Shown piece after piece: positions 1-64,000 of a stretch of 64,000 bases of DNA (the stretch's first letter is position 1; each line of letters begins with the position of its first letter). The position numbers were made by a program, and so were the translations under genes. The notes under the pieces were generated by a model. It was not told where the DNA came from, ran no database searches, and saw nothing but the letters and a program-made list of their open reading frames with translations. Source of the stretch: Armatimonadota bacterium (GTDB lineage Bacteria > Armatimonadota > Chthonomonadetes > Chthonomonadales > Chthonomonadaceae); contig JAGWMJ010000007.1 in NCBI GenBank assembly GCA_028871815.1, positions 62,001 to 126,000 on the forward strand, written 5' to 3'.

Positions 1-666
1 CATCAACCGGTTTGCCTGCTGCATGATGGCAACCCGTGATGCCTTCAACGAGATCACCAGCTCGCGGAAGTTGTGCCTTTCACAGATGCGCACGTACTCC
101 AGCGCGCTCTCAACCATGCCTTCCGGCGTATCGCCATAGATCACCATCAGCCGCTCGGCCAATGAGCCATGGTTGACGCCGATGCGCATCGCGGCGCCGT
201 TATCGCGGCAGGCCTCGATGACAGGAACCAGCGATTGCTCGATGGCCTGCAGTTCGTCATCGATCTCTACCTGGCTGTACTCCTCGGTGCGCTGCACGCG
301 CTTGCGGAATACGAACAGCCCGGGGTTGATCCGCACCTTCTGTACGTATCGGGCAACCTCAACGGCGATATCGCTGCCCTGGTGGTGCACATCGGCCACA
401 AGCGGCACCTCCTGGTACCGCTCCTTCAACAAGCTCTGGATTCTGGCCAGGCATTTCGCCTCGGCCATGTTCGGGGTGGTAACGCGCACAATTTCGGCGC
501 CCGCCCGATGCATGGCGATAATCTGCTCGACAGCGGCGGAGACGTTGTGCGTCTCCTCGGTGATCATCGACTGCACCACAACCGGCCAGCTACCGCCGAT
601 GTGCACGCCGCCGACCTTTACGGCCCGGGTGACGCGACGCGGATAACTGACGGCAGGCAGAGACAT
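1..666 (-). CDS. ispG: IspG, 4-hydroxy-3-methylbut-2-enyl diphosphate synthase (3' part outside window)
   Basis: This cytosolic [4Fe-4S] enzyme of the MEP isoprenoid pathway converts MEcPP to HMBPP. The 222 codons seen start with ATG at 666 (MSLPAVSYPRR) and run off the window edge, so the C-terminal Cys ligands of the cluster are not visible. Diagnostic stretches are PVVVQSMITEETHNV near the N-terminus, AGAEIVRVTTPNMAEA, and RIGVNHGSLAERLMVIYGD followed by TPEGMVESALE. The gene is divergent from the TauE-type permease, with a TATAAT box for this strand at 706-701. The assignment rests on the family-typical RIGVNHGSL and GDTPEGMVESALE blocks and is secure. Confidence 0.95.
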   Translation of the reverse strand, partial: MSLPAVSYPRRVTRAVKVGGVHIGGSWPVVVQSMITEETHNVSAAVEQIIAMHRAGAEIVRVTTPNMAEAKCLARIQSLLKERYQEVPLVADVHHQGSDIAVEVARYVQKVRINPGLFVFRKRVQRTEEYSQVEIDDELQAIEQSLVPVIEACRDNGAAMRIGVNHGSLAERLMVIYGDTPEGMVESALEYVRICERHNFRELVISLKASRVAIMQQANRLM

Positions 667-700
667 ATCGGCAAACTCCGAGCCGGTTAAGCTTTGGACG

Positions 701-706
701 ATTATA
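701..706 (-). promoter_or_regulatory. ispG: Probable -10 box of ispG
   Basis: Read on the minus strand, this is a perfect TATAAT placed 35 nt upstream of the ispG ATG. The corresponding -35 hexamer (GGAATG at 17-nt spacing) is poor, so only the -10 is convincing. Confidence 0.45.
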
Positions 707-737
707 CCCGCGGCGCACCGGACCATTCCCGCGGCTA

Positions 738-767
738 TTGTGTTCGGCGCCGCTTCGCGTCTATAAT
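738..767 (+). promoter_or_regulatory. Probable promoter of the TauE/DUF1634 operon
   Basis: The -35-like TTGTGT (738-743) and a perfect TATAAT (762-767) are 18 nt apart. The start of transcription would be near 774, about 100 nt upstream of the permease. It is back to back with the ispG promoter. Confidence 0.5.
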
Positions 768-892
768 AGATAAGACGGATTTTGTGATGGACGCGCTATT
801 GCGCACCGGACGCGGCCCCAGGGATAACTGCCCGCCGGCAGCGCGCGACCATCGGAAGAGGATCGGCTGGCCTGAATATCCTGACCTTCACC

Positions 893-1711
893 TTGCTTCT
901 GCTTGTCGGCTCGTTTGCCGCCGGCCTGCTCGGCGCTATCACCGGTCTGGGCGGAGGCGTGGTACTGGTGCCGCTGCTCGCACTGGTCTTCCACGTCAAC
1001 ATCCGCATTGCCATCGGTGCTTCACTGATCTCGGTCATCGCGACCTCCTCCGGGGCTGCCGCAGCGTATGTCAAGGAGGGCTTTTCCAACATTCGCATCG
1101 GAATGTTTCTGGAGATCGCCACGACTATCGGCGCGATAGTCGGCGCGGGACTTGCAACCATTGTGGCTCCGGGAACGATCGCCATCATTTTCGGTCTCGT
1201 GCTTGTCTATTCCGCGTTTCTCTCATTTCGCACCAAGCACGACCATATCTACACCGACCAGCCGGACGCGCTGGCGACGCGGCTCAAACTGGATTCCAGC
1301 TATCCGGATCAAAACGGCGTGCAGTTGAAGTACAACGTCCACAACGTTCCCGCCGGCTTTGGCCTGATGTGGGGCGCTGGCGTACTCTCCGGCCTTCTGG
1401 GAATCGGTTCCGGCGCCGTCAAGGTATTGGCTATGGACCACATGATGCGCATTCCGTTCAAGGTCTCCACCACAACCAGCAACTTCATGATCGGTGTCAC
1501 TGCCGCCGCCAGCGCCGGTATCTACCTCAGCCGCGGCTACATCCACCCGGCGCTCGCGATGCCGGTGATGCTGGGGGTGCTTGCCGGCGCACTGATCGGC
1601 GCCAAAATCCTGGTGCACGTGCCGGTCAGACCCCTTCGCATGGTGTTCAGCATGGTGATATTCGCCCTGGCAGTAGAGATGATTTACAACGGCGTGACGG
1701 GCAAGATATAG
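893..1711 (+). CDS. TauE/SafE-family sulfite/organosulfonate exporter-like permease
   Basis: This inner-membrane permease has about eight helices and belongs to the TauE/SafE (DUF81) family, which moves sulfite, sulfoacetate or other small anions. It shows the family's N-terminal glycine-rich motif (GAITGLGGGVVLVPLL), the IGASLISVIATSSGAA helix and a second repeat copy near residue 160 (GLLGIGSGAVKVLAMD). The start is uncertain. TTG at 893 gives 272 residues. The homologous reading seems to extend upstream to a CTG at 872 (LNILTFTLLLLVG), which lies 10 nt after a GGAAGAGG ribosome site, so a CTG start is possible. DUF1634 follows after 3 nt, a pairing typical of this subfamily. The substrate cannot be named from the sequence. 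Confidence 0.88.
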   Translation: MLLLVGSFAAGLLGAITGLGGGVVLVPLLALVFHVNIRIAIGASLISVIATSSGAAAAYVKEGFSNIRIGMFLEIATTIGAIVGAGLATIVAPGTIAIIFGLVLVYSAFLSFRTKHDHIYTDQPDALATRLKLDSSYPDQNGVQLKYNVHNVPAGFGLMWGAGVLSGLLGIGSGAVKVLAMDHMMRIPFKVSTTTSNFMIGVTAAASAGIYLSRGYIHPALAMPVMLGVLAGALIGAKILVHVPVRPLRMVFSMVIFALAVEMIYNGVTGKI

Positions 1712-1714
1712 AGA

Positions 1715-2164
1715 ATGGTTGAACCCCCGCCAAACCTGAGTGACGGCCACGCTGCGGCCGCAGCCGAGCCGGATGAGTGGACCGACTACGGTATCGAACA
1801 GATCATCGGCAACCTCCTTCGCGCCGGTGTGCTGCTTGCCGCCGGAGTTCTGTTGGTAGGCGCGGTGATGTACCTGGTGCACCACGGTCTCCAAAGTCCC
1901 GAGAAGTATTATTTCGCAAAGAAGTTTCAGCCTCCGCCTCACGCGCTGCGTACCGTGGCCGGCGTCATCGGCGCGGCCTTTCACGGAAGCGCGCGCGGCA
2001 TCATGCAGTTGGGCCTCTTGCTGCTGATCGCCACACCGATCGCGCGCGTTATGTTTTCCGTTTACGCATTTGCTCGCGAGCGCGATCGCATGTACGTGGT
2101 GATGACGCTCATTGTCCTCTCTATACTCCTGTTCAGCCTCTTCTCGGGCAAGGGCGGCGGGTAG
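1715..2164 (+). CDS. DUF1634 membrane protein, partner of TauE/SafE permease
   Basis: This 149-residue protein has a soluble acidic N-terminus and three predicted membrane helices (about residues 35-60, 90-115 and 124-142). It ends in a short glycine-rich tail. The pattern of an amphipathic linker followed by GIMQLGLLLLIATPIARV and a final hydrophobic helix is that of DUF1634, a family almost always encoded beside TauE/SafE permeases. It starts 3 nt after the permease stop and is surely cotranscribed with it. An accessory role in the transporter is inference. Confidence 0.85.
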   Translation: MVEPPPNLSDGHAAAAAEPDEWTDYGIEQIIGNLLRAGVLLAAGVLLVGAVMYLVHHGLQSPEKYYFAKKFQPPPHALRTVAGVIGAAFHGSARGIMQLGLLLLIATPIARVMFSVYAFARERDRMYVVMTLIVLSILLFSLFSGKGGG

Positions 2165-2178
2165 ACCAGGCCGGTTAG

Positions 2179-3648
2179 GTGCTTGCGCCAAAGCGAGTTG
2201 CCACGGCCGCCGTTCTATGGTTTGCCCTGGGCAGCGCGGCTCCCAGAGCAGCGGTGGCGCAAAAGATCCGGAACATCCACCTGGAGGCCGAGAGCGGACG
2301 TCTGACCGACGTGGTTGTGGCAGCCAGCGTACCGGGCTACTCCGGCGCTGGGTATGTAACCGGCTTCACCGCCGCAGACGCGCACGTCACGCTTCCGTTT
2401 GCTGCCCGTGCCGGCGCCTACCGCCTTACTATTCGATACGCAACTCCGTTTGGCCCTAAGGGCTTCGCGGTATCGGTTAACGGCCACACCATTAACGGCA
2501 TGTTTGCGGCAACGGGGCCGCATTTCGCCACCGTCGACGCCGGTGAGGTGCTCCTCAAAAACGGTGCGAATACGATCGAGGTGGATCGTGGTTGGGGCTA
2601 CTTCGACGTAGATGCACTGGATCTTGCGCCGGCGCCCGCGCCCACCAGATTGCTTCCGCCGACAGATCGGTTGGCCGATGCACACGCCTCGGCGGCGGCG
2701 AGACGCCTCATGCGCTATCTGGTGAGCCAGTACGGACGCCGTACCCTGTCCGGACAGTACGACACGACCGACATTGCCGCTATCCATCGCACGACCGGCG
2801 AGACGCCGGCCATCTTCGGCGATGACCTCATGGACTACTCGCCATCGCGGTTGGCGCACGGCAGCAAACCGCAGGGCACGGTTACCGGCGACATTGCAGC
2901 CGCCCGCGCCGGCCAGATTATCACGCTGAGCTGGCACTGGAACGCACCGTCGGGTCTCTTGGACCGGATGGGCAAGGATGCTGCCGGCCAGCCCATTGAT
3001 GAACGATGGTACAAGGGGTTCAATACCAACGCCACGACTTTCAACCTCGCTGAGGCGCTGTCTCATCCGGAATCGCGTGATTACCGCCTGCTTGTACGCG
3101 ATATCGACGCCATTGCCGCCCACCTGCGCAAGCTCGCCGCAGCCGGTGTGCCCGTGCTGTGGCGTCCGCTTCATGAGGCCGAGGGCGGTTGGTTCTGGTG
3201 GGGCGCGCACGGTCCCGAGGCGTTCAAACAGCTCTGGCGCCTCATGTTTCGGCGCTTTACCACCGTCGATCATCTCCACAATCTGATCTGGGTCTACACC
3301 GCGGGTTCGAACATGGCGTGGTACCCCGGTGACGCCTATGTGGATGTAGTGGGAATCGATGCATATCCACAGGATGCATGGGACCCGCTCTCGGGAGAGT
3401 GGACCGCCGAAGTGAAGCAGTTCGGCGGCCGAAAGCTCCTGGCCCTCTCGGAGTTTGGTGGCGCTCCAAACCTCGCCACGATGTGGCAGCTCGGAGTGCG
3501 GTGGAGTTACTTTGTGAGTTGGAGCGGCACTACGCGCGACCTGGCTCCGGCCGCACTGCGGGCCACGTATCTGAACCCGCGCATCCTGAACGCCGCAACG
3601 CTGCCGGCGCACATTGCCGCGTCCTTGACCGGCGCGCGGACACCATGA
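2179..3648 (+). CDS. Secreted GH26 beta-mannanase with N-terminal CBM35-like module
   Basis: This exported endo-acting glycosidase is probably a beta-1,4-mannanase. It has a signal peptide (cleavage after about residue 28, AAVAQ) and a CBM35/CBM6-like beta-sandwich (about 30-150: HLEAESG ... NTIEVDRGWGYFDVDALDLAP). A GH26 catalytic barrel follows (about 170-485). The acid/base is E333 in RPLHEAEGGWFWWG and the nucleophile is E425 in ALSEFGG, both in the GH26 context. The start is GTG at 2179, 14 nt after the DUF1634 stop. The last codon overlaps the next start (ATGA), coupling it to the sialidase-like gene. Mannan is the usual GH26 substrate, but xylanases and lichenases occur in the family. 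Confidence 0.9.
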   Translation: MLAPKRVATAAVLWFALGSAAPRAAVAQKIRNIHLEAESGRLTDVVVAASVPGYSGAGYVTGFTAADAHVTLPFAARAGAYRLTIRYATPFGPKGFAVSVNGHTINGMFAATGPHFATVDAGEVLLKNGANTIEVDRGWGYFDVDALDLAPAPAPTRLLPPTDRLADAHASAAARRLMRYLVSQYGRRTLSGQYDTTDIAAIHRTTGETPAIFGDDLMDYSPSRLAHGSKPQGTVTGDIAAARAGQIITLSWHWNAPSGLLDRMGKDAAGQPIDERWYKGFNTNATTFNLAEALSHPESRDYRLLVRDIDAIAAHLRKLAAAGVPVLWRPLHEAEGGWFWWGAHGPEAFKQLWRLMFRRFTTVDHLHNLIWVYTAGSNMAWYPGDAYVDVVGIDAYPQDAWDPLSGEWTAEVKQFGGRKLLALSEFGGAPNLATMWQLGVRWSYFVSWSGTTRDLAPAALRATYLNPRILNAATLPAHIAASLTGARTP

Positions 3649-4673
3649 ACGTGACTGGCGAACAAAACCTCACGATTGAGCGCATCGCCGGGCCAGAAAC
3701 GGACGAACAGGCATATAAGCATCCCGCCACGATTGCCGAGCTGCAGAATGGCGACCTCTTGGCTGCGTGGTACGGCGGCGCGGCCGAATATGCCGTGAAT
3801 ACATCGGTGTTCATTAGTCGCCGGAATGCTGGTGAAACGGTCTGGTCAGCACCCGCAATCGCCGCTCACGACCCGTTCCGGTCGGCCGGCAACGGAGTTA
3901 TCTGGCAGCAGCCGGGCGGGCCGGTGTGGCTGTTCTACGTGGTCCGCTGGGGCGCAACATGGTCCACGTCGCGGATACAGGCAAAGGTTTCGCATGATGG
4001 CGCCCGATCCTGGAGCGACAGCTTTGTGGTATCCGACGTGCCGGGCACCCTGGTGCGCGGACGCCCGCTCCAGTTGGCCAACGGCAGTATCTTGCTCCCA
4101 ATATATCGCGAAACAGGCGATGATATCGAAATGGTGCCGCCGGAGAGCTGCTCCTGTTTTCTGATCCGTGCGCCTCATTCGTCGGACTGGTCTCCCGCTG
4201 GCGAAATTCACTCACGGAAAGGCAATATCCAGCCGGCGGTAGTCCAACTGCAAGATGGCAGGCTGTTGGCCTGGTGCAGACGGGCCGGCGGGTACGGCCA
4301 CGTTACGGACGGATATATCGTGGCCTCCCAGTCGCTGGATAGCGGCGCCACCTGGAGCGCCGGGCTCGATACGACGTTTCCAAACCCCAATGCGGCTGTG
4401 GACCTGCTGCGCTTGACCTCCGGCCGGCTCCTGCTGGTATTCAACGACAGCATGAACGAGCGTACGCCTCTCACCGCCGCGATCTCCGCGGATGACGGCA
4501 CGACCTGGCCGTTCCGGCGCAACATTGCCACCGGACCGTACGACTATGCGTATCCGTACGCCATCCAGGGCCGCGCCGGTGCGGTGCACCTCATCTACAC
4601 ATCACACTCCCGAACCGTGGTCAACCACGCAACGTTTAGCGAGTCGTGGGTCATGCAGGCGCCGCCGGTCTAG
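3645..4673 (+). CDS. BNR-repeat sialidase-like (exo-alpha-sialidase superfamily) protein
   Basis: This 342-residue six-bladed beta-propeller belongs to the sialidase/neuraminidase superfamily. Asp-box-like repeats are visible (SHDGARSWSD, SLDSGATWSAG, SADDGTTWPF), together with the early Tyr/Arg-bearing block HPATIAELQNGDLLAAWYGG. No signal peptide is seen with this start, which is fixed by the ATGA overlap with the GH26 gene. In plant-polymer loci such propellers are often annotated sialidase but act on other sugars (for example rhamnose- or rhamnogalacturonan-related). True sialic-acid specificity is unproven. Coupling to GH26 suggests a shared carbohydrate substrate. Confidence 0.8.
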   Translation: MNVTGEQNLTIERIAGPETDEQAYKHPATIAELQNGDLLAAWYGGAAEYAVNTSVFISRRNAGETVWSAPAIAAHDPFRSAGNGVIWQQPGGPVWLFYVVRWGATWSTSRIQAKVSHDGARSWSDSFVVSDVPGTLVRGRPLQLANGSILLPIYRETGDDIEMVPPESCSCFLIRAPHSSDWSPAGEIHSRKGNIQPAVVQLQDGRLLAWCRRAGGYGHVTDGYIVASQSLDSGATWSAGLDTTFPNPNAAVDLLRLTSGRLLLVFNDSMNERTPLTAAISADDGTTWPFRRNIATGPYDYAYPYAIQGRAGAVHLIYTSHSRTVVNHATFSESWVMQAPPV

Positions 4674-4969
4674 GTAGGCGCCGCATCGGCGCACTCTTTG
4701 CCGACCTACCATATATCGGTTATGAGGGCGTCACGGCCGGCATCTCTGCGTCGGCATTAGCGCGATGGCTACGTCCGCCCAGCGCGCGGCAGACGCCTTC
4801 GCACCGCGGGACAGAAATAACACCCGCACGCTGAAGGGGAATGCGTTCAACGTCCAGCCGGGAATGCCGGCGAGGACTGCACTCGGCCGGCTCGCGTAAG
4901 CGCCCGCAGTTGCATCAGAGCCTCGGAACGCGGCCCGGCGTCAACCGATTCACGGCCCAACGGCAGGCG
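4674..4969. other. Intergenic region between convergent genes
   Basis: These 296 nt between the sialidase-like gene and the minus-strand NTF2-like gene show no convincing coding frame. An imperfect inverted repeat begins at the stop codon (TAGGTAGGC ... GCCGACCTACC, about 4671-4710). It could act as a weak terminator but lacks a T-tract. Confidence 0.4.
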
Positions 4970-5473
4970 CTAGTTACCCTTGTGAGGCGCGCCGTGCTGC
5001 ACGTTGACACCAGCATGGTCCACAGCGGTGGACTGCAGCATCCAGCCGCCGCCACCTTTCTGCCAGGTATCGTGCGATACTGCCGTGAGTACAAAGGTTG
5101 CCGCCTTGCCGGTTGCGCTTCTCTGCGACGCGACCATCACACCGGAGACGGTTGCCACGGCCCTGGATTTTGCTACGTTGAGTTGCGTGATGGTCCGCTT
5201 CCACGACACCACCTTCAACGCATGCGCTTCATGACTGAGCATCGCCAGCACCTGCTTGCGGGATTGTGGCGCCGCCTTCCCCTGCGTGAACTCGTAACCC
5301 GGTACCATGATCTTACCGAGCGCGCCAATATTGCCCTGAATAAAATCACGCGACATGGCGGCGTACCGGGCATTCAGTGCGCTCAGCACTGACGTGTCAC
5401 GCTTCGGCGGCACGCGCTTCGGTGGAATCGGCGTCACGAGTGCGGCGGCCAAACAGGCAAATTGCAGGAACAT
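4970..5473 (-). CDS. Exported NTF2/SnoaL-like (DUF4440-type) protein
   Basis: This 167-residue protein has a short hydrophobic leader (MFLQFACLAAALV) and one cone-shaped alpha+beta NTF2-like domain: the helix SALNARYAAMSRDFIQGN, then GALGKIMVPGYEFTQGKA, then alternating strands ending in GGWMLQSTAVD. The order of elements and spacing match DUF4440/SnoaL-like proteins, which bind small ligands or act as small enzymes. No catalytic signature allows a function to be named. An AAGGAGGG ribosome site lies 8 nt upstream of ATG 5473. Confidence 0.7.
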   Translation of the reverse strand: MFLQFACLAAALVTPIPPKRVPPKRDTSVLSALNARYAAMSRDFIQGNIGALGKIMVPGYEFTQGKAAPQSRKQVLAMLSHEAHALKVVSWKRTITQLNVAKSRAVATVSGVMVASQRSATGKAATFVLTAVSHDTWQKGGGGWMLQSTAVDHAGVNVQHGAPHKGN

Positions 5474-5542
5474 GGGGCATTCCCTCCTTACCGAGTGTGA
5501 TGATATTGTATCCGCAAACGCGACGGGCGGTCAGGCGTCGCT

Positions 5543-6277
5543 TTAAAGCCTGTCGAGCCAGGCGCCGACCAGACCGCGCGCCCGGTCCGGCGCATCCATG
5601 TGCGCGGCATCCACAGTGGCGTACTCTGCATAGGGCCCGGCGAGTTCGCACAGCTCTTTCAGCCGATCCGGTTCAACGATCACGTCGCGCAAGGCGGCAA
5701 TGAAGAGAGTCGGAAGCTGCTTCAGGTTGGCCGCAGCCAGGGCCCGGGCGCGTATCTGCGGATAGAGCTCCGCGGATGACGCTCCGTTCACATAGGCCGA
5801 TCTCTGCGCCAGCATCGCGCTGCCGACCGGACTGGAGAAGCTGCGCTCGGGCTCGGCGCTGACGCATAAGGCGATCACACCCCGCAGCGGCGGCTCTGCG
5901 GGTTGCGGGGCGGCCATCTCCTCGGCCGCCACCTGAATAGCCACGGCGCCACCCATCGAGTGACCGACGATAACGACGCCGCCGGCGGCGGAGTTGCGTC
6001 GCAGCCAGTGCACCGCGTCCTTCAGGTTGGCGTCCGCGGTGAGCATGCTCTCCAGCTCCCCGGTGGTGCCACCAAGTTTGTGGCCGGCGAAGTCGAACGT
6101 GAGCACCGGATAGCCGTGATGGGCCAGGTAGTTCGCCAGTCCATCCACACTGTATTTGCCGGCGGTGTAGCCATGCGCAATCGCCACGGCCAGATCACGC
6201 CGGTTCCCCTCCGGCTGGTAGTACGCCGCTGCAATATGGTGCGAGCGACCCGGAATATGCAGAGCGTCGAGCTTCAT
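5543..6277 (-). CDS. Alpha/beta hydrolase
   Basis: This 244-residue cytoplasmic serine hydrolase of the alpha/beta fold has the nucleophile elbow GHSMGG (S107), an acid in ALRDVIVEPDRL, and the catalytic His in VDAAHMDAP near residue 229. The early HGYTAGK loop is the oxyanion region. It is about the size of BAAT-like or serine aminopeptidase S33 hydrolases; the substrate is not predictable. Its ATG overlaps the lnt stop by 4 nt (ATGA), so it is translated with lnt. Confidence 0.85.
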   Translation of the reverse strand: MKLDALHIPGRSHHIAAAYYQPEGNRRDLAVAIAHGYTAGKYSVDGLANYLAHHGYPVLTFDFAGHKLGGTTGELESMLTADANLKDAVHWLRRNSAAGGVVIVGHSMGGAVAIQVAAEEMAAPQPAEPPLRGVIALCVSAEPERSFSSPVGSAMLAQRSAYVNGASSAELYPQIRARALAAANLKQLPTLFIAALRDVIVEPDRLKELCELAGPYAEYATVDAAHMDAPDRARGLVGAWLDRL

Positions 6278-7788
6278 ATGTTTCTCCGGCGCCGGGACGC
6301 GGCGGCGAACAGCAGCGCTGCACAGAGCAGCGCACAGAGCAGCACAAACCAGTTGCCAAATCGTGTGTAGATCGTCTTTCCCTGCTGCAGCGTGGCCCGG
6401 TCTTCAATCCAGCCTGGCGCACCCACTGGCGCACGGCGCACGATACGTCCATCGCAGTCTACGATGCAGGTTACACCGGTGGAGGTGGCGCGCGCAATCC
6501 ATCTGCGGTTCTCCACGGCGCGAAGCACGACGGCGCTTACATGCTGCCACATCGCCGCTCTGCTCTGGAACCACGCGTCGTTACTCTGGGTGATCAGCAT
6601 CGTGGCGCCCTGCTGCGTCATTCGGCGAGCGTACCGTGGGTACATCGACTCGTAGCAGATGAACGGGCCAACCTCCACGGGTCCCGCAGGTAGCATGATC
6701 GACATCGGTTTCTGCGCCGCGCCGGGCGTCACGTCGTGCTGGAAAAACCTGAACGAGTTGGAGAGCCACGGTGGAAAAAGCCGGCGGTAGGGAATGTACT
6801 CACCAAACGGCACCAACTGCATCTTGTTATAGCGCTCAACCGGTGCATGGTATGGCTGGAATGTGACTGCGCCATTGGAGCTCTTAAGGGTAAGCGGATT
6901 CTGGATTCGAGCTCCAACGCACAGTGCGGCGTCGCTTTCGTCCGCAAGGTTTTGAAACCAGCGACGCATATCGGCGTTGTACACCGGGTCATCCGGGGCG
7001 GCCGATTCTCCCCAAAGAATGAGCGCCGGGCGTACCCGCGCCGATGCAGCCTGCTGCGTCAGGTGCGAGATCAATTGGAGTTGTGCGTCCACGGTCGGGG
7101 TCGTGTCGCCAACCTGTGGCGGCCCCTGCATAACGGCTACCACCATGCTCCGGCCGTGCTCCGCCACTTGCATTCTCGCCAGACCATACAGGCTTAGCAC
7201 AACAGCCGCTGCCGCAGCCATCCACGCATGGCGCCATGCGCTGCGGCGGCTGCGATACAACCAGCCAACCACCAGAGCCGTATTGAAGCAGACGATGAGA
7301 AACGAGATGCCGTAAGCGCCGGTGAAATCTGCAATCTGTATCAGCGGCAGAAACCGGAACTGGGAGTAGCTGAGCTGCGCCCAGGGCATCGTGAGGGCGC
7401 CTTGCGCCCGCAGCCACTCCATGACCACCCACATGCCGGCCAGCGTCAGGATTCGGCGGCCACCGGTGAGCCGCTGCGCGGCAAACCAGGCCGCGCCTGC
7501 CCACGCGGAATAGTACACGGCCTCGATTGCCGTTAGACCAAGCCAGGCAAACCAGCCGATCCATGAGTGCGACCATGTGGTAATGGTAACGCCCGTCCAG
7601 TACCAGACGGCGCCAAGATAGAGGAATGCAAACAGATAGCCTCGTCCGGCGGCGCGCCACACGGTTGGCGCCTCCGTTATAGCCGCCACAAGCGGCGCCA
7701 GCGCCAGCCATGCCACTGGCCAAAGCCCCAGCGGCGGCATAGCCGACCAAAGGAGCAGCGCAGAGGCTGGTGCGCCAAACCGATGCAA
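6274..7788 (-). CDS. lnt: Apolipoprotein N-acyltransferase
   Basis: This inner-membrane enzyme adds the third acyl chain to lipoproteins. The N-terminal half carries about six membrane helices and the C-terminal half the nitrilase-fold domain, with the triad E261 (ILWGESAAP), K322 (ERYNKMQLVPFGEY) and C378 (GPFICYESMYP). A last helix closes the protein (about 480-498). Its 504 residues match E. coli Lnt. The start is uncertain. TTG at 7788 is the only standard start in reach, yet the frame stays open upstream and the preceding residues (LPAWLHRFG) look like normal Lnt N-terminus. Lnt implies lipoprotein maturation of the Gram-negative type. Confidence 0.95.
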   Translation of the reverse strand: MHRFGAPASALLLWSAMPPLGLWPVAWLALAPLVAAITEAPTVWRAAGRGYLFAFLYLGAVWYWTGVTITTWSHSWIGWFAWLGLTAIEAVYYSAWAGAAWFAAQRLTGGRRILTLAGMWVVMEWLRAQGALTMPWAQLSYSQFRFLPLIQIADFTGAYGISFLIVCFNTALVVGWLYRSRRSAWRHAWMAAAAAVVLSLYGLARMQVAEHGRSMVVAVMQGPPQVGDTTPTVDAQLQLISHLTQQAASARVRPALILWGESAAPDDPVYNADMRRWFQNLADESDAALCVGARIQNPLTLKSSNGAVTFQPYHAPVERYNKMQLVPFGEYIPYRRLFPPWLSNSFRFFQHDVTPGAAQKPMSIMLPAGPVEVGPFICYESMYPRYARRMTQQGATMLITQSNDAWFQSRAAMWQHVSAVVLRAVENRRWIARATSTGVTCIVDCDGRIVRRAPVGAPGWIEDRATLQQGKTIYTRFGNWFVLLCALLCAALLFAAASRRRRNI

Positions 7789-7930
7789 CCACGCTGGTAG
7801 AGCCTGCGCCTGGTTGGGCTGTGTTCCGCTGGTGGCTATTCTTAACTCCCCAACGGTCCGGCGCGATGCGAAATGCTGGTAACTGCCAAACCTCAGCCGG
7901 CGATCAGCCGTTCTCGAAGCGGCTCTGCCG

Positions 7931-7936
7931 TATAAT
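7931..7936 (+). promoter_or_regulatory. Probable -10 box of the ubiquitin-like operon
   Basis: A perfect TATAAT lies 51 nt upstream of the RING-like ATG at 7988. No good -35 hexamer sits at 16-18 nt (CCGTTC at 17 nt). The operon would therefore start in the 199-nt gap after the divergent lnt gene. Confidence 0.45.
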
Positions 7937-7987
7937 ACCCGCAGCCAGGCGACGGTAATCCGGAACCGGTGCGCCGGGCGCTGGCAT

Positions 7988-8350
7988 ATGCCCTACCCGA
8001 TCATGGAGATCTTACGCCGCCTCATGCCGCGACGCCGGCGATCAACACGCATCGCCTTCGAGGAAGTCGGCGAGGCGTCGTCGATCCATATGGCGGAGCC
8101 ACCGGCGATAGACGGAGATTCCGAGCCGATCATCGTGGAGTGGCTGCCGCTGCCGGGCGCAGCGGTTTGCGCGGTAACGCGCGAACCGCTGAAACCCGGC
8201 GAGAGCGCAATGCGCTGTGCCGCGTGCGGGATGCTGTTCTCGGTAGATGGGTGGGCCTTCCTGGAGCGGAATGCCGGCGGCTGCTGCTGCGGATGCGGCG
8301 CCAACCAGCGGGCTGAACCGTGTACGATGGGTAGCCGCAACGATGCCTGA
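7988..8350 (+). CDS. RING-like (degenerate cross-brace) zinc protein of the ubiquitin-like operon
   Basis: This 120-residue protein is the first gene of the operon. It has an arginine-rich start, an acidic linker (about 25-50), and then a Cys-rich C-terminal domain: C61-AV-T64, C77-AA-C80, FSVDGW (84-89) and GCCCGCG (C99-C101, C103). Spacing and the conserved Trp match bacterial RING/binuclear treble-clef fingers (CxxC, CxxC, HxxC-W, CxxC). Pairs 2 and 4 are complete, while pair 1 is C-x-x-T and pair 3 has lost His and Cys (S85, G88). One zinc site would remain. In eukaryotes RING proteins are E3 ligases that bring E2 to the target; the location beside E1 and E2 supports that role by inference. 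It overlaps the E1 start by 8 nt. Confidence 0.7.
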   Translation: MPYPIMEILRRLMPRRRRSTRIAFEEVGEASSIHMAEPPAIDGDSEPIIVEWLPLPGAAVCAVTREPLKPGESAMRCAACGMLFSVDGWAFLERNAGGCCCGCGANQRAEPCTMGSRNDA

Positions 8351-9491
8351 ACGCACGGACTTGTACCATCGACAGCGGCGAATCCCAGGCTGGCGACAGG
8401 CGCGCCTTGCCGGTGCCCGCGTTCTGGTAGCAGGAGCCGGCGCTACCGGAAACGAAGTGCTGCGACTGCTGGCTCGTTCCGGCGTGGGGCACATCGCCGT
8501 TGTTGATTTTGATCAGGTTGAGCGCTCGAACCTGTCACGGACATCGCTCTTCGACGAATGCGACGTTGGCGCCAACAAGGCCAAAGCAGCCGTGGCGGCA
8601 TTGCTCAAAATCCATCCGGAACTGTTGGCGACAGCCTTCGCTGGCCGGTTGCAGACATCCGTGGGCGCCGGTACGCTTCGCGCCATGGATATCGCTGTGG
8701 GCTGCCTGGATAGCGTGGAGGCGCGGCTTGCTCTGAATCGCATGTGCCGGGCAGCCGGAACGCCGTGGGTCGACGTGGGAATAGAGGCCGATGCGGCGGC
8801 GGTAACTCTTTTTGGTGGCCGGAGTGGCGCGTGTTACGAGTGCGAAATGACGGAGGAGATGTGGCAAGCGCGGAGCCGACGCCACTCGTGTACCGGCGCA
8901 CCGGTGCGTGCCGCCGATGCTCCTGCCGGCGTCTCTATTACAATGGCAGCCCTGGCCGGAGCAATTGCAGCACATGAAGTCCTGTGGATGCTGATGACAC
9001 CACGCGCAAAGCAGGCAGCGCGCTGTGGGCGACGGATTATGGTAAGCGCCAACGGATGGCATATGGATACCACCAAACCGGCACAGAATCCACAGTGCAA
9101 TGCCCATGAATTGGCAGCTCCCATCGCGGCCACACCGCCCGGTGCCCAGGAATGGACAACTGCCGAGTTGCTGACTTTTTTTGGCTGCCCCGATGGTTCG
9201 GTGGAGTTGCCCCATGACGCCCTGATGGGCTGGCGGTGTACGGAATGTGGCTACCTGCGGACTGAGATTGGCGCGTTGGAAGCAATTCGACCTTCCAGGC
9301 TGAAGTGCCGATGCGGCTCACGCCAGCTTCAGCTTGACGTATCCAGCACCATCGAGAGCGGCGAGCCGGAGGCTGATATCGCACTACATCGGCTCGGCGT
9401 GCCGGAGGGAGGGCTTTTACGTCTACGCTGCGGCCGGCGCAGGTTTTATGCCGAGCTCGGTGGCCCGTTTCAGTTCGGTACGGAGGGCTGA
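8343..9491 (+). CDS. E1-like (ThiF/UBA superfamily) ubiquitin-like activating enzyme with C-terminal zinc ribbon
   Basis: This 382-residue enzyme is predicted to adenylate the C-terminal Gly of the Ubl encoded next door and transfer it to the E2. The Rossmann adenylation domain shows GAGATG (31-36), D55-x-D57, the E60-R-S-N-L-S-R66 motif, K79/K81 and D123. A structural zinc site is C164-xx-C167 with C252-xx-H255. C183 in HSCTGAP, just before the crossover helix SITMAALAGAIAAHE, is the likely thioester Cys. An extra domain (about 265-382) has C299-xx-C302 and C322-x-C324, a zinc ribbon not found in MoeB or ThiF. ATG 8343 is chosen because it overlaps the preceding stop (ATGCCTGA). Confidence 0.9.
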   Translation: MPERTDLYHRQRRIPGWRQARLAGARVLVAGAGATGNEVLRLLARSGVGHIAVVDFDQVERSNLSRTSLFDECDVGANKAKAAVAALLKIHPELLATAFAGRLQTSVGAGTLRAMDIAVGCLDSVEARLALNRMCRAAGTPWVDVGIEADAAAVTLFGGRSGACYECEMTEEMWQARSRRHSCTGAPVRAADAPAGVSITMAALAGAIAAHEVLWMLMTPRAKQAARCGRRIMVSANGWHMDTTKPAQNPQCNAHELAAPIAATPPGAQEWTTAELLTFFGCPDGSVELPHDALMGWRCTECGYLRTEIGALEAIRPSRLKCRCGSRQLQLDVSSTIESGEPEADIALHRLGVPEGGLLRLRCGRRRFYAELGGPFQFGTEG

Positions 9492-9497
9492 CCAACT

Positions 9498-9755
9498 ATG
9501 GCGGAGCGAACCGTTTCGATAACGCTGCAGACCGCGGATCGCACCCGCATGGCGCGTCTGACCGTGCCGCGTGACATGCGCGTTTCCGACGTGATCAAAA
9601 CGGCTCTGCGGCGCTGGTCGCTGCGATTGGGCGTTCACTACCAGGTAGCGAACCTCACCACCGGCAGACAGCTTCTCGGGCAAGACCGCCTGGATGGCGA
9701 GCTGGTTAACGACAACGACGTTCTGGTACTGCAGCCGATGCCCACCCACGGGTAA
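9498..9755 (+). CDS. Ubiquitin-like beta-grasp protein ending in Gly
   Basis: This 85-residue protein has a beta-grasp pattern: strand VSITLQT, strand ARLTVPRDMRVSDVIKTALRRW leading into the helix, VHYQVANLTTGRQLLGQDRL, and the last strand DNDVLVLQPM. It finishes with the exposed tail PTHG, whose terminal Gly is immediately before the stop, as needed for adenylation without processing. It resembles YukD/EsaB-type ubiquitin folds more than ThiS or MoaD. K34 is its only lysine. A GGAGGG ribosome site lies 10 nt upstream, and E1 ends 6 nt before the start. It is predicted to be the modifier conjugated by the neighbouring E1, E2 and RING-like proteins. Confidence 0.87.
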   Translation: MAERTVSITLQTADRTRMARLTVPRDMRVSDVIKTALRRWSLRLGVHYQVANLTTGRQLLGQDRLDGELVNDNDVLVLQPMPTHG

Positions 9756-9768
9756 CATCTGTAGTGAT

Positions 9769-10326
9769 ATGCTCTCCGCACGTGAACGCCGGCTGCGCAA
9801 CGACTACATCAGCGTAGTGAGGCTGGCGCGCGCCAGCCGCGGGAGTTTGATTGTAGAGAGCACGCGCGGCAACCCGCCGCACGAGTACGTGCTGGCCTAC
9901 CAGTGTCGCGGCATTGAGCGTTTGGAGCGCGAGCGCCCGATATACCGCTTGCACCACCGCGTTCACGTGCGACTACCGGCGCGGTACCCGGCTCCATCCG
10001 GCGCACCACACGTTCGGATGATGACGCCACTTTTCCATCCGCATGTCTATCCAAACTCGGATGTGTGCATGGGCGGATGGCAAACTACCGAGTTTCTCGA
10101 TGACTTTGTGCTGCGCATCGGCGCCCTGCTCCAGTACGACCGGCGATATCTGAACGTCCTGGATCCCGCGAATGAGACGGCTGTTGCCTGGGCGCATCAC
10201 AATCTGGCGCTGCTTCCAACCGACATTCAGATGTTTGGTGCGGGGCCGGCGCCACCGGAAGCCACGGATGACGCGCCACAAGAGGCGGTCCGCGGCGACA
10301 CGGTATTCTGGATGGAATCGACTTGA
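9769..10326 (+). CDS. E2-like (UBC fold) ubiquitin-conjugating enzyme
   Basis: This 185-residue protein has a clear UBC fold. The core is RVHVRLPARYPAPSGAPHVR, then the HPN-like segment FHPHVYPNSDVCMGGW with catalytic C100 and H90, then the helix LRIGALLQYD and LNVLDPANETAVAW, which matches the DPxN-xxA hallmark of eukaryotic E2s. The HPN Asn is replaced by His (HPH). A C-terminal tail of about 35 residues ends in VFWMEST. The protein contains no lysine at all. The start is ATG 9769, 13 nt after the Ubl stop. Its stop overlaps the JAB start (TTGA). It is predicted to accept the Ubl thioester from E1. Confidence 0.92.
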   Translation: MLSARERRLRNDYISVVRLARASRGSLIVESTRGNPPHEYVLAYQCRGIERLERERPIYRLHHRVHVRLPARYPAPSGAPHVRMMTPLFHPHVYPNSDVCMGGWQTTEFLDDFVLRIGALLQYDRRYLNVLDPANETAVAWAHHNLALLPTDIQMFGAGPAPPEATDDAPQEAVRGDTVFWMEST

Positions 10327-10925
10327 TAGCCCATCGGGAAGGCGACATTGAATGGCAGGAAGCGGATGACGCATACCGACCAAGGCACACAGAGACGCGC
10401 CGGGTGCTGGAAGGCTTGCTCGGCGCCGGGGCGCTACGGTTCCGACCGGGCCGCGATGTGGTGGTGCTGCAGCACGCGGCATGGATCGATCTCCGACGGC
10501 ATCTGGCAGCCAAGCTGCAGGTTGAGCAGGGCGGGCTCCTGATCGGTCGGGCATTTTCAGATTCGCTGCATGGCGGCTGGCTGGTGGTGGTAGATGAAGC
10601 GCTGCCGGCCGAGGAAGCCGAGGAGACGCTGGTCTCGGTGGAGTGGACGCCGAAATCGTGGGAGAAGATGCTCCCGCGCTTGAAGACAATGACTGCCGAA
10701 ACCACCATCGTAGGCAGCTACCATTCGCATCCGGGACATGGGGTCTATCTTTCCGAACTGGACCTCGAGACGCAGCGTGGACTCTTCCCGGAACCGTGGC
10801 AAATTGCGCTGGTGGTAGACCCGGTTCGCGATGAGGGCGGCGTGTTTCTGGGTGAGCAGGGCAAGCGGTGCCCGGACTGGTGCGTAGCCTGCCGGCCCGA
10901 CACGAAGGCGGAGAAGAGCAGATGA
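10323..10925 (+). CDS. JAMM/JAB metallopeptidase (deubiquitinase-like)
   Basis: This 200-residue zinc isopeptidase is of the Rpn11/AMSH type. The JAMM residues are complete: E68 (QVEQGGLLIG), H134 and H136 in SYHSHPG, S144 and D147 in LSELD. The following strand (WQIALVVDP) is also typical. An N-terminal extension of about 45 residues and a Cys-rich tail (C183, C187, C190) are extra. It is predicted to remove the Ubl from targets. The TTG start is set by a 4-nt overlap with the E2 stop, and the gene ends in an ATGA overlap with the exported protein. Confidence 0.92.
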   Translation: MIAHREGDIEWQEADDAYRPRHTETRRVLEGLLGAGALRFRPGRDVVVLQHAAWIDLRRHLAAKLQVEQGGLLIGRAFSDSLHGGWLVVVDEALPAEEAEETLVSVEWTPKSWEKMLPRLKTMTAETTIVGSYHSHPGHGVYLSELDLETQRGLFPEPWQIALVVDPVRDEGGVFLGEQGKRCPDWCVACRPDTKAEKSR

Positions 10926-11845
10926 TACGACAACCGGCGAAGCGCTGGCTGTTGGGAGCGGTCGGGCTTGCCGCGGCGGCAGGCCAGTTTGGCTGTGCAC
11001 GGATGCCGCCGGGCAGCAGCTCGCTCTCCGGCGTGCAGTTGAGGGTCACGGTAACATACGCAGGGCCGATGAGCAGCGCAAACTACTACTTCTTCTTGCT
11101 GAACGACGCGAAGAACGTCGCGCAGCTAACCGCTCCTGGACCGGTACCGGTGGTGGGCCCACCGCCGGCCAGCGGACTGCCGAGTAACGGATTTGCCACC
11201 GAGTCCGGTTCCGATACCAACGGCAAGGCGCTGGGAGGATTCACCGATCTCGTGCTCTTTACCAATCCGGCGAATCAGTTTGGACCGTCGCAGAGCAGCA
11301 TCGCCCTCTATCACGTACCCAACCAGCAGTCGGCCGACTCACCTCCACAGAGCTTCCAGCCAAATGGCCTGCCGATCGCCTTTACCCCACCGGGATCGAA
11401 TCAGGATAGCGCCGGTGTCGGCTCGCCCTATACGCTTCAGTTCACCATCGACCTGGCTCAGTTGATTCTGGATGACACCGGCCGCCCCCTGGCCGACGCA
11501 GCGCAGGCCGATGCGGCCGCCAGGAGCATCCAGTTTCTGCAGCTCAATCTGATCAGCACCAACCTGGTGGCTACCGACCTGGCGACGCAGGTCAACAAAC
11601 AGACCGACTCAATGGGAAATACCTCCGATGGCCGTGGCGCCTTCCTCACGATTCCAATCTCGGTCAACGGCGCCATACAGCCGGCGACATACAGCGACAC
11701 GATGAACGGCGGGGTTTCGCAGTTCGGCCAGCAGATTGCCGAACCAGAAGGCGACGTGTTTGTGTTTCAGCCCAATGGCAGCCAGGTTGATCCCTCGCTG
11801 GATATGCTGCACTGGACGGTTGAGGTGCTCAACAACAAACCGTAG
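10922..11845 (+). CDS. Exported protein of unknown function, last gene of the ubiquitin-like operon
   Basis: This 307-residue protein has a basic start (MIRQPAKRW) and a hydrophobic core ending at FGC25, so it is either a lipoprotein with an atypical lipobox (QFG-C) or a secreted protein. The mature part is rich in Ser, Pro, Gln and Asn and looks beta-rich (VQLRVTVTYAGPMSSANYYFFLLND; LHWTVEVLNNKP). I recognise no domain. Its ATG overlaps the JAB stop (ATGA), so it is translated with a cytosolic system although it must leave the cytoplasm. It may be the target, or it may simply share the transcript. Confidence 0.8.
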   Translation: MIRQPAKRWLLGAVGLAAAAGQFGCARMPPGSSSLSGVQLRVTVTYAGPMSSANYYFFLLNDAKNVAQLTAPGPVPVVGPPPASGLPSNGFATESGSDTNGKALGGFTDLVLFTNPANQFGPSQSSIALYHVPNQQSADSPPQSFQPNGLPIAFTPPGSNQDSAGVGSPYTLQFTIDLAQLILDDTGRPLADAAQADAAARSIQFLQLNLISTNLVATDLATQVNKQTDSMGNTSDGRGAFLTIPISVNGAIQPATYSDTMNGGVSQFGQQIAEPEGDVFVFQPNGSQVDPSLDMLHWTVEVLNNKP

Positions 11846-11864
11846 CTGCACCAGGAGTGATGCC

Positions 11865-12635
11865 TCAGGCTGCCGTCCATCCACCGTCGATGGTCAAAGC
11901 CTGGCCGGTCATATATGCCGATGCCGGCGAGCATAAGAAGACGATCGCTGGGCCCAGCTCCGATGGCTGGCCCCACCTTCCGACCGGTATCTTCTGGAGA
12001 AACGCCCGGTAGGCATCGGGATCATCCATTAGCGGACGGTTCATTGGAGTTTCGAACGGGCCCGGGCAGAGACAGTTCACCGTAACTCCGTGCGGCGCGC
12101 CCTCCAGAGCCAACGCACGGGTAAGGCCCAAGAGCGCAGCCTTGGCGCTGGCGTATGCCGCACGGCCGGGTATTGCAACAAAGCTCATGATGGAGCCGAG
12201 CATGACGATCCGGCCCCACCCGCGTTCGATCATGCCTGGCAGCGCCGCCTGAGAGCAGAGAAACGAACCGGTAACACTCGTATTGAGCACGCCTGCCCAA
12301 TCCTCCGCGGTCACGTCAGCGGTGGCCTTCCGCACGTTGGAGCCGGCATTGTTCACCAGGATGTCGACCGCTCCGAAACCATCGGTAACGACGCGTATCA
12401 GGTCATGCACCGAGTCGGCGAGAGTCACATCGGCCTCAAATGCGGCTGCTCGCCCGCCGCAGCTGGAAATCTCTGCTATCGCGTCACCGGATTCATCCAA
12501 ATGGCGGCTGCATATAGCCACAGACGCTCCAGCCTGGGCAAGAGCAACAGCCATCGCCCGGCCCAGACCCTTGGTACCGCCAGTGACGAGGGCTGTCCGG
12601 CCCGTAAGGTCAAACGCTTTGTAGAGCGTGTTCAA
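11865..12635 (-). CDS. Short-chain dehydrogenase/reductase (SDR)
   Basis: This 256-residue classical SDR resembles gluconate 5-dehydrogenase or 3-oxoacyl-ACP reductase. TGGTKGLG (18-25) binds NAD(P)H, NNAG (95-98) is the structural motif, and the catalytic residues are S148 in MLGSIMS, Y161 and K165 in YASAK. The end DGGWTAA is typical. The start is TTG at 12635, overlapping the dsbD stop as TTGA. The arginine following the motif and the CSRHLDE after strand 2 favour NADP. The substrate is unknown and the link to DsbD is not obvious. Confidence 0.88.
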   Translation of the reverse strand: MNTLYKAFDLTGRTALVTGGTKGLGRAMAVALAQAGASVAICSRHLDESGDAIAEISSCGGRAAAFEADVTLADSVHDLIRVVTDGFGAVDILVNNAGSNVRKATADVTAEDWAGVLNTSVTGSFLCSQAALPGMIERGWGRIVMLGSIMSFVAIPGRAAYASAKAALLGLTRALALEGAPHGVTVNCLCPGPFETPMNRPLMDDPDAYRAFLQKIPVGRWGQPSELGPAIVFLCSPASAYMTGQALTIDGGWTAA

Positions 12636-14476
12636 GCAGCGGGCACCAGGTGAATAACGGTCGGGAGTCCGGCGATTCCAAATGTTTTGAGGAAAGGCTT
12701 CGTATAAGGGCTGCTGAAATCCTCCAGGTGAAACCGCATTGCAACAAAGTTGCGCGTCGCGGTGGCTACCTGCGCGTTGTGGAACGTTTTCTCGTCGAGC
12801 TCCTTGCACGCAGCACACCAACTCGCTGAAAAGTCGATGAGTACCTCCTGATGGTGGGCACGCGCCTGCTGCAGCATCCTCTGCATCGCCGCGTAATCGG
12901 CCGGAGCTTGAAATCGCACTTCGCTGCCGGTGGGCGGGGCAGCCGGCCGTACAAAGAATGCCAAAGTTCCGGCCGCCATCACCAGGCCCGCGCCGCGCTT
13001 GAACACGCGGTACCCACGAGACGCGTTTCCGGCCTTGTCGAGAATGGCCAACCAGAGGCCCCCGGCGACGCCGAAGGTAATAAAGAGCGTGCGGTAGAGC
13101 CCAACCGGCAGCAAGCCCTGCAGATAGTAGATCGCCATGCCGAACAGCAGCAGTCCAAAGATGTGCTTTACCGATACCATCCACTCGCCGGCGCGTGGCA
13201 GCGCCTTTACCAGCCCAAAACCGAGCAGCAGGTACGGCAGCGCCAGGCCGGCGCCGAGGGTAAAGAAGGTGACCACCCCAAGTCCCACGCTGTGGCTGCT
13301 GGACACCACCTGGATCAGAGCGACGACGATCGGCCCGATACACGGGGCCGCAACAACACCCACCATCAGGCCCATCAATCCAGCGCCCACGTAACCGCTT
13401 CGCGACTGAGCCTTGCCCCGCAGAAATGATGGCAACTGCAGTTCCCAGATCGGCGTGCCATTACGCCGGTCGAACATTGAAAGGCCGAGGCCAAACATCA
13501 GGACGGCAAACGCAAGAAGGACCCAGGAATTGCTCAGTTGGGAGCCGAAGACCTTGCCGAAAAGAGCTGCCACCAGGCCGAGGGCTGTGTACATCACCGC
13601 AATGCCGAGCGCGTAACAGACCGACAATCCGCCGGTCCGCATGCCCGACGCTGCCTGTCGGCCGAAGTAGCCGATCGTGATGGGAATGATCGGATAGACG
13701 CATGGAGTGAGATTGAGCGCAAGGCCGAGCAGGAAGATGAGGCTGAGCGCCACTGCAAAGTTACCAGCGCCACCGCGGGTCAGCAGCGCGGCAACATATC
13801 CGGCCTTTCCCTGCTGCGACCCCCCATGGCGCAACCACGATATGAAATCTGCCGGCGCAAGAAACTGCGTGATTTTGGTTGTGCGAAAGCCCGGGACCGA
13901 GAGCGAATCGCTCCCGGTCTGGACTCCTTTCTGTGACTGCGCGAGGATCAGATATCCATCGTAGATGCCTGCATGCCGGCGCGCCTTTTTCGCCTTTGAG
14001 TGTGCCTTTGCGGGTGCCGTAAGAGCGACATGCAGATCCAGATCCGACGGCGGGTAGCAGGTCACATCGTTGCAGCCCTGATACTTCAACTCGAAAGGAA
14101 TCTGCCCCTTGAGCGGTCGTGACGCCACCGCAAGCACCTTTATCGTCACCGAACCCTCATATACGGGCAGAATGTCGCCAGCGATATGCGCTATCTGCCC
14201 CTTGGGGTAGATCACCTTTTTAACGCTCAGGCCGTTGACGTGGCCCATCACCACCTCGGTGGCGATGTAGCCCGCCTTGGGCGGATTCGCCTGAATGTGG
14301 TACGGCTTGTCGACACGAACGTGCACGAGCACCGTGAACGGCTTGCCGGGCAGAACATGCGTGGCCGATGCCGAAGCGTGGACAAATTGCGGTGCCTGTG
14401 CAAGAGCGGCTGCAGCCGACGTCGTACCGATTGCCAAGGCCGCGAGGAGAAACGCACCGGTTTTGAGTTGCCTCAT
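12632..14476 (-). CDS. dsbD: DsbD-type thiol:disulfide interchange protein
   Basis: This 614-residue inner-membrane protein carries electrons from cytoplasmic thioredoxin to periplasmic disulfide reductases and cytochrome c maturation. It has a signal peptide (to about residue 27) and a periplasmic alpha domain with the Cys pair CNDVTC. The CcdA-like membrane domain has its redox cysteines in NLTPCVYPI and AAPCIGPI. A C-terminal thioredoxin domain has SWCAAC (C-x-x-C) and the cis-Pro segment GLPTVI. ATG 14476 is chosen because GGAGGGAGG lies 11 nt upstream. The reductant supply may serve the Sec-containing TlpA-like protein at 56034 (inference). Confidence 0.93.
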   Translation of the reverse strand: MRQLKTGAFLLAALAIGTTSAAAALAQAPQFVHASASATHVLPGKPFTVLVHVRVDKPYHIQANPPKAGYIATEVVMGHVNGLSVKKVIYPKGQIAHIAGDILPVYEGSVTIKVLAVASRPLKGQIPFELKYQGCNDVTCYPPSDLDLHVALTAPAKAHSKAKKARRHAGIYDGYLILAQSQKGVQTGSDSLSVPGFRTTKITQFLAPADFISWLRHGGSQQGKAGYVAALLTRGGAGNFAVALSLIFLLGLALNLTPCVYPIIPITIGYFGRQAASGMRTGGLSVCYALGIAVMYTALGLVAALFGKVFGSQLSNSWVLLAFAVLMFGLGLSMFDRRNGTPIWELQLPSFLRGKAQSRSGYVGAGLMGLMVGVVAAPCIGPIVVALIQVVSSSHSVGLGVVTFFTLGAGLALPYLLLGFGLVKALPRAGEWMVSVKHIFGLLLFGMAIYYLQGLLPVGLYRTLFITFGVAGGLWLAILDKAGNASRGYRVFKRGAGLVMAAGTLAFFVRPAAPPTGSEVRFQAPADYAAMQRMLQQARAHHQEVLIDFSASWCAACKELDEKTFHNAQVATATRNFVAMRFHLEDFSSPYTKPFLKTFGIAGLPTVIHLVPAA

Positions 14477-14716
14477 TGGCAGCCTACCTCCCTCCGGAGT
14501 CCATGGGATTATTGCTGAATTGCAGTATACCGCTGCAGGTGGAAGAGCGGGTGGACGATGAGCACCGCGCCCCCGGCGCCACGCCCAGCCCGCCCCTGCT
14601 AACCAATACGAGTGCTGGCTGCGCATTGTTCTGCCACAGCGATGGCGGCCCCACGTCATCCCAAAGGTACAGTATCATGCAACCGTACCGCCCGGAAAGC
14701 GAGGAGACGTTGTGAC

Positions 14717-15382
14717 ATGAGCGAGTCCATCGACGTTCAGTTGGAGAGCATCTGTGCCGGCCTCCGCGACCAACTGGCCGCAACGAATGGCGCTCGCGAG
14801 GCGGCGCTGCGCGTGTGCCGAACCACCATTCAGGGAGCGGCGCGATCCATTCGAGCGGCTCATCGAGGGGATATGGAGCGCGCGACCGCACAGTTGGAAG
14901 ATTGCTCGCGGGCGTTTGATGAAGCGAAGCGAAAACTGGCCGGGCAGCCGCAGCTACTGCATGCCGGTTATATGCACGACGCCGAAAAGGAGGTGGCGGA
15001 GGCCGCGCTGTTTTTGGCGATTGTCGGTGGTAAGCCGCTGCCGGGCGCTGACGACCTGGGCGCCGATCCTGCGGCGTGGCTCCGCGGCCTTGCCGAGGCT
15101 GCAAGCGAGTGCCGGCGTTACGCGCTGGACCGGCTTCGCGATGGCGAACTTGACACGGCTGACGCCACGTTGGATGTGATGGAAGCCGTATATTCGATGT
15201 TGATCACCTTCGACTTTCCTGATGCCATTACCGGCGGCCTGCGGGCGACAACCGACCAGTTTCGTGCGGTGCTGGAGCGCACGCGTGGAGACGTGACGTT
15301 GGCCGTGGTGCAGCGTCGACTGGAGCAAGCCGTGCGAGAGATGCATGCTCTGGCGTTGCCGGAGCATGCAGCGGGAGACTGA
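14717..15382 (+). CDS. Translin-family protein
   Basis: This 221-residue all-helical protein has the translin/TRAX signature in its second half: ECRRYALDRLRDGELDTADATLD, MLITFDFPDAITGGLRATTDQFR and LERTRGDVTLAVVQRRLEQ. Eukaryotic translin and TRAX form octamers that bind and cut RNA or single-stranded DNA; archaeal and a few bacterial members exist. E and D residues of the TRAX-type nuclease centre cannot be assigned safely here. ATG 14717 follows GGAG at about 11 nt. It is divergent from dsbD. Confidence 0.85.
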   Translation: MSESIDVQLESICAGLRDQLAATNGAREAALRVCRTTIQGAARSIRAAHRGDMERATAQLEDCSRAFDEAKRKLAGQPQLLHAGYMHDAEKEVAEAALFLAIVGGKPLPGADDLGADPAAWLRGLAEAASECRRYALDRLRDGELDTADATLDVMEAVYSMLITFDFPDAITGGLRATTDQFRAVLERTRGDVTLAVVQRRLEQAVREMHALALPEHAAGD

Positions 15383-15608
15383 CGTGACGTGATTGTGCCA
15401 CGAGCGATACAATTTCGGTTGTACCACGATCGACCAATCCGAAGTCGGCTTGGCGCCGCCGGCGCTTCCGCAATCGTCGGTCGACGCCGAGACCTGCGAT
15501 GTGCACACGACTGCCTGGCCGGCGCTCGCGATGAGGCGTACCGGCCGGTGCCGGGTTTTGCCCAGGCGCTGCGGCAGTGGTGGAACCCGTTGACTATGCT
15601 CACAACCG

Positions 15609-16367
15609 ATGAGTAACGCAACCCAGGACGAGGGTAAAGCTGCAGCGGTGGCCGGCGCAACGGCAACGCTGGAATCGCCGGAGCTCTCAGTACTGTTACC
15701 GATTTACAACGAACGTGAGAGCGCTCTCGCACTTATCGAGAGGGTCTGTGCCGTTCCGCTCCATCTGGAACTGATCATTGTGGACGATGGTTCCAATGAT
15801 GGCACAACGGACCTGCTTAGAAACACGGTAGAGGGAAGGCGCGAGAATGTGCGGGTTTACTACCACACTGAGAACCGCGGCAAAGGCGCTGCGATACGGA
15901 CTGCCATACCGCACGCACGCTCGCCAATCACGATTATCCAGGACGGTGATATGGAGTACTGGCCGGAAGACTTCCCAGCGATCATCAACGCATTCGCCGT
16001 AACCGGGTCGAGCGTCGTCTACGGTTCTCGCTTCCTGAATGGGTGGCCGCGGATGGCGCTCGCAAATCGCCTCATCAACCGCCTGCTGCCCTGGATGGTA
16101 CGCGTTCTGTACGGGGCCCGGATCACGGATGAGGCAACCTGCTACAAGGCATTCCGGACTGCGCTGCTGCAAACGATACCTCTGCGGTGCCGCCGGTTTG
16201 AGTTCTGTCCGGAGGTAACTGCGCGGGTTCTGCGGCGTGGATTCAGCATTGTCGAAACGCCGATCCGGTACGAGGCCCGCTCCGTGGCGCAGGGCAAGAA
16301 AATCCGCTGGACCGATGGCGTTCAGGCCATCTGGACGCTGGTGCGCTGGCGATTTGGTCCGCCCTAA
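15609..16367 (+). CDS. GT2 glycosyltransferase, dolichyl-phosphate-mannose-synthase-like
   Basis: This 252-residue GT-A enzyme resembles DPM1. It shows LSVLLPIYNERES, the nucleotide-binding DDGSNDGT, NRGKGAAIRTA, and the metal-binding QDGDMEYWPED. The later YGSRFLNG and RRFEFCPEVTARVLRRG are the family's acceptor region. There is no membrane helix, as in DPM1-type enzymes. It probably transfers a hexose to polyprenyl phosphate. The upstream 226 nt hold a possible promoter (GTGACG at 15384, TACAAT at 15408). Its stop overlaps that of the convergent S9 peptidase. Confidence 0.88.
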   Translation: MSNATQDEGKAAAVAGATATLESPELSVLLPIYNERESALALIERVCAVPLHLELIIVDDGSNDGTTDLLRNTVEGRRENVRVYYHTENRGKGAAIRTAIPHARSPITIIQDGDMEYWPEDFPAIINAFAVTGSSVVYGSRFLNGWPRMALANRLINRLLPWMVRVLYGARITDEATCYKAFRTALLQTIPLRCRRFEFCPEVTARVLRRGFSIVETPIRYEARSVAQGKKIRWTDGVQAIWTLVRWRFGPP

Positions 16368-18538
16368 GCGCCGAGAAGAGTACGCTCGATGAACCGCGTC
16401 ATCAACGCATAAAGGTGCATGCTCATTCCCTCGATGCCGTGGTGTTTGCCCGGATAGAACATGGTTTCAAAAGGTTTGCCGGCCCTTTGCAGCGCCGCGG
16501 CAAGACATGCCGTGTTTTGAAAGTGCACATTGTCATCGGCCATTCCGTGGATCAGCAGGAACTCGCCGGCAAGCTTCTCGGCGAGTGGCATGCACGCCGT
16601 TGTCTCGTAGCCGTCCGGATTCTCATCGGGTACCTTCATATACCGCTCCGTGTAGATGGAGTCGTACAGCTTCCAATCCGTCACCGGCGCCACGGCAATC
16701 GAGCATCTGAAGGTCCCGCTGCCACGCAGAATACACTGCGAAGCCATATAGCCGCCGTAGCTCCATCCCCAAATGCCTATTCTGCCTCCATCCACAAACG
16801 GCTGCTCCGCCAGCCATTGCGCCGCCGCTATCTGATCGATCACTTCGAAGTGGCCGAGACGGCCGGCGACCACCTTCATAAACTCGCGCCCGCGCCCACC
16901 GGAACCGCGGCCATCCACCAGAACCGAGATAATGCCCTTCTGCGCCAGCATCTGCTCAAATCCCGCCCCACCGCCCCACGCATCCATCACCACCTGCGAG
17001 CCGGGACCGCCATATGTGTGCATCAGCACAGGGTAGCGACGGCCCGGATCGAAATCGGCCGGCTGCAGTATCACCGCGTTCAGGGTGATGCCGTCCCTCG
17101 TTGGAATCGCGAGAAATCGCCACTGTGCCGGCCGAAATCCGCGAATCGCGGGAGGACTGTTCTGCTTGAGTACAGCCAACTCTTCTCCATTCGAACGGTG
17201 AAGACGCTCCATAGGCGGCTGCTTCCGACTGGAGTGGGCGCCGATGTAGTGCTCGCAATTTGGTGCAAAGAGTGCGGAGTGCACGCCCGCGCCTTCGCTA
17301 ATCCGCCACATATCACCGTGCTTCAGTGGTATGCAGTAGATTTGCCGCTCCATCGGCGAGGGTGACGCTGCCAGAATCCACGCGCGCTTTTCGGTGGCAT
17401 CTACCGCCAGCACGCGCACAACGTCCCAATCGCCTCCCGTGAGCCATCGTTCCCGCTTCCCGCTAAGGCTGCGCAGCGAGAGATGCTGGTACCCTGCTCG
17501 CTCGGAGAGCCACAGAAACCGGTTGGAGTCGCCCACGAACGTGATCTGGCCATGGCCCTCCACCCACGCATCGTCGCGCTCTACAATCACGCGCTCCGGG
17601 TGCATCCGGCCGGATCGTACCCGGAACAGCTCATACCGAGACTGGCGGCGCGGCACCCGTGAGAGGAGAAGAGAGCCATCTGGTGCGTATTGGAGGTGCG
17701 TCACGTAGTACTCTGCATCTCGCGACTCGGGCACCCACCGTGTTTTAGGCACGCTCTTATGTCGGCCACGTGGTACCGAGACGACGCCGATGCGCATTAG
17801 CGGATTTGGGTCGCCTGCCTTTGGATAGAGCATCCGCACCGGCTCAAGGAGGCGGCTTTCGTAGTCCGTGATGCCGATCTCGGGCACGGCCGATTCATCA
17901 ACGCTCCAATAGGCGATGCTGCGCGAGTCCGGAGACCATATCCAGCCGTCGACAAGGCCGAGCTCTTCTTCAACCACCCAGCCAAACCGTCCATTGTAGC
18001 GGCGAGTGGTGGCCGTATCCGTGAGTTGCTGCTCCGACCCGGTGGCGAGATTGAGCACCCAAATCTCGTCGCGCTTCACATAGCCGATCCGGGAACCATC
18101 GGGCGACCACTTCACATTCCGCTTCCTTGTCCGGGTCTCGCCAACGGCTGTCAACCGGCCGGTAGCGAGCGTATACACCCACAGGCATTCCGAGCCCGGT
18201 TCGACGGCATGCGCGCGCGGCGGATCGCAAAAAAGGATCGCCGATTCGTCTGGTGACCAGATGTAACCGCTTATCGTGAGCGGCTGCTCTGCGGCTGGGT
18301 CTGTTTTGCCCGGTACGTTCAGTGCTTCCGGTGCGATCAGGACCTCAGCGGCGCGCTTCTCCACGTCGTAAACCCAGACTGTCTGAACGGTTGAACCCGG
18401 AGCGGCATCCAGGTAACTAAACTTTGCGCCGCCGGAGATCCAGCAGGGCGATTTGATCGTAGCGGTATCGAAGCGCCGCTTGAGGAAGAGATCTTCCAGG
18501 GTGAGGAGAGTGGCTCGGCGGGGCGTTGTAGACTTCAT
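16364..18538 (-). CDS. S9 family peptidase, dipeptidyl-peptidase IV type
   Basis: This 724-residue serine peptidase has an N-terminal eight-bladed propeller (about 40-480, with repeats such as YIWSPDES and VKWSPDGSRIGYV) and the C-terminal alpha/beta hydrolase domain. Its triad is S593 (GWSYGGYM), D668 (ADDNVHFQ) and H700 (KHHGIEG). GWVVEEELGL is the double-Glu loop that anchors the free N-terminus of substrates in DPP-IV, so removal of N-terminal dipeptides is likely. ATG 18538 gives no signal peptide, which is odd for an enzyme usually exported. Confidence 0.92.
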   Translation of the reverse strand: MKSTTPRRATLLTLEDLFLKRRFDTATIKSPCWISGGAKFSYLDAAPGSTVQTVWVYDVEKRAAEVLIAPEALNVPGKTDPAAEQPLTISGYIWSPDESAILFCDPPRAHAVEPGSECLWVYTLATGRLTAVGETRTRKRNVKWSPDGSRIGYVKRDEIWVLNLATGSEQQLTDTATTRRYNGRFGWVVEEELGLVDGWIWSPDSRSIAYWSVDESAVPEIGITDYESRLLEPVRMLYPKAGDPNPLMRIGVVSVPRGRHKSVPKTRWVPESRDAEYYVTHLQYAPDGSLLLSRVPRRQSRYELFRVRSGRMHPERVIVERDDAWVEGHGQITFVGDSNRFLWLSERAGYQHLSLRSLSGKRERWLTGGDWDVVRVLAVDATEKRAWILAASPSPMERQIYCIPLKHGDMWRISEGAGVHSALFAPNCEHYIGAHSSRKQPPMERLHRSNGEELAVLKQNSPPAIRGFRPAQWRFLAIPTRDGITLNAVILQPADFDPGRRYPVLMHTYGGPGSQVVMDAWGGGAGFEQMLAQKGIISVLVDGRGSGGRGREFMKVVAGRLGHFEVIDQIAAAQWLAEQPFVDGGRIGIWGWSYGGYMASQCILRGSGTFRCSIAVAPVTDWKLYDSIYTERYMKVPDENPDGYETTACMPLAEKLAGEFLLIHGMADDNVHFQNTACLAAALQRAGKPFETMFYPGKHHGIEGMSMHLYALMTRFIERTLLGA

Positions 18539-18665
18539 AATGGTAAATGATTCCGTAGGAGCGCGGTCAACTCCTGCGAAGGATCTGCGCACAGCAAACT
18601 GGGCACTATAGGAAGACTTGCTCGCAAGCGCGCACCAACCGTAAACTCGACTGGGGTTCAAGGCT

Positions 18666-20330
18666 ATGCAAGCAGTGCAACAGGCTCTTCCCGCGCCAAC
18701 GATCGAAGGACCGAACACGCTGACATGGGTGCGCCGCTTCTCTACGTGGCCTGCCCGCGCGGCGGTGCTGATCGCTGCCGCATTGATGCTGGCGCCATTC
18801 ACGGGTTGGATTGCGCTGCGGTCGATATCTCAGCCCAACTCGGCCTCCATGGCATATCGCGCATTTCCACGCGTACGGGCAGCGGTGCACAATGCCGGAA
18901 CCGGGGACGGCGGTCCGCTGGCCGATCGCATCCGCCAGGTACTGCGCAGCCATCCCGAAGATATGCGGCTGCAGTTAGGTGCGGCGATGATGTCGGCGGA
19001 CGAGGTGAGCGCACTCAGCATGCTACGTGCTGAAGGGCTGGCCAATCCCAATAATCCAATGCCTCTGGCGCTGGAACTCCGCCTCGCCATCAACTCCGAC
19101 TTCCGGTTTACCTCCGTCGGCGGCGGCTTTTCCCTATTCGGCTCGGCTCAGCACGCTTCTGAAGCAACGGTTACGGCATTTGGCGCGGCCGCGCATCGTG
19201 GAGCGCTTCTTGACGCCGGTAACGGCTACTTTACGCTGATGGAGGCGATCGGCGATTCGCTGAACCATGATGACGCCGGCGCGGTCTGGTTGCTCCAGCA
19301 AGCCGCAGTGGCTCCGCGATTCGACGACTACTCCGAGCAGTCCATCCAGTGTATGTGGCATTTCTACCGGTCGCTTGGGTGGAACTGGAGCAGCATGATT
19401 CAGCTGGGCTTGACGCAGCAACTGATGTCGCCACAACTCCACGTATTCCTCGATTTTGCCGCCTACGCAAGCTGGCTGGCGACGCAGCAAGGAAGACTGG
19501 GCAATGAACACGCCGAGGCGGCAATCCGGTTGGCGATACTTGGCCTGGGCCGCCAAATCCGCAAACACAGCACCACCTGGTACGGCGCTGGTGTGGGCTG
19601 CCAGATCGTAAACGTGGCCGTCCAGGGCGTGGAGGCGGGGTACGATCGGTTCACGGAGGCAGTGGTAGACGAAGCCGGCAACTTTGGCGAGGTGAACCAA
19701 CAGCGGCGCAACTTTGTTGGATGGCTGAAGCGACGGCACCTCTCGGCAAACGTTGCCGCCGTGATGGATGAGTTCCGGGCCGACGACCGCCTGGCTGAGA
19801 TTGGGCGAAACCCGGATGCGACGGAGGCGGCCGATCATCTCATCACCAACCTCGCTTACTCCTGGGAACTTTGCGCCGCAGCGGGTATCTGCACGGTTTG
19901 GCTGCTGGTCGCCGGCGCTTGTGCGATGCTGGCTCGCAGCGCCAAATCGGTGGCGGGCCCCTTACTCGGCGTCGGTTTATCGGGGTTGCTGATCGCACTT
20001 TGGTGCGCGGCCAGGGTCTCCAGCGCACAACTCGAACGCCCGATATGGTTCACGGGCGGGCTTTTTCTTGGCGTGTTATTGGTCATAATGGCTGCGACCG
20101 TCACCGGCATCCTGCTGCTGAGGCTGACGGCAGGCATGGCTGCATCCCTGGTTCTGTTTGCCATGGCGCCGCTTGCCGCCGGCGCCTGGTGTGGCGCGGT
20201 TTACCACACGGCGGTCCTTGAGAGACAGGGCGCCGCACAGGCTGTGGCCATCGCGGCCGGCGAGCCGGCGTGGATGGCGATGCAGGCTGCCGCCCGTGGC
20301 GCGACGCAGCAGTCGCCTGGCGCACAGTGA
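18666..20330 (+). CDS. Membrane protein of unknown function (first of a paralogous pair)
   Basis: This 554-residue protein has one helix near residues 32-52, then a helical region of about 350 residues in the style of TPR/solenoid proteins, predicted outside the membrane. Four hydrophobic helices lie near the C-terminus (about 400-520). I recognise no family. The next gene shares the layout and several phrases (RLQLGAA here, RIQLGAA there; GNGYFTLMEA against NAWFPLMAA), so the two arose by tandem duplication. Three nt separate this stop from a GTG in the next frame. Confidence 0.75.
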   Translation: MQAVQQALPAPTIEGPNTLTWVRRFSTWPARAAVLIAAALMLAPFTGWIALRSISQPNSASMAYRAFPRVRAAVHNAGTGDGGPLADRIRQVLRSHPEDMRLQLGAAMMSADEVSALSMLRAEGLANPNNPMPLALELRLAINSDFRFTSVGGGFSLFGSAQHASEATVTAFGAAAHRGALLDAGNGYFTLMEAIGDSLNHDDAGAVWLLQQAAVAPRFDDYSEQSIQCMWHFYRSLGWNWSSMIQLGLTQQLMSPQLHVFLDFAAYASWLATQQGRLGNEHAEAAIRLAILGLGRQIRKHSTTWYGAGVGCQIVNVAVQGVEAGYDRFTEAVVDEAGNFGEVNQQRRNFVGWLKRRHLSANVAAVMDEFRADDRLAEIGRNPDATEAADHLITNLAYSWELCAAAGICTVWLLVAGACAMLARSAKSVAGPLLGVGLSGLLIALWCAARVSSAQLERPIWFTGGLFLGVLLVIMAATVTGILLLRLTAGMAASLVLFAMAPLAAGAWCGAVYHTAVLERQGAAQAVAIAAGEPAWMAMQAAARGATQQSPGAQ

Positions 20331-20393
20331 CATGTGGAGCAAACGGGCGATGGCAGGCTGAGTAAACCGACGCGCCAGCGAAGAGGCCACTCT

Positions 20394-22043
20394 ATGATGG
20401 ACGGCGTCCGCCGTTTGCTGCCGGCGGCTACTCCGGCACTGCTAGTCATCCTTGCGGCAGCACCAGCCACACGCTGGATTCTCGCTCGGCAAGCGGCGCC
20501 CGGCAACGATTCACTGCCTATCACCCGAGCTGAAAGCCTGCCGCTCAACCAGATGGCCGACCGTAAGGCGCTGCTGACGCTAGCTAACCGTCAGTTCGAG
20601 GCCGCGGCTGCTCATTCTAGCGATTATCGTATCCAGCTCGGCGCAGCCATCGCCACCTGGCAGCCGTCCTACGCGCTGCCGCGCCTTCGGCGACTCGAGC
20701 TGGCCTTCCCGGATAGAGCATCTGCGCCGGCGCTTGCCCTGCGGTTTGCCGCAGCACACGATATTGTGATCAACCGGCTGGAAGAGGGCATTCTTGACCC
20801 TACCGGCATGGTATACCGCGCGGGCTCTCCGCCCGCCCGGCCGGACTCTGCCCAGTTATCGGCATTTGAACGCGATGCCGCCGCCGGTCGGCGCCTTCAG
20901 CCCGATAATGCGTGGTTCCCGTTGATGGCTGCCGCTGGATGGTGCGCCGGCCGAGCGGATGATCGGGCTCTCGCAGCCCTGTCCGACGCGGCGCGCTGCA
21001 GCCGGTTCAGTGCTGCAACCGCCGATGCAGTAACCGCAGTGTGGGCGGCGGCTGCACTAACGTACGGCGGCTTGACCGGAACCGATCAGATGGCACTGCT
21101 AACTAATATTCACATGTGGCAGTACGTTCGCATCCGAGACCTGGTTCGCTGGGCAACGGCTCGGGCAATTGAGTTGGAGCAGAAGGGCGATTTCGCGGGC
21201 GGATTGAGGATACGTGAGGAGGCGGCAGCTTGTGCGTCGCTGATGATCGTCGGCGCCAGGACCCCGGTTGGTCGTCTGGTAGGCTCGGCGATTTTCGAAA
21301 TCGCAATGGCCCGTCCCGGCGGTGCGCCAGCTCCGGCAGTGGGTTCTGGCGAAGCACAGCCGGCGGCGCGGTTGGCCGCCTTTATGGCATATCTCAGTCG
21401 GCACGGCTGGTCGAACCGGGCTGCGCCGTGGAAGACAGAAATGGTTGCGGTCGAACGCATGCGTGCTATTGCCACGGTGGCATCAGGCTCAGCGGGACCA
21501 GCCGAGGAGACGGTCCCCGTGAACAGGCGCCTGGCGGTGATCTGGCTGGCAGCGCGCATCGTGCTGTACGATTGGCTGTGGCTTTTCGCCATGTGGGCTG
21601 CCGCCAAACTTGCCGCGAGGTGGAGGACCGAAGCGGTTGGCGGACTTGTACTGGTCGCAGCTCTTGCTGCGTTGACCGCGTTTTGCGGATGGGTAGCGAC
21701 TGCAGCCTCAACAACGACCTCGGCGGCGCTGCTGGTAGTGCTGCAGGGCTCCGTTCCTGTAGCAGTTCTGGTCGGGTCGCTGGCCTCCGCTACCCGCGCG
21801 AACCGGCCTGCTGTAGAGCAGTTGAGCGGTGTTGCACTTGCGGCCTCTACGATCGCCGGGTTGGCGTACGTGGTGCTGCTTTTCGTCCTGCTGCCAATTA
21901 ACTTCCGCGAGCGCGGAATGGTGCACAACATGCTCTGGAGCGAGCCGGCCGTTGCGGCGCGGTCCGCCGGCATTCCCGCGCCCGTGCCGGCGGATTGGCG
22001 ACCACTGTTGACCGCCCCGTCCCGCCAAACCGGAATCGGGTAG
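20394..22043 (+). CDS. Membrane protein of unknown function (second of a paralogous pair)
   Basis: This 549-residue protein begins at ATG 20394, with GAAGAGG 7 nt upstream. An in-frame GTG at 20334 would add 20 residues that look unlike a protein start. The layout repeats that of the preceding gene: an N-terminal helix (about 8-26), a long helical soluble part rich in Ala and Arg, and helices near the C-terminus (about 400-505). No family is recognised. Cotranscription with its paralogue suggests a heteromeric complex (inference). Confidence 0.75.
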   Translation: MMDGVRRLLPAATPALLVILAAAPATRWILARQAAPGNDSLPITRAESLPLNQMADRKALLTLANRQFEAAAAHSSDYRIQLGAAIATWQPSYALPRLRRLELAFPDRASAPALALRFAAAHDIVINRLEEGILDPTGMVYRAGSPPARPDSAQLSAFERDAAAGRRLQPDNAWFPLMAAAGWCAGRADDRALAALSDAARCSRFSAATADAVTAVWAAAALTYGGLTGTDQMALLTNIHMWQYVRIRDLVRWATARAIELEQKGDFAGGLRIREEAAACASLMIVGARTPVGRLVGSAIFEIAMARPGGAPAPAVGSGEAQPAARLAAFMAYLSRHGWSNRAAPWKTEMVAVERMRAIATVASGSAGPAEETVPVNRRLAVIWLAARIVLYDWLWLFAMWAAAKLAARWRTEAVGGLVLVAALAALTAFCGWVATAASTTTSAALLVVLQGSVPVAVLVGSLASATRANRPAVEQLSGVALAASTIAGLAYVVLLFVLLPINFRERGMVHNMLWSEPAVAARSAGIPAPVPADWRPLLTAPSRQTGIG

Positions 22044-22181
22044 TATCCAGCCGCTGGGGTGCAGCGTGCCCAGATTACAGCGCAGTTGACGGCAGCCACA
22101 CCACCTCACCTGGTTCTTTCGAAACGGCGGTTCGGCGTGTAATGCCACCTGCCTGGCTGCGACGTTTGCGGAGGAGACGCC

Positions 22182-24848
22182 ATGAAGCTGATATCGCTCG
22201 CTCGAACACTCCTCTGTACGCTGCTGTTTGCAGGCCTCGCGCACTCGATCTGCGCAGCGCAGCCGCCTCCCGGCGAGCTCCTCCAGAACCCAGGTTTTGA
22301 GGGAGGCAGCGGCAGCGACGGACAAGGCGCCGGGATTCCCGCCTGGACGGCATTCGGCCTCGGTTACGACATCGATCGCGCCACCTACCGCTCTGGTGAG
22401 CAGAGCCTGCGGTGCGACAGCGTCAACGCCACCTCAATACATGGCGGCTACAGCAATATTGTGCTGAATCAGGACCGCGCTATCCCGGTGGTTGTCTCGG
22501 GCTGGAGCAAGGCAGACTCGGTGAGCGGACCGGCCAACGGCGACTATGCCGTGTACGTGGACGCCACCTATATGGATGGCACGCCCCTGTTCGGCCAGAT
22601 AGCAGAATTCGACGCCGGATCACACGACTGGCAGCGCCGGCAGGAACTGATCCTGCCGGCCAAGCCGCTCAAATCGCTGATGGTGTACGCCCTGTTCCGT
22701 CTCCACAGTGGAACCGTTTGGTTCGATGACTTCTCGGTGCACGAGGTAAGCGGCGACGGTATCTACGACAGCCAGCCGTTGATGCCACTGCCGCATGAAG
22801 GCGACACCGGCCATGCGTTGCAGGTAGCGTCGGCCGGACTGGCGCTGGATTTCAGCAGCCGTGGCGTTATCGACGGTACCGAGTTGAACGGCGTAGACGT
22901 GACGCCGAAGTCGACCGGCGGTATCTACGTCCGTGACGTCGGCAGCGACGGACCCCTGAATGCCATGACGGGTACGACGGCGCCATACGGCAAAGGCGGA
23001 ATGAGTATCGACATCCCACACAACAGCGATCTCGGCATATCGCTCAACGTCAAGTTTGAGCCGGTGGCCGGCGGAATCGGCGTCTCCGGCGAGATCGATG
23101 ACCTCACCCACTCCGACCGGGCAGTCACCGTGTATGTTGCCATCCCAATTCGTGCAGACGGCTGGCTATGGGGCGACGACATCCGGCACAGCAACGTTGT
23201 TCATGGAGGTGACGAGTACACCAACCAGGTGCGGGTACCTGAGGGCGCAACGGGAGGCATGTCGCTCTATCCGTTTGGGTGCGTTGCACACCAGGGACAG
23301 GGCCTGGCTATTGCCAACCAGATGGACTGGCCCACGGTGTACCGGATATTCTACAACGGATCGTCACGGCAGCTGGTGATCGCCTGGGACTTTGCGCTCA
23401 CCTCCAAAAGCGTGTCATGGCAGCCCCGCAATGCTCGGTTTGGCTGTACCGTCTATGCACTGCCCGCCTCCACAGCATCGTGGGGCTTCCGCGCCGCCGC
23501 CCTGGCATTCTACGCGATCAACGCACCCGATTACACGCGACGGGCCACCAAAGATGGAACCTGGCTGCCGTTTACCGATCCATCCACCATTCAGCAGCCT
23601 CAGGACTTCAACTTCGCCTACCATGAGGGCGATAACAGCCTCAAAGCGGATAACAACCTGGGGATCCTCGCGTTCCGGTACACCGAGCCGATGAGTTGGT
23701 GGATGGCGATGCCACCCTCCACACCACGTACCATGACGAACGCGGTGGCCGAGATGAAGTCCATTGCCGCGGATCCAAAGCAGAAGGACCACGCCATGGC
23801 GCAGGCCGTGCTCTCCAGCGGAACTCAGGATGCCGATGGCCAGTACAACCTGCAGTTTCAGAATCAACCATGGTCCAACGGCGCCGTATGGGTACTGGAT
23901 CCCAATCCTGAGATCGCAGCCACGAGTGCGGCTCCAACCCGCGGCTCGCTAGCCTATTCACTGGCGCAGGGCGACGCCATGTACGGCTCCGCAGCGGCAG
24001 CAGCACGCGGGGTCCAGGCCGGCGAATACCTTGATTCCCTGGAGGGTTGGTCGGATATCGAGGACTACCGTCTCAGTGACCTGCAGGCAGCTACCAGCCC
24101 GCTGACGTTCGACGCTACCTCGCGCTCACCGGTTCTGCCGGAGTGGTTCAGCACATTTGAGTTTGCCCGGTTCCTGAGCAGCGACCTGCATAATCGCGGC
24201 AAGCTGCTCTTTGCCAACTACACGCCAATTCGCTTCAGCATCTTCTCGTCCATCCTGGACGTGATGGGGATCGAAGTGAACTGGCTGGGCGGTCCGACCG
24301 GGTTCAATCCCGACTCCGATGCGACTATGGACCTCCGCCGCACGCTGAGCTTCCAAAGGCCTTATCTGCTCTTGATGAACACCGATTTCAATGCGTTCAG
24401 CGCGGCGGATGTGGATCTCTATTTCCAGCGATCGATGTTCTACGGCATTTTTCCGAGCATGTTCAGCGCCAACGCCGCCACCAACCCCTATTGGCAGAAT
24501 CCCACCTGGTACAACCGCGACAGGCCAACCTTCAAGCGATACCTGCCGGTGATCGACCAGCTCTCCAGCGCCGGCTGGCAGCCGGTAACATGGGCCGCAT
24601 CCGCCAACCGAAACGTCTATATCGAGCGATTCGGCTCCCGGTACTTCACGCTGCTGAACAACAGCGACTCCGGCCAGACCAGTACGATCTCGATCGACAT
24701 GGCCGGCCTCGGCGATACCGGCATGACGCCTACGGTGACCGATATGCTGAGCGGTGCGAGCCTGCCAACCACAGCAAGTAACGGCAGCGTTATTGTGAAG
24801 ATCCACCTGGATGCACAGCACGCCGGCGCGTTGAGGCTGAGCAAGTAG
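22182..24848 (+). CDS. Large secreted protein with N-terminal CBM4/9-like module, putative glycoside hydrolase
   Basis: This 888-residue protein has a signal peptide (to about residue 26) and a CBM4/9-type jelly roll (about 30-190: LLQNPGFEGG ... GYDIDRATYRSGEQSLRC ... VWFDDFSVHEV). A beta-rich region follows, then an alpha/beta region (about 500-780) whose phrases look like a glycosidase barrel (EGWSDIEDYRLSDLQA; RGKLLFANYTPIRF). A C-terminal beta-sandwich with the tail HAGALRLSK ends it. I cannot assign a GH family or catalytic residues. The start is supported by GGAGGAG before ATG 22182. The neighbouring membrane paralogues could act on the same substrate, but nothing proves it. Confidence 0.75.
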   Translation: MKLISLARTLLCTLLFAGLAHSICAAQPPPGELLQNPGFEGGSGSDGQGAGIPAWTAFGLGYDIDRATYRSGEQSLRCDSVNATSIHGGYSNIVLNQDRAIPVVVSGWSKADSVSGPANGDYAVYVDATYMDGTPLFGQIAEFDAGSHDWQRRQELILPAKPLKSLMVYALFRLHSGTVWFDDFSVHEVSGDGIYDSQPLMPLPHEGDTGHALQVASAGLALDFSSRGVIDGTELNGVDVTPKSTGGIYVRDVGSDGPLNAMTGTTAPYGKGGMSIDIPHNSDLGISLNVKFEPVAGGIGVSGEIDDLTHSDRAVTVYVAIPIRADGWLWGDDIRHSNVVHGGDEYTNQVRVPEGATGGMSLYPFGCVAHQGQGLAIANQMDWPTVYRIFYNGSSRQLVIAWDFALTSKSVSWQPRNARFGCTVYALPASTASWGFRAAALAFYAINAPDYTRRATKDGTWLPFTDPSTIQQPQDFNFAYHEGDNSLKADNNLGILAFRYTEPMSWWMAMPPSTPRTMTNAVAEMKSIAADPKQKDHAMAQAVLSSGTQDADGQYNLQFQNQPWSNGAVWVLDPNPEIAATSAAPTRGSLAYSLAQGDAMYGSAAAAARGVQAGEYLDSLEGWSDIEDYRLSDLQAATSPLTFDATSRSPVLPEWFSTFEFARFLSSDLHNRGKLLFANYTPIRFSIFSSILDVMGIEVNWLGGPTGFNPDSDATMDLRRTLSFQRPYLLLMNTDFNAFSAADVDLYFQRSMFYGIFPSMFSANAATNPYWQNPTWYNRDRPTFKRYLPVIDQLSSAGWQPVTWAASANRNVYIERFGSRYFTLLNNSDSGQTSTISIDMAGLGDTGMTPTVTDMLSGASLPTTASNGSVIVKIHLDAQHAGALRLSK

Positions 24849-25144
24849 AAGGACGCTAGGCGCCGTGCGAACTGGAGCGGGCCGCGCGGTGTTGGACGCT
24901 ACCGATCACCGCCAGCCGGCCTCACGCTGCTGTTGAAAACTGCACATCCATTGCCGAATGAGGAGGAGCGCCACCGCCCGTTCGTAGTCGGTAACGAGGA
25001 GGCGTTTCGCACACCCTCGGGTCCCAGTGGCCTCAGGCTGCTGCGATTTCCGGGAGTGTGTACGCCCCGAAGAGGCGACACGACGGTCCCGGCGCCAATC
25101 GGTACCTGGCGCGGGATACGGGCTGATGCGCCATGTCCGAGTTC
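24849..25144. other. Intergenic region upstream of the phosphoketolase promoter
   Basis: I find no gene here. A minus-strand open frame covering 24899-25474 has an Arg/Pro-rich composition typical of a chance frame in GC-rich DNA and overlaps the promoter and the phosphoketolase start. Confidence 0.4.
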
Positions 25145-25174
25145 TTGACACATTCGGTAGTCGCCACCTATAAA
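25145..25174 (+). promoter_or_regulatory. Near-consensus sigma70-type promoter of xfp-fba
   Basis: A perfect TTGACA (25145-25150) and TATAAA (25169-25174) are separated by 18 nt, the best -35/-10 pair I found in the window. Transcription would begin near 25181, leaving a leader of about 200 nt before the GTG start at 25385. Confidence 0.7.
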
Positions 25175-25180
25175 GACCAT

Positions 25181-25384
25181 TGCGATGCAGGAGCGCCAGT
25201 GCGCGGGCTGCACACGAACGGACTGCCGATGAAGGCGACCTCGATCGTCGGTCGAGATCGGCAGCTGCCACTCAGGCGCGGTGTATGACCCGACGGCCTC
25301 ATGCGCCGTCGGACGCCACCGTGCTCGTCGGTAGCGACCTGGTCGACTGCGGGCGCGCTTGAATCCGGGCCATGGAGGGTGATC
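25181..25384 (+). promoter_or_regulatory. Long 5' leader of xfp with stem-loops
   Basis: The inferred leader contains a perfect 7-bp stem (CGACGGC at 25291-25297 with GCCGTCG at 25305-25311, 7-nt loop) and a smaller CTCGA/TCGAG stem just upstream. No riboswitch class is recognisable. The sequence could regulate expression of the carbon-metabolism genes that follow. Confidence 0.35.
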
Positions 25385-27760
25385 GTGGAGGTACAACGAG
25401 AACCGCTTGACAGCGATACGCTGCGGAGAATTGATGCCTACTGGCGGGCGGCAAACTACATCTCCGTTGGCCAAATCTACCTTTGCGACAATCCGCTTCT
25501 GAAGCGACCGCTGGAATTACGTGATGTGAAGCGGATGCTGCTGGGACACTGGGGTACGACGCCGGGGCAGAACTTTATCTATTGCCATCTCAACCGCGTT
25601 ATCCGGAAGTTTGGCCTGGATATGATCTACGTCTCCGGACCGGGGCACGGTGGTCCGGCTGTAGTGGCCAATACGTACCTGGAGGGAACGTACAGCCAGG
25701 TTTATCCAAACATCAGCCAGGATGAAGATGGCCTGCGAAGACTGTTTACGCAGTTTTCATTTCCTGGTGGAATTCCGAGTCATGCTTCGCCGGAGTGCCC
25801 CGGCTCTATTCACGAAGGTGGCGAGCTTGGTTACTCCTTGAGCCACTCGTTTGGGGCGGTGCTGGACAATCCTGACCTGATTGTGGCCTGCGTGGTCGGC
25901 GATGGCGAGGCCGAAACAGGTCCGCTTGCCACTGCCTGGCACAGCAACAAGTTTCTGGACGCAATTACTGATGGTGCCGTGCTGCCGATTCTTCACCTGA
26001 ACGGATACAAGATCAGCAACCCGACGGTACTGGCGCGCATCGAGCGCGAGGAACTTGAGGCGTTTCTGCGCGGCTGCGGGTGGTCGCCGATCTTCGTCGC
26101 GGGGCATGAGCCGGCCCCGATGCACCAGACGATGGCTGCCGCATTGGATGCGGCTATTGAAGATATCCGAGCCATCCAGCAGCAGGCACGAAAGTTGGGA
26201 TGCTTCGTACGCCCGCGCTGGCCCATGATCGTTCTCGACTCCCCCAAGGGTTGGACGGGTCCCGAAGCCATCGACGGCCGGCCCGTGGAAGGAACATTCC
26301 GCGCCCACCAGGTGCCAATCACCGGGCTTGGCAACAATCCCGAACACCTGGCACTCCTGGAACGGTGGATGAGAAGCTACCGACCAGAGGAACTCTTTAC
26401 CGAGGCTGGCAGATTGAACCCCGATCTGGCTGAGTTGGCGCCTGAGGGAAAGCAGCGGATGGGGGCCAATCCCCACGCAAACGGCGGCATTCTGCTCCAC
26501 GAGCTGCGAATGCCGGATTACCGTGACTACGGCACTGAGGTACCCGTCGCCGGTACGCCCGGAGTGGGCGATACCCACGTGCTTGGCGCGTTTCTACGCG
26601 ACGTCGCGCGCGAAAATGCCGACCAGCGCAATTTCCGTGTGTTTGGACCGGACGAGACGATCTCGAATGGTCTTGAGGCACTGTTCGAGGTGACGAACCG
26701 GCAGTGGGACGCCCGATCTGCTCCAAACGACGAATACCTGGCGCCGGGCGGGCGTGTGATGGAGATGCTGAGCGAGCATCAGTGCGAAGGCTGGCTGGAG
26801 GGTTATCTGCTGACCGGCCGGCACGGAGTATTCAATTGCTATGAGGCATTTATTCACATCATCGATTCCATGTTCAATCAGCACGCAAAGTGGCTCAAGG
26901 TCTGCTCACAACTGCCGTGGCGCCGGGAAATTGCCTCGCTGAACTATCTGCTTTCGTCGCACGTGTGGCGGCAGGATCACAACGGGTTTACGCATCAGGA
27001 CCCTGGCTTTCTGGATCATGTGGTGAACAAGAAAGCCTCGGTCGTGCGGGTATACCTGCCGCCGGATGCAAACTCGCTTCTATCGGTCATGGATCACTGC
27101 CTCCGGAGCCACAACTATGTGAATGTGGTAGTCGCAGGAAAACATCCGGCACCTCAATGGCTTTCCATTGACGCGGCGGCCGCGCACTGCGCTGAGGGAA
27201 TCGGGATATGGCAGTGGGCGGGGAACGACGAAGGCGCCGCACCGGACGTGGTAATGGCGTGCTGTGGAGACGTGCCCACGCTGGAGACACTGGCTGCTGT
27301 TGCTATATTACGTGAGCATCTGCCTAACTTGAAGGTGCGGGTGGTCAATGTGGTGGATCTGATGCGGCTGCAGCCGCAATCGGAGCACCCGCATGGTATG
27401 AGTGATGTCGATTTCGACCTGATGTTTACCAGGGGACGGCCCGTGATCTTCGCGTTTCACGGTTACCCGAGCCTGATACATCGGCTTACCTACCGGCGCA
27501 CGAATCACGCAAACATCCACGTTCACGGGTACAAGGAGGAGGGCACCATCACGACGGCGTTTGATATGACCGTACTGAACGAGCTGGACAGGTTTCACCT
27601 CGTGATGGATGTGATCCGGCGTGTGCCGGAAATCGGCGATGGCGGCGTCTACCTCAAACAGCAGCTGGAGGACAAGCTGGTGGAGCATCGACAGTACATC
27701 TGCAGGCACGGCGAGGATATGCCCGAAATCCGGCACTGGAAGTGGGGCGATCAGGCATGA
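25385..27760 (+). CDS. xfp: Xylulose-5-phosphate/fructose-6-phosphate phosphoketolase
   Basis: This cytosolic thiamine-diphosphate enzyme cleaves xylulose-5-P (and often fructose-6-P) with phosphate to acetyl-P plus glyceraldehyde-3-P or erythrose-4-P. It has 791 residues, the normal length. Seen are [59 protein letters not shown] and the ThDP-binding [19 protein letters not shown]. The C-terminal block ends [19 protein letters not shown] 25385 is chosen because GGAGGG ends 5 nt before it; GTG 25379 would overlap that site. It is coupled by ATGA to an aldolase, and with xylA in the same window forms a plausible pentose-to-acetyl-P route. Confidence 0.95.
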
Positions 27761-28779
27761 CTGAGAACACCATTGTCACCACCGCCGCCGCGCTTGTGGC
27801 AAACGATCGGGGACTTTTGGCGATGGATGAGTCCAACGCCACGTGCAACCGTCGGTTTGCCGATCTGGGGATTCCCGAAACCGAGACGGCACGACGCGCA
27901 TATCGCGACCTCATCGTTACGGCGCCCGGGCTGAACGAAGCAATCAGTGGGGCGATCCTCGCCGACGAGACGATTCGCGAACATACACTGAAAGGCATTC
28001 CGTTTGCGGAGGCTCTTTCCAGCCTCGACATCATTCCGGGGATCAAGGTGGATGCCGGCTCGGTCGATATGCCGGCGCACCCGGGAGAGAAAGTGACCGA
28101 GGGGCTGGACGGCCTCCGCGAACGGCTGGGCGAATACGCAAAAATGGGCGCGCGGTTTGCCAAGTGGCGCGCCGTGATTGCGATAGACCAGACAATTCCC
28201 AGTGAGGGGTGCATCCAGGCGAACGCCTCCGCGCTGGCCCGATATGCCGCGCTTTGCCAGGAGGCCGGTCTGACGCCGGTAGTGGAGCCGGAAGTCCTGA
28301 TGGATGGCGCGGACACTCTGGAGCGGTGCAGTGCAGTCACCGAAGCCGTGCTACGCGCGGTCTTCCACCAGCTCTTTCTACAGCGTGTGCGGCTGGAGGG
28401 GTTATTGCTCAAGCCTAACATGGTACTGCCCGGTTTGGCGTGCCCTGAGCAGGATTCGGTGGATACCGTGGCTCGCGCAACTGTGGAGTGCCTCCTGCGC
28501 GCCGTACCGGCGGCCGTTCCGGGCATCGTGTTCCTCTCTGGCGGACAGCCCGACGAACTGGCCACGGCGCGGCTGAATGCCATGAACCTCCTTTTCAAGG
28601 GACGACTGCCATGGCCCGTGTCGTTCTCGTTTTCGCGCGCCGTGCAGCGCCCAGCGCTGGAGCTCTGGAAGGGTGAAGCCGCGAATGTGCCGGCGGCGCA
28701 GCGCGCGCTGGTCCATCGGACGCACTGCAATCGTGCCGCACGACGCGGAACTTACACCGCGGCCATGGAACGCGGGTAA
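27757..28779 (+). CDS. Class I fructose-bisphosphate aldolase
   Basis: This 340-residue Schiff-base aldolase is of the eukaryote-like class I family. The signature [15 protein letters not shown] lies near residues 20-34. Active-site residues are K136 (RFAKWRAVI), E178 (VEPEVLMDG) and the Schiff-base lysine K219 ([11 protein letters not shown]), with SGGQ near residue 258. The ATG overlaps the phosphoketolase stop (ATGA). It interconverts fructose-1,6-bisphosphate with dihydroxyacetone-P and glyceraldehyde-3-P, so it takes up the triose-P released by its neighbour. Confidence 0.94.
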
Positions 28780-29180
28780 CCGCCGATCTGGTGCCGTGCG
28801 ACGCGATCAAGGTGCACTCACAAATTAAGCTACAGTCACCACACGCACCGTGAGATCGCGTGCGGCGCCAGCCCGCGACCAAGTGACGCCGCGCGTCGTC
28901 GCGCTGCGGATCCGACCAGCGCATTCGGGTAGGTTACGGCAACGACAAGCGCAGCTCATCGGCGCACAGCAGCCACGTGACTGGCGATGACGCCTGGTTT
29001 TTCGGCTTGTTTCACGCCACGACTCGGTAGGAAGGCCCGCCGCAGTGCGTCAGGCTGCGACCGCAATTGCCGTCTATCTCGTCTCCATTGAGGCACCGGT
29101 ATTTGGGGCCCGGTTCATAGGGATTGAGGTATGATTCGTTCGTACGCTTCGCGCCGATCCCAAAACGCGGGTGGCTGGTT
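28780..29180. other. Intergenic region before the molybdoenzyme cluster
   Basis: About 400 nt without a supportable gene. The ferredoxin frame remains open upstream to a TTG at 29124, but the intervening residues do not look like the family. I saw no clear promoter, tRNA or riboswitch. Confidence 0.4.
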
Positions 29181-29804
29181 ATGGATAGCGTCTTCATCAT
29201 CGACCCTGCCCGATGCATCGGCTGTCAGGCATGCGTTCATGCCTGTGCGGAGTGCGACACCCATCGTGGCGTCTCGCTGATCCACCTGGAGAGCATCAAC
29301 CGGGCCGAGACCGTTCAAACCACGCCGCAGGTCTGTATGCACTGCGAAAACCCCACCTGCGCCCAGGTTTGCCCGGCCGATGCCATCAAGCAGACACCGG
29401 ACGGCGTCGTGCAGTCTTCTCTCAAACCGCGGTGCATCGGCTGCAGCAACTGCGTCCTCGCCTGCCCGTTTGGCGTACCGAAGTACGAGTCTGCTGCGGA
29501 CCAGATGATGAAGTGCGACCGGTGCTACGATCGCACTTCCGCGGGCAAACGCCCGATGTGCGCCACGGTGTGCCCATCCGAGGCTCTCTATTACGGTTCC
29601 ATGGAGGAGTGGCGAGCTCGGCGCGGCGGTGCGCTGACCAACAAGTTTCGCTTTGGGCGGCAATCCGTCACCACCATGGTCTATATGGTCCTGCCCGGGA
29701 AGTCGGACGATGCCGCCATGCCGGTAATGGACGTACGACTCAGCGACATCGCGATCCGCTCCGGCCGGGTCGCCGCAGGCCAGACAGCGAAGGCGCCTGT
29801 ATGA
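29181..29804 (+). CDS. Four-cluster 4Fe-4S ferredoxin subunit (DMSO reductase/NrfC-type)
   Basis: This 207-residue electron-transfer subunit carries sixteen Cys ligands in four groups: [35 protein letters not shown], and [20 protein letters not shown]. They would hold four [4Fe-4S] clusters, like DmsB, NarH-type and NrfC proteins. The Trp of respiratory NarH cluster ligation is absent. There is no signal peptide. ATG 29181 is preferred to TTG 29124, since the protein begins directly with [11 protein letters not shown]. It would shuttle electrons between the membrane or Rieske subunits and the Mo enzyme encoded at 32737. Confidence 0.9.
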
Positions 29805-29817
29805 CAAGGGGTCCAGC

Positions 29818-30315
29818 ATGAGCGGCCGGGCAGAGGAAAAGTGGCGCCGGGATTTCCCGATCGCGTGGAGCAACGACAACTACATTGCGCGGCGCGAATT
29901 CACCAAGTTTCTTGTTCTTATCTCCGGAGCGGCCTTCGCGGGCAGCGGGTACTTCGTGCTGCTTCGAGCACGACGCCGGCGGGAGACGCATGCGCGGCCG
30001 GTTTTCATCGCCACGCAAGCTGAACTGGCGCCAGGTACCGTCAAGCTCTTTCGCTTTCCAACGGCCGATAGCCCGGCCATGCTGATCCGGCTATCAAACG
30101 GCGACTATGCAGCGTATCAGCAGCGCTGCACGCATCTCAGCTGCCCGGTCTACTTTGTGGCTGCCACGGGTCACCTGCAATGCCCCTGCCATAATGGCGC
30201 CTTTGACGCCGCGTCCGGCCGCGTGCTCTACGGACCGCCGCCCCGTCCCCTACCCAAGATCACACTTCAGCTGCGGGCTGGAAGAATCTATGCAACCGGG
30301 GTCGAGGCGACATGA
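29818..30315 (+). CDS. Membrane-anchored Rieske [2Fe-2S] protein
   Basis: This 165-residue protein has an N-terminal anchor with a twin-Arg motif (ARREFTKFLVL near residue 25) followed by a hydrophobic stretch, so Tat export with an uncleaved anchor is likely. The Rieske domain binds the cluster through CTHLSC and CPCHNG (two Cys, two His), with the PPPRPLP loop after it. It resembles quinol-oxidase Rieske proteins (QcrA-like). Its presence in a Mo-enzyme cluster suggests quinol coupling across the membrane. Confidence 0.9.
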   Translation: MSGRAEEKWRRDFPIAWSNDNYIARREFTKFLVLISGAAFAGSGYFVLLRARRRRETHARPVFIATQAELAPGTVKLFRFPTADSPAMLIRLSNGDYAAYQQRCTHLSCPVYFVAATGHLQCPCHNGAFDAASGRVLYGPPPRPLPKITLQLRAGRIYATGVEAT

Positions 30316-30560
30316 CCAACACCCCTGGCCGGATGCTTGAGCGCCGCCTGCATGCCCTCACCGCATTAATGTCCGTTGCGTTGGTGGTCCTGCTGGTTCA
30401 ACTGTGGTTGTTGACCATTGCACTCGACGACTACCTGGCGGCTGGTACCGTGGTGGCCGTGCCGGCGTTCGTCGCTTCCGGAACCTGCCTGGCAATCAAT
30501 GTCCTGATATTGCGCGTGCTCTACCGGGTTGATCGCGGCGCGAAAAATGACGTGCCGTGA
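30312..30560 (+). CDS. Small two-helix membrane protein (DUF6755-like)
   Basis: This 82-residue protein has two membrane helices (about 15-38 and 44-70) with a short loop between and a charged tail. Size, topology and neighbourhood (Rieske upstream, molybdoenzyme downstream) match the DUF6755 type, but my family assignment is from memory of context and moderate. It overlaps the Rieske gene by ATGA and the TDT gene by GTGA. Confidence 0.65.
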   Translation: MTNTPGRMLERRLHALTALMSVALVVLLVQLWLLTIALDDYLAAGTVVAVPAFVASGTCLAINVLILRVLYRVDRGAKNDVP

Positions 30561-31663
30561 ACTATCAGGCCTCGGTCGACAAACTCAAGACGACCGCAAT
30601 GCAGGCTAACGCGGCAATGTACCCGGGTTACTTTGCCCTGGTCATGGCCACCGGCATTGTTTCCACAGCTCTTCTGCTGACCGGGTACAAGACGGCCTCG
30701 GGCTGGCTCTTCGCGCTTAATACTGCCGCCTATCCAACGCTGATCGTGGCCACGGCGCTGCGTGCCGCGTTCTTTCCCAGGGCACTCTGGCGCGACCTTA
30801 CGAACCCCGGAACCGTATTCCTATCTTTCACATTCGTGGCAGGTACGGGCGTGCTTGGCGTTCAGTTTGCCCTGCGGAGTTACACCACCATCGCGCTGGG
30901 TCTGTGGGCTGTGGCGGCCACCACCTGGTTGGTGCTGAGCTACTTCAGCATCGGAGTCCTCACCTTCAAGAACGCGCAGACGCCTCCTGAATCGATCAAT
31001 GCTAGCTGGTTAATAGCTATCGTCGGCACACAATCTGTGGTTGTGCTGGGCACGATTCTCGCTCCTCACGTGCATGGCCAGAAGATCGCTCTTCTCGTGG
31101 CGATGTGCGGCATGTGGGGCATAGGCGTCGCCCTGTACCTTGTGTTCATCACCCTGGTGATCTACCGGCTCTTCTTTGTGCGCATGGACGCTGCGGAGAT
31201 GATGCCGCCGTACTGGATAGTTTTGGGCGCCACTGCAATCAGTTCGCTTTCCGGCGCCACGCTTCTGCAGGCTGCCGGGAAGGTGGCTTTCCTCCATGAT
31301 ATCGCCCCCATGATTGAAGGGTTGACGCTGCTCTTGTGGGCCTGGAGCACGTGGTGGATTCCGATGCTGGTGATCTTTGGAATCTGGAGGCATGGCATAC
31401 GGGGTGCGCCGCTGCGGTATCACCCCTCTTTCTGGAGCCTGGTGTTCCCCATCGGAATGTATACAGTGGCCACGTTTCGTCTGGCAGTTACGGCCGGCAT
31501 TCCACTTCTGGCGTCCATTCCACGAGTCATGGTATGGGTAGCCTCTGCCGCCTGGACCGTCACCATGCTGGGACTGCTGCGCTCGATCGCGAACTGGATA
31601 CGTGTCGCAGTCATCGCCGAAGACGGCAACCGGCAGCGGCATCGGACACCAGGGGCCGGATGA
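30557..31663 (+). CDS. TDT/SLAC1-family anion channel-like transporter
   Basis: This 368-residue protein has about ten membrane helices and the TDT (tellurite-resistance/dicarboxylate, SLAC1) pattern: PGYFALVMATGIVSTALL, FLSFTFVAGTGVLG, SWLIAIVGTQSVVVLG and HPSFWSLVFPIGMYTVAT. Characterised relatives carry dicarboxylates, sulfite or, in plant SLAC1, chloride and nitrate. In an operon with a nitrate-reductase-like enzyme, nitrate or nitrite passage is a fair inference. GTG start overlapping the previous stop. Confidence 0.85.
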   Translation: MNYQASVDKLKTTAMQANAAMYPGYFALVMATGIVSTALLLTGYKTASGWLFALNTAAYPTLIVATALRAAFFPRALWRDLTNPGTVFLSFTFVAGTGVLGVQFALRSYTTIALGLWAVAATTWLVLSYFSIGVLTFKNAQTPPESINASWLIAIVGTQSVVVLGTILAPHVHGQKIALLVAMCGMWGIGVALYLVFITLVIYRLFFVRMDAAEMMPPYWIVLGATAISSLSGATLLQAAGKVAFLHDIAPMIEGLTLLLWAWSTWWIPMLVIFGIWRHGIRGAPLRYHPSFWSLVFPIGMYTVATFRLAVTAGIPLLASIPRVMVWVASAAWTVTMLGLLRSIANWIRVAVIAEDGNRQRHRTPGAG

Positions 31664-32712
31664 TGACCGATCTGGACTACAAGGCAATCTTGAACGGAGC
31701 TTGCGCCTCAGCGCTGCTGGTGGTCGCCATCTATCTCGGATCGGGCCGTCTGAAGGACTTTGATCCAGCGCTTATTGCCTACACGAGTGCCGTTGTATTC
31801 GCAACTTTCGGCATTGTGTACCGATACTCGGTTTGGCTGCAGAAACCGCCTACGCGCCTTTACTGGCGGCGGGGTTGGCAGCTTTTTCTCCGTCCTACCC
31901 GCTTACCGCGCAATCTCCTTACGCTTGGCGGCGTCTTCTGGCGGAATATGGTCGTGCAGACCTTTATCGAGCGGCGAAGCCATGCACGGTGGCTGGCTCA
32001 TTTTCTGCTCTCATGGGGATGCATCGTGGCTGTGGCCGTTACGTTCCCACTGGTCTTCGGATGGGTGCATTTCGAGGCGGATCCGCATAATCCCATTGCC
32101 TATCGGGCGTTTCTATTTGGCATACATGCCGGCACTTTCCCGGCTGCATCTGTGGTGGGCTGGATGACGTTCCATGTGCTGGATTTCTGCGCTGTCGCCG
32201 TGATACTTGGAATGGTGCTGGCCATGCGGCGGCGGATGGTTGACCGCGGCGCGATGACGGTACAGCAGTTCTCCATGGATTTTCTGCCGCTCATTCTGCT
32301 TTTCGCCGTCTCGATGACAGGGCTTATGCTCACCGTCAGCTCGCTCTGGCTGCGCGGCTACTCTTACAGCTTTATTGCACTGATACACGCCTTCAGCGTT
32401 ATCGTGACCCTGCTCTATCTTCCGTTTGGTAAGTTCTTCCATGTGTTCCAGAGGCCGGCAAACCTCGGCGTGTACTTTTACAAGCTCGAGGGCGCCGACG
32501 GCTGTCAGGCAGCGTGCATCCGCTGCGGCTCGAGCTTCGGCTCGGAGATGCATGTGAATGACCTTAAGACGGTGCTTGCGGAGCTTGGAATGGACTACAC
32601 GTTTGACGACGGTACGCACTACCACGATGTGTGCCCTGCGTGCAAACGGCGGCTGATGGCAACCAGCCAACTGGAGCGTCTTGAATCGGTTGGTGGTACC
32701 GGATTCGTCTGA
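31660..32712 (+). CDS. NarI-like membrane cytochrome b subunit with C-terminal CxxC domain
   Basis: This 350-residue membrane protein has two N-terminal helices, then helices with spaced His residues that could bind heme b (RWLAHFLLSWG; FGIHAGTFPAA; FIALIHAFSV). This resembles the nitrate-reductase gamma/heterodisulfide-reductase E fold. A soluble tail carries CIRCG and CPAC pairs, a possible zinc or FeS site facing the Mo enzyme. It begins at ATG 31660, in ATGATGA overlap with the TDT gene. It probably passes quinol electrons to the FeS subunits. Confidence 0.75.
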   Translation: MMTDLDYKAILNGACASALLVVAIYLGSGRLKDFDPALIAYTSAVVFATFGIVYRYSVWLQKPPTRLYWRRGWQLFLRPTRLPRNLLTLGGVFWRNMVVQTFIERRSHARWLAHFLLSWGCIVAVAVTFPLVFGWVHFEADPHNPIAYRAFLFGIHAGTFPAASVVGWMTFHVLDFCAVAVILGMVLAMRRRMVDRGAMTVQQFSMDFLPLILLFAVSMTGLMLTVSSLWLRGYSYSFIALIHAFSVIVTLLYLPFGKFFHVFQRPANLGVYFYKLEGADGCQAACIRCGSSFGSEMHVNDLKTVLAELGMDYTFDDGTHYHDVCPACKRRLMATSQLERLESVGGTGFV

Positions 32713-32736
32713 TCACCCGTAAGGAAAGGTTGACTT

Positions 32737-34947
32737 ATGGCACGGCCACCGCTCTCTCTTCACCAACTGGAGGCCAAATACGGGCCGCATCCAAAGCGAC
32801 AGCCGTACGGCGGCTGGCAGGATACAGATCCGCCGGAAAAGCTGGTGGCGACCCATTGCTGTTTTTGCGGTCAGCAGTGCGGCATTCAACTCAAGGTGCG
32901 CGGTAACCGTGTTGTAGGCTTTGAGCCGCGCGAGGACTTTCCGTTCAACCGGGGAAAACTGTGTCCCAAGGGCGTAAAGCGGTACATGCAAAACGAGCAT
33001 CCGGATCGTTTGCACCACCCGCTGAAGCGCACGGATAGTGGTTTTGTGCCGATCAGTTGGGACGAGGCGCTGGATACCACCGTTGCAGCGATCAAACGCA
33101 TTCAGCAGGAGTTCGGCAAGGACTCCTTCGCCGTGCTCTCCGGGGTATCCATGACGAACGAGAAGTGCTACCTCGCCGGTAAATTCGCGCGTGTTGCACT
33201 ACAAACAGCGAATATCGATTACAACGGCCGCTTGTGCATGGTCTCTGCCGGCGCCGGCAACAAGAAGGCGTTCGGAATCGACCGCGCTGCGAACTCATGG
33301 GCCGATATACCCCTGGCGGATGTCATCCTGGTGACCGGGGCGAATGTTGCGGAGTGCGCGCCTATCACCACCGATTATATCTGGCGGGCGCGCGATCGTG
33401 GCGCCAGGCTCATCATGATTGATCCTCGTGTGACGCCGCTGGCGCGCACGTGTGATCTGCACATTCCGGTACGACCCGGCGGCGACGCAGCGCTGTTGAA
33501 TGGAATCCTGCATGTGGTGATCGAGCGGGGTTGGGTCGACGAGGAGTTTATCGCGGCGCATACAACCGGTTTCGATGAGGTTCGGCAAGCCGTGAAAGCA
33601 TATACGCCAACAATGGCCGGCGCGATGTGCGGTGTACCTCCGGAGCTGATCGTTCGGGCGGCCGAAATGTGGGGTCCTGCCAGGACCAGCTTTCTCCTCC
33701 ATGCCCGCGGAATCGAGCACCATATCCAGGGCGTCGACAACGTGGTGGCCTGCATCAACCTCGTGCTTGCCTCCGGCAGAATCGGGCGACCAGGATGCGG
33801 TTACGGCACCATTACGGGCCAGGGCAATGGTCAGGGCGGGCGCGAACACGGCGGCAAGTGCGACCAGCTGCCGGGCAACCGGGATATCAGCAATCCTGAG
33901 CACCGTAAATACGTGGCCGAGGTTTGGGGTATTGCCGAATCCGAACTGCCGGGCAAGGGGCTGACAGCTCAGGAAATCATCGAGGCGATGCATGCAGGCG
34001 AGATCAAGGGCTTGTTTTCGATCTGCTTCAATCCACTTGTGTCGCTTCCAGACGCGCAATTCACCAGAGAGGCTCTAAACCGGCTGGAGCATTACAGCGT
34101 CGTCGAGTTTTTCCTCAGTGAAACGGCACAGCATGCCGACATTGTGCTGCCCGGTTCGCTTCAGGAAGAAGATGAGGGCACCACGACCAGCGCAGAGGGC
34201 AGGGTAATCCGCATTCGCAAGGCCGTTGACCCTCCCGGCGAGGCACGGGTCGATTGGCACATCATGCTGGATATAGCGCAGCGAATGGGTCGCGGTGAGT
34301 ACTTTCAGTACGAAACAGTCGAGGAGATTTTCGATGAGCTTCGCCTGGCGTCGAAGGGTGGTACGGCCGATTATTACGGAATAACGTATGATCGGATCGA
34401 GCGGAATCAGGGCGTGTTTTGGCCCTGCCCGAGTCTGGATCACCCCGGAACACCTCGCCTCTTCGAAGATCTGCAGTTCTCCACGCCAGACAGGAAGGCG
34501 CACTTCAACGTAGTGGAAGCGCGTCCGCCCGCTGAGCCACCGGATGAAGAGTATCCTGTTGTTCTTACTACGGGACGCGTCGTTAGCCAGTACCTCAGCG
34601 GGACGCAAACGCGCCGTATCGGTGCACTGGTTGACCAGTATCCGGCACCACTGGTCGAAATGCATCCACAACTGGCGGAGACTATCGGCGTACAGTCCGG
34701 TGATCGTGTCACGGTAGAAAGCCGGCGCGGCCGGGTGACCCTGGAGGCAAGCGTGGTCACCACCATCCGCGAGGACACCATCTTCATTCCATACCACTGG
34801 CCCGGTGAGCAGTCGGCCAATGTGCTGACGATCCGCGCGTTGGACCCTGTCTCACACATCCCTGAGTTCAAGTCATGCGCCTGTCGCGTGCGCAAGGCTG
34901 GTCGAGAGGCGCAGGTAGGCGGGAGTCGCGCAGTCGACGCGGGTTGA
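32737..34947 (+). CDS. Molybdopterin oxidoreductase catalytic subunit, nitrate-reductase-like (NasA/NarB type)
   Basis: This 736-residue Mo-bis-MGD enzyme has a first domain with a [4Fe-4S] site (CCFCGQQCG ... CPKG near residues 48-82). Cys in [17 protein letters not shown] near residue 168 is the probable Mo ligand, as in assimilatory or periplasmic nitrate reductases and formate dehydrogenases. Other blocks are [36 protein letters not shown] and the C-terminal MGD fold ([18 protein letters not shown]). There is no Tat signal, so the enzyme should be cytoplasmic. AAGGAAAGG precedes the ATG. Nitrate is the best guess; other oxyanions or formate cannot be excluded. Confidence 0.88.
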
Positions 34948-35050
34948 GGGCGTGGAACCACCCCACCCCAACCAGGATTCCTGCGCTCTCCTGCCGGCTT
35001 GGGCCGGAGCGGCAGACCGTTACCGGGGAACCGCCTCCGGGAAGCTGGTA

Positions 35051-37645
35051 CTACCCGCTGTGAAACTGAAGCTCGCCGGCTCCGGCGGCGTCCGCAGTGA
35101 TGTGATCGCCATCCTTGAACTCTCCGGCGAGGAGCATTCGCGACAGCGGGTCGATGATCAGCTTCTGTATTGCGCGCTTCAGAGGCCTGGCGCCGTAAAC
35201 CGGGTCGTATCCGGCGACTGCGATGGCCTGCCGGGCAGCGTCGCTGAGGTTCAGTGTCAGCTTTCGCTCTGCCAGACGCTTTCGCAGAAGGGCCAACTGT
35301 ATCTCCACGATCTGCTTGATCTGCTCAACGGAGAGCGTTGAGAAGAGAATCACCTCGTCGACGCGGTTCAGAAACTCCGGTCGGAACCAGGCGCGAACTT
35401 CCTCCATCACGCGCCGCTCCATCTCGTCGCGGTCCACCAGCGCCAGCTCCTGGATAACCTGGCTGCCTATGTTACTGGTCATTATCACCACAGTATTCCG
35501 GAAGTCGACCGTGCGGCCCTGGCCATCAGTCAGCCGGCCGTCGTCGAGGACCTGAAGAAGCGCGTTGAAGACGTCTGGGTGCGCCTTCTCGATCTCATCG
35601 AAGAGGATTACGCAGTAGGGCCGGCGGCGCACGGCTTCCGTCAACTGACCGCCCTCGTCGTAACCCACATAGCCGGGCGGAGCGCCGATCAACCGCGCCA
35701 CGGTGTGCTTTTCCATGTATTCGCTCATATCGATGCGCACCAACGCTCGGTCGTCATCAAACAGAAACTCGGCAACGGCGCGCGCCAGCTCGGTTTTACC
35801 CACCCCGGTAGGCCCAAGAAAGATGAAAGATCCGATGGGCCGGTTCGGGTCGGCCAGTCCGGAGCGAGAGCGGCGCACGGCGTTTGCCACCGCCTGTACC
35901 GCCTGTTCCTGGCCGACGACGCGCGCATGGAGCCGGTCCTCCATCTGGATCAGCTTTTGCATCTCGCCTTCCAGCAGGCGCGAAACAGGAATGCCGGTCC
36001 ATTTGGCCACAACTTCTGCGATGTTATCCGGCGTCACTTCTTCCTGAAGCAGTGCATTGCCGCCCGTCTGCACGGCAGCCAATTCACCTTGCTGCTGCTC
36101 CAGCTTCAGGTTCAGCTCGTGCATCGCGCCGTAGCGAAGCTCAGCCACCTTCTGGAGGTCTCCCGAACGCTCGGCACTTTCAGCGTTCATGCGCGTCTGT
36201 TCGAGTTCCTGTTTGGTGGCGCGTATAGTTTCGATCACCTGCTTTTCGTTCGCCCAGCGAGCCCTCAAACGACTGTTCACCTCACGAAGTTCGCCAAGCT
36301 CCTGCTCCAGGAAATCCAGGCGCTCTTTACTGGCGGCGTCGGTCTCCTTGCCCAGAGCAACACGTTCGATCTCGAGCTGTCGCACGCGACGCTCTACGTC
36401 GTCGATTTCAGCGGGAACCGAATCGATCTCGATACGCAGCCCTGAGGCAGCTTCATCCACCAGATCGATGGCTTTGTCGGGGAGGAACCGATCGGCAATG
36501 TACCGGCTGGAGAGCACGGCAGCGGCGACGAGCGCGGAATCGGTGATGCGGATTCCGTGGTGCACCTCATACTTCTCCTTGAGGCCACGCAGAATTGCGA
36601 TGGTATCTTCAATAGATGGCTCGTCAACGTACACCGGCTGAAAACGGCGCTCCAGCGCAGCGTCCTTCTCAATGTATTTGCGGTACTCATCCAGGGTGGT
36701 TGCTCCCACGCACCGCAGTTCACCGCGTGCGAGCATCGGCTTCAGCATGTTGGAGGCGTCGATGGCGCCTTCCGCGCTGCCTGCGCCGACGAGCGTGTGC
36801 ATCTCGTCGATGAACAGAATGATGGCGCCGTCACTGTCGGCAATCTCTTTCAGCACGGACTTCAGGCGGTCTTCAAACTCGCCGCGGAACTTGGCGCCTG
36901 CGATCAGCGCTCCCAGGTCCAGCGCCACCACGCGCTTATCCTTGAGTCCTTCGGGTACGTCCCCGGCGATGATTCGCTGCGCCAGGCCCTCCACAATAGC
37001 GGTTTTGCCTACGCCCGGCTCTCCAATCAGCACGGGATTGTTCTTGGTTCGCCGGCTGAGGACCTGGATGGTGCGCCGAATCTCTTCGTCGCGCCCGATT
37101 ACGGGATCGAGTTTCTGCTGGCGCGCCAGTTGTGTAACGTCGCGGCCGTAGCGTTCCAGCGCTTGATACTTCTCTTCGGGGTTCTGGTCGGTGACGCGCT
37201 GACCGCCGCGCACCCCGGCCAGCGCCTTCAGCAGCGCCTCTGGTGTGACTCCCTGCGCGCGCAAGAGGTTTGCGGCGCTGGCCTGCCGCTCCTCTACCAG
37301 CGCCATCAAGAGATGTTCGGTGCTGACGTACTCATCCTTCATGCGCTGAGCAATATCAAAAGCCGCATTCAACACGGAGCGCATCCTCGGCGCCATTGAC
37401 GCGCCGGCCTCGCCGCCACTGACCACCTTGGGACTGCGTTCGATTTCAGCCGCCACCTGCTGATCGAGCAGCGCCGTGTTTGCACCCAGTTTCTGAAGAA
37501 TCGGAACCGTGAGTCCTTCATCCTGGCGAAGTAGCGCGGCCAGCAGGTGCTCGGTATCCACCTGGCTGTTTCGCGCCGTCTCAGCGATCGCCTGTGCCGA
37601 CTGCACCGCTTCCTGTGCTTTGATCGTGAACTTGTCTAGTCGCAT
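35051..37645 (-). CDS. clpB: ClpB disaggregase
   Basis: This 864-residue hexameric AAA+ chaperone works with DnaK to dissolve protein aggregates. It has the N-domain (1-150), NBD1 with Walker A GEPGVGKT near residue 208, the coiled-coil middle domain (about 405-530), and NBD2 with GPTGVGKT near residue 610. The C-terminal D2 small domain ends in GELQFHSG. The presence of the full middle domain excludes ClpA and ClpC. The ATG at 37645 has AGGA 9 nt upstream. No CIRCE is seen upstream, so control differs from groESL. Confidence 0.97.
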
Positions 37646-37695
37646 TGAGTCGGGTCCTGTAGGCTCGACGGAGCATCAAGTCCCCGGAGCCGTAA

Positions 37696-37714
37696 ATGAT
37701 TGTTCTATAATCAT
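37696..37714. promoter_or_regulatory. Inverted repeat in the clpB-pyrD divergent region
   Basis: ATGATT (37696-37701) and AATCAT (37709-37714) are a perfect 6-bp dyad with a 7-nt spacer that overlaps TATAAT/ATTATA-like sequence on both strands, 51 nt upstream of clpB. It could be an operator or just promoter AT-richness. Confidence 0.35.
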
Positions 37715-37840
37715 ACTACTTTAGTGTGATACCATAATGTTCCATAAAGCTCGGAAAAACTACACAACCCTCGGTGTGCATTTGGCCGGATGCAATGAGG
37801 TTCGCTTGAGGGTATACCATCGGCAGCGTTGCCACCACCC

Positions 37841-38956
37841 ATGCTTCTGCCTTACCGACGTGTGATTCGCCCCCTGCTGATGCGCCTCGACCCGGAAGAC
37901 GCGCACCGGCTGGCGCTTCGCATCCTCTCCCTTTGCGCCAGTACCGGGTGGTTTGATCCGCGGCGGGCGTTCTCACCGACCGGCCTGCGAGTTACCGTGG
38001 CCGGCGTTGAATTCCCAAACGTGGTCGGCCTGGCCGCCGGCTGCGATAAAGACGCCGCTGCGGCCCCATTGTGGGCGCGGTTCGGCTTTGGGTTCACGGA
38101 AATCGGCACCGTAACAGCGCAGCGGCAGGGCGGCAATCCGCGACCGCGCGTTTTCCGTTTTCCGCAGGATCAGGCGATCATAAACCGGCTCGGATTCAAT
38201 AGTCAGGGATCGGAGGCCGTCGCAGCTCGCTTGACCCGCCTGGCGCTTCGGGGTTGGCGCCGCGTCCATCCGATCGGGATAAACATCGGCAAGCAGCGGT
38301 CGGCCGGTTCAGACGAAGAGACCGTGGCTAGTTATATGGAGGCGCTCCGCTGGCTTGCACCATTGGCTGACTACGTGGTGGTGAACGTATCGTCGCCGAA
38401 CACGGTGGGTCTGCGTGAATGGCAAGCCCGCGCACGGTTAGAGCAGCTGCTGCGTCCCATTCGCGAGCGGCTGGACGACAGCGTGTCCGACACAGCTCCC
38501 CGCGCCACGCCACTCTTCGTGAAGCTCTCTCCGGATATGGACGAGTTTGAACTCGGCAATGCTTTGGAAGCGGCGTTCGCATGCCGCGTGGATGGTCTTA
38601 TAGCTACCAACACTACATTGTCGCGTGCCGGACTGAGCTGCGAGACCAGCGAGGAGGGCGGCCTGAGCGGCCAGCCCCTGCGCGAGCGTGCACTGGCAGC
38701 GCTCCGCTGGCTCTACCGGCACTCCGGTGGTGGTATGCCGCTGATTGGCGTTGGAGGAATCGGTACCGGCGCCGACGCGTGGGAGCGTATCCTGGCGGGC
38801 GCAACGCTGGTTCAACTCTACACTGCGCTGGTGTATCAGGGACCCAACCTGGCTCGGTCGATCAACCGCGACCTGATGCGGCGGATGCAGGAGAGCGGCG
38901 TGCGGCACGTATCGGAAGTGGTGGGCGCCGAGGCTGGAAAAACCTCAAAGGGCTGA
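37841..38956 (+). CDS. pyrD: Dihydroorotate dehydrogenase (quinone), class 2
   Basis: This FMN flavoenzyme of pyrimidine synthesis passes electrons to quinone at the membrane. Its 371 residues include the N-terminal amphipathic helix region (RRVIRPLLMRLDPEDAHRLALR) that marks class 2. FMN/substrate motifs are VGLAAGCDKDAAA, GTVTAQRQGGNPRPR, NRLGFNSQG and VVNVSSPNTVGLR; the last carries the class 2 catalytic Ser. Near the C-terminus are LIGVGGIGTG and LVQLYTALVYQGP. ATG 37841 is preferred; a TTG 12 nt upstream is also open. Confidence 0.95.
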   Translation: MLLPYRRVIRPLLMRLDPEDAHRLALRILSLCASTGWFDPRRAFSPTGLRVTVAGVEFPNVVGLAAGCDKDAAAAPLWARFGFGFTEIGTVTAQRQGGNPRPRVFRFPQDQAIINRLGFNSQGSEAVAARLTRLALRGWRRVHPIGINIGKQRSAGSDEETVASYMEALRWLAPLADYVVVNVSSPNTVGLREWQARARLEQLLRPIRERLDDSVSDTAPRATPLFVKLSPDMDEFELGNALEAAFACRVDGLIATNTTLSRAGLSCETSEEGGLSGQPLRERALAALRWLYRHSGGGMPLIGVGGIGTGADAWERILAGATLVQLYTALVYQGPNLARSINRDLMRRMQESGVRHVSEVVGAEAGKTSKG

Positions 38957-38984
38957 GAGGGACCGGTGCGACCCGTTACCGGCC

Positions 38985-39115
38985 CCCCCCATCAAAACAA
39001 TGGAAGGATGTCCTTCCAAAAGGTAAAGCGAGTTTTTGGGCAAAAAAAGTTCCACTTTTCCGAACCTTTTTTGAAAAAAGTTGTGAGTACGAGGAATATG
39101 TGTTATAAACGCGAG
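38985..39115. repeat. AT-rich patch with inverted and direct repeats after pyrD
   Basis: In an otherwise GC-rich region this patch carries a perfect 8-bp palindromic hairpin (TGGAAGGA at 39001-39008, TCCTTCCA at 39011-39018). It also has CTTTTTT-G-AAAAAAG (39066-39080) and two copies of AAAAAAGTT (39043-39051 and 39074-39082). The first hairpin may terminate pyrD. The rest looks like a small repeat element or remnant, and composition suggests an origin different from its neighbours. Confidence 0.5.
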
Positions 39116-39651
39116 CGTTGCCACCGCCTCGCAAGAGGCGTTAACCGTGGACGGAGTGACTGAGAAGGGTCCCACATCGTGACGGAGTCGCGCTGCCTGA
39201 GCGCTGGAAAGCCCGCGTTGGGACCAGGTCGGCGCACGAGACCCCTGTGGGTACCGAGGCGTGTACAGAGCCGTCCGGCGTGTTGAAGTTTCACTCTGTT
39301 TCTGCGGGTTTACCATCTACAACCTCATCGCCTGATCGGGCCACAGCCTATGCCTGGCCGGTTCGCGACGCCGCTGCCCGCTACTTTTACGGCGCTGCAG
39401 CTGTCGGGGCGGCAATAGGCAATGGCAGTGCGTTTCGCGTCTGTTCAGCCTCTAGCTCTGAGAACACCCTGTTTTCATTTCGTTACTGAACCGACGGCGG
39501 TGCCGCGCCGCCCCGGTTTCACCGAGTTGTGGTGAAGTTCGAGATGAGCGGGATCGATACTCCCGCGGCGCGTGCGAATGCGGTTTTCGCCGTGCCACCC
39601 ATCTCGGTGCAGATCTCTTAGCGGGTCCGGACGGCGAGGCAGAGCGGACCC
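39116..39651. other. Long gene-free region upstream of groESL
   Basis: About 535 nt without a convincing gene. Short open frames (39247-39489 plus; 39475-39880 minus) lack ribosome sites and protein-like composition. I looked for RNase P RNA, SRP RNA and tmRNA core motifs and did not find them. An unknown structured RNA remains possible. Confidence 0.4.
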
Positions 39652-39681
39652 TTGACTTGCCGCCCGGTTGTTGAGTATGCT
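39652..39681 (+). promoter_or_regulatory. Promoter of groESL
   Basis: TTGACT (39652-39657) and TATGCT (39676-39681) are 18 nt apart, and the CIRCE operator begins 5 nt downstream. HrcA bound there would cover the start of transcription. Confidence 0.65.
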
Positions 39682-39685
39682 TGTT

Positions 39686-39712
39686 TTGGCGCTCTCCACT
39701 TGAGAGTGCCAA
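39686..39712 (+). promoter_or_regulatory. CIRCE element (HrcA operator)
   Basis: The arms TTGGCGCTC (39686-39694) and GAGTGCCAA (39704-39712) are perfectly complementary with a 9-nt spacer. This matches the CIRCE consensus TTAGCACTC-N9-GAGTGCTAA except for a compensated exchange in each arm. It implies heat-shock control of groESL by HrcA, encoded elsewhere. Confidence 0.93.
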
Positions 39713-39786
39713 AAACACAGGCGGCGGCGCTCTGCTGCGCTGCGTGCCCGAAACCCGAATTGAACAGTCTGCCAGGAGGAGATACG

Positions 39787-41735
<1,949 letters not shown>

Positions 41736-41763
41736 TTCACGGTCCTACCGTGTTCCAGGCTCA

Positions 41764-41809
41764 CCGGCCATGGAGAAGCATCACCGGATGCTCCTCCATG
41801 GCCGGTTTT
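41764..41809 (+). terminator. Long hairpin terminator after groEL
   Basis: The outer arms CCGGCCATGGAG (41764-41775) and CTCCATGGCCGG (41794-41805) are perfectly paired, with an inner AGCATC/GATGCT stem and TTTT after it. Lying between groEL and a convergent gene, it probably ends both transcripts. Confidence 0.8.
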
Positions 41810-41813
41810 GCGC

Positions 41814-42977
41814 CTATCGAATCGATTTCCAGGCTGCCCAAGCAGGCTTGGGCTGGTCATTTGCCGTGCGCAATCCATACCATAAGCCCGCTGAAGGATT
41901 GTCGTGCAGCGTAAACCAGAAGACCGGTCCGATACCGGGTTGCTGCGCCAGCTCCGTAAAAGCCTCGACAAGGTTCGCGGCTTCCCGAGCCTCGGCACGC
42001 ACGTCACCCGTGCGCGCTGCCCAGCCGATCTCCGTCACCCACACAGCCGCAGCGCCCTGACGCGGGAGCGCCGCAACGAGCGCCTTTCGAAATGCAGTGT
42101 AATAGGCGTCGATCACTCCACTGGCTACCCGGCTGTCGGAATCTGGGTAGAGATGCAATCCCCATGCATCAACGGGCGCACCCCCACATTCAGCCGGCAG
42201 ATCACTCCAGCCATCAAGTTGATTCCCAGCCGAGACGGTGGCGCGAATGTATTCGGTGGCAACGTTGGCCGCCACGCTGTGCGTAAAGCCTGCCGTCAGT
42301 ATTCCGCCCGCAACCACCAGTGAACCTGGAGAGCACGCGCGTACCGTCTTCCAGGTTTCGGTCAGCAGCCAGGCGAAGTTGCTGGGATAGAGGTAGGAGC
42401 CGCCAGGCAGCACGCCTGGGGCGCCGGGCGAGTGGCGCGTCCAGCAGTTCGGCTCGTTCCACACCTCCCAGGCGCGCACCTGCGGAAACGCTTTGAGCAG
42501 CGGAAGCAGCGCATCTGCGCACCAGGCGCGTAGATACGGATTTGAGCCGTCACCGCTCCCGGTTTCGGCGCTTCCCTGCAGCCACAGCTTCTGCCCGCCG
42601 TGCCAGGATCCGGCATCCAGCAGACCAAGCGGCTGAACATGCTCCCGGATCAGATTTCGAATCACCACCTGGTAGGCGGCCGTCACGGCGCCACTCCAGC
42701 GTTGGCAGCCGGGCGGCAGCCGGAACTCAACCCGCGCCCAGCGAGCGCCGGCGCCATGGAGCTCTCTTGCTTCAGGCTCCGTCAGAAGCACATGCCGCTG
42801 ATCATCCACGGCCCAGCCGTCGGAAAGAGCCTTGCAAAACGGAACGGCGGCCGGATGGAGTTCTGGAGGATGCGCTGCAGCCACCCTGGTGGACATGATC
42901 AGCGGTAGGATCGCGATAGCGGCTCGAATTGAGTTTGACGCCGCACGGCGCCGAACACTATAATGAAGCGTGACCAT
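41814..42977 (-). CDS. Secreted GH-A clan glycoside hydrolase (GH39/GH5-like)
   Basis: This 387-residue exported glycosidase has a signal peptide with RRR then a hydrophobic run and VAAA-H cleavage near residue 35. The TIM-barrel catalytic residues are E175 (acid/base, VWNEPNCW) and E316 (nucleophile, VTEIGWA). The NEP motif and the C-terminal WFTLHD place it in clan GH-A, nearest GH39- or cellulase-like proteins; I cannot choose the family. The ATG at 42977 overlaps the divergent HAD start by 8 bp. Confidence 0.8.
   Translation of the reverse strand: MVTLHYSVRRRAASNSIRAAIAILPLIMSTRVAAAHPPELHPAAVPFCKALSDGWAVDDQRHVLLTEPEARELHGAGARWARVEFRLPPGCQRWSGAVTAAYQVVIRNLIREHVQPLGLLDAGSWHGGQKLWLQGSAETGSGDGSNPYLRAWCADALLPLLKAFPQVRAWEVWNEPNCWTRHSPGAPGVLPGGSYLYPSNFAWLLTETWKTVRACSPGSLVVAGGILTAGFTHSVAANVATEYIRATVSAGNQLDGWSDLPAECGGAPVDAWGLHLYPDSDSRVASGVIDAYYTAFRKALVAALPRQGAAAVWVTEIGWAARTGDVRAEAREAANLVEAFTELAQQPGIGPVFWFTLHDNPSAGLWYGLRTANDQPKPAWAAWKSIR
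42935..42964 (+). promoter_or_regulatory. Promoter directly abutting the HAD start codon
   Basis: TTGACG (42935-42940) and TATAAT (42959-42964) are 18 nt apart. Transcription should start near 42970-42972, at or just after the GTG of the HAD gene, which suggests a leaderless mRNA or a start farther downstream. Confidence 0.6.
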
Positions 42978-43692
42978 TCGACCCATCGATCGGCTTAATC
43001 CCCCTTTCGCAACTTTGGACGCCGTGTTGTTTGACCTGGATAATACGCTTATCGAGACGCACATCGACTTCCCAGCGATGAAGGCCGAAGTGCGAGTGGT
43101 GGCAAAACAGTATAGTGTGAGCCTTCCGGATGATGGTGACGTGCTGGGACTGGTGGCTGCAGGAGCGTCCGCGGTCAGAGCCGAGCGCGGCATTGCCGAA
43201 TCGGTACGGTTCGAAAGCGCTGCTCTACGCACGATTGAGGAGATTGAGCGGCGCCAGTGCGCCGCTCCGGTGCAACTGGCGGGCGCGTCCGACCTCCTGC
43301 GACTGCTGCGGAGCCTTGGCGTTGGTGTGGGTGTGGTGACGCGCAACTGCCGTGCCGTTGCCGACGCGCTGCTTGCGGCCGGCGACCTCGTACCGGACGT
43401 GCTACTGGCCCGAAATGACGTACCGGCCGTAAAGCCAAACCCTGACCACCTGCTCCGTGCGCTGGAGGCAATTTCGCACGCCACTCGCCGGAGAGTCGAT
43501 GCCGGCAACAGTGCAATGGCAGGAGATCACACGATGGACGTTCGGGCTGGCAGGGCGGCCGGTATGCTAACCGTCGGATTTCTTCGTGGGCGTGACGCCA
43601 AGTTCTTTGCACGGGAGATGCCCGAACTGCTGTTCGAGGGTCCTCAGGCGATGTTGGAGATGGTGCTCGCGTCTGCTCCAACATATGTGTGA
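42970..43692 (+). CDS. HAD-superfamily hydrolase (phosphoglycolate-phosphatase-like)
   Basis: This 240-residue HAD phosphatase has motif I DLDNTL (nucleophile Asp in VLFDLDN), a helical cap domain (about 30-110), motif II VVTRN, the motif III Lys in KPNPDHLLRA, and motif IV GDHTMDVRAGRAAG. Size and C1-type cap match Gph/PpaX-like enzymes. It opens the glycosyltransferase/ligase gene row and could dephosphorylate a sugar phosphate, but this is inference. The next gene starts 8 nt before its stop. Confidence 0.87.
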   Translation: MTIRPIDRLNPPFATLDAVLFDLDNTLIETHIDFPAMKAEVRVVAKQYSVSLPDDGDVLGLVAAGASAVRAERGIAESVRFESAALRTIEEIERRQCAAPVQLAGASDLLRLLRSLGVGVGVVTRNCRAVADALLAAGDLVPDVLLARNDVPAVKPNPDHLLRALEAISHATRRRVDAGNSAMAGDHTMDVRAGRAAGMLTVGFLRGRDAKFFAREMPELLFEGPQAMLEMVLASAPTYV

Positions 43693-44575
43693 GGAGAAGC
43701 TCGGCGCTACGCGCCTGTCGATTGCCATCGTCAACTGGAATACGCGCGAGTTGCTGATGCAGGCGCTTGGCAGCATTATCTCCGCGCCGCCGCAAGGCGG
43801 ATGTGACATCATTGTCGTGGACAACGCCTCCAGCGATGGCAGCGCCGACGCGGTGGCGGCCGGCTTTCCTGAGGTGAGGCTTGTTGCCAATGCCACTAAT
43901 GTGGGATACGCGGCCGGCAACAATCAGGCACTTGCTCTGGCACGATCACCGTATACTCTTCTGCTCAATCCCGATGTAATCGTACCGCCGGGAGCCCTGG
44001 ATGTGGCTCTGGCCCGTATGGAGCGCCATCCGAAATGTGGGGCGCTTGGCGTACGGCTGGTGCACCCGAACGGTGAAGTGCAGCGTTCGGTGCGCGGCTT
44101 TCCACGCCCCGTGGCGCTGTTGTGCGAAATGACCGGTCTGGCCGCAGTTTTTTCGAACAGCCGGTGGATTGCCGCGTATCGCATGCCGTGGTTCAACTAT
44201 TCGCACGAAGCGGAGGTGGATCAGCCGATGGGCACGTTTCTGCTCCTCCGCACGGAAGTGGCCGCTGAGGTTGGCCCGATGGATGAGGCGTTCCCAATCT
44301 TCTTTAATGAGGTGGACTGGTTGTACCGGTGCAAACAGCGTGGCTGGAGCGTCTGGTTCACACCAGACGTCGAGATCGTACACTACGGTGGCGCCAGTAC
44401 TTCGCAGGTGGGCGCCAAAATGGCTTGGGAATCGCACTACGGGCTCATGCACTACTATCGCAAACACTATGGCGGCGCCCTCCACGCTCCGGTCCGATGG
44501 CTGATCGGCGCCGCATCGTGGTTGCGTGCAGCGGTTCTCGCGAACCGGCGCGCCAGGATTTCCCGGACCAGTTAA
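43685..44575 (+). CDS. GT2 glycosyltransferase (rhamnosyltransferase-like) 1
   Basis: This 296-residue GT-A glycosyltransferase shows LSIAIVNWNTRE, DNASSDGSADAV, NVGYAAGNNQAL, the metal-binding region LLLNPDVIVP, and the acceptor-domain motif FPIFFNEVDWLYRCKQRGW. These patterns are those of cell-surface rhamnosyl- or other deoxyhexosyltransferases of family 2. ATG 43685 overlaps the HAD stop by 8 nt. The next gene is a close paralogue. Confidence 0.9.
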   Translation: MCEEKLGATRLSIAIVNWNTRELLMQALGSIISAPPQGGCDIIVVDNASSDGSADAVAAGFPEVRLVANATNVGYAAGNNQALALARSPYTLLLNPDVIVPPGALDVALARMERHPKCGALGVRLVHPNGEVQRSVRGFPRPVALLCEMTGLAAVFSNSRWIAAYRMPWFNYSHEAEVDQPMGTFLLLRTEVAAEVGPMDEAFPIFFNEVDWLYRCKQRGWSVWFTPDVEIVHYGGASTSQVGAKMAWESHYGLMHYYRKHYGGALHAPVRWLIGAASWLRAAVLANRRARISRTS

Positions 44576-44582
44576 GCCTACT

Positions 44583-45491
44583 ATGGATGTGAGCATCGTC
44601 ATCTTGAGCTGGAATACACGCGACCTGCTCGCATCGTGTCTCCGCTCGATTGCGGCCGATCCACAGGCGCCGCCACACGAGTTGATTGTGGTTGACAACG
44701 CCAGCGAAGATGGCAGCCGCGAGATGGTTCGCGAACAGTTTCCGAACGTGCGCCTGCTGGTAAACCCGGTCAACCTCGGCTTTGGCGCGGGTAACAACAC
44801 GGCGATACCCGTGGCGCTCGGACGCTATGTACTGTTTCTTAACTCCGACACCCTGGTGCACGCCGGCGCGCTGGCCGGCCTCATCGCATATGCCGACGCG
44901 CGCCCCGTCGTGGGAATCGTGGGACCGAAGCTGCTGAACGATGACGGATCCCTGCAGTATTCGTGCCGCCGATACCCCACTCTAGGCGCCGGATTCTTCC
45001 GCAACACCCCGCTGGGACGACTGTTTCCCAACAACAGGTTTGCGTCCGACTACCTGATGCAGAATTGGCCACATCAGGAAGCAATGGATGTGGACTGGGT
45101 CTCGGGCGCGGCGCTGATGATTCGCAGGGAGGTGTTGGACGAAACTAAGGGTTTTGACGAAGAGTTCTACTTCTACTGCGAAGACCTCGAACTGTGCTGG
45201 CGGGTCAACCATAGTGGGCGCTGGAAGGTGAGCTACTATCCGCACTCGGTGGTGACACACTCGATCGGGCGCAGTAGTGACAAGGCGCCGACGCGGATGA
45301 CCTGGGAGTTTCATCGCAGCCAGTACCTTTTTTACCGCAAGCACTACCGCGCAACCACACTCTTCTTCGCGCGGCCGCTGATACCCCTTGGCATTGTTCT
45401 GCGCGCCACGGGTCAGATGACGCGCTATCGCGTAAACTACTGGCGCCGACGCCTGCGCAAGCGCCGCAAACCGGGTGGCGACCAGCAATGA
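44583..45491 (+). CDS. GT2 glycosyltransferase (rhamnosyltransferase-like) 2
   Basis: This 302-residue protein is a paralogue of the preceding gene with the same motif row: VSIVILSWNTRDLL, DNASEDGSREMV, NLGFGAGNNTA, FLNSDTLV, and EEFYFYCEDLELCWRVNHSG. The C-terminal end is very basic (WRRRLRKRRKP), suggesting membrane contact. It starts 7 nt after the first GT2 and overlaps the ligase by ATGA, so the three act in one glycan pathway. Confidence 0.9.
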   Translation: MDVSIVILSWNTRDLLASCLRSIAADPQAPPHELIVVDNASEDGSREMVREQFPNVRLLVNPVNLGFGAGNNTAIPVALGRYVLFLNSDTLVHAGALAGLIAYADARPVVGIVGPKLLNDDGSLQYSCRRYPTLGAGFFRNTPLGRLFPNNRFASDYLMQNWPHQEAMDVDWVSGAALMIRREVLDETKGFDEEFYFYCEDLELCWRVNHSGRWKVSYYPHSVVTHSIGRSSDKAPTRMTWEFHRSQYLFYRKHYRATTLFFARPLIPLGIVLRATGQMTRYRVNYWRRRLRKRRKPGGDQQ

Positions 45492-47818
45492 GCCAGAAGC
45501 GTAAACAGCCGACGCCACCAACTGCGGTTACTCTGAAGGTCCTGGTGGTGGATCACAACACACTCTCACCACGCGAGTGGTGGGCAGCGGCGCTGTTGTG
45601 GGCGGCAGCGGCGTTGGCTCCGCTGCTGGCCGGTACATTTGCCTACCCACCCCACTTTTCGTTCATGGCGCCGCAGGGATTGGTTCCATGGCTACAGGCC
45701 GCCGGCGGTCCGGTATGTGAGTTGTGCGCGGCCGCTGCACTGGCTATCTGCGTTATCGACTCGCAGCGCCACCCGGTTTCCGAGCACCCCGTGCCGGCGC
45801 TGGTGCCGGCCACCGCAATGCTCTGTGGGTGGGCCGCACTCTCGCTGATTCGAAGCCGCGACCTCGCCATGAGCCTCGACACGCTTGGCGTACTGTTCAG
45901 CAGCATCGCATTTGTGTGGTCTGCTTTGCGTCTCAGCCGTAACCGTGCCTTCTGCGCCCTACTTCTTCTGGCCATTGTTACAGCAGCCGGTATTACCGCA
46001 CTGCTTGGCATACAGGAGTATCTCTACCAGTGGAAACTTGGCGCTCCGCAACATCGCACGTTTTCCACATTTATCAATCCGGACTTTCTTGCCGGCTACC
46101 TCACGATCGCCATTCCCCTTACGGGAGCGGCGGTGGTGGCTGCGCGCGATACGCTGTGCCGGTGGGGATGCGGCGTAGCCCTTGCGGCAGAGAGTTCGTG
46201 CCTGCTCCTGACCGGCTCGCGCGCCGGCGCCGGCATCACCTTCCTCGCGATGCTCCTCTGGCTAGCGCTGATGATGGCCGGCAGGTGCACAGCGCGTCGC
46301 AGGCGACGGATCGGCGCATCGCTGCTTACAGTTGGCATTTTCGCTGTTCTTGCATCCGCTCCAACGCTGCTGCGCGTTGTTGGACCAGCGCCGGCGGCTG
46401 CCGGCAAACCGGCCGGCATCGAACAGGACATCGCGCATACGGCGGCAGAGGAAACGCACTCCGTGGCATTCCGCCGGTACACCTGGCTGGGCGCGATGGC
46501 GGTGGCTGAAGCAAATCCGATTATCGGTGTTGGCGTAGGCACGTTCGAGGTGAGTTACCCGCGCTACTCCATAACCGGCTACACCGCGCATGCGCACAAC
46601 AGCCTGCTCCAGTGGATGGATGAAACGGGTTTGGTCGGAGTCGTGTGCCTGCTTACCGCGCTAGCGGCTGCCGCGGCATACACCACCCACATGCTGCTGC
46701 GTATTGGGAGATCGGGTGGCGCCGAGGACGTGGAGCGGAGCGCCAGTGACGGACTGACTGGCTTTGAGGCGTCGGCAGCACGCCTGTTCTCGTCGTGGTC
46801 GGTTCTCCTGTCTGGGTTGATAGCCAGTATAGCCGGATCGTTGCTGCACACGCTGATCGATTCGGATTGGTACGTCACGGGCACGCTGATCACGCTGGTC
46901 GGCGTTGTGGCGCTGGCGATCGGCATAGCGAGAAGCTTCCTGGAGGATCGCTCAGAATCGCGGCGCAAGCCGGGCCGGGAAGTGTGGCTGGCTGCCTCAG
47001 CGCTCATCGTTGTAATAGCTTGGCGGGCGCTAGCCACCGGCACGGCACGGCTGTGGAGGATGCAGGGCGCGGCCCTGGTAGCGTCTGGCCAGTCGCAGCA
47101 GTCAGTTCTGGATGCCTATAGGACTGCTGTATGGTTCGACCCGCTGGATGTGGAAACCAGGATGGATCTGGCTGAGGTTTTGAACCGCACCGACGCCGAC
47201 GCTGCGCTGCGGCAGTTACGGACCGCAGTGCTGGATGCGTCGATCGGAAAGACGTGGTACCGCCTTGGAAGCCAATACCTTGCCATGCACCACCCACGGA
47301 GAGCGGTGGCCGCGTATCGCAACGCACGTGTCGCCGAGCCTCACAACCTCCAGACGCTTCACGCGCTTGCCGCCGAGATGCGGAACGAGGGCGCCATCGC
47401 AGAGTGGCAGGGGATTTGCCGCGAGATGGCTGCTCTGGAAAACTCGCCCTATGGCCAGGTGCTGGCGGTACCGGAGCACGTTGAGACGGAATATGCCTGG
47501 GCACACGCGCAGTTAGGCGATTACGCGGCCAGCCAGGGCAGCTGGCCGGCTGCTGCTGGTGAGTATGCCAAGGCGGATGCCGTAATGAAGTTGTGGTGGC
47601 CCACGCGCAACCTGCTGATCAACGCACTGACTCCGGCCAGCACACGACAGCGGTTAACGGACCTCTATGCCCATGTACTAGACGGTTGGGCCAGCTGCTT
47701 GATGCATCTGGGCGCGACTGCGGCCAGCCAAATTCGGGCGGTTCGGAGCGAGCAGGCAGCGTTTCTGCAGCAGCGCGCACAGGATGCCGCCAACCCCAAG
47801 CCGCCCGGATCCGGCTAG
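45488..47818 (+). CDS. O-antigen ligase/polymerase (Wzy/WaaL superfamily) with C-terminal TPR region
   Basis: This 776-residue inner-membrane protein has about ten to twelve helices between residues 30 and 510 and a soluble C-terminal part (about 530-776) with TPR-like helical pairs (TWYRLGSQYLAMHHPRRAVAAYRNARVAEP). LLTGSRAGAGITFLAMLLWL and the large loop ending AHNSLLQWMDETGLVGV are the Wzy_C signature. It would polymerise or ligate the glycan made by the two upstream GT2 enzymes. The start is fixed by the ATGA overlap. Confidence 0.87.
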   Translation: MSQKRKQPTPPTAVTLKVLVVDHNTLSPREWWAAALLWAAAALAPLLAGTFAYPPHFSFMAPQGLVPWLQAAGGPVCELCAAAALAICVIDSQRHPVSEHPVPALVPATAMLCGWAALSLIRSRDLAMSLDTLGVLFSSIAFVWSALRLSRNRAFCALLLLAIVTAAGITALLGIQEYLYQWKLGAPQHRTFSTFINPDFLAGYLTIAIPLTGAAVVAARDTLCRWGCGVALAAESSCLLLTGSRAGAGITFLAMLLWLALMMAGRCTARRRRRIGASLLTVGIFAVLASAPTLLRVVGPAPAAAGKPAGIEQDIAHTAAEETHSVAFRRYTWLGAMAVAEANPIIGVGVGTFEVSYPRYSITGYTAHAHNSLLQWMDETGLVGVVCLLTALAAAAAYTTHMLLRIGRSGGAEDVERSASDGLTGFEASAARLFSSWSVLLSGLIASIAGSLLHTLIDSDWYVTGTLITLVGVVALAIGIARSFLEDRSESRRKPGREVWLAASALIVVIAWRALATGTARLWRMQGAALVASGQSQQSVLDAYRTAVWFDPLDVETRMDLAEVLNRTDADAALRQLRTAVLDASIGKTWYRLGSQYLAMHHPRRAVAAYRNARVAEPHNLQTLHALAAEMRNEGAIAEWQGICREMAALENSPYGQVLAVPEHVETEYAWAHAQLGDYAASQGSWPAAAGEYAKADAVMKLWWPTRNLLINALTPASTRQRLTDLYAHVLDGWASCLMHLGATAASQIRAVRSEQAAFLQQRAQDAANPKPPGSG

Positions 47819-47981
47819 GCGACTGGTGCACACCCAGGGCTCTGCATGTCACTATGCAGGCGGCTATGTGTCTAACCGGGCGATGCTGACAGCAGAACTC
47901 GATCTGCGAACTGAGCTTAGGCGACGCCGACCGACGCAGTCGACCCGGGGGATCCCGGAAGCGCCAGACGGACTGGTAACG

Positions 47982-48824
47982 ATGTGCAAGACTCTATGGT
48001 GGGTGCTGGCGCTGGTCGCGCTGTCAATGGCGCCGATAGTCGCCTCCGCAACCGGCGAAGTTGCGGCAACGCCCGCGATTGTGGCTCCGAACCAGCTGGT
48101 TACTCTGCACTGGTACTTCACGGGTTCCCGCGTTACCGTCCGTGGCGGCCGATTTGGCGTCGGCAAGGTCGTGACCGGGCTCACGAGCGTTACCGACCAT
48201 CCGCGGGTAACGACCACGTACACATTCGACGCCTGGTATCGCGCGCCGGCGACGGTAGCCGGTGCCGGCTCCAGGGCGACTGTACCCGTGCATGTACAGT
48301 ACAGCGTCACCGTACCGGTCGTAAAGCTGGCTACCTACCACGACTCCCACGGTTGGTCGATCTCATATGTTGGCGGTTGGCGGCATGATAACCAGTATGT
48401 GGCGGGTGAGGGCTCGGACGGACTCGTGTACTTTCAACAGGCGATGGACAGCGTGGAGCGTTTGACCGTAGCTGTGATTCCGGAGACGCGCAGTTCATGC
48501 GCCGATGTGGTACAGCAGATTCAGCAGGATATCCCAAACCACTACACGGCCATAAAACTGGCTGCAGTGGTGCCAACCACGTTTCACGCCATGCCGGCAA
48601 TATGGTCCGGCTTCACCGGCGGAGACGAATCGCATCCCGGAGTGCGAACGCGGTCGTTGATCCTCACCTTGATGCATGGCGGCAAGGCGTACGTAGTGAG
48701 CGCACGAACGGCAGTGTGGAACTACACGGCACGCCTACCGCTGTTGAAGACTCTCGTCGAGAGCCTTGCCTTTGATGCGGTACGGACTCAATCGACGACA
48801 CCGGCGGCAAGACACAGCGGTTAG
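47982..48824 (+). CDS. Secreted protein of unknown function
   Basis: This 280-residue protein has a signal peptide (MCKTLWWVLALVALSMAPIVASA), a beta-rich N-terminal part with YTFDAWYRAPATV and VPVHVQYSVTV, then a domain from about residue 125 (GWSISYVGGWRHDN ... LLKTLVESLAF). The second domain has the look of PsbP/DUF1795-like small lipoproteins, but I would not assign it. ATG 47982 is chosen for the signal peptide; the frame is open farther upstream. Confidence 0.7.
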   Translation: MCKTLWWVLALVALSMAPIVASATGEVAATPAIVAPNQLVTLHWYFTGSRVTVRGGRFGVGKVVTGLTSVTDHPRVTTTYTFDAWYRAPATVAGAGSRATVPVHVQYSVTVPVVKLATYHDSHGWSISYVGGWRHDNQYVAGEGSDGLVYFQQAMDSVERLTVAVIPETRSSCADVVQQIQQDIPNHYTAIKLAAVVPTTFHAMPAIWSGFTGGDESHPGVRTRSLILTLMHGGKAYVVSARTAVWNYTARLPLLKTLVESLAFDAVRTQSTTPAARHSG

Positions 48825-48859
48825 CTGCAAACGCGATCCAGACGGAATAGACGAAGATA

Positions 48860-48897
48860 TAGGCCCTGCCGCGCACGATGGTTCGCGGCAAGGCCTA
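48860..48897. terminator. Strong hairpin between convergent genes
   Basis: TAGGCCCTGCCGCG (48860-48873) pairs with CGCGGCAAGGCCTA (48884-48897), one mismatch, 10-nt loop. No T-tract follows on either strand, so termination efficiency is uncertain, but placement between convergent genes fits a shared terminator. Confidence 0.6.
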
Positions 48898-48935
48898 CAT
48901 CCGATAGCTCTTTGACCGGTGGCAGCCGATCGCTA

Positions 48936-49382
48936 CTAAATGCCGAAGCGGCTGGGCAGCGGTGCTACCCTTGGAAGCACACGTGCCACTGCCGCGGCCC
49001 ACTTGGCTGCCAGGGCGGATTTGCTCATTCCTGCGGACCTGGCATCCTGCGGCAGCACCTCTCCAAGGAAATAGCCTCGCACGGTAATCAGATCTCGCCC
49101 ACCCTCGTGTACTACGGCGACATCCTTGGCGGTGAGGCGGGGCGCCTGGGTACGGCTGAGGATTTCGACGGTGCGTGCGTCAAATGTCTCCGTACGCATA
49201 ATCGGCGTCAGCCGTCCGGCCGAAGCCCCGATGTGGATGATTTCGTAGCCCGACATTGCCCAGAAGGTGGGCGATGAGTCGCTGATATCGGGAATGGTCC
49301 CGATCTCGAGCTTGGTCTGCGCGGAGGCGGCCCTTGGAAAAGCGACTATTGCGGCGATAGCCGCAACCAGAAGCCACTTCAT
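48936..49382 (-). CDS. Small secreted protein of unknown function
   Basis: This 148-residue protein has a clean signal peptide (MKWLLVAAIAAIVAFPRAASAQ) and AAAGGAG before ATG 49382. The mature part (EIGTIPDISDSSPTFWAMSG ... LITVRGYFLGEVLPQ) is mixed alpha/beta with no family I know. It lies 106 nt downstream of the sugar isomerase-like gene on the same strand and could share its transcript. Confidence 0.7.
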   Translation of the reverse strand: MKWLLVAAIAAIVAFPRAASAQTKLEIGTIPDISDSSPTFWAMSGYEIIHIGASAGRLTPIMRTETFDARTVEILSRTQAPRLTAKDVAVVHEGGRDLITVRGYFLGEVLPQDARSAGMSKSALAAKWAAAVARVLPRVAPLPSRFGI

Positions 49383-49488
49383 GATTGACTCCTTTCGTGG
49401 AATCTCGTTTGTGTGATGCGGATCGTATGACTGACGAGCATGTTGATTTAGACGATAGCGCGGAAGCAGCGGTTCCTGCAGGCAAGCC

Positions 49489-50331
49489 TCAGCCGGCGAT
49501 AAACTGCTCGAGGTACTTCTTACCAATCAGAAACCCCTCCTCCCGCTCCACTGCCCCGTCCTCGTGCTCGATGGAGAGGACGCCATTATACTGGTTTCGT
49601 CGCAACGCTGCGATGTATTCGCCCCACCGCACCTGGCCGAGACCGGGAATGACATAGCGCCACCATCCATCACCCAGCACGCCCACCCAATCGCGCTTGC
49701 GCTCCGATATCTCGGTATCCTTGGCATGCGTATGAAAGATGCGGCTGGCGAAATGATCCACGGCTGCGATATAGTCGATTCCCTGCCACAGCAGGTGCGA
49801 CGGATCGAAATTGAGGCCGAAGTTGTCATCCGGTACGGCCCGGAACAGCTCATCCCAGTGACCCAGGTGCTGGATATTGGTTGCATACCAGTTCTCCAAC
49901 GCGATTTTGATGCCCTTGGAGCGAGCGTGCTTTAGAATCGGAGGAAACACGACGGTGCAGTCCTCGGCAATAACCTTGAAGCGGTCCTTGCCGGCTGGTG
50001 GCAGGCCCGCAAGGGTGCATACAACCTCCACGTTCAAATCGGCCGCGATGTCGATGGCTTTCATCACGGTTTCAACATTGCGTGCGCGGCGACCGGCGTC
50101 GCCATCCGTCAGGTTGGTGTAGGCAGCCAGCGACGAGATTTGCAGGGCGCGGCGCTCCATCAATTGCGAGACCTCCGCGGATCGATCGACGGTCCACGCT
50201 GCTGTGTCGATGTGCTTGCTGCCCGGCCCGGTCGCTACTTCCAGACTGCGGAAACCGTACTCAGCGGCAAACGCCGCTACGGCCTCAAGAGGCTCATTAC
50301 CAAACGGACCGGTTAGAATCCCGACATTCAT
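49489..50331 (-). CDS. Sugar phosphate isomerase/epimerase (xylose isomerase-like TIM barrel)
   Basis: This 280-residue AP-endonuclease-2/xylose-isomerase-like barrel shows VGILTGPFGNEPLEAVAAFA, the metal-site segments IALENWYAT, LNFDPSHLLWQGID, HTHAKDTE and LSIEHEDG, with Glu, Asp, His and Glu ligands as in IolE/IolI-like and tagatose-epimerase-like enzymes. It is cytoplasmic. The substrate cannot be fixed; such genes are abundant in sugar-degrading bacteria. Confidence 0.85.
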   Translation of the reverse strand: MNVGILTGPFGNEPLEAVAAFAAEYGFRSLEVATGPGSKHIDTAAWTVDRSAEVSQLMERRALQISSLAAYTNLTDGDAGRRARNVETVMKAIDIAADLNVEVVCTLAGLPPAGKDRFKVIAEDCTVVFPPILKHARSKGIKIALENWYATNIQHLGHWDELFRAVPDDNFGLNFDPSHLLWQGIDYIAAVDHFASRIFHTHAKDTEISERKRDWVGVLGDGWWRYVIPGLGQVRWGEYIAALRRNQYNGVLSIEHEDGAVEREEGFLIGKKYLEQFIAG

Positions 50332-50738
50332 TACCTACTCCTGTCAGCGTTTGGGTAGTTATTAAACTCCACCGAAAGCGCTGGCCGCGTGCATTACTCA
50401 CCAACAATTAGACAGGGAGTGCGCGAACTCCTGCCCATCCGGTCAGAGGCCTAATCAGGCAGGCAAATTGCACGCCACTTGGGGGTACAGTTGTTTCAAC
50501 ATTAATTGGCTCGGCCCGCCAGGCACGACTTGGCGGGCCGAACCGCAGTGAAGGTGAAGGCCGCCGCGTCATGACGGATCAGGTCTCCGCCGAGTATTGT
50601 ATCGGCCTGCAGCGCAGGAGGCAATACCCTAAAAGGATACATTTTTACGTAGACGTTTGTATTCTTCTCTGACATTGTGTGCTGCCGCGGCGGCCAGTTG
50701 CGGTGCGCCGGCGGACTTGAGGATACTGGGCGCACTGC
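50332..50738. other. Divergent intergenic region with a perfect 11-bp hairpin
   Basis: About 400 nt between the isomerase and the regulator. The perfect inverted repeat TCGGCCCGCCA (50511-50521) and TGGCGGGCCGA (50531-50541) has a 9-nt loop. No T-tract follows on either strand. It may be a regulatory dyad for the regulator/GH78 operon or a structured leader. Confidence 0.45.
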
Positions 50739-51743
50739 TTGAACCTTTGTACACGCGAGGCCGTTCCGGACGATTTTACGGCGTGGCTCCAACTGGAGAC
50801 CGCTTGCTTTGGCTTTGATGGTGATACGCCGGCCGGTGGCGCCACGGAATGGGGCCTGCTTTTTCTGACGGATGCGGCACTGACGCTGGTTATTGAGGAC
50901 ATCGACGTACCGACCGGACCGAGGCTTGTTGGCGTTGCCGGCGCTGTCTTTGTCAGCGACGAATTTGTGGCCTGGTTCAGGCAGGGCCAGCCACCATGTC
51001 TGAATCGCCATGCGGCGCATCCGCCGACAGAGTGTTCGCCCGCCATTCTGAACGGGGCCGGGGTTGATCGCGCCAACGCAAGCTCCGGCCTCAACGGTCT
51101 GGTTACGCACTGGGTATGGGATACCGTGCACTACAGTCCCGTTGACTCGCTCTATATCCGGACGCTGCTTATGGACAGGTTCCTGGAGCTTCACGCTGGG
51201 TTCAATGTCCGGCAAATACTCATCGAAACCGTGGGCACTGAGGGTTACGAACGCTGCAGCGCTGTAGGATTCGACCTGTTGAATGACTACTCGAAGTGGT
51301 TCACGAATCATCCGAAGCCTAACCCCGAGATGCATCCATACGTGTTTGAAGCAGTGCGAGAGCGGATACTCGGCAAAGACGGCGCGGCAATTTGCCGGCC
51401 ATTTCTCTATACGCCGCCGCGGTTCGGCTTCGACCGCGACGATCAGGCGCTGTTGCTTCACGCTCGCCAGGGCCTCTCTGACGAGGAGTTGGCGGAGGCT
51501 CTGTTCATCAGTTTAGCCGCCGTCAAAAAGCGTTGGACCAACATCTATCGGCGCGTGTCTGACATCGATAACAAACTGCTGCCATACCAAACGGCCGGCG
51601 TGCGTGGTACCGAGAAGCGCCGCCGTTTGATGCGCTACCTGCGCGATCACCCTGAAGAGTTGAGAGCCTATGCGCCAAGGCCACCGGCCGCGCCGGTATG
51701 GCCGAGTCGCCTTGGCGCTCGGAGCACCACCACCAAACCATGA
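50739..51743 (+). CDS. GNAT-like domain fused to a LuxR-type helix-turn-helix
   Basis: This 334-residue protein appears to join a GNAT-like N-terminal domain (TREAVPDDFTAWLQLE; RLVGVAGAVFVSDEF; ETVGTEGYERCSAVGFDLLNDY, about residues 5-190) with a LuxR/GerE-type helix-turn-helix (about 236-272: LLLHARQGLSDEELAEALFISL, then AAVKKRWTNIYRR). No receiver domain is seen. A stop at 50718-50720 limits the frame, so TTG 50739 is the first usable start, which keeps the GNAT motif. Its ATGA overlap with the GH78 gene suggests it controls rhamnoside breakdown. The GNAT call is from short motifs. Confidence 0.65.
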   Translation: MNLCTREAVPDDFTAWLQLETACFGFDGDTPAGGATEWGLLFLTDAALTLVIEDIDVPTGPRLVGVAGAVFVSDEFVAWFRQGQPPCLNRHAAHPPTECSPAILNGAGVDRANASSGLNGLVTHWVWDTVHYSPVDSLYIRTLLMDRFLELHAGFNVRQILIETVGTEGYERCSAVGFDLLNDYSKWFTNHPKPNPEMHPYVFEAVRERILGKDGAAICRPFLYTPPRFGFDRDDQALLLHARQGLSDEELAEALFISLAAVKKRWTNIYRRVSDIDNKLLPYQTAGVRGTEKRRRLMRYLRDHPEELRAYAPRPPAAPVWPSRLGARSTTTKP

Positions 51744-54127
51744 ACCGAAACGCCACTATTATTCGCATTGCCTCCTGTACGGCGATCCTGTGCTTCGCTG
51801 CGGCCGCGACAGCGCAGCGTCCACCGACGCTGGACCCCACGTTCGGCTTACCGATACCTAAAGCAGCGAAACCGTCGCAGCGAATAAGCCCGCAGCCCGA
51901 CTGGATCTGGGCGCAGCACACCCGTGACAATCAGACGGTCTGGCTGCGCGGAACCTTCCAGCTGCATCAACGGCCTCAGATGGCACTGCTGCGAGCTGCG
52001 GCTGATAATTTCCTGAAGGTATGGGTGAACGGGCACGCAGCAGCTGCAACCACCAAAGACCCACCGGGCGGATATGCATGGCAGAACGCCTCGGTGGTCC
52101 CTGTGGCGCGCTGGCTGAGGCGCGGCACGAACGTCGTGTGCATTGAAGGTCATAATCAGGAAGGCAGCGCCGGCGCCGTGGCCGTGGTGGAAAGCGGCAG
52201 CCACAACCTGTTGACCACCAACTCCCTGTGGCGGGCGACGGAAGAGCAGCCGACCTCAGATTGGCTTTCGCCGAGCTATCCGGCGACCAACTGGACTTCA
52301 TCCGCCGTTATCGCGCCTTTGGGCGGAGGGCCATGGTCCACCGGTCTAAGCGGCTGGCCGGGCATCACCGACGCGCCGTACCTGGCGCACATCTGGCTGC
52401 CGCCCGTCCGCGTCGTACAGGTTCACGCCGGCGACGGCTCGATTACCGGCGCTGAGACCGTATGCCGCGCCGGCGGGCAAAACCTGGTAATCCACCTCGC
52501 CCCTCAAGGATCCAAAAATCCTCCATCTCTGGTCCTGGACTTCGGCAAGGAACTGGCGGGCCGGCTCGAAATCACGGGCTCGGGCACCGGCGTGGTTCAG
52601 GCCGGTACGGGCGAGAGCCTCGGCGAGGCCATGGTCAAGCCGTGGGGCGGCATTCACAACCTGAACACTCCGGCCCGGCGCGCGGCAACGCCATGGAGCG
52701 CCTGGCGATTTGTGCGACTGGTGTTTGTGCCGCAAGACGCCGGAGGCGCGGGCACCCTCCGGTTGACGCGGATGAGTTTCAACCACAAGTACTATCCGGT
52801 GCGGTACCTTGGCAGTTTCGATTGTTCCGATCCACTTCTCACCCGGATTTGGTATACCGGCGCATACACCGCTCACCTGTGTATGCAAGAGGACATCTGG
52901 GATGCGCCGAAGCGTGATCGAGCCCGCTGGATGGGCGACCTGCATGTGTCGGGGCGCGTAATCGATACCGTGTTCCTGGATCGATTTCTGATGGAGCAAA
53001 CGATGGACCGGCTGCGCAGCGATGCGCAGGGTGGCCTTCCATATAGCGATCCGCCTAAATCCAACGTGAATGGCATTCCGGGGTACTCGTGTGCATGGAT
53101 TGGCGGCATGGCGGATCTGTACCGCCATACTGGCGATAAGCGCTGGCTCCTGAAGCAGCATCTACCGTTGCTGGGAATGCTGACGTATCTCCATGGCGAG
53201 ATGGATGCCGACAACCTGTTTGTGAACGCGCACCACCAGTGGCCCTTCGTAGATTGGTCGCCGGGATTCGATGGTGATACGCCTTTGGCCCGCGCGGCTA
53301 CCGATCTTTTTATTATCTATGCCGCGCGCCAGGCCGCGTTTCTCCTGCGCGCCATGGGCGATCCCACAAACGCAACACGGGCAGCGCAGTGGGCGCACAC
53401 GCTCGCGTTGGCGGCCCGAGCGCACCTTGCCGACCCGCAGAGCGGCGTCTGGGGGGCACGACGGCAAGAAAACGCGATGGCGGTATACAGCGGCGCGGCA
53501 GTTCCGGCAGACTACGGCGCGATCTATACGGCGGCGTTTGCACCAACCTCACCAGCGTGGAAAGAAATCGCCACTCCGTATTACGACAACTACGTGCTCT
53601 ATGCCATGAGCAAGCTGGGTCATACGCGGGCGGCGCTGAAGTTTGCCAGAGCGTTCTGGGGCGGAATGCTGAAGGAGGGGGCGACCTCATTCTGGGAAGG
53701 ATATGACCTGTCGTGGCCGAAGGTGCACCCGCATCTTCACCTTGGCGCGGATGACGGCGTCGGCTACTTCGTGAGCTTGTGTCATGGCTGGTCGAGCGGT
53801 GTCACCAGCTGGCTGACGGAGTGCGTTTTAGGCATAAGACCAACGGGCGGCGGGTTTTCCACGGCGGTAATTGCGCCGCATCTGTCGGGCCTGCACTGGG
53901 CTGCAGGCACCGTGCCTACCCCGCACGGCCCCATTCACGTGAGGGCGGTAAGCCTCCCGCACGGTCTGAGCCTCACTGTGCGGCTGCCGGTCGGCGTTCG
54001 CGCCGACGTATCCCTGCCAGGCTCGGTGCTAACCATGGCGGGCAGGCGCCTGAAGGCGCGCATGAAGGCTGGCCGCGTAAACGTAACAATTACGGGACCG
54101 TGCGTCCGGCGGTTTGTGACGCGCTAG
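51740..54127 (+). CDS. Secreted GH78 alpha-L-rhamnosidase
   Basis: This 795-residue protein has a signal peptide (to about residue 28), N-terminal beta-sandwich domains (WIWAQHTRDNQTVWLRGTF ... LKVWVNGHAAA), then an (alpha/alpha)6 barrel. The barrel carries the GH78 hallmark QEDIWDAPKRDRARWMGDLHVSG near residue 385 and the later SFWEGYDLSWPK. It ends in a C-terminal Greek-key domain. It would remove terminal alpha-L-rhamnose from plant polymers or glycosides. The first codon overlaps the regulator stop. Confidence 0.9.
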   Translation: MNRNATIIRIASCTAILCFAAAATAQRPPTLDPTFGLPIPKAAKPSQRISPQPDWIWAQHTRDNQTVWLRGTFQLHQRPQMALLRAAADNFLKVWVNGHAAAATTKDPPGGYAWQNASVVPVARWLRRGTNVVCIEGHNQEGSAGAVAVVESGSHNLLTTNSLWRATEEQPTSDWLSPSYPATNWTSSAVIAPLGGGPWSTGLSGWPGITDAPYLAHIWLPPVRVVQVHAGDGSITGAETVCRAGGQNLVIHLAPQGSKNPPSLVLDFGKELAGRLEITGSGTGVVQAGTGESLGEAMVKPWGGIHNLNTPARRAATPWSAWRFVRLVFVPQDAGGAGTLRLTRMSFNHKYYPVRYLGSFDCSDPLLTRIWYTGAYTAHLCMQEDIWDAPKRDRARWMGDLHVSGRVIDTVFLDRFLMEQTMDRLRSDAQGGLPYSDPPKSNVNGIPGYSCAWIGGMADLYRHTGDKRWLLKQHLPLLGMLTYLHGEMDADNLFVNAHHQWPFVDWSPGFDGDTPLARAATDLFIIYAARQAAFLLRAMGDPTNATRAAQWAHTLALAARAHLADPQSGVWGARRQENAMAVYSGAAVPADYGAIYTAAFAPTSPAWKEIATPYYDNYVLYAMSKLGHTRAALKFARAFWGGMLKEGATSFWEGYDLSWPKVHPHLHLGADDGVGYFVSLCHGWSSGVTSWLTECVLGIRPTGGGFSTAVIAPHLSGLHWAAGTVPTPHGPIHVRAVSLPHGLSLTVRLPVGVRADVSLPGSVLTMAGRRLKARMKAGRVNVTITGPCVRRFVTR

Positions 54128-54218
54128 AACTGGTGGTTGGGATGCTTCCGCGAAACCGCACCACTGTCACTTCCGTCACACCACTTAGGGAAGTACCGGT
54201 TTGTCACGGGGGTGTAAG

Positions 54219-55034
54219 ATGGTAAATGCTTCGGAACCAGCCGAGGATCAGCGCGCTGCCTCTCAAAGGGCGGAGCGGCGGGCGGCGCGCGCTGCCCTGA
54301 TCAGCGGCCTCCATTCTCAGCTCCAGCCGCATGAGCAACTGCTGGCGTTCCTCCGCGGACGCGTGGCTGGTGGCTGGCGCGGTAAGCTGGCGATTGGGCC
54401 GGAGGCATTTTTTGCGCCATACGTCAATATCGGCCTTACCGACAAGCGACTGATACTCCAGCACATCCACCCCGACACGCTGCGGCCCAGTGAGATTGAG
54501 CCGCACACGTTTGAGCTGGCACAGATTTCCGCGCTCACCTATTCCGAGATCGAGTCGTTTGGCGGTCCGCCCGAGTGCAGCCTTACAATCCGGCTGGCAG
54601 ATGGCGACCCGGTTCGATTGCGCACCGAGTCGGCCGACAATTGCGGCAACGCGCGCGCAATGTGCGGCGTGTTCGCAGCTTTTACCGCAGCGGAGCGGGC
54701 TGTTTCTCCTTCAATTGACGCTCACTGCATCCATTGCCATAAGGAGGTGACGTCCGGCGCGCGATTCTGTCCTTACTGTGGCGCTAAACAGCCTGAGCCG
54801 GCGCCATCTACCAGAATTGTCGACGTTCAGGAAGTGGCCGACCCGGACGATGTGGCTGCGAGTGAGACGTCAGCGCCCATAGAGCCATCACCGTCCGGTG
54901 AGGACTCAAATCCGGGTGGCGCCACAGAGGGACATCCGGCAGAGCAGAAGATTTCTGAGTTGATCGACAGCTGGGCGCGACGACACGAAGCCTCGGGCGA
55001 TCCGGGCCCGCGCCCTGAGGGAGGCTCCGAGTGA
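54219..55034 (+). CDS. PH-like domain protein with zinc ribbon
   Basis: This 271-residue protein is cytoplasmic. A basic N-terminus leads into a beta-rich domain (about 50-160: AFFAPYVNIGLTDKRLILQ ... LTIRLADGDPVRLRTES) that has the look of bacterial PH-like domains. A zinc ribbon follows (CIHC ... CPYCG near residues 178-195) and then an acidic disordered tail. A GGGGGTG stretch precedes ATG 54219. The stop overlaps the M48 start (GTGA); both proteins carry a zinc ribbon, so they probably act together. Confidence 0.7.
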   Translation: MVNASEPAEDQRAASQRAERRAARAALISGLHSQLQPHEQLLAFLRGRVAGGWRGKLAIGPEAFFAPYVNIGLTDKRLILQHIHPDTLRPSEIEPHTFELAQISALTYSEIESFGGPPECSLTIRLADGDPVRLRTESADNCGNARAMCGVFAAFTAAERAVSPSIDAHCIHCHKEVTSGARFCPYCGAKQPEPAPSTRIVDVQEVADPDDVAASETSAPIEPSPSGEDSNPGGATEGHPAEQKISELIDSWARRHEASGDPGPRPEGGSE

Positions 55035-55996
55035 CGCAGACGATGGAACTCCCTCAAGCCGAGCGGGTGCGGTTTCCTGGGCTGTCGAGCGCCGCGATCG
55101 AACACCCCGCTGATCGCGCTGCACTCGAGGTACTTCGCCGGACCTTTGGCGTTGACAGGGTGCTGCGGCAGTTGTCTAATCTGAGCGGCGAGCGGTTCCT
55201 GCGGATCCTCTTCACCGGGGACGCTGTGCGGGTCTCACCCAAACAGGCGCCATCGATCTATGCCGACCTTCAGGAAGCCTGCGCGATTCTCGACGTGAAG
55301 GAGCCGGAGCTGTATTTGATGCAGGATCCGAGGCCAAATGCCTTTGCGTTCGGAATGAAGAAGTACACCATCGTCATGACAACCGGGTTGGTGGAGCTAT
55401 TGACGCCGGAGGAGCGGCTGGCTGTTATCGGACACGAGTTGGGCCACATCAAAGCCGAGCATATGGTGTATCGCACGATGGCGATCATTATCGCTCGACT
55501 GATGAACGAGGTCATCGGCTCGATAACACCGCTGGGATCGCTCCTGAGCTCAGCGATGCTCTACGCTCTGTTTGTCTGGTTTCGCAGGAGCGAGTTGACT
55601 GCGGACCGCGCGGGCCTGTTGACGGTGCAAAACGAGAGCGTCTGCATTATGGCCCTGCTCAAGCTGGCTGGCGGCTCGCCGAAGTTATCATCCGAGTTGG
55701 ATCCCGACGAGTTTGCCCTGCAAGCCGACCAGTTTGAAGACCTGGACGAAAGCTGGGTAAGCCTCTACTACAAGTATTTGATGGTCCAACACCAAACGCA
55801 TCCATTTCCGGCGTTGCGGGCGCGCGAGCTCAAGGAGTGGGCGGCGAGCGATTCGTATCGGAAGCTGCTGCGGGGCGATTACCCGCATGCCGATCCCGAT
55901 GCAGGCCGGCGCACGTGCCCAACATGCGGCTCGGTAGTAACCAACGTAACCTGGAAGTTTTGCCAGGAGTGCGGAGCGGAGCTGCCAACAGTCTAG
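55031..55996 (+). CDS. M48-family zinc metallopeptidase with C-terminal zinc ribbon
   Basis: This 321-residue peptidase resembles HtpX/Oma1-like M48 enzymes. The zinc site is H135-E136-xx-H139 (VIGHELGHIKAEH) with E188 in RRSELTADRAG as third ligand. A hydrophobic stretch of about 30 residues (148-184) may anchor it to the membrane. The end carries CPTCG ... CQECG, a zinc ribbon unusual for the family. GTG start in overlap with the previous gene. The selenoprotein follows after 37 nt and is probably on the same mRNA. Confidence 0.88.
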   Translation: MTQTMELPQAERVRFPGLSSAAIEHPADRAALEVLRRTFGVDRVLRQLSNLSGERFLRILFTGDAVRVSPKQAPSIYADLQEACAILDVKEPELYLMQDPRPNAFAFGMKKYTIVMTTGLVELLTPEERLAVIGHELGHIKAEHMVYRTMAIIIARLMNEVIGSITPLGSLLSSAMLYALFVWFRRSELTADRAGLLTVQNESVCIMALLKLAGGSPKLSSELDPDEFALQADQFEDLDESWVSLYYKYLMVQHQTHPFPALRARELKEWAASDSYRKLLRGDYPHADPDAGRRTCPTCGSVVTNVTWKFCQECGAELPTV

Positions 55997-56033
55997 CGGT
56001 TGACCGCCGGGGACGACGGCAAAAGGAAACGAG

Positions 56034-57200
56034 ATGATGAAGCCTGGTAGTGCGCGCTGGTTCACGGTTGCCTGCGGCTGCTGCGGGGTGTTTTGCGCGG
56101 TACCATCGACGGCGGGTCAAAGCCCGGCAGCGCTAGCGGCGCGCATCCACGCCGCGATGAGGAGACTCCAGTCACTTTCGGCATCGATCACGTTCACGCA
56201 GGTGGTGGATGGTCGCACAATCACCACGCCGGTTCGAATCTGGCTGCGCAAGCCGAATGAATGCCGGCTGGTCGTCGGCGCACCCTACAACGAGGTGTTG
56301 GCCGACACCGGCAAAACCCTGACGCGATTTATGACCAAATCCCGCCAGTACTCGCAGGCATCTGCGGCCCCGGACGGCGCCGACATCCAGGTTGCATCCG
56401 TATTCCCAGTCCAGGTGTTCTTCAGACCCCTGAAGAGTCTGCTGAGTGTGCCAGTGCGGCCCACTGGTGTTGGCACCGGCGTTGTCGGCGGCGTGCGGAC
56501 AGCCATATTGATTGAAAGTGGTTCCAAATCCACGGCAGCGGCGGTGCTCCACCTGCAGCAACGCACGTATGCGCGGAGCGACGGCGTTGTGGTGCGCAGC
56601 CAGACGATCATCACCGAGGGTAAGCACCGAATTGTGCTAACCTCCACGCTTTCCAACATCCATGTGAACAACGTTTCGTCAGCGCAACTCCACTTCGCGC
56701 TACCGGCGGACGCTCAGTCAGCATCCGCGGCGCCGGCCGACCCGTACGACAAATCGCTCGTGGCGATCGGAGCGCAAGCGCCACCGTTCCAACTCCCGCT
56801 GCCTGGCGGCGGCGACTACTCACTGAAGCAGGCGCTGGATGGACGAAAAGCGGTGCTGGTGAACTTCTGGTTCTACAGTTGACCAGCATGCCATGAGGAG
56901 TTTCCTCATCTCCAGTCTCTCTATTCGGAGCTGGCGCCCAAGGGTTTGCAGCTGGTTGCGATTAACTACGGCGACCCTGCCGCCACAATCCGGCAATACA
57001 TCGAGACGAGCAAGTGGACATTCCGGATCGTGATGGGCGGCGGCGAGAAGGATCCCGGGTTCCCCGTGTTCAGCCACTACGGCGTCCAGGCATTTCCTAC
57101 GAACTACGTGCTCGATTCCACGGGCAAGGTGGTCTGGCACGGCGTTGGCTTTGACGAAGGCGCAATCCGATCGGCGCTAGCAAAGCTAGGCGTAAAGTAG
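56034..57200 (+). CDS. Probable selenoprotein: LolA/DUF2092-like domain fused to a TlpA-like thioredoxin with U-P-A-C
   Basis: Read through the TGA at 56880-56882, the gene encodes 388 residues. It has a signal peptide (to about 29) and a LolA/DUF2092-like beta domain (about 30-225). A TlpA/ResA-type redoxin follows (about 240-388: VAIGAQAPPFQLPLPGG, VLVNFWFYS, U283-P-A-C286, EEFPHLQSLY, cis-Pro in GVQAFPTNYVLD). The TGA takes the place of the first Cys of W-C-x-x-C. Codon frame and homology are unbroken on both sides and no other stop occurs before 57200. A bacterial-type SECIS hairpin follows the TGA. Without Sec, translation would stop at residue 282. A mutated Cys codon is the alternative. 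ATG 56034 has AAAAGGA upstream. Confidence 0.85.
56880..56909 (+). promoter_or_regulatory. Sec TGA codon and bacterial SECIS-like hairpin
   Basis: The TGA is at 56880-56882. A perfect 7-bp stem, ATGAGGA (56893-56899) and TCCTCAT (56903-56909), closes a 3-nt loop GTT. The loop begins with G, 17 nt after the TGA. A stem placed right after the UGA, a small apical loop and G at its first position are the known features of bacterial SECIS elements. Confidence 0.8.
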
Positions 57201-57232
57201 TTCTTCGATCGCGTCGGCGCGAGGCATGAAAA

Positions 57233-57263
57233 GGGCGGGTGGCTCAGCCACCCGCCCTTTTTT
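57233..57263 (+). terminator. Rho-independent terminator after the selenoprotein gene
   Basis: GGGCGGGTGGC (57233-57243) and GCCACCCGCCC (57247-57257) form a perfect 11-bp stem with a TCA loop, followed by six T. This is the clearest intrinsic terminator in the window and closes the 54219-57200 operon. Confidence 0.95.
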
Positions 57264-57616
57264 ACCTGGTGGGCAAAAAGACCGGCCCAGCTGCGTCATT
57301 GAAGCCGGGCCGGACCTCAAGCGGCAATGAACCGCCTGGGGACGCTCGAACGAGTACGGGAATGAGCGTTCCCACTGTAAGCAATATACCGAATCACGCA
57401 CCTGCTGTCAAGTAGATATGCTACAGCATGCGTAACGATTGGTTGCCTTATTCGTCGCCATCAAGACGTGCCGGTAAGTGGTCGGCGCCGATTCAGGCCC
57501 AGCGCGAGCGCGCCGGAAGCGCATGCTTCTCCCGCTGATAGTGCTACCCTTTGCAATGCGTGCTCATGCTGCCGGACGAAGCGAATGGTGGTATGCTGAT
57601 GCGCGGGAGGAAGTAG
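57264..57616. other. Intergenic region upstream of the SorC-type regulator
   Basis: These 353 nt have no gene. Two dyads are visible: GGGGACGCTC (57338-57347) with GAGCGTTCCC (57364-57373), one mismatch, and the short palindrome ATGCTACAGCAT (57418-57429). Either could be an operator of the downstream regulator. No confident promoter was found. Confidence 0.4.
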
Positions 57617-58954
57617 ATGCCACAGGCTAATCGCAGTGTCTCAACCACCGAGTCCGACGTAGCGGGCCGTCCGTCGGCTCCTGGTCGACGGGGTAGGCGT
57701 CCCGCGCTGGATGCGGACGAACGGCGACGGCTGGCGGCGCTGATCGCGCGCATGGTACTGGTTGACGGTCGCGAGCAGAAGGAAGTTCTGCAGCACCTGA
57801 AGCAGGCCGAACCCGATTTGCCCCATCTGGATGCAAGTACGGTATCGCGGCTGTACCGATACGCACTGGATAGCGGTATCGTACGCGTTTTTATTGACGA
57901 GGCCGCACCGTTTCAGCCACCGCGTGACGAAACCCTCGAACGGGAGCTTGTGGTGGCCTACGGCCTGCAGTCGGCGATTGTTGCGGAGATGCCGCCAACG
58001 CCGGACCGAGACGGCGAACCGATGGTCGCCGACGATCTGGTGCAACGCGTCCTGGGCCAGGTTGCCGCTGTGTACCTCGACACGATCTTCCGTCAGAATG
58101 AAGTTATCGGGTTGTCGTCGGGTCGGGCGGTGTTCTATACGTGCGAGAGCCTCTTCCAGAGTCACATTTTTGATAAGCGCAATTTGCGTGGCATTCGAGT
58201 GATGTCACTGAACGGGAGCATCACGGCGACTCCGTGGAGTGTACAGAGCCCTAATGCCCGCGTCGCCATGGATGCAGATGCCAGCGCCTCATGGCTGGCT
58301 CGTGCATTTGCCGATGTTGCGCAGGTTCGCCTTTCGCTTCCCGCTGCCCTGGCAACGCCGGCCGATGTCACCAGCAGCTTGCAGCACGGACCGGGCATGA
58401 TGATCTCGCCGCAGTTATGGGAGCAGCGTCTCCGGAGCCAGCCCGCTCTGGCGCCAGTATCCGACTATGAGGTGGTGGTGCCCACACTGGCGCTGGTTGG
58501 AGTGGGGGCCGCGCACCCGGACTCGGGCCACCGATACATAACCGGCTGTAGTGAACCGCATCTGGAGCCGGTACGCGAGCACATGGTCCGCCTCATTGAG
58601 ATCGCCAGAGCTATTCACAAGCATCACTTAGATATAGGCTGTGCCGTGGGCGATATATGTAATCGCCTCTTTGTTACACTCACGGCGCAGCGGACGCTGC
58701 CGGAGCGGCTGCTGGCAGAGCTTGAGCGCTGCGTTGCCGAAATCAATTGCCGCCTTGTATCTGTTTCGTTCGACCAACTGCAGATGATTCCAAAAGTGGT
58801 CGCCGTGGCCGGAGGAAAGACAAAGGTGGAGGCGATCCGCTCCGTATTGGAGTGGGCGAAGATGGGCTGGCGGCAGCCGCTGGTTCATGACCTGGTCACC
58901 GACAGTCAGACCGCCAGTCATCTCATTCAGGCCAAGCATATCAACCGCTGGTAA
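57617..58954 (+). CDS. SorC/DeoR-type sugar-binding transcriptional regulator
   Basis: This 445-residue regulator has a basic, disordered start and an N-terminal HTH region (about 33-85: [40 protein letters not shown]). The C-terminal sugar-phosphate-binding domain of the SorC family follows (about 105-345: [52 protein letters not shown]). GGAGGAAG lies just before the ATG. It is about 120 residues longer than usual SorC proteins. It precedes xylA by 91 nt and probably controls it, sensing a pentose or pentose phosphate (inference). Confidence 0.85.
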
Positions 58955-59045
58955 GCAGCCCACCACGTATGCGGTCCGCCCGGGGCAGGTGATACCGCAC
59001 AGACTGCCGAACCTGCGACAAACATCGTCACAGGGAGCGGGCCAG

Positions 59046-60212
59046 ATGGCAGATTACACTCCGCGCAAGAGCGACCAGTTTACGTTTGGATTGTGGACTG
59101 TGGGCAACCGGGGACGCGACCCATTCGGCGATTTCGTTCGCGGTCCGGTCAGTCCGATCGATGCCGTGCACAAGCTCTCGGCGCTCGGCGCGTATGGCGT
59201 AAACCTGCATGATAACGATCTGGTGCCTATTGACAGCACCGCATCAGAGCGCGACCGGATAGTTCGCGAGTTCAAGTCTGCCCTTGCCGCCTCGGGCATG
59301 CGCGTTCCGATGGCGACTACCAATATGTTCTTCGACCCCATCTTCAAGGATGGCGCCTTTACCTCCAACGACCCTACGGTACGCGCATACGCGGTCCAGA
59401 AGACGATGCGCGCGATGGACCTCGGCGCGGAACTTGGCGCCGGTGTCTATGTCTTTTGGGGCGGACGCGAGGGCGCCGAGACCGATGCCGCCCGCTGCCC
59501 GATCGACGCGCTGAAGCGATACCGCGAATGCCTGAACTTTGTGGCCGCATACAGTGAGGACCAGGGCTATGGGCTCAAGTTTGCGCTGGAACCGAAACCC
59601 AACGAGCCCCGCGGCGATATCTACCTGCCGGTGGTCGGCGCCGCGCTTGCCTTTATCCAAACTCTCGACCGGCCTGAGCTGTTTGGTGTCAACCCGGAAT
59701 TTGCGCATGAAACGATGGCAGGGCTCAACTTTGTGCACGCGGTTGGCCAGGCGCTGGATTGTGGCAAGCTGTTCCACGTGGACCTGAATGGTCAAAAGCC
59801 CGGACGCTACGACCAGGACTACCGGTTTGGGGCCGAAGACCTGAAAACCAACCTCTTTCTGGTACGACTGCTTGAGAGTCACGGTTACACCGGAATGCGG
59901 CACTTTGACGCACACGCTTACCGGACGGAGGATCAGGAAGGCGTTTGGGATTTTGCCGCTGGGTGCATGCGCACTTACCTCATCCTGAAGGAGAAGGCGC
60001 GCCAGATGGACTCCGATCCTGAGATTTCGGCGTTGCTTGCCGAATCCGCCGCGGATCCCAACGGGCACGCCGGGCTGATCGGCAAATACTCGCGGGATCG
60101 GGCAGTCGCCGTCCAGGCTCTGGCGATCAACCGCGATGCGGTTGGTGCGCGCGGACTGCGATACGAGCGCCTGGATCAACTGGTAAGCGAACTACTGATG
60201 GGGGTCCGATAG
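59046..60212 (+). CDS. xylA: Xylose isomerase
   Basis: This 388-residue cytosolic enzyme interconverts D-xylose and D-xylulose using two divalent metals. It is the short class I type known from Streptomyces. Seen are [18 protein letters not shown], the catalytic-His segment [27 protein letters not shown], the metal ligands in [13 protein letters not shown] and [13 protein letters not shown], and FHVDLNGQ. With phosphoketolase and the secreted glycosidases of this window it supports growth on plant pentoses. ATG 59046 follows GGGAGCGGG. Confidence 0.96.
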
Positions 60213-60237
60213 TCATCCGGCCAGGCCGGTGTACCCG

Positions 60238-61359
60238 CTAGCTGTCGAACCGGATGACCGATCGGATTACGTTGCCCGTCTCCATCTCGTGGAACGCGTC
60301 CTCCACATCCTCAAGCCGGATTTCGCGCGTAACCATTCCGTCGAGATTGAGCTTTCCCTGCAGGTAGAGTTGCGCCAGCAGTGGAAAGTCATCGCTCGGC
60401 AGCGTATCACCGGCGTGGCAAACGCGTAGGCAAGCCTTGTTCCAGTAGACGCCGGTATCCATATCGCCCAGGTTCAGCGTTACAGCAGCGTCACCTTCCG
60501 GCAGGCCGATGTGCGTGGCTGTGCCGCCGTACGAGAGCATTCGGACCGCCTGATCTATCGTCTGCGGCACCCCGACCGCTTCGTAAGCAAACTCCACGCC
60601 GCCGTCCCATCCATCGGCTGTCAACTCCCGCACACGCGCAACTGCGTCACACTCCTTTGCGTTCACCACGTCGGTAGCGCCGAAATCGCGCGCCCACTGG
60701 AGCTTCACCGGATTCACGTCGACGCCGATGATCTGCCTGGCGTGCGCCAACTTCGCCCCCTGAATCACGCTGAGCCCTACCCCGCCGCAGCCAACTACGG
60801 CAACGCGAGCGCCGCGGAACACCGGACTGGTGTTGAACACCGCGCCGACGCCGGTAACGACACCGCACGCGATCAAGCAGGCCTTTTCGAGAGGCATCTG
60901 TGCAGGCATTTTGATAGCGGCTCTGCTGTGGACCACGGTATGCGTGCTGAAGGTTCCGCACCTCAGCACCTGGGCACACGCAGCCCCATCCGAAGCACGG
61001 TGGATACGCGTACCGGGTCGCAACGCCCGATAACAGTGGCGCGGATCACCGCGTAAACAGGCGGGACACGAGCCGCACGGCGCGCGGTAGGCGATAACGA
61101 CCGGATCGCCCTTTTCGAGCCCCGTAACACCTTCACCAACCTCCTCCACCCAGCCGGCGCCCTCGTGGCCGAGCACAATCGGGAACGCCATCCCCATGCC
61201 ATTCATGGTCTTGGTATGCAGGTCGGTATGACAAACGCCGCTGGCAGCAAGGCGAATGAGCACCTCGTCGCGCCCAGGCGCATCGATGAGAATATCTTCC
61301 ACTCTGGCCGGAGCTCCGGCCTCTGTCAGCAATGAAGCACGCCCGTGCAACGGTGCCAT
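60238..61359 (-). CDS. Zinc-dependent alcohol dehydrogenase, class III-like MDR family
   Basis: This 373-residue medium-chain dehydrogenase has catalytic zinc ligands C43 and H65-E66 (GVCHTDLH, GHEGAGW) and a Cys near residue 173 (LIACGVVTGVGAV). The structural zinc is bound by C95, C98, C101 and C109, and the NAD fold shows VVGCGGVGLSVIQGA with D following (IGVDVNPVK). It is close to glutathione- or mycothiol-dependent formaldehyde dehydrogenase-like enzymes and NDMA-dependent alcohol dehydrogenases. CAGGAGG lies 8 nt before the ATG. The substrate is not certain. Confidence 0.92.
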   Translation of the reverse strand: MAPLHGRASLLTEAGAPARVEDILIDAPGRDEVLIRLAASGVCHTDLHTKTMNGMGMAFPIVLGHEGAGWVEEVGEGVTGLEKGDPVVIAYRAPCGSCPACLRGDPRHCYRALRPGTRIHRASDGAACAQVLRCGTFSTHTVVHSRAAIKMPAQMPLEKACLIACGVVTGVGAVFNTSPVFRGARVAVVGCGGVGLSVIQGAKLAHARQIIGVDVNPVKLQWARDFGATDVVNAKECDAVARVRELTADGWDGGVEFAYEAVGVPQTIDQAVRMLSYGGTATHIGLPEGDAAVTLNLGDMDTGVYWNKACLRVCHAGDTLPSDDFPLLAQLYLQGKLNLDGMVTREIRLEDVEDAFHEMETGNVIRSVIRFDS

Positions 61360-61523
61360 CTCGCAGCCTCCTGGTTAACCACCGCAGTTTACGCCGGGTT
61401 GATTTAGCGTGAGGGCCGCGGTTTCCTGCGTGAGTCCGGAACCGCCGCCGCTCGGGCTTGCAGGAACCGATGCGACGGGCGGCGAACGTTCAATCGCGTT
61501 GATGCCACGAGGAAGGTGCCAAG

Positions 61524-62819
61524 ATGCTTGCTCGAACTATGCTGGGTTGTTTAGCTGCCGTTTTGATGGTTGCAGGAACCGTTTCCGCATCCCGCGCGGA
61601 CCTGCACTCGTTTTTGGCCGAGCCCGACCCGGCCTTTCACTGGACCAAGCTGGGAGAACAGCATGTTGAAGGCGGCACCGTGTACGACCTTCACATGGTG
61701 TCGCAGGTTTGGCACGGCATCACGTGGGAGCACCACCTTCAGATATTCAAGCCCGACAACGTGGAGCATTCGCACTTCTGCACGCTGCTGAACACGGGCG
61801 GCAACGGGGGACCTTCGGACGCGGCGGTGGGCATGATGGCTGCGCGCGCCTCGCATGGCCTGTTCGCCATCCTTTTCAACATCCCCAACCAGCCGTTGTT
61901 CGGCGGCAAGTCGGAAGATGCGCTGGTTGTGTACACCTGGCTGAAGTATATGGAAACCGGCGACGACAGTTGGCCGCTGCACTTCCCGATGTGCAAGGCC
62001 GTGATCAAGTCGATGGACGCGATACAGCAGTTCATGAAATCCGAGAAGCAGCCGGCCGTTACCCAGTTTCTCATCACCGGCGCCTCCAAGCGCGGCTGGA
62101 CTACGTGGCTGGCCGGCGCCAGCCAGGACAAACGGATAAAAGCTATAGCCCCTATGGTAATCGACACGCTGAACGTGGCCGCCCAGGGTCCCCATCAGCT
62201 TGCAGCCTATGGAGCGTTCAGCACCGAGATCGATGATTACACGCGAGCCGGCATTTTTCCCAAGCTGAAGACCCCAATGGGCCGCAAACTGCTCGGGCTG
62301 GAGGACCCATACTCCTACCGCAAAATACTGACGCTGCCAAAGTTGCTGATCCTCGGCACAAACGACCACTACTGGGCGCAGGATGCGCTCAACCTGTACT
62401 GGAACGGCCTTGAGGGCCCAAAGTGGGTGATGTACGACCCGAACAGTGGGCATGGGCTGGAGGACCGCGTTCGAGTGTACAATGCACTCACTTCGTTCGC
62501 CGATTGTATAGCGTCACGTACGCCGTGGCCGACGATGAAGTGGGCCTACTCCGCCGTGGCTAACGGCGCAGATCTCACGGTGTCTAGTGATACGCCAATG
62601 GTTTCGGCGCGGATGTTTCACGCGGACGCTCCCACGCAAGACTTCCGTGAGTCTCACTGGAGCTCCACACCCGTAGACGTGAACGGCAGCTCCTTTACGG
62701 GTCATATGGATAACCCCGCCACCGGCTATCGCGCGACATTTGCCGAGATCACCTACACTATCCGGCATAAGACGTTCACGCTGTCCACCCAAATCCGCAT
62801 TCTGAAAGCCGGCAGTTGA
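61524..62819 (+). CDS. Exported PhoPQ-activated pathogenicity-related (PqaA-like) alpha/beta hydrolase
   Basis: This 431-residue protein has a signal peptide (to about residue 25) and the PhoPQ-related family pattern: YDLHMVSQVWHGITWEHHLQIF, TGASKRGWTTWLAGA with the nucleophile-elbow Ser, KAIAPMVIDTLN, LGTNDHYWAQDALN and DPNSGHGLEDR. These give a Ser-Asp-His set of the alpha/beta hydrolase type. Despite its name the family is common in non-pathogens; the substrate is unknown. The stop overlaps the next gene (TTGA). Confidence 0.9.
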   Translation: MLARTMLGCLAAVLMVAGTVSASRADLHSFLAEPDPAFHWTKLGEQHVEGGTVYDLHMVSQVWHGITWEHHLQIFKPDNVEHSHFCTLLNTGGNGGPSDAAVGMMAARASHGLFAILFNIPNQPLFGGKSEDALVVYTWLKYMETGDDSWPLHFPMCKAVIKSMDAIQQFMKSEKQPAVTQFLITGASKRGWTTWLAGASQDKRIKAIAPMVIDTLNVAAQGPHQLAAYGAFSTEIDDYTRAGIFPKLKTPMGRKLLGLEDPYSYRKILTLPKLLILGTNDHYWAQDALNLYWNGLEGPKWVMYDPNSGHGLEDRVRVYNALTSFADCIASRTPWPTMKWAYSAVANGADLTVSSDTPMVSARMFHADAPTQDFRESHWSSTPVDVNGSSFTGHMDNPATGYRATFAEITYTIRHKTFTLSTQIRILKAGS

Positions 62820-63631
62820 AGCATTCCAGGCATCCACTCAGGATGATCTGGCTTGCCACAGCCCTGGCCTGGCCGGCAGCCGCGTTCGCGCAGAGCCCGG
62901 GCGGAAAGGCGTCGCCGCCGGCGGTTAATCCCGGCCGGCCCACCGTCACGGACCCCGCCAGCCTCACGGCGCCTGGATGGCTGGAGACGGAATTTGGTGG
63001 GCAGGACAACTGGGATCGCGGCGAGCTGTGGAGCACGCCGGTCGTCTTCAAGCTGACGATGAAGAACCAGCGGGTGGAGTATCGGCTAAGCAGCGACGGC
63101 CTGCTAATTGTGCCGCACGGCGCCGACGCAATCGGCAATACCTACCTGGCCGGCGAGTACCTGTTTCGCGATCAACAACACTTTGGGTGGGACCTTACAG
63201 CACGCTACACGCTGACGCTGCCAACGGCGCCGAGCGGTTTCGGTAGCCGCAAAGTGGACCACGCGATTCTGCTGCTTGCCAGCCGCGACTTCGCCCACTC
63301 CCATCACGGCGACGTGACGGCGCACGTGGATCTCAACATGGGAGTGGCAGATCTGGCGCGTCAATCCGCCGGCGGTCGCGACACGGAACTGCTCGGCACC
63401 GCCTCATTCACCTTTCCTCTACCCGGCGGACGCTGGCAATACACCAACGAACTGGTGTACCAATCTCCAATTGCTGGCCAGCGCAGCCAGGTTACTACGA
63501 TGCACGGCGTAAGCTACGCCGTGCATGCGTGGGACGTATACGATGTCGCCCTTCAGTGGCAACTGCACGGCGACGGTCCGGTTTGGCAGCTACTGTTCGG
63601 TCGAACTTTCTTTCTGGGCCGCCTCTTCTAG
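62816..63631 (+). CDS. Exported protein, probably outer-membrane beta-barrel-like
   Basis: This 271-residue protein begins with TTG in a TTGA overlap. It has a signal peptide (to about residue 26), then amphipathic strands with alternating polar/apolar residues (VEYRLSSDGLLIVPHG, FGWDLTARYTLTLPT, WQYTNELVYQSP). It ends in LFGRTFFLGRLF, whose terminal aromatic Phe is a usual outer-membrane barrel signal. It resembles transporter proteins of the MetA-pathway phenol family, but assignment is tentative. Confidence 0.7.
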   Translation: MKHSRHPLRMIWLATALAWPAAAFAQSPGGKASPPAVNPGRPTVTDPASLTAPGWLETEFGGQDNWDRGELWSTPVVFKLTMKNQRVEYRLSSDGLLIVPHGADAIGNTYLAGEYLFRDQQHFGWDLTARYTLTLPTAPSGFGSRKVDHAILLLASRDFAHSHHGDVTAHVDLNMGVADLARQSAGGRDTELLGTASFTFPLPGGRWQYTNELVYQSPIAGQRSQVTTMHGVSYAVHAWDVYDVALQWQLHGDGPVWQLLFGRTFFLGRLF

Positions 63632-63641
63632 CGTTTATTCG

Positions 63642-64000
63642 CTACGGGTTTTGCGCAGGCGGGCCCGCTTTGCTACCGTACTTTTGCCGCATCTCGGCCA
63701 GCTTCGCCTTTGCATCCTGAAAGCTCTGATGGCGGTCAGGCGGCATCTTCAGAAGCGGTTCGCCATCGGCTTTACGGCGCGCGTTTTCGGCATTGAACGC
63801 ATCCATCATCCCTTTTTGGGCCTGGTGAATCGGGCCGTAGACGTGCCGGTACTCCCACTCCTTTTGAGCTTTCGTCTTCCAGCCACCGTTCCACGCGTAC
63901 CAGCCGCCGGCAAACAGGCATCCGGCGAGCAGCACGGCCGCTGCGATCACCACGCCACGCGGCGCTTCGCGGCGCAGTCCGTTGGGCGTTTGAGATTTCG
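63642..64000 (-). CDS. Single-pass membrane protein of unknown function (5' part outside window)
   Basis: The visible part has a membrane helix (VVIAAAVLLAGCLFAGGWYAW) and a charged, helical C-terminal part of about 80 residues ending GPPAQNP. A GTG at 63953 would give 103 residues. The frame remains open to the window edge with a plausible basic N-terminus (KSQTPNGLRREAPRG), so the start probably lies outside. No family is recognised. Confidence 0.65.
   Translation of the reverse strand, partial: KSQTPNGLRREAPRGVVIAAAVLLAGCLFAGGWYAWNGGWKTKAQKEWEYRHVYGPIHQAQKGMMDAFNAENARRKADGEPLLKMPPDRHQSFQDAKAKLAEMRQKYGSKAGPPAQNP

Follow-up and report, generated by a model that had tools for sequence, protein, structure and literature searches.

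Gene content of the locus

Six consecutive ORFs are read from the plus strand at positions 7988-11845 of the window, the whole 64,000-nt stretch of DNA analyzed. The first five, at 7988-10925, are arranged head-to-tail in the order RING-like protein, E1, Ubl, E2 and JAMM, have intact motifs, and sit between lnt and the sixth gene, which encodes a lipoprotein. RING-like and E1 genes overlap by 8 nt, the E1 ATG being at 8343. Gaps of 6 and 13 nt separate E1 from Ubl and Ubl from E2 (ATG at 9769), respectively. The E2 gene overlaps by 4 nt the JAMM gene, which starts with TTG at 10323, and the JAMM stop overlaps by 4 nt the lipoprotein start. An earlier note on this DNA had described six plus-strand genes with overlaps or gaps of at most 13 nt, and all junctions, upon re-reading, are as claimed. 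It had also proposed a complete gene set for Ubl conjugation and deconjugation, confirmed by Pfam matches to ThiF, UQ_con and Prok-JAB, and by the invariance of catalytic residues in relatives. Pfam searches with single sequences gave no match for the RING-like protein, the Ubl or the last gene.

The E1-like activating enzyme (382 aa, 8343..9491) contains one ThiF adenylation domain (Pfam, 1.1e-44). Its closest profile matches are UBA7/UBA1/SAE2/UBA3, MoeB being less close than UBA7/UBA1. Alignment points to Cys183, invariant in relatives, as the likely catalytic residue, and to C164/C167/C252/H255 as likely Zn ligands. The protein ends in a C-terminal extension, a candidate UFD; residues 243-382 are modeled with AF2 pLDDT <50. 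Only distant E1s were returned by a scan of the genome contigs.

The Ubl (85 aa, 9498..9755) is a basic (pI 10.6), YukD/SUMO-like protein with a C-terminal Thr-His-Gly. The predicted fold (AF2 pLDDT 83) is a single beta-grasp domain, for which the top Foldseek match is an ESX-3 YukD-type domain, SUMO2/3 and archaeal Ub being matched as well. Sequence comparison with the PDB gave spurious matches only. The YukD Pfam domain was found in five of seven homologues (best 9.5e-5, under the curated cut-off), and the single-domain YukD-like nature of the protein, as originally described, holds true. The terminal Gly is present in 8/8 family members, and several relatives have short tails beyond it. Yet the Gly is not universal, because the Ubls of the orthologous cassette in another family, f14, end with Ala-Ala.

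The E2 (UBC fold, 185 aa, 9769..10326) matches UQ_con above the cut-off (2.5e-6), and carries a DPAN block and a variable C-terminal tail. The catalytic Cys100 is invariant in relatives; of the two residues whose loss had been put forward as evidence against the system, E2 Cys is kept in relatives, Ubl Gly in the family and not in f14. The catalytic Cys is preceded by HPH (HPHVYPNSDVC). HPH or NPH is found in all nine E2s of compact cassettes, HPN in E2s of larger loci. HPH is described as exclusive to the UBE2W family (PMC4630614), and among human E2s UBE2W alone replaces HPN this way. The cassette E2 shares this replacement with UBE2W but no close sequence kinship, its best profile matches being UBC9 and UBC13. 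Since HPH is a UBE2W hallmark, the cassette E2 may, by analogy, prefer the N-termini of proteins or further non-standard amino groups as acceptors, a precise prediction on acceptor chemistry.

The JAMM/JAB metalloprotease (200 aa, 10323..10925) matches Prok-JAB (Pfam, 7e-9) and, by profile, is closest to RPN11 (4e-22). The residues of its motif (E68, H134xH136P, S144xxD147) are all invariant in relatives. The RING-like protein (120 aa, 7988..8350) has a basic, helix-like N-terminal stretch followed by a treble clef with one Zn site (C61; C77/C80; C100/C101/C103). Only C61 is left of the first Zn site, next to the C77/C80/C100-103 site, so that half of the RING ligands are missing and there is no full two-zinc RING. 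The protein matches Prok-RING_1-type fingers of related loci (profile probability 93.7, E 1.9e-7), and its Cys/W pattern is kept across relatives, several of which have an extra SWIM-like CxC..CxH domain absent from the window protein. It may not be an E3.

Distribution and known systems

The cassette genes are not a chance reading, being about 30-60% identical in other genera, with dN/dS values of 0.02-0.14 within one genus (0.016-0.067 for Ubl, E2 and E1), and strong purifying selection acts on the core. All five components were found in eight of 17 family genomes (in one of the eight, the RING gene is off its contig), none in eight more, and an incomplete set in one. Components are split over two or three loci in four genomes, still co-occurring. 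The RING-E1-Ubl-E2-JAMM order is repeated in another family of the phylum. Larger multi-JAB/E2/RING loci of the phylum (L024, L025, L152-L171) have homologous E1, E2, JAMM and Ubl and a recurrent acidic-hydrophobic motif. Unlike the cassette, they encode a trypsin-like membrane protease, two or three JABs (one with LysM), an FHA protein, one or two HPN E2s, Prok-RING_1 proteins and a Ubl ending with ITAG.

Systems of this kind were reportedly predicted in 2011 by Burroughs, Iyer and Aravind (Mol Biosyst 7:2261), as bacterial RING/E1/E2/JAB systems with YukD-like Ubls in which the RING finger was proposed to be an E3. These systems share with the cassette the component set, the YukD-like Ubl and the location of E1, E2, JAB and Ubl in neighboring genes; their RING finger has a homologous but reduced counterpart here. 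The cassette is set apart from what is described there by the compact five-gene order, the HPH E2, the one-zinc RING (SWIM-linked in relatives), the His-Gly end and the shared short motifs. Apparently new here are the HPH/NPH E2s of compact cassettes, the one-zinc RING and the recurrent tail motif. The distinct subtype suggested in the earlier note is supported by a five-gene order shared between two of the phylum's families, the HPH E2 and the reduced RING, and not by the exported last gene as a marker.

Ubl, E1, E2 and JAMM form one operon in BilABCD as here. In Bil, the Ubl is an ISG15-like tandem of two beta-grasp domains, and the E1 has an inactive adenylation domain besides an active one (PMC11354881); both traits are absent from the cassette, which has a one-domain Ubl and a single ThiF domain. 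CBASS Cap2-type proteins are E2-E1 fusions, whereas E1 and E2 are separate genes in the cassette. Bil, CBASS and other E1-E2 fusion types are ruled out by architecture. The Caldiarchaeum ubiquitin operon (E1/E2/small RING, RPN11 homologue) resembles the cassette in components and JAMM similarity, and differs from it in that the cassette has a YukD/SUMO-like Ubl with a His-Gly end and a one-zinc RING.

A short acidic-hydrophobic motif

Four candidate Ubl-binding motifs were marked in the cassette. RIAFEE (RING-like residues 21-26, 8048..8065) matches SEIEF/DADIEF/EVVF in relatives; IIVEW (RING-like residues 48-52, 8129..8143) is read from the window protein and is not conserved as such in relatives. 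VFWME lies at the E2 C-terminus (residues 179-183, 10303..10317), a region where a Trp in a hydrophobic/acidic setting is found in 8/8 family E2s and in f14. DIEWQEADDAYRP, at the JAMM N-terminus (residues 8-20, 10344..10382), conforms to the pattern [IV]xWx[ED]x5[RV]P, found in 8/8 family JAMMs; its Crinalium counterpart is LQWRDSEDVYKP. The motif occurs in 54 of 138 system genes vs. 11 of 262 control genes (shuffles, 6.4±2.3); these counts include related, non-independent sequences, and in the family to which the window belongs the pattern is a loose one. In family tails it was found in 21 of 23, against 9.3±2.2. On a plasmid of the cyanobacterium Crinalium, LxWRD is present in 10 copies in five proteins (about 0.4 expected), and in none of 14 others. 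The carriers are unrelated in kind, and include E2, JAMM, RING, E1, trypsin-like membrane protease, FHA and plasmid proteins.

A hydrophobic core with an acidic flank, located in tails of pathway proteins, is a SIM-type feature, and the cassette parts appear, from sequence, to be linked via a common short peptide motif like those that bind SUMO. SUMO-interacting and LIR/UFIM motifs likewise are short hydrophobic strands, many of them flanked by acidic residues, and occupy flexible tails of E1, protease and effector proteins; the bacterial motif differs in being a candidate Ubl binder. According to a 2025 review, the SIM groove is shared by no known prokaryotic system (PMC12687455). A SUMO/SIM-like code in prokaryotes is conceivable, though we would not call it probable: a hydrophobic-x-W/hydrophobic motif with an acidic or Arg-Asp flank would be read by the YukD/SUMO-like Ubl which, in the compact cassette, would be attached by the HPH (UBE2W-like) E2, possibly on protein N-termini. 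If the motif binds the Ubl, this wiring would be new for bacteria, and non-covalent, linear-motif reading of a tag, so far seen as a SUMO hallmark with no prokaryotic precedent, would be older than eukaryotes or have arisen twice. Motif searches would then indicate receptors and clients.

Proposed function and alternatives

The locus is likely a self-contained five-gene cassette for Ubl conjugation and deconjugation, with docking motifs, a site at the inner membrane face and a constitutive role. The Ubl would be synthesized with its C-terminal Gly already exposed, the tailed Ubls of relatives being probably trimmed by the JAMM protein. E1 would adenylate the Ubl, take it onto Cys183 and pass it to E2 Cys100, from which it would be moved to target amino groups with the assistance of the one-zinc RING-like protein, and the RPN11-like JAMM protein would remove it. 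Through their tail motifs, RING, E2 and JAMM would probably bind the Ubl in a SIM-like manner. Membrane helices are found in the JAMM of relatives, and in f14 in the RING protein too; judged by these, the system probably acts at the membrane's inner face. Its role in the cell is more likely to be constitutive, in the regulation or quality control of proteins, than in phage defence. The E1-E2-RING-JAMM-Ubl set is minimal, has eukaryote-like parts and is compact enough for reconstitution in the test tube; it provides a direct handle on the origins of the ubiquitin and SUMO pathways.

Little evidence points toward anti-phage defence, in which, as in Bil or CBASS-Cap2 systems, structural proteins of the phage or an enzyme acting in defence would be modified. 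Presence in the family is patchy, the cassette is relocatable, a relative is plasmid-borne in Crinalium, and generic PADLOC matches link E1 to E1-E2 models, over the adenylation domain only, and JAMM to JAB models. Yet tandem Ubl, E1-E2 fusion and nucleotidyltransferase are missing, and none of the ten neighbor genes, among which are lnt, SDR, DsbD and glycosyltransferase genes, matched PADLOC, which speaks against a defence island. The search for viral or phage carriage gave no phage match and one weak viral contig, so relatives in phages and viruses are almost absent. This context, with the low dN/dS of Ubl, E2 and E1 (0.02-0.07), favors housekeeping and makes defence unlikely.

Proteolytic tagging feeding the resident 20S proteasome, beside pupylation, seems somewhat more doubtful still. 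The JAMM is RPN11-like, proteasome subunits and Pup-ligase-family genes are found in 16 of the 17 family genomes, and in two relatives the E1, E2, Ubl and JAB genes share an operon with Pup-ligase homologues and a proteasomal-type AAA ATPase. Genomes lacking the cassette, however, have the proteasome just as often, and the cassette itself contains neither an ATPase gene nor one for the proteasome. A ThiS/MoaD-like sulfur-carrier or cofactor pathway instead of protein conjugation would fit the ThiF domain and the His-Gly, rather than Gly-Gly, end of the Ubl (Ala-Ala in f14), but is highly improbable given the dedicated E2 with its invariant Cys, the RING-like protein, the JAMM, an E1 nearer to UBA7/UBA1 than to MoeB, and the lack of a sulfurtransferase in the cassette.

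The coupling of the exported last gene to the system, as proposed in the earlier note, would make all six genes one unit, a view that can be practically dismissed: the lipoprotein gene overlaps the JAMM gene in the window, but is not conserved with the other five, being found in 16 of the 17 family genomes, whether or not these have the Ubl system. Its counterparts are single-copy genes, adjoin lnt in four genomes, and in no relative stand beside the Ubl genes.

Components and distribution of the cassette

Six consecutive genes run head to tail on the plus strand of the window (7988-11845; G000:C7:62001-126000, from a 3.68 Mb genome), in the layout claimed by the earlier note. In Pfam, the E1 is a ThiF protein (1.1e-44), the E2 matches UQ_con (2.5e-6, exceeding its cut-off) and the JAMM protein Prok-JAB (7e-9); no Pfam match was found for the RING-like protein, the Ubl or the last of the six proteins, each searched alone.

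Close relatives of the E2 were found in seven further genomes of the same family in a search of 61 genomes. When Ubl, E1, JAMM and RING were each searched separately, the five components (7988-10925 in the window) were detected in the same 8 of 17 family genomes (G000, G003, G005, G006, G009, G012, G013, G015), G009 being counted with the full set although its RING falls past the contig end. All five are missing from another eight genomes in the same per-component searches, and G016 (64% complete) has the E1 only. The genes form one operon in genera g1 and g7, and likewise in g10 as far as the contig reaches; they are split in genus g4 (Ubl-E2, E1, and divergent RING and JAMM) and in G005 (E2-JAMM, RING-E1, and Ubl). 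Joint presence even when unlinked is strong evidence that the five components form one working unit. The order RING-E1-Ubl-E2-JAMM also occurs in f14, another family of the phylum (L168).

The sixth gene (10922-11845), encoding an exported lipoprotein of unrecognised family, had been taken as part of the system. It does not belong there: the lipoprotein is single copy in 16/17 family genomes, including genomes without any Ubl component. In four relatives (L111, L112, L113, L115) its gene is divergent from lnt, the left flank of the window cassette, and three of them match the window in having the abhydrolase gene after lnt. The stretch from lnt to the lipoprotein gene is free of Ubl genes in these four loci, so the cassette sits between the two in the window alone. 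Presence without Ubl genes and location next to lnt rule out the lipoprotein as a component; it is a resident neighbour of the cassette, possibly coupled to lipoprotein maturation.

Catalytic residues, Ubl ends and E2 signature

Both the catalytic cysteine of the E2 and the complete JAMM set reported from the sequence are confirmed. All 11 E2s in the alignment retain Cys100, and E68, H134, H136, S144 and D147 are invariant in the JAMM relatives. Invariant in the E1 are Cys183, within an R-x-S-C motif, and C164/C167/C252/H255, read as a putative zinc site; the predicted C-terminal region has pLDDT <50. Profiles against solved structures place the E1 nearest to UBA7, UBA1, SAE2 and UBA3 (1e-46 to 1e-36; MoeB 3e-33), the E2 to UBC9 and UBC13 (2e-11 to 7e-11), and the JAMM protein to RPN11 (4e-22). 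The finger of the window RING-like protein retains C61, C77, C80 and a C100-C103 cluster, the remaining first-site ligands being missing; by profile it matches Prok-RING_1-type fingers from related loci (probability 93.7, E 1.9e-7). RING relatives of g4 and g7 feature an N-terminal, SWIM-like CxC..CxH region (Pfam E 0.024, under the cut-off), absent from the window and G005 proteins.

Folded from single sequence, the window Ubl reaches pLDDT 83 and pTM 0.71. The best Foldseek match is an ESX-3 YukD-type domain, followed by a proteasome-midnolin entry and SUMO-2/3; archaeal ubiquitin ranks lower, as does the Ubl of a bacterial E1-E2-Ubl complex. Pfam YukD matches 5/7 family Ubls (best 9.5e-5, under the curated cut-off). 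The Gly end noted earlier holds within the family, ...HG being present in 8/8 Ubls, three of which carry a short tail past it (ANTGTNVI, GG, TNEPSS), and fails in two f14 Ubls ending ...IYVAA; a terminal Gly is thus not universal. In larger loci of the phylum, with multiple JAB, E2 and RING genes, Ubls end EITAG, several of them being extended by, for example, RVVV or RGIAP. Since tails extend past the conserved Gly in several Ubls, they would fit trimming to Gly by the JAMM protein.

HPH or NPH precedes the catalytic Cys in 9/9 E2s of compact, five-gene cassettes. Larger-locus E2s have HPN, with a single exception that gave no match to the pattern, and HPN is also found in the Crinalium E2. 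HPH has been called exclusive to the UBE2W family (PMC4630614), and UBE2W the sole E2 known to modify N-termini (PMC9527308); by this likeness, compact-cassette E2s are predicted to catalyze N-terminal transfer.

A short motif shared by system proteins

Larger loci comprise a trypsin-like protease, Ubl, E1, two or three JABs, E2, RING and FHA proteins. Many non-Ubl components bear an acidic-hydrophobic stretch at a terminus; examples are DLSDIDITL (protease, C-terminal), DIEIELM (E2, C-terminal) and LDVDLEEDRY (ahead of the E1 domain). With regular expressions picked after examples had been seen, and counts treating homologous, non-independent sequences and control ORFs that include unreal genes, the motif was found in 54/138 operon-range genes vs 11/262 control genes; shuffled ends gave 6.4 +- 2.3 (max 14, 300 shuffles). 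The window-family form, hydrophobic-x-W/F, is present, under the same limits, in 21/23 RING, JAMM and E2 tails vs 9.3 +- 2.2 when shuffled (max 17, 1000 shuffles), and the version [IV]xWx[ED]x5[RV]P in 8/8 family JAMMs. Under these limits too, plasmid pCRI9333.03 of Crinalium epipsammum has ten LxWRD-type copies across five proteins (E2, JAMM, T4SS coupling protein, two hypothetical proteins), ~0.4 being expected from shuffles of the five, and none in its other 14 CDS. The Crinalium JAMM copy LQWRDSEDVYKP matches the window JAMM copy IEWQEADDAYRP.

The candidate motif may dock system proteins on the Ubl, because motifs of this sort sit in flexible extensions of the SUMO E1 and of SUMO proteases (PMC12687455) and because family Ubls are largely basic (pI 7.9-10.6). 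The charge argument is weaker in larger loci, where the Ubl is acidic (pI 5.2), and the SIM groove is shared by none of the known prokaryotic systems, according to a 2025 review (PMC12687455). The trypsin-like proteases of larger loci (L024, L025, L152-L171) have a likely membrane helix and a DxDI[TDE]L tail; the tail is shared with E2/JAB proteins of the loci, and is therefore probably cytosolic. Two tandem Ubl genes (ends GGY and VEVS) at 8421-8998 of the Crinalium plasmid (L195, NC_019754.1) adjoin the LxWRD-bearing E2, JAB and T4SS coupling protein.

Role and related operons

The window cassette is flanked by abhydrolase, Lnt, SDR, DsbD and glycosyltransferase genes, with no PADLOC match among these neighbours. 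Rough dN/dS values in g4, dS being high, are 0.016-0.048 for Ubl, 0.017-0.056 for E2, 0.047-0.067 for E1, 0.08-0.14 for RING and JAMM, and 0.15 for lnt. Read from the sequence, hydrophobic, membrane-helix-like stretches occur in the f14 RING and, among some relatives, at the N-terminus of the JAMM protein, and larger loci also include the trypsin-like protease and a LysM-bearing JAB. The likelier role, in our view, is constitutive regulation of proteins or their quality control close to the membrane. Proteasome and Pup-ligase-family genes occur in all family genomes bar the incomplete G016, with or without the cassette.

A 2011 paper by Burroughs, Iyer and Aravind reportedly predicted systems of the same kind. 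Their prediction builds on Iyer 2006 (PMC1779556). What sets the present cassette apart as a variant is its distinct E2 signature, together with a reduced RING finger and a candidate motif for docking.

A different operon, in L026 (G008:C18) and L027 (G013:C582), encodes an FHA-like/RING protein, E1, E2, a protein of unrecognised family, Ubl (seen in L026, ending VDAGRGAGG), JAB protein, proteasomal-type AAA ATPase and two Pup-ligase (PafA/Dop) homologues; it is a hybrid in which ubiquitin-like components stand beside those of pupylation. The genome of the window has three tandem Pup-ligase paralogues in addition to the canonical pair (L194, G000:C14:9451-14123), with no E1, E2 or JAB nearby. 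In a Paludibacteraceae MAG (L028, JAFOWX010000084.1), E1, Ubl (ending PFPG) and E2 lie within a contractile-injection/T6SS-like cluster containing a TssF match and a DUF4280 protein.
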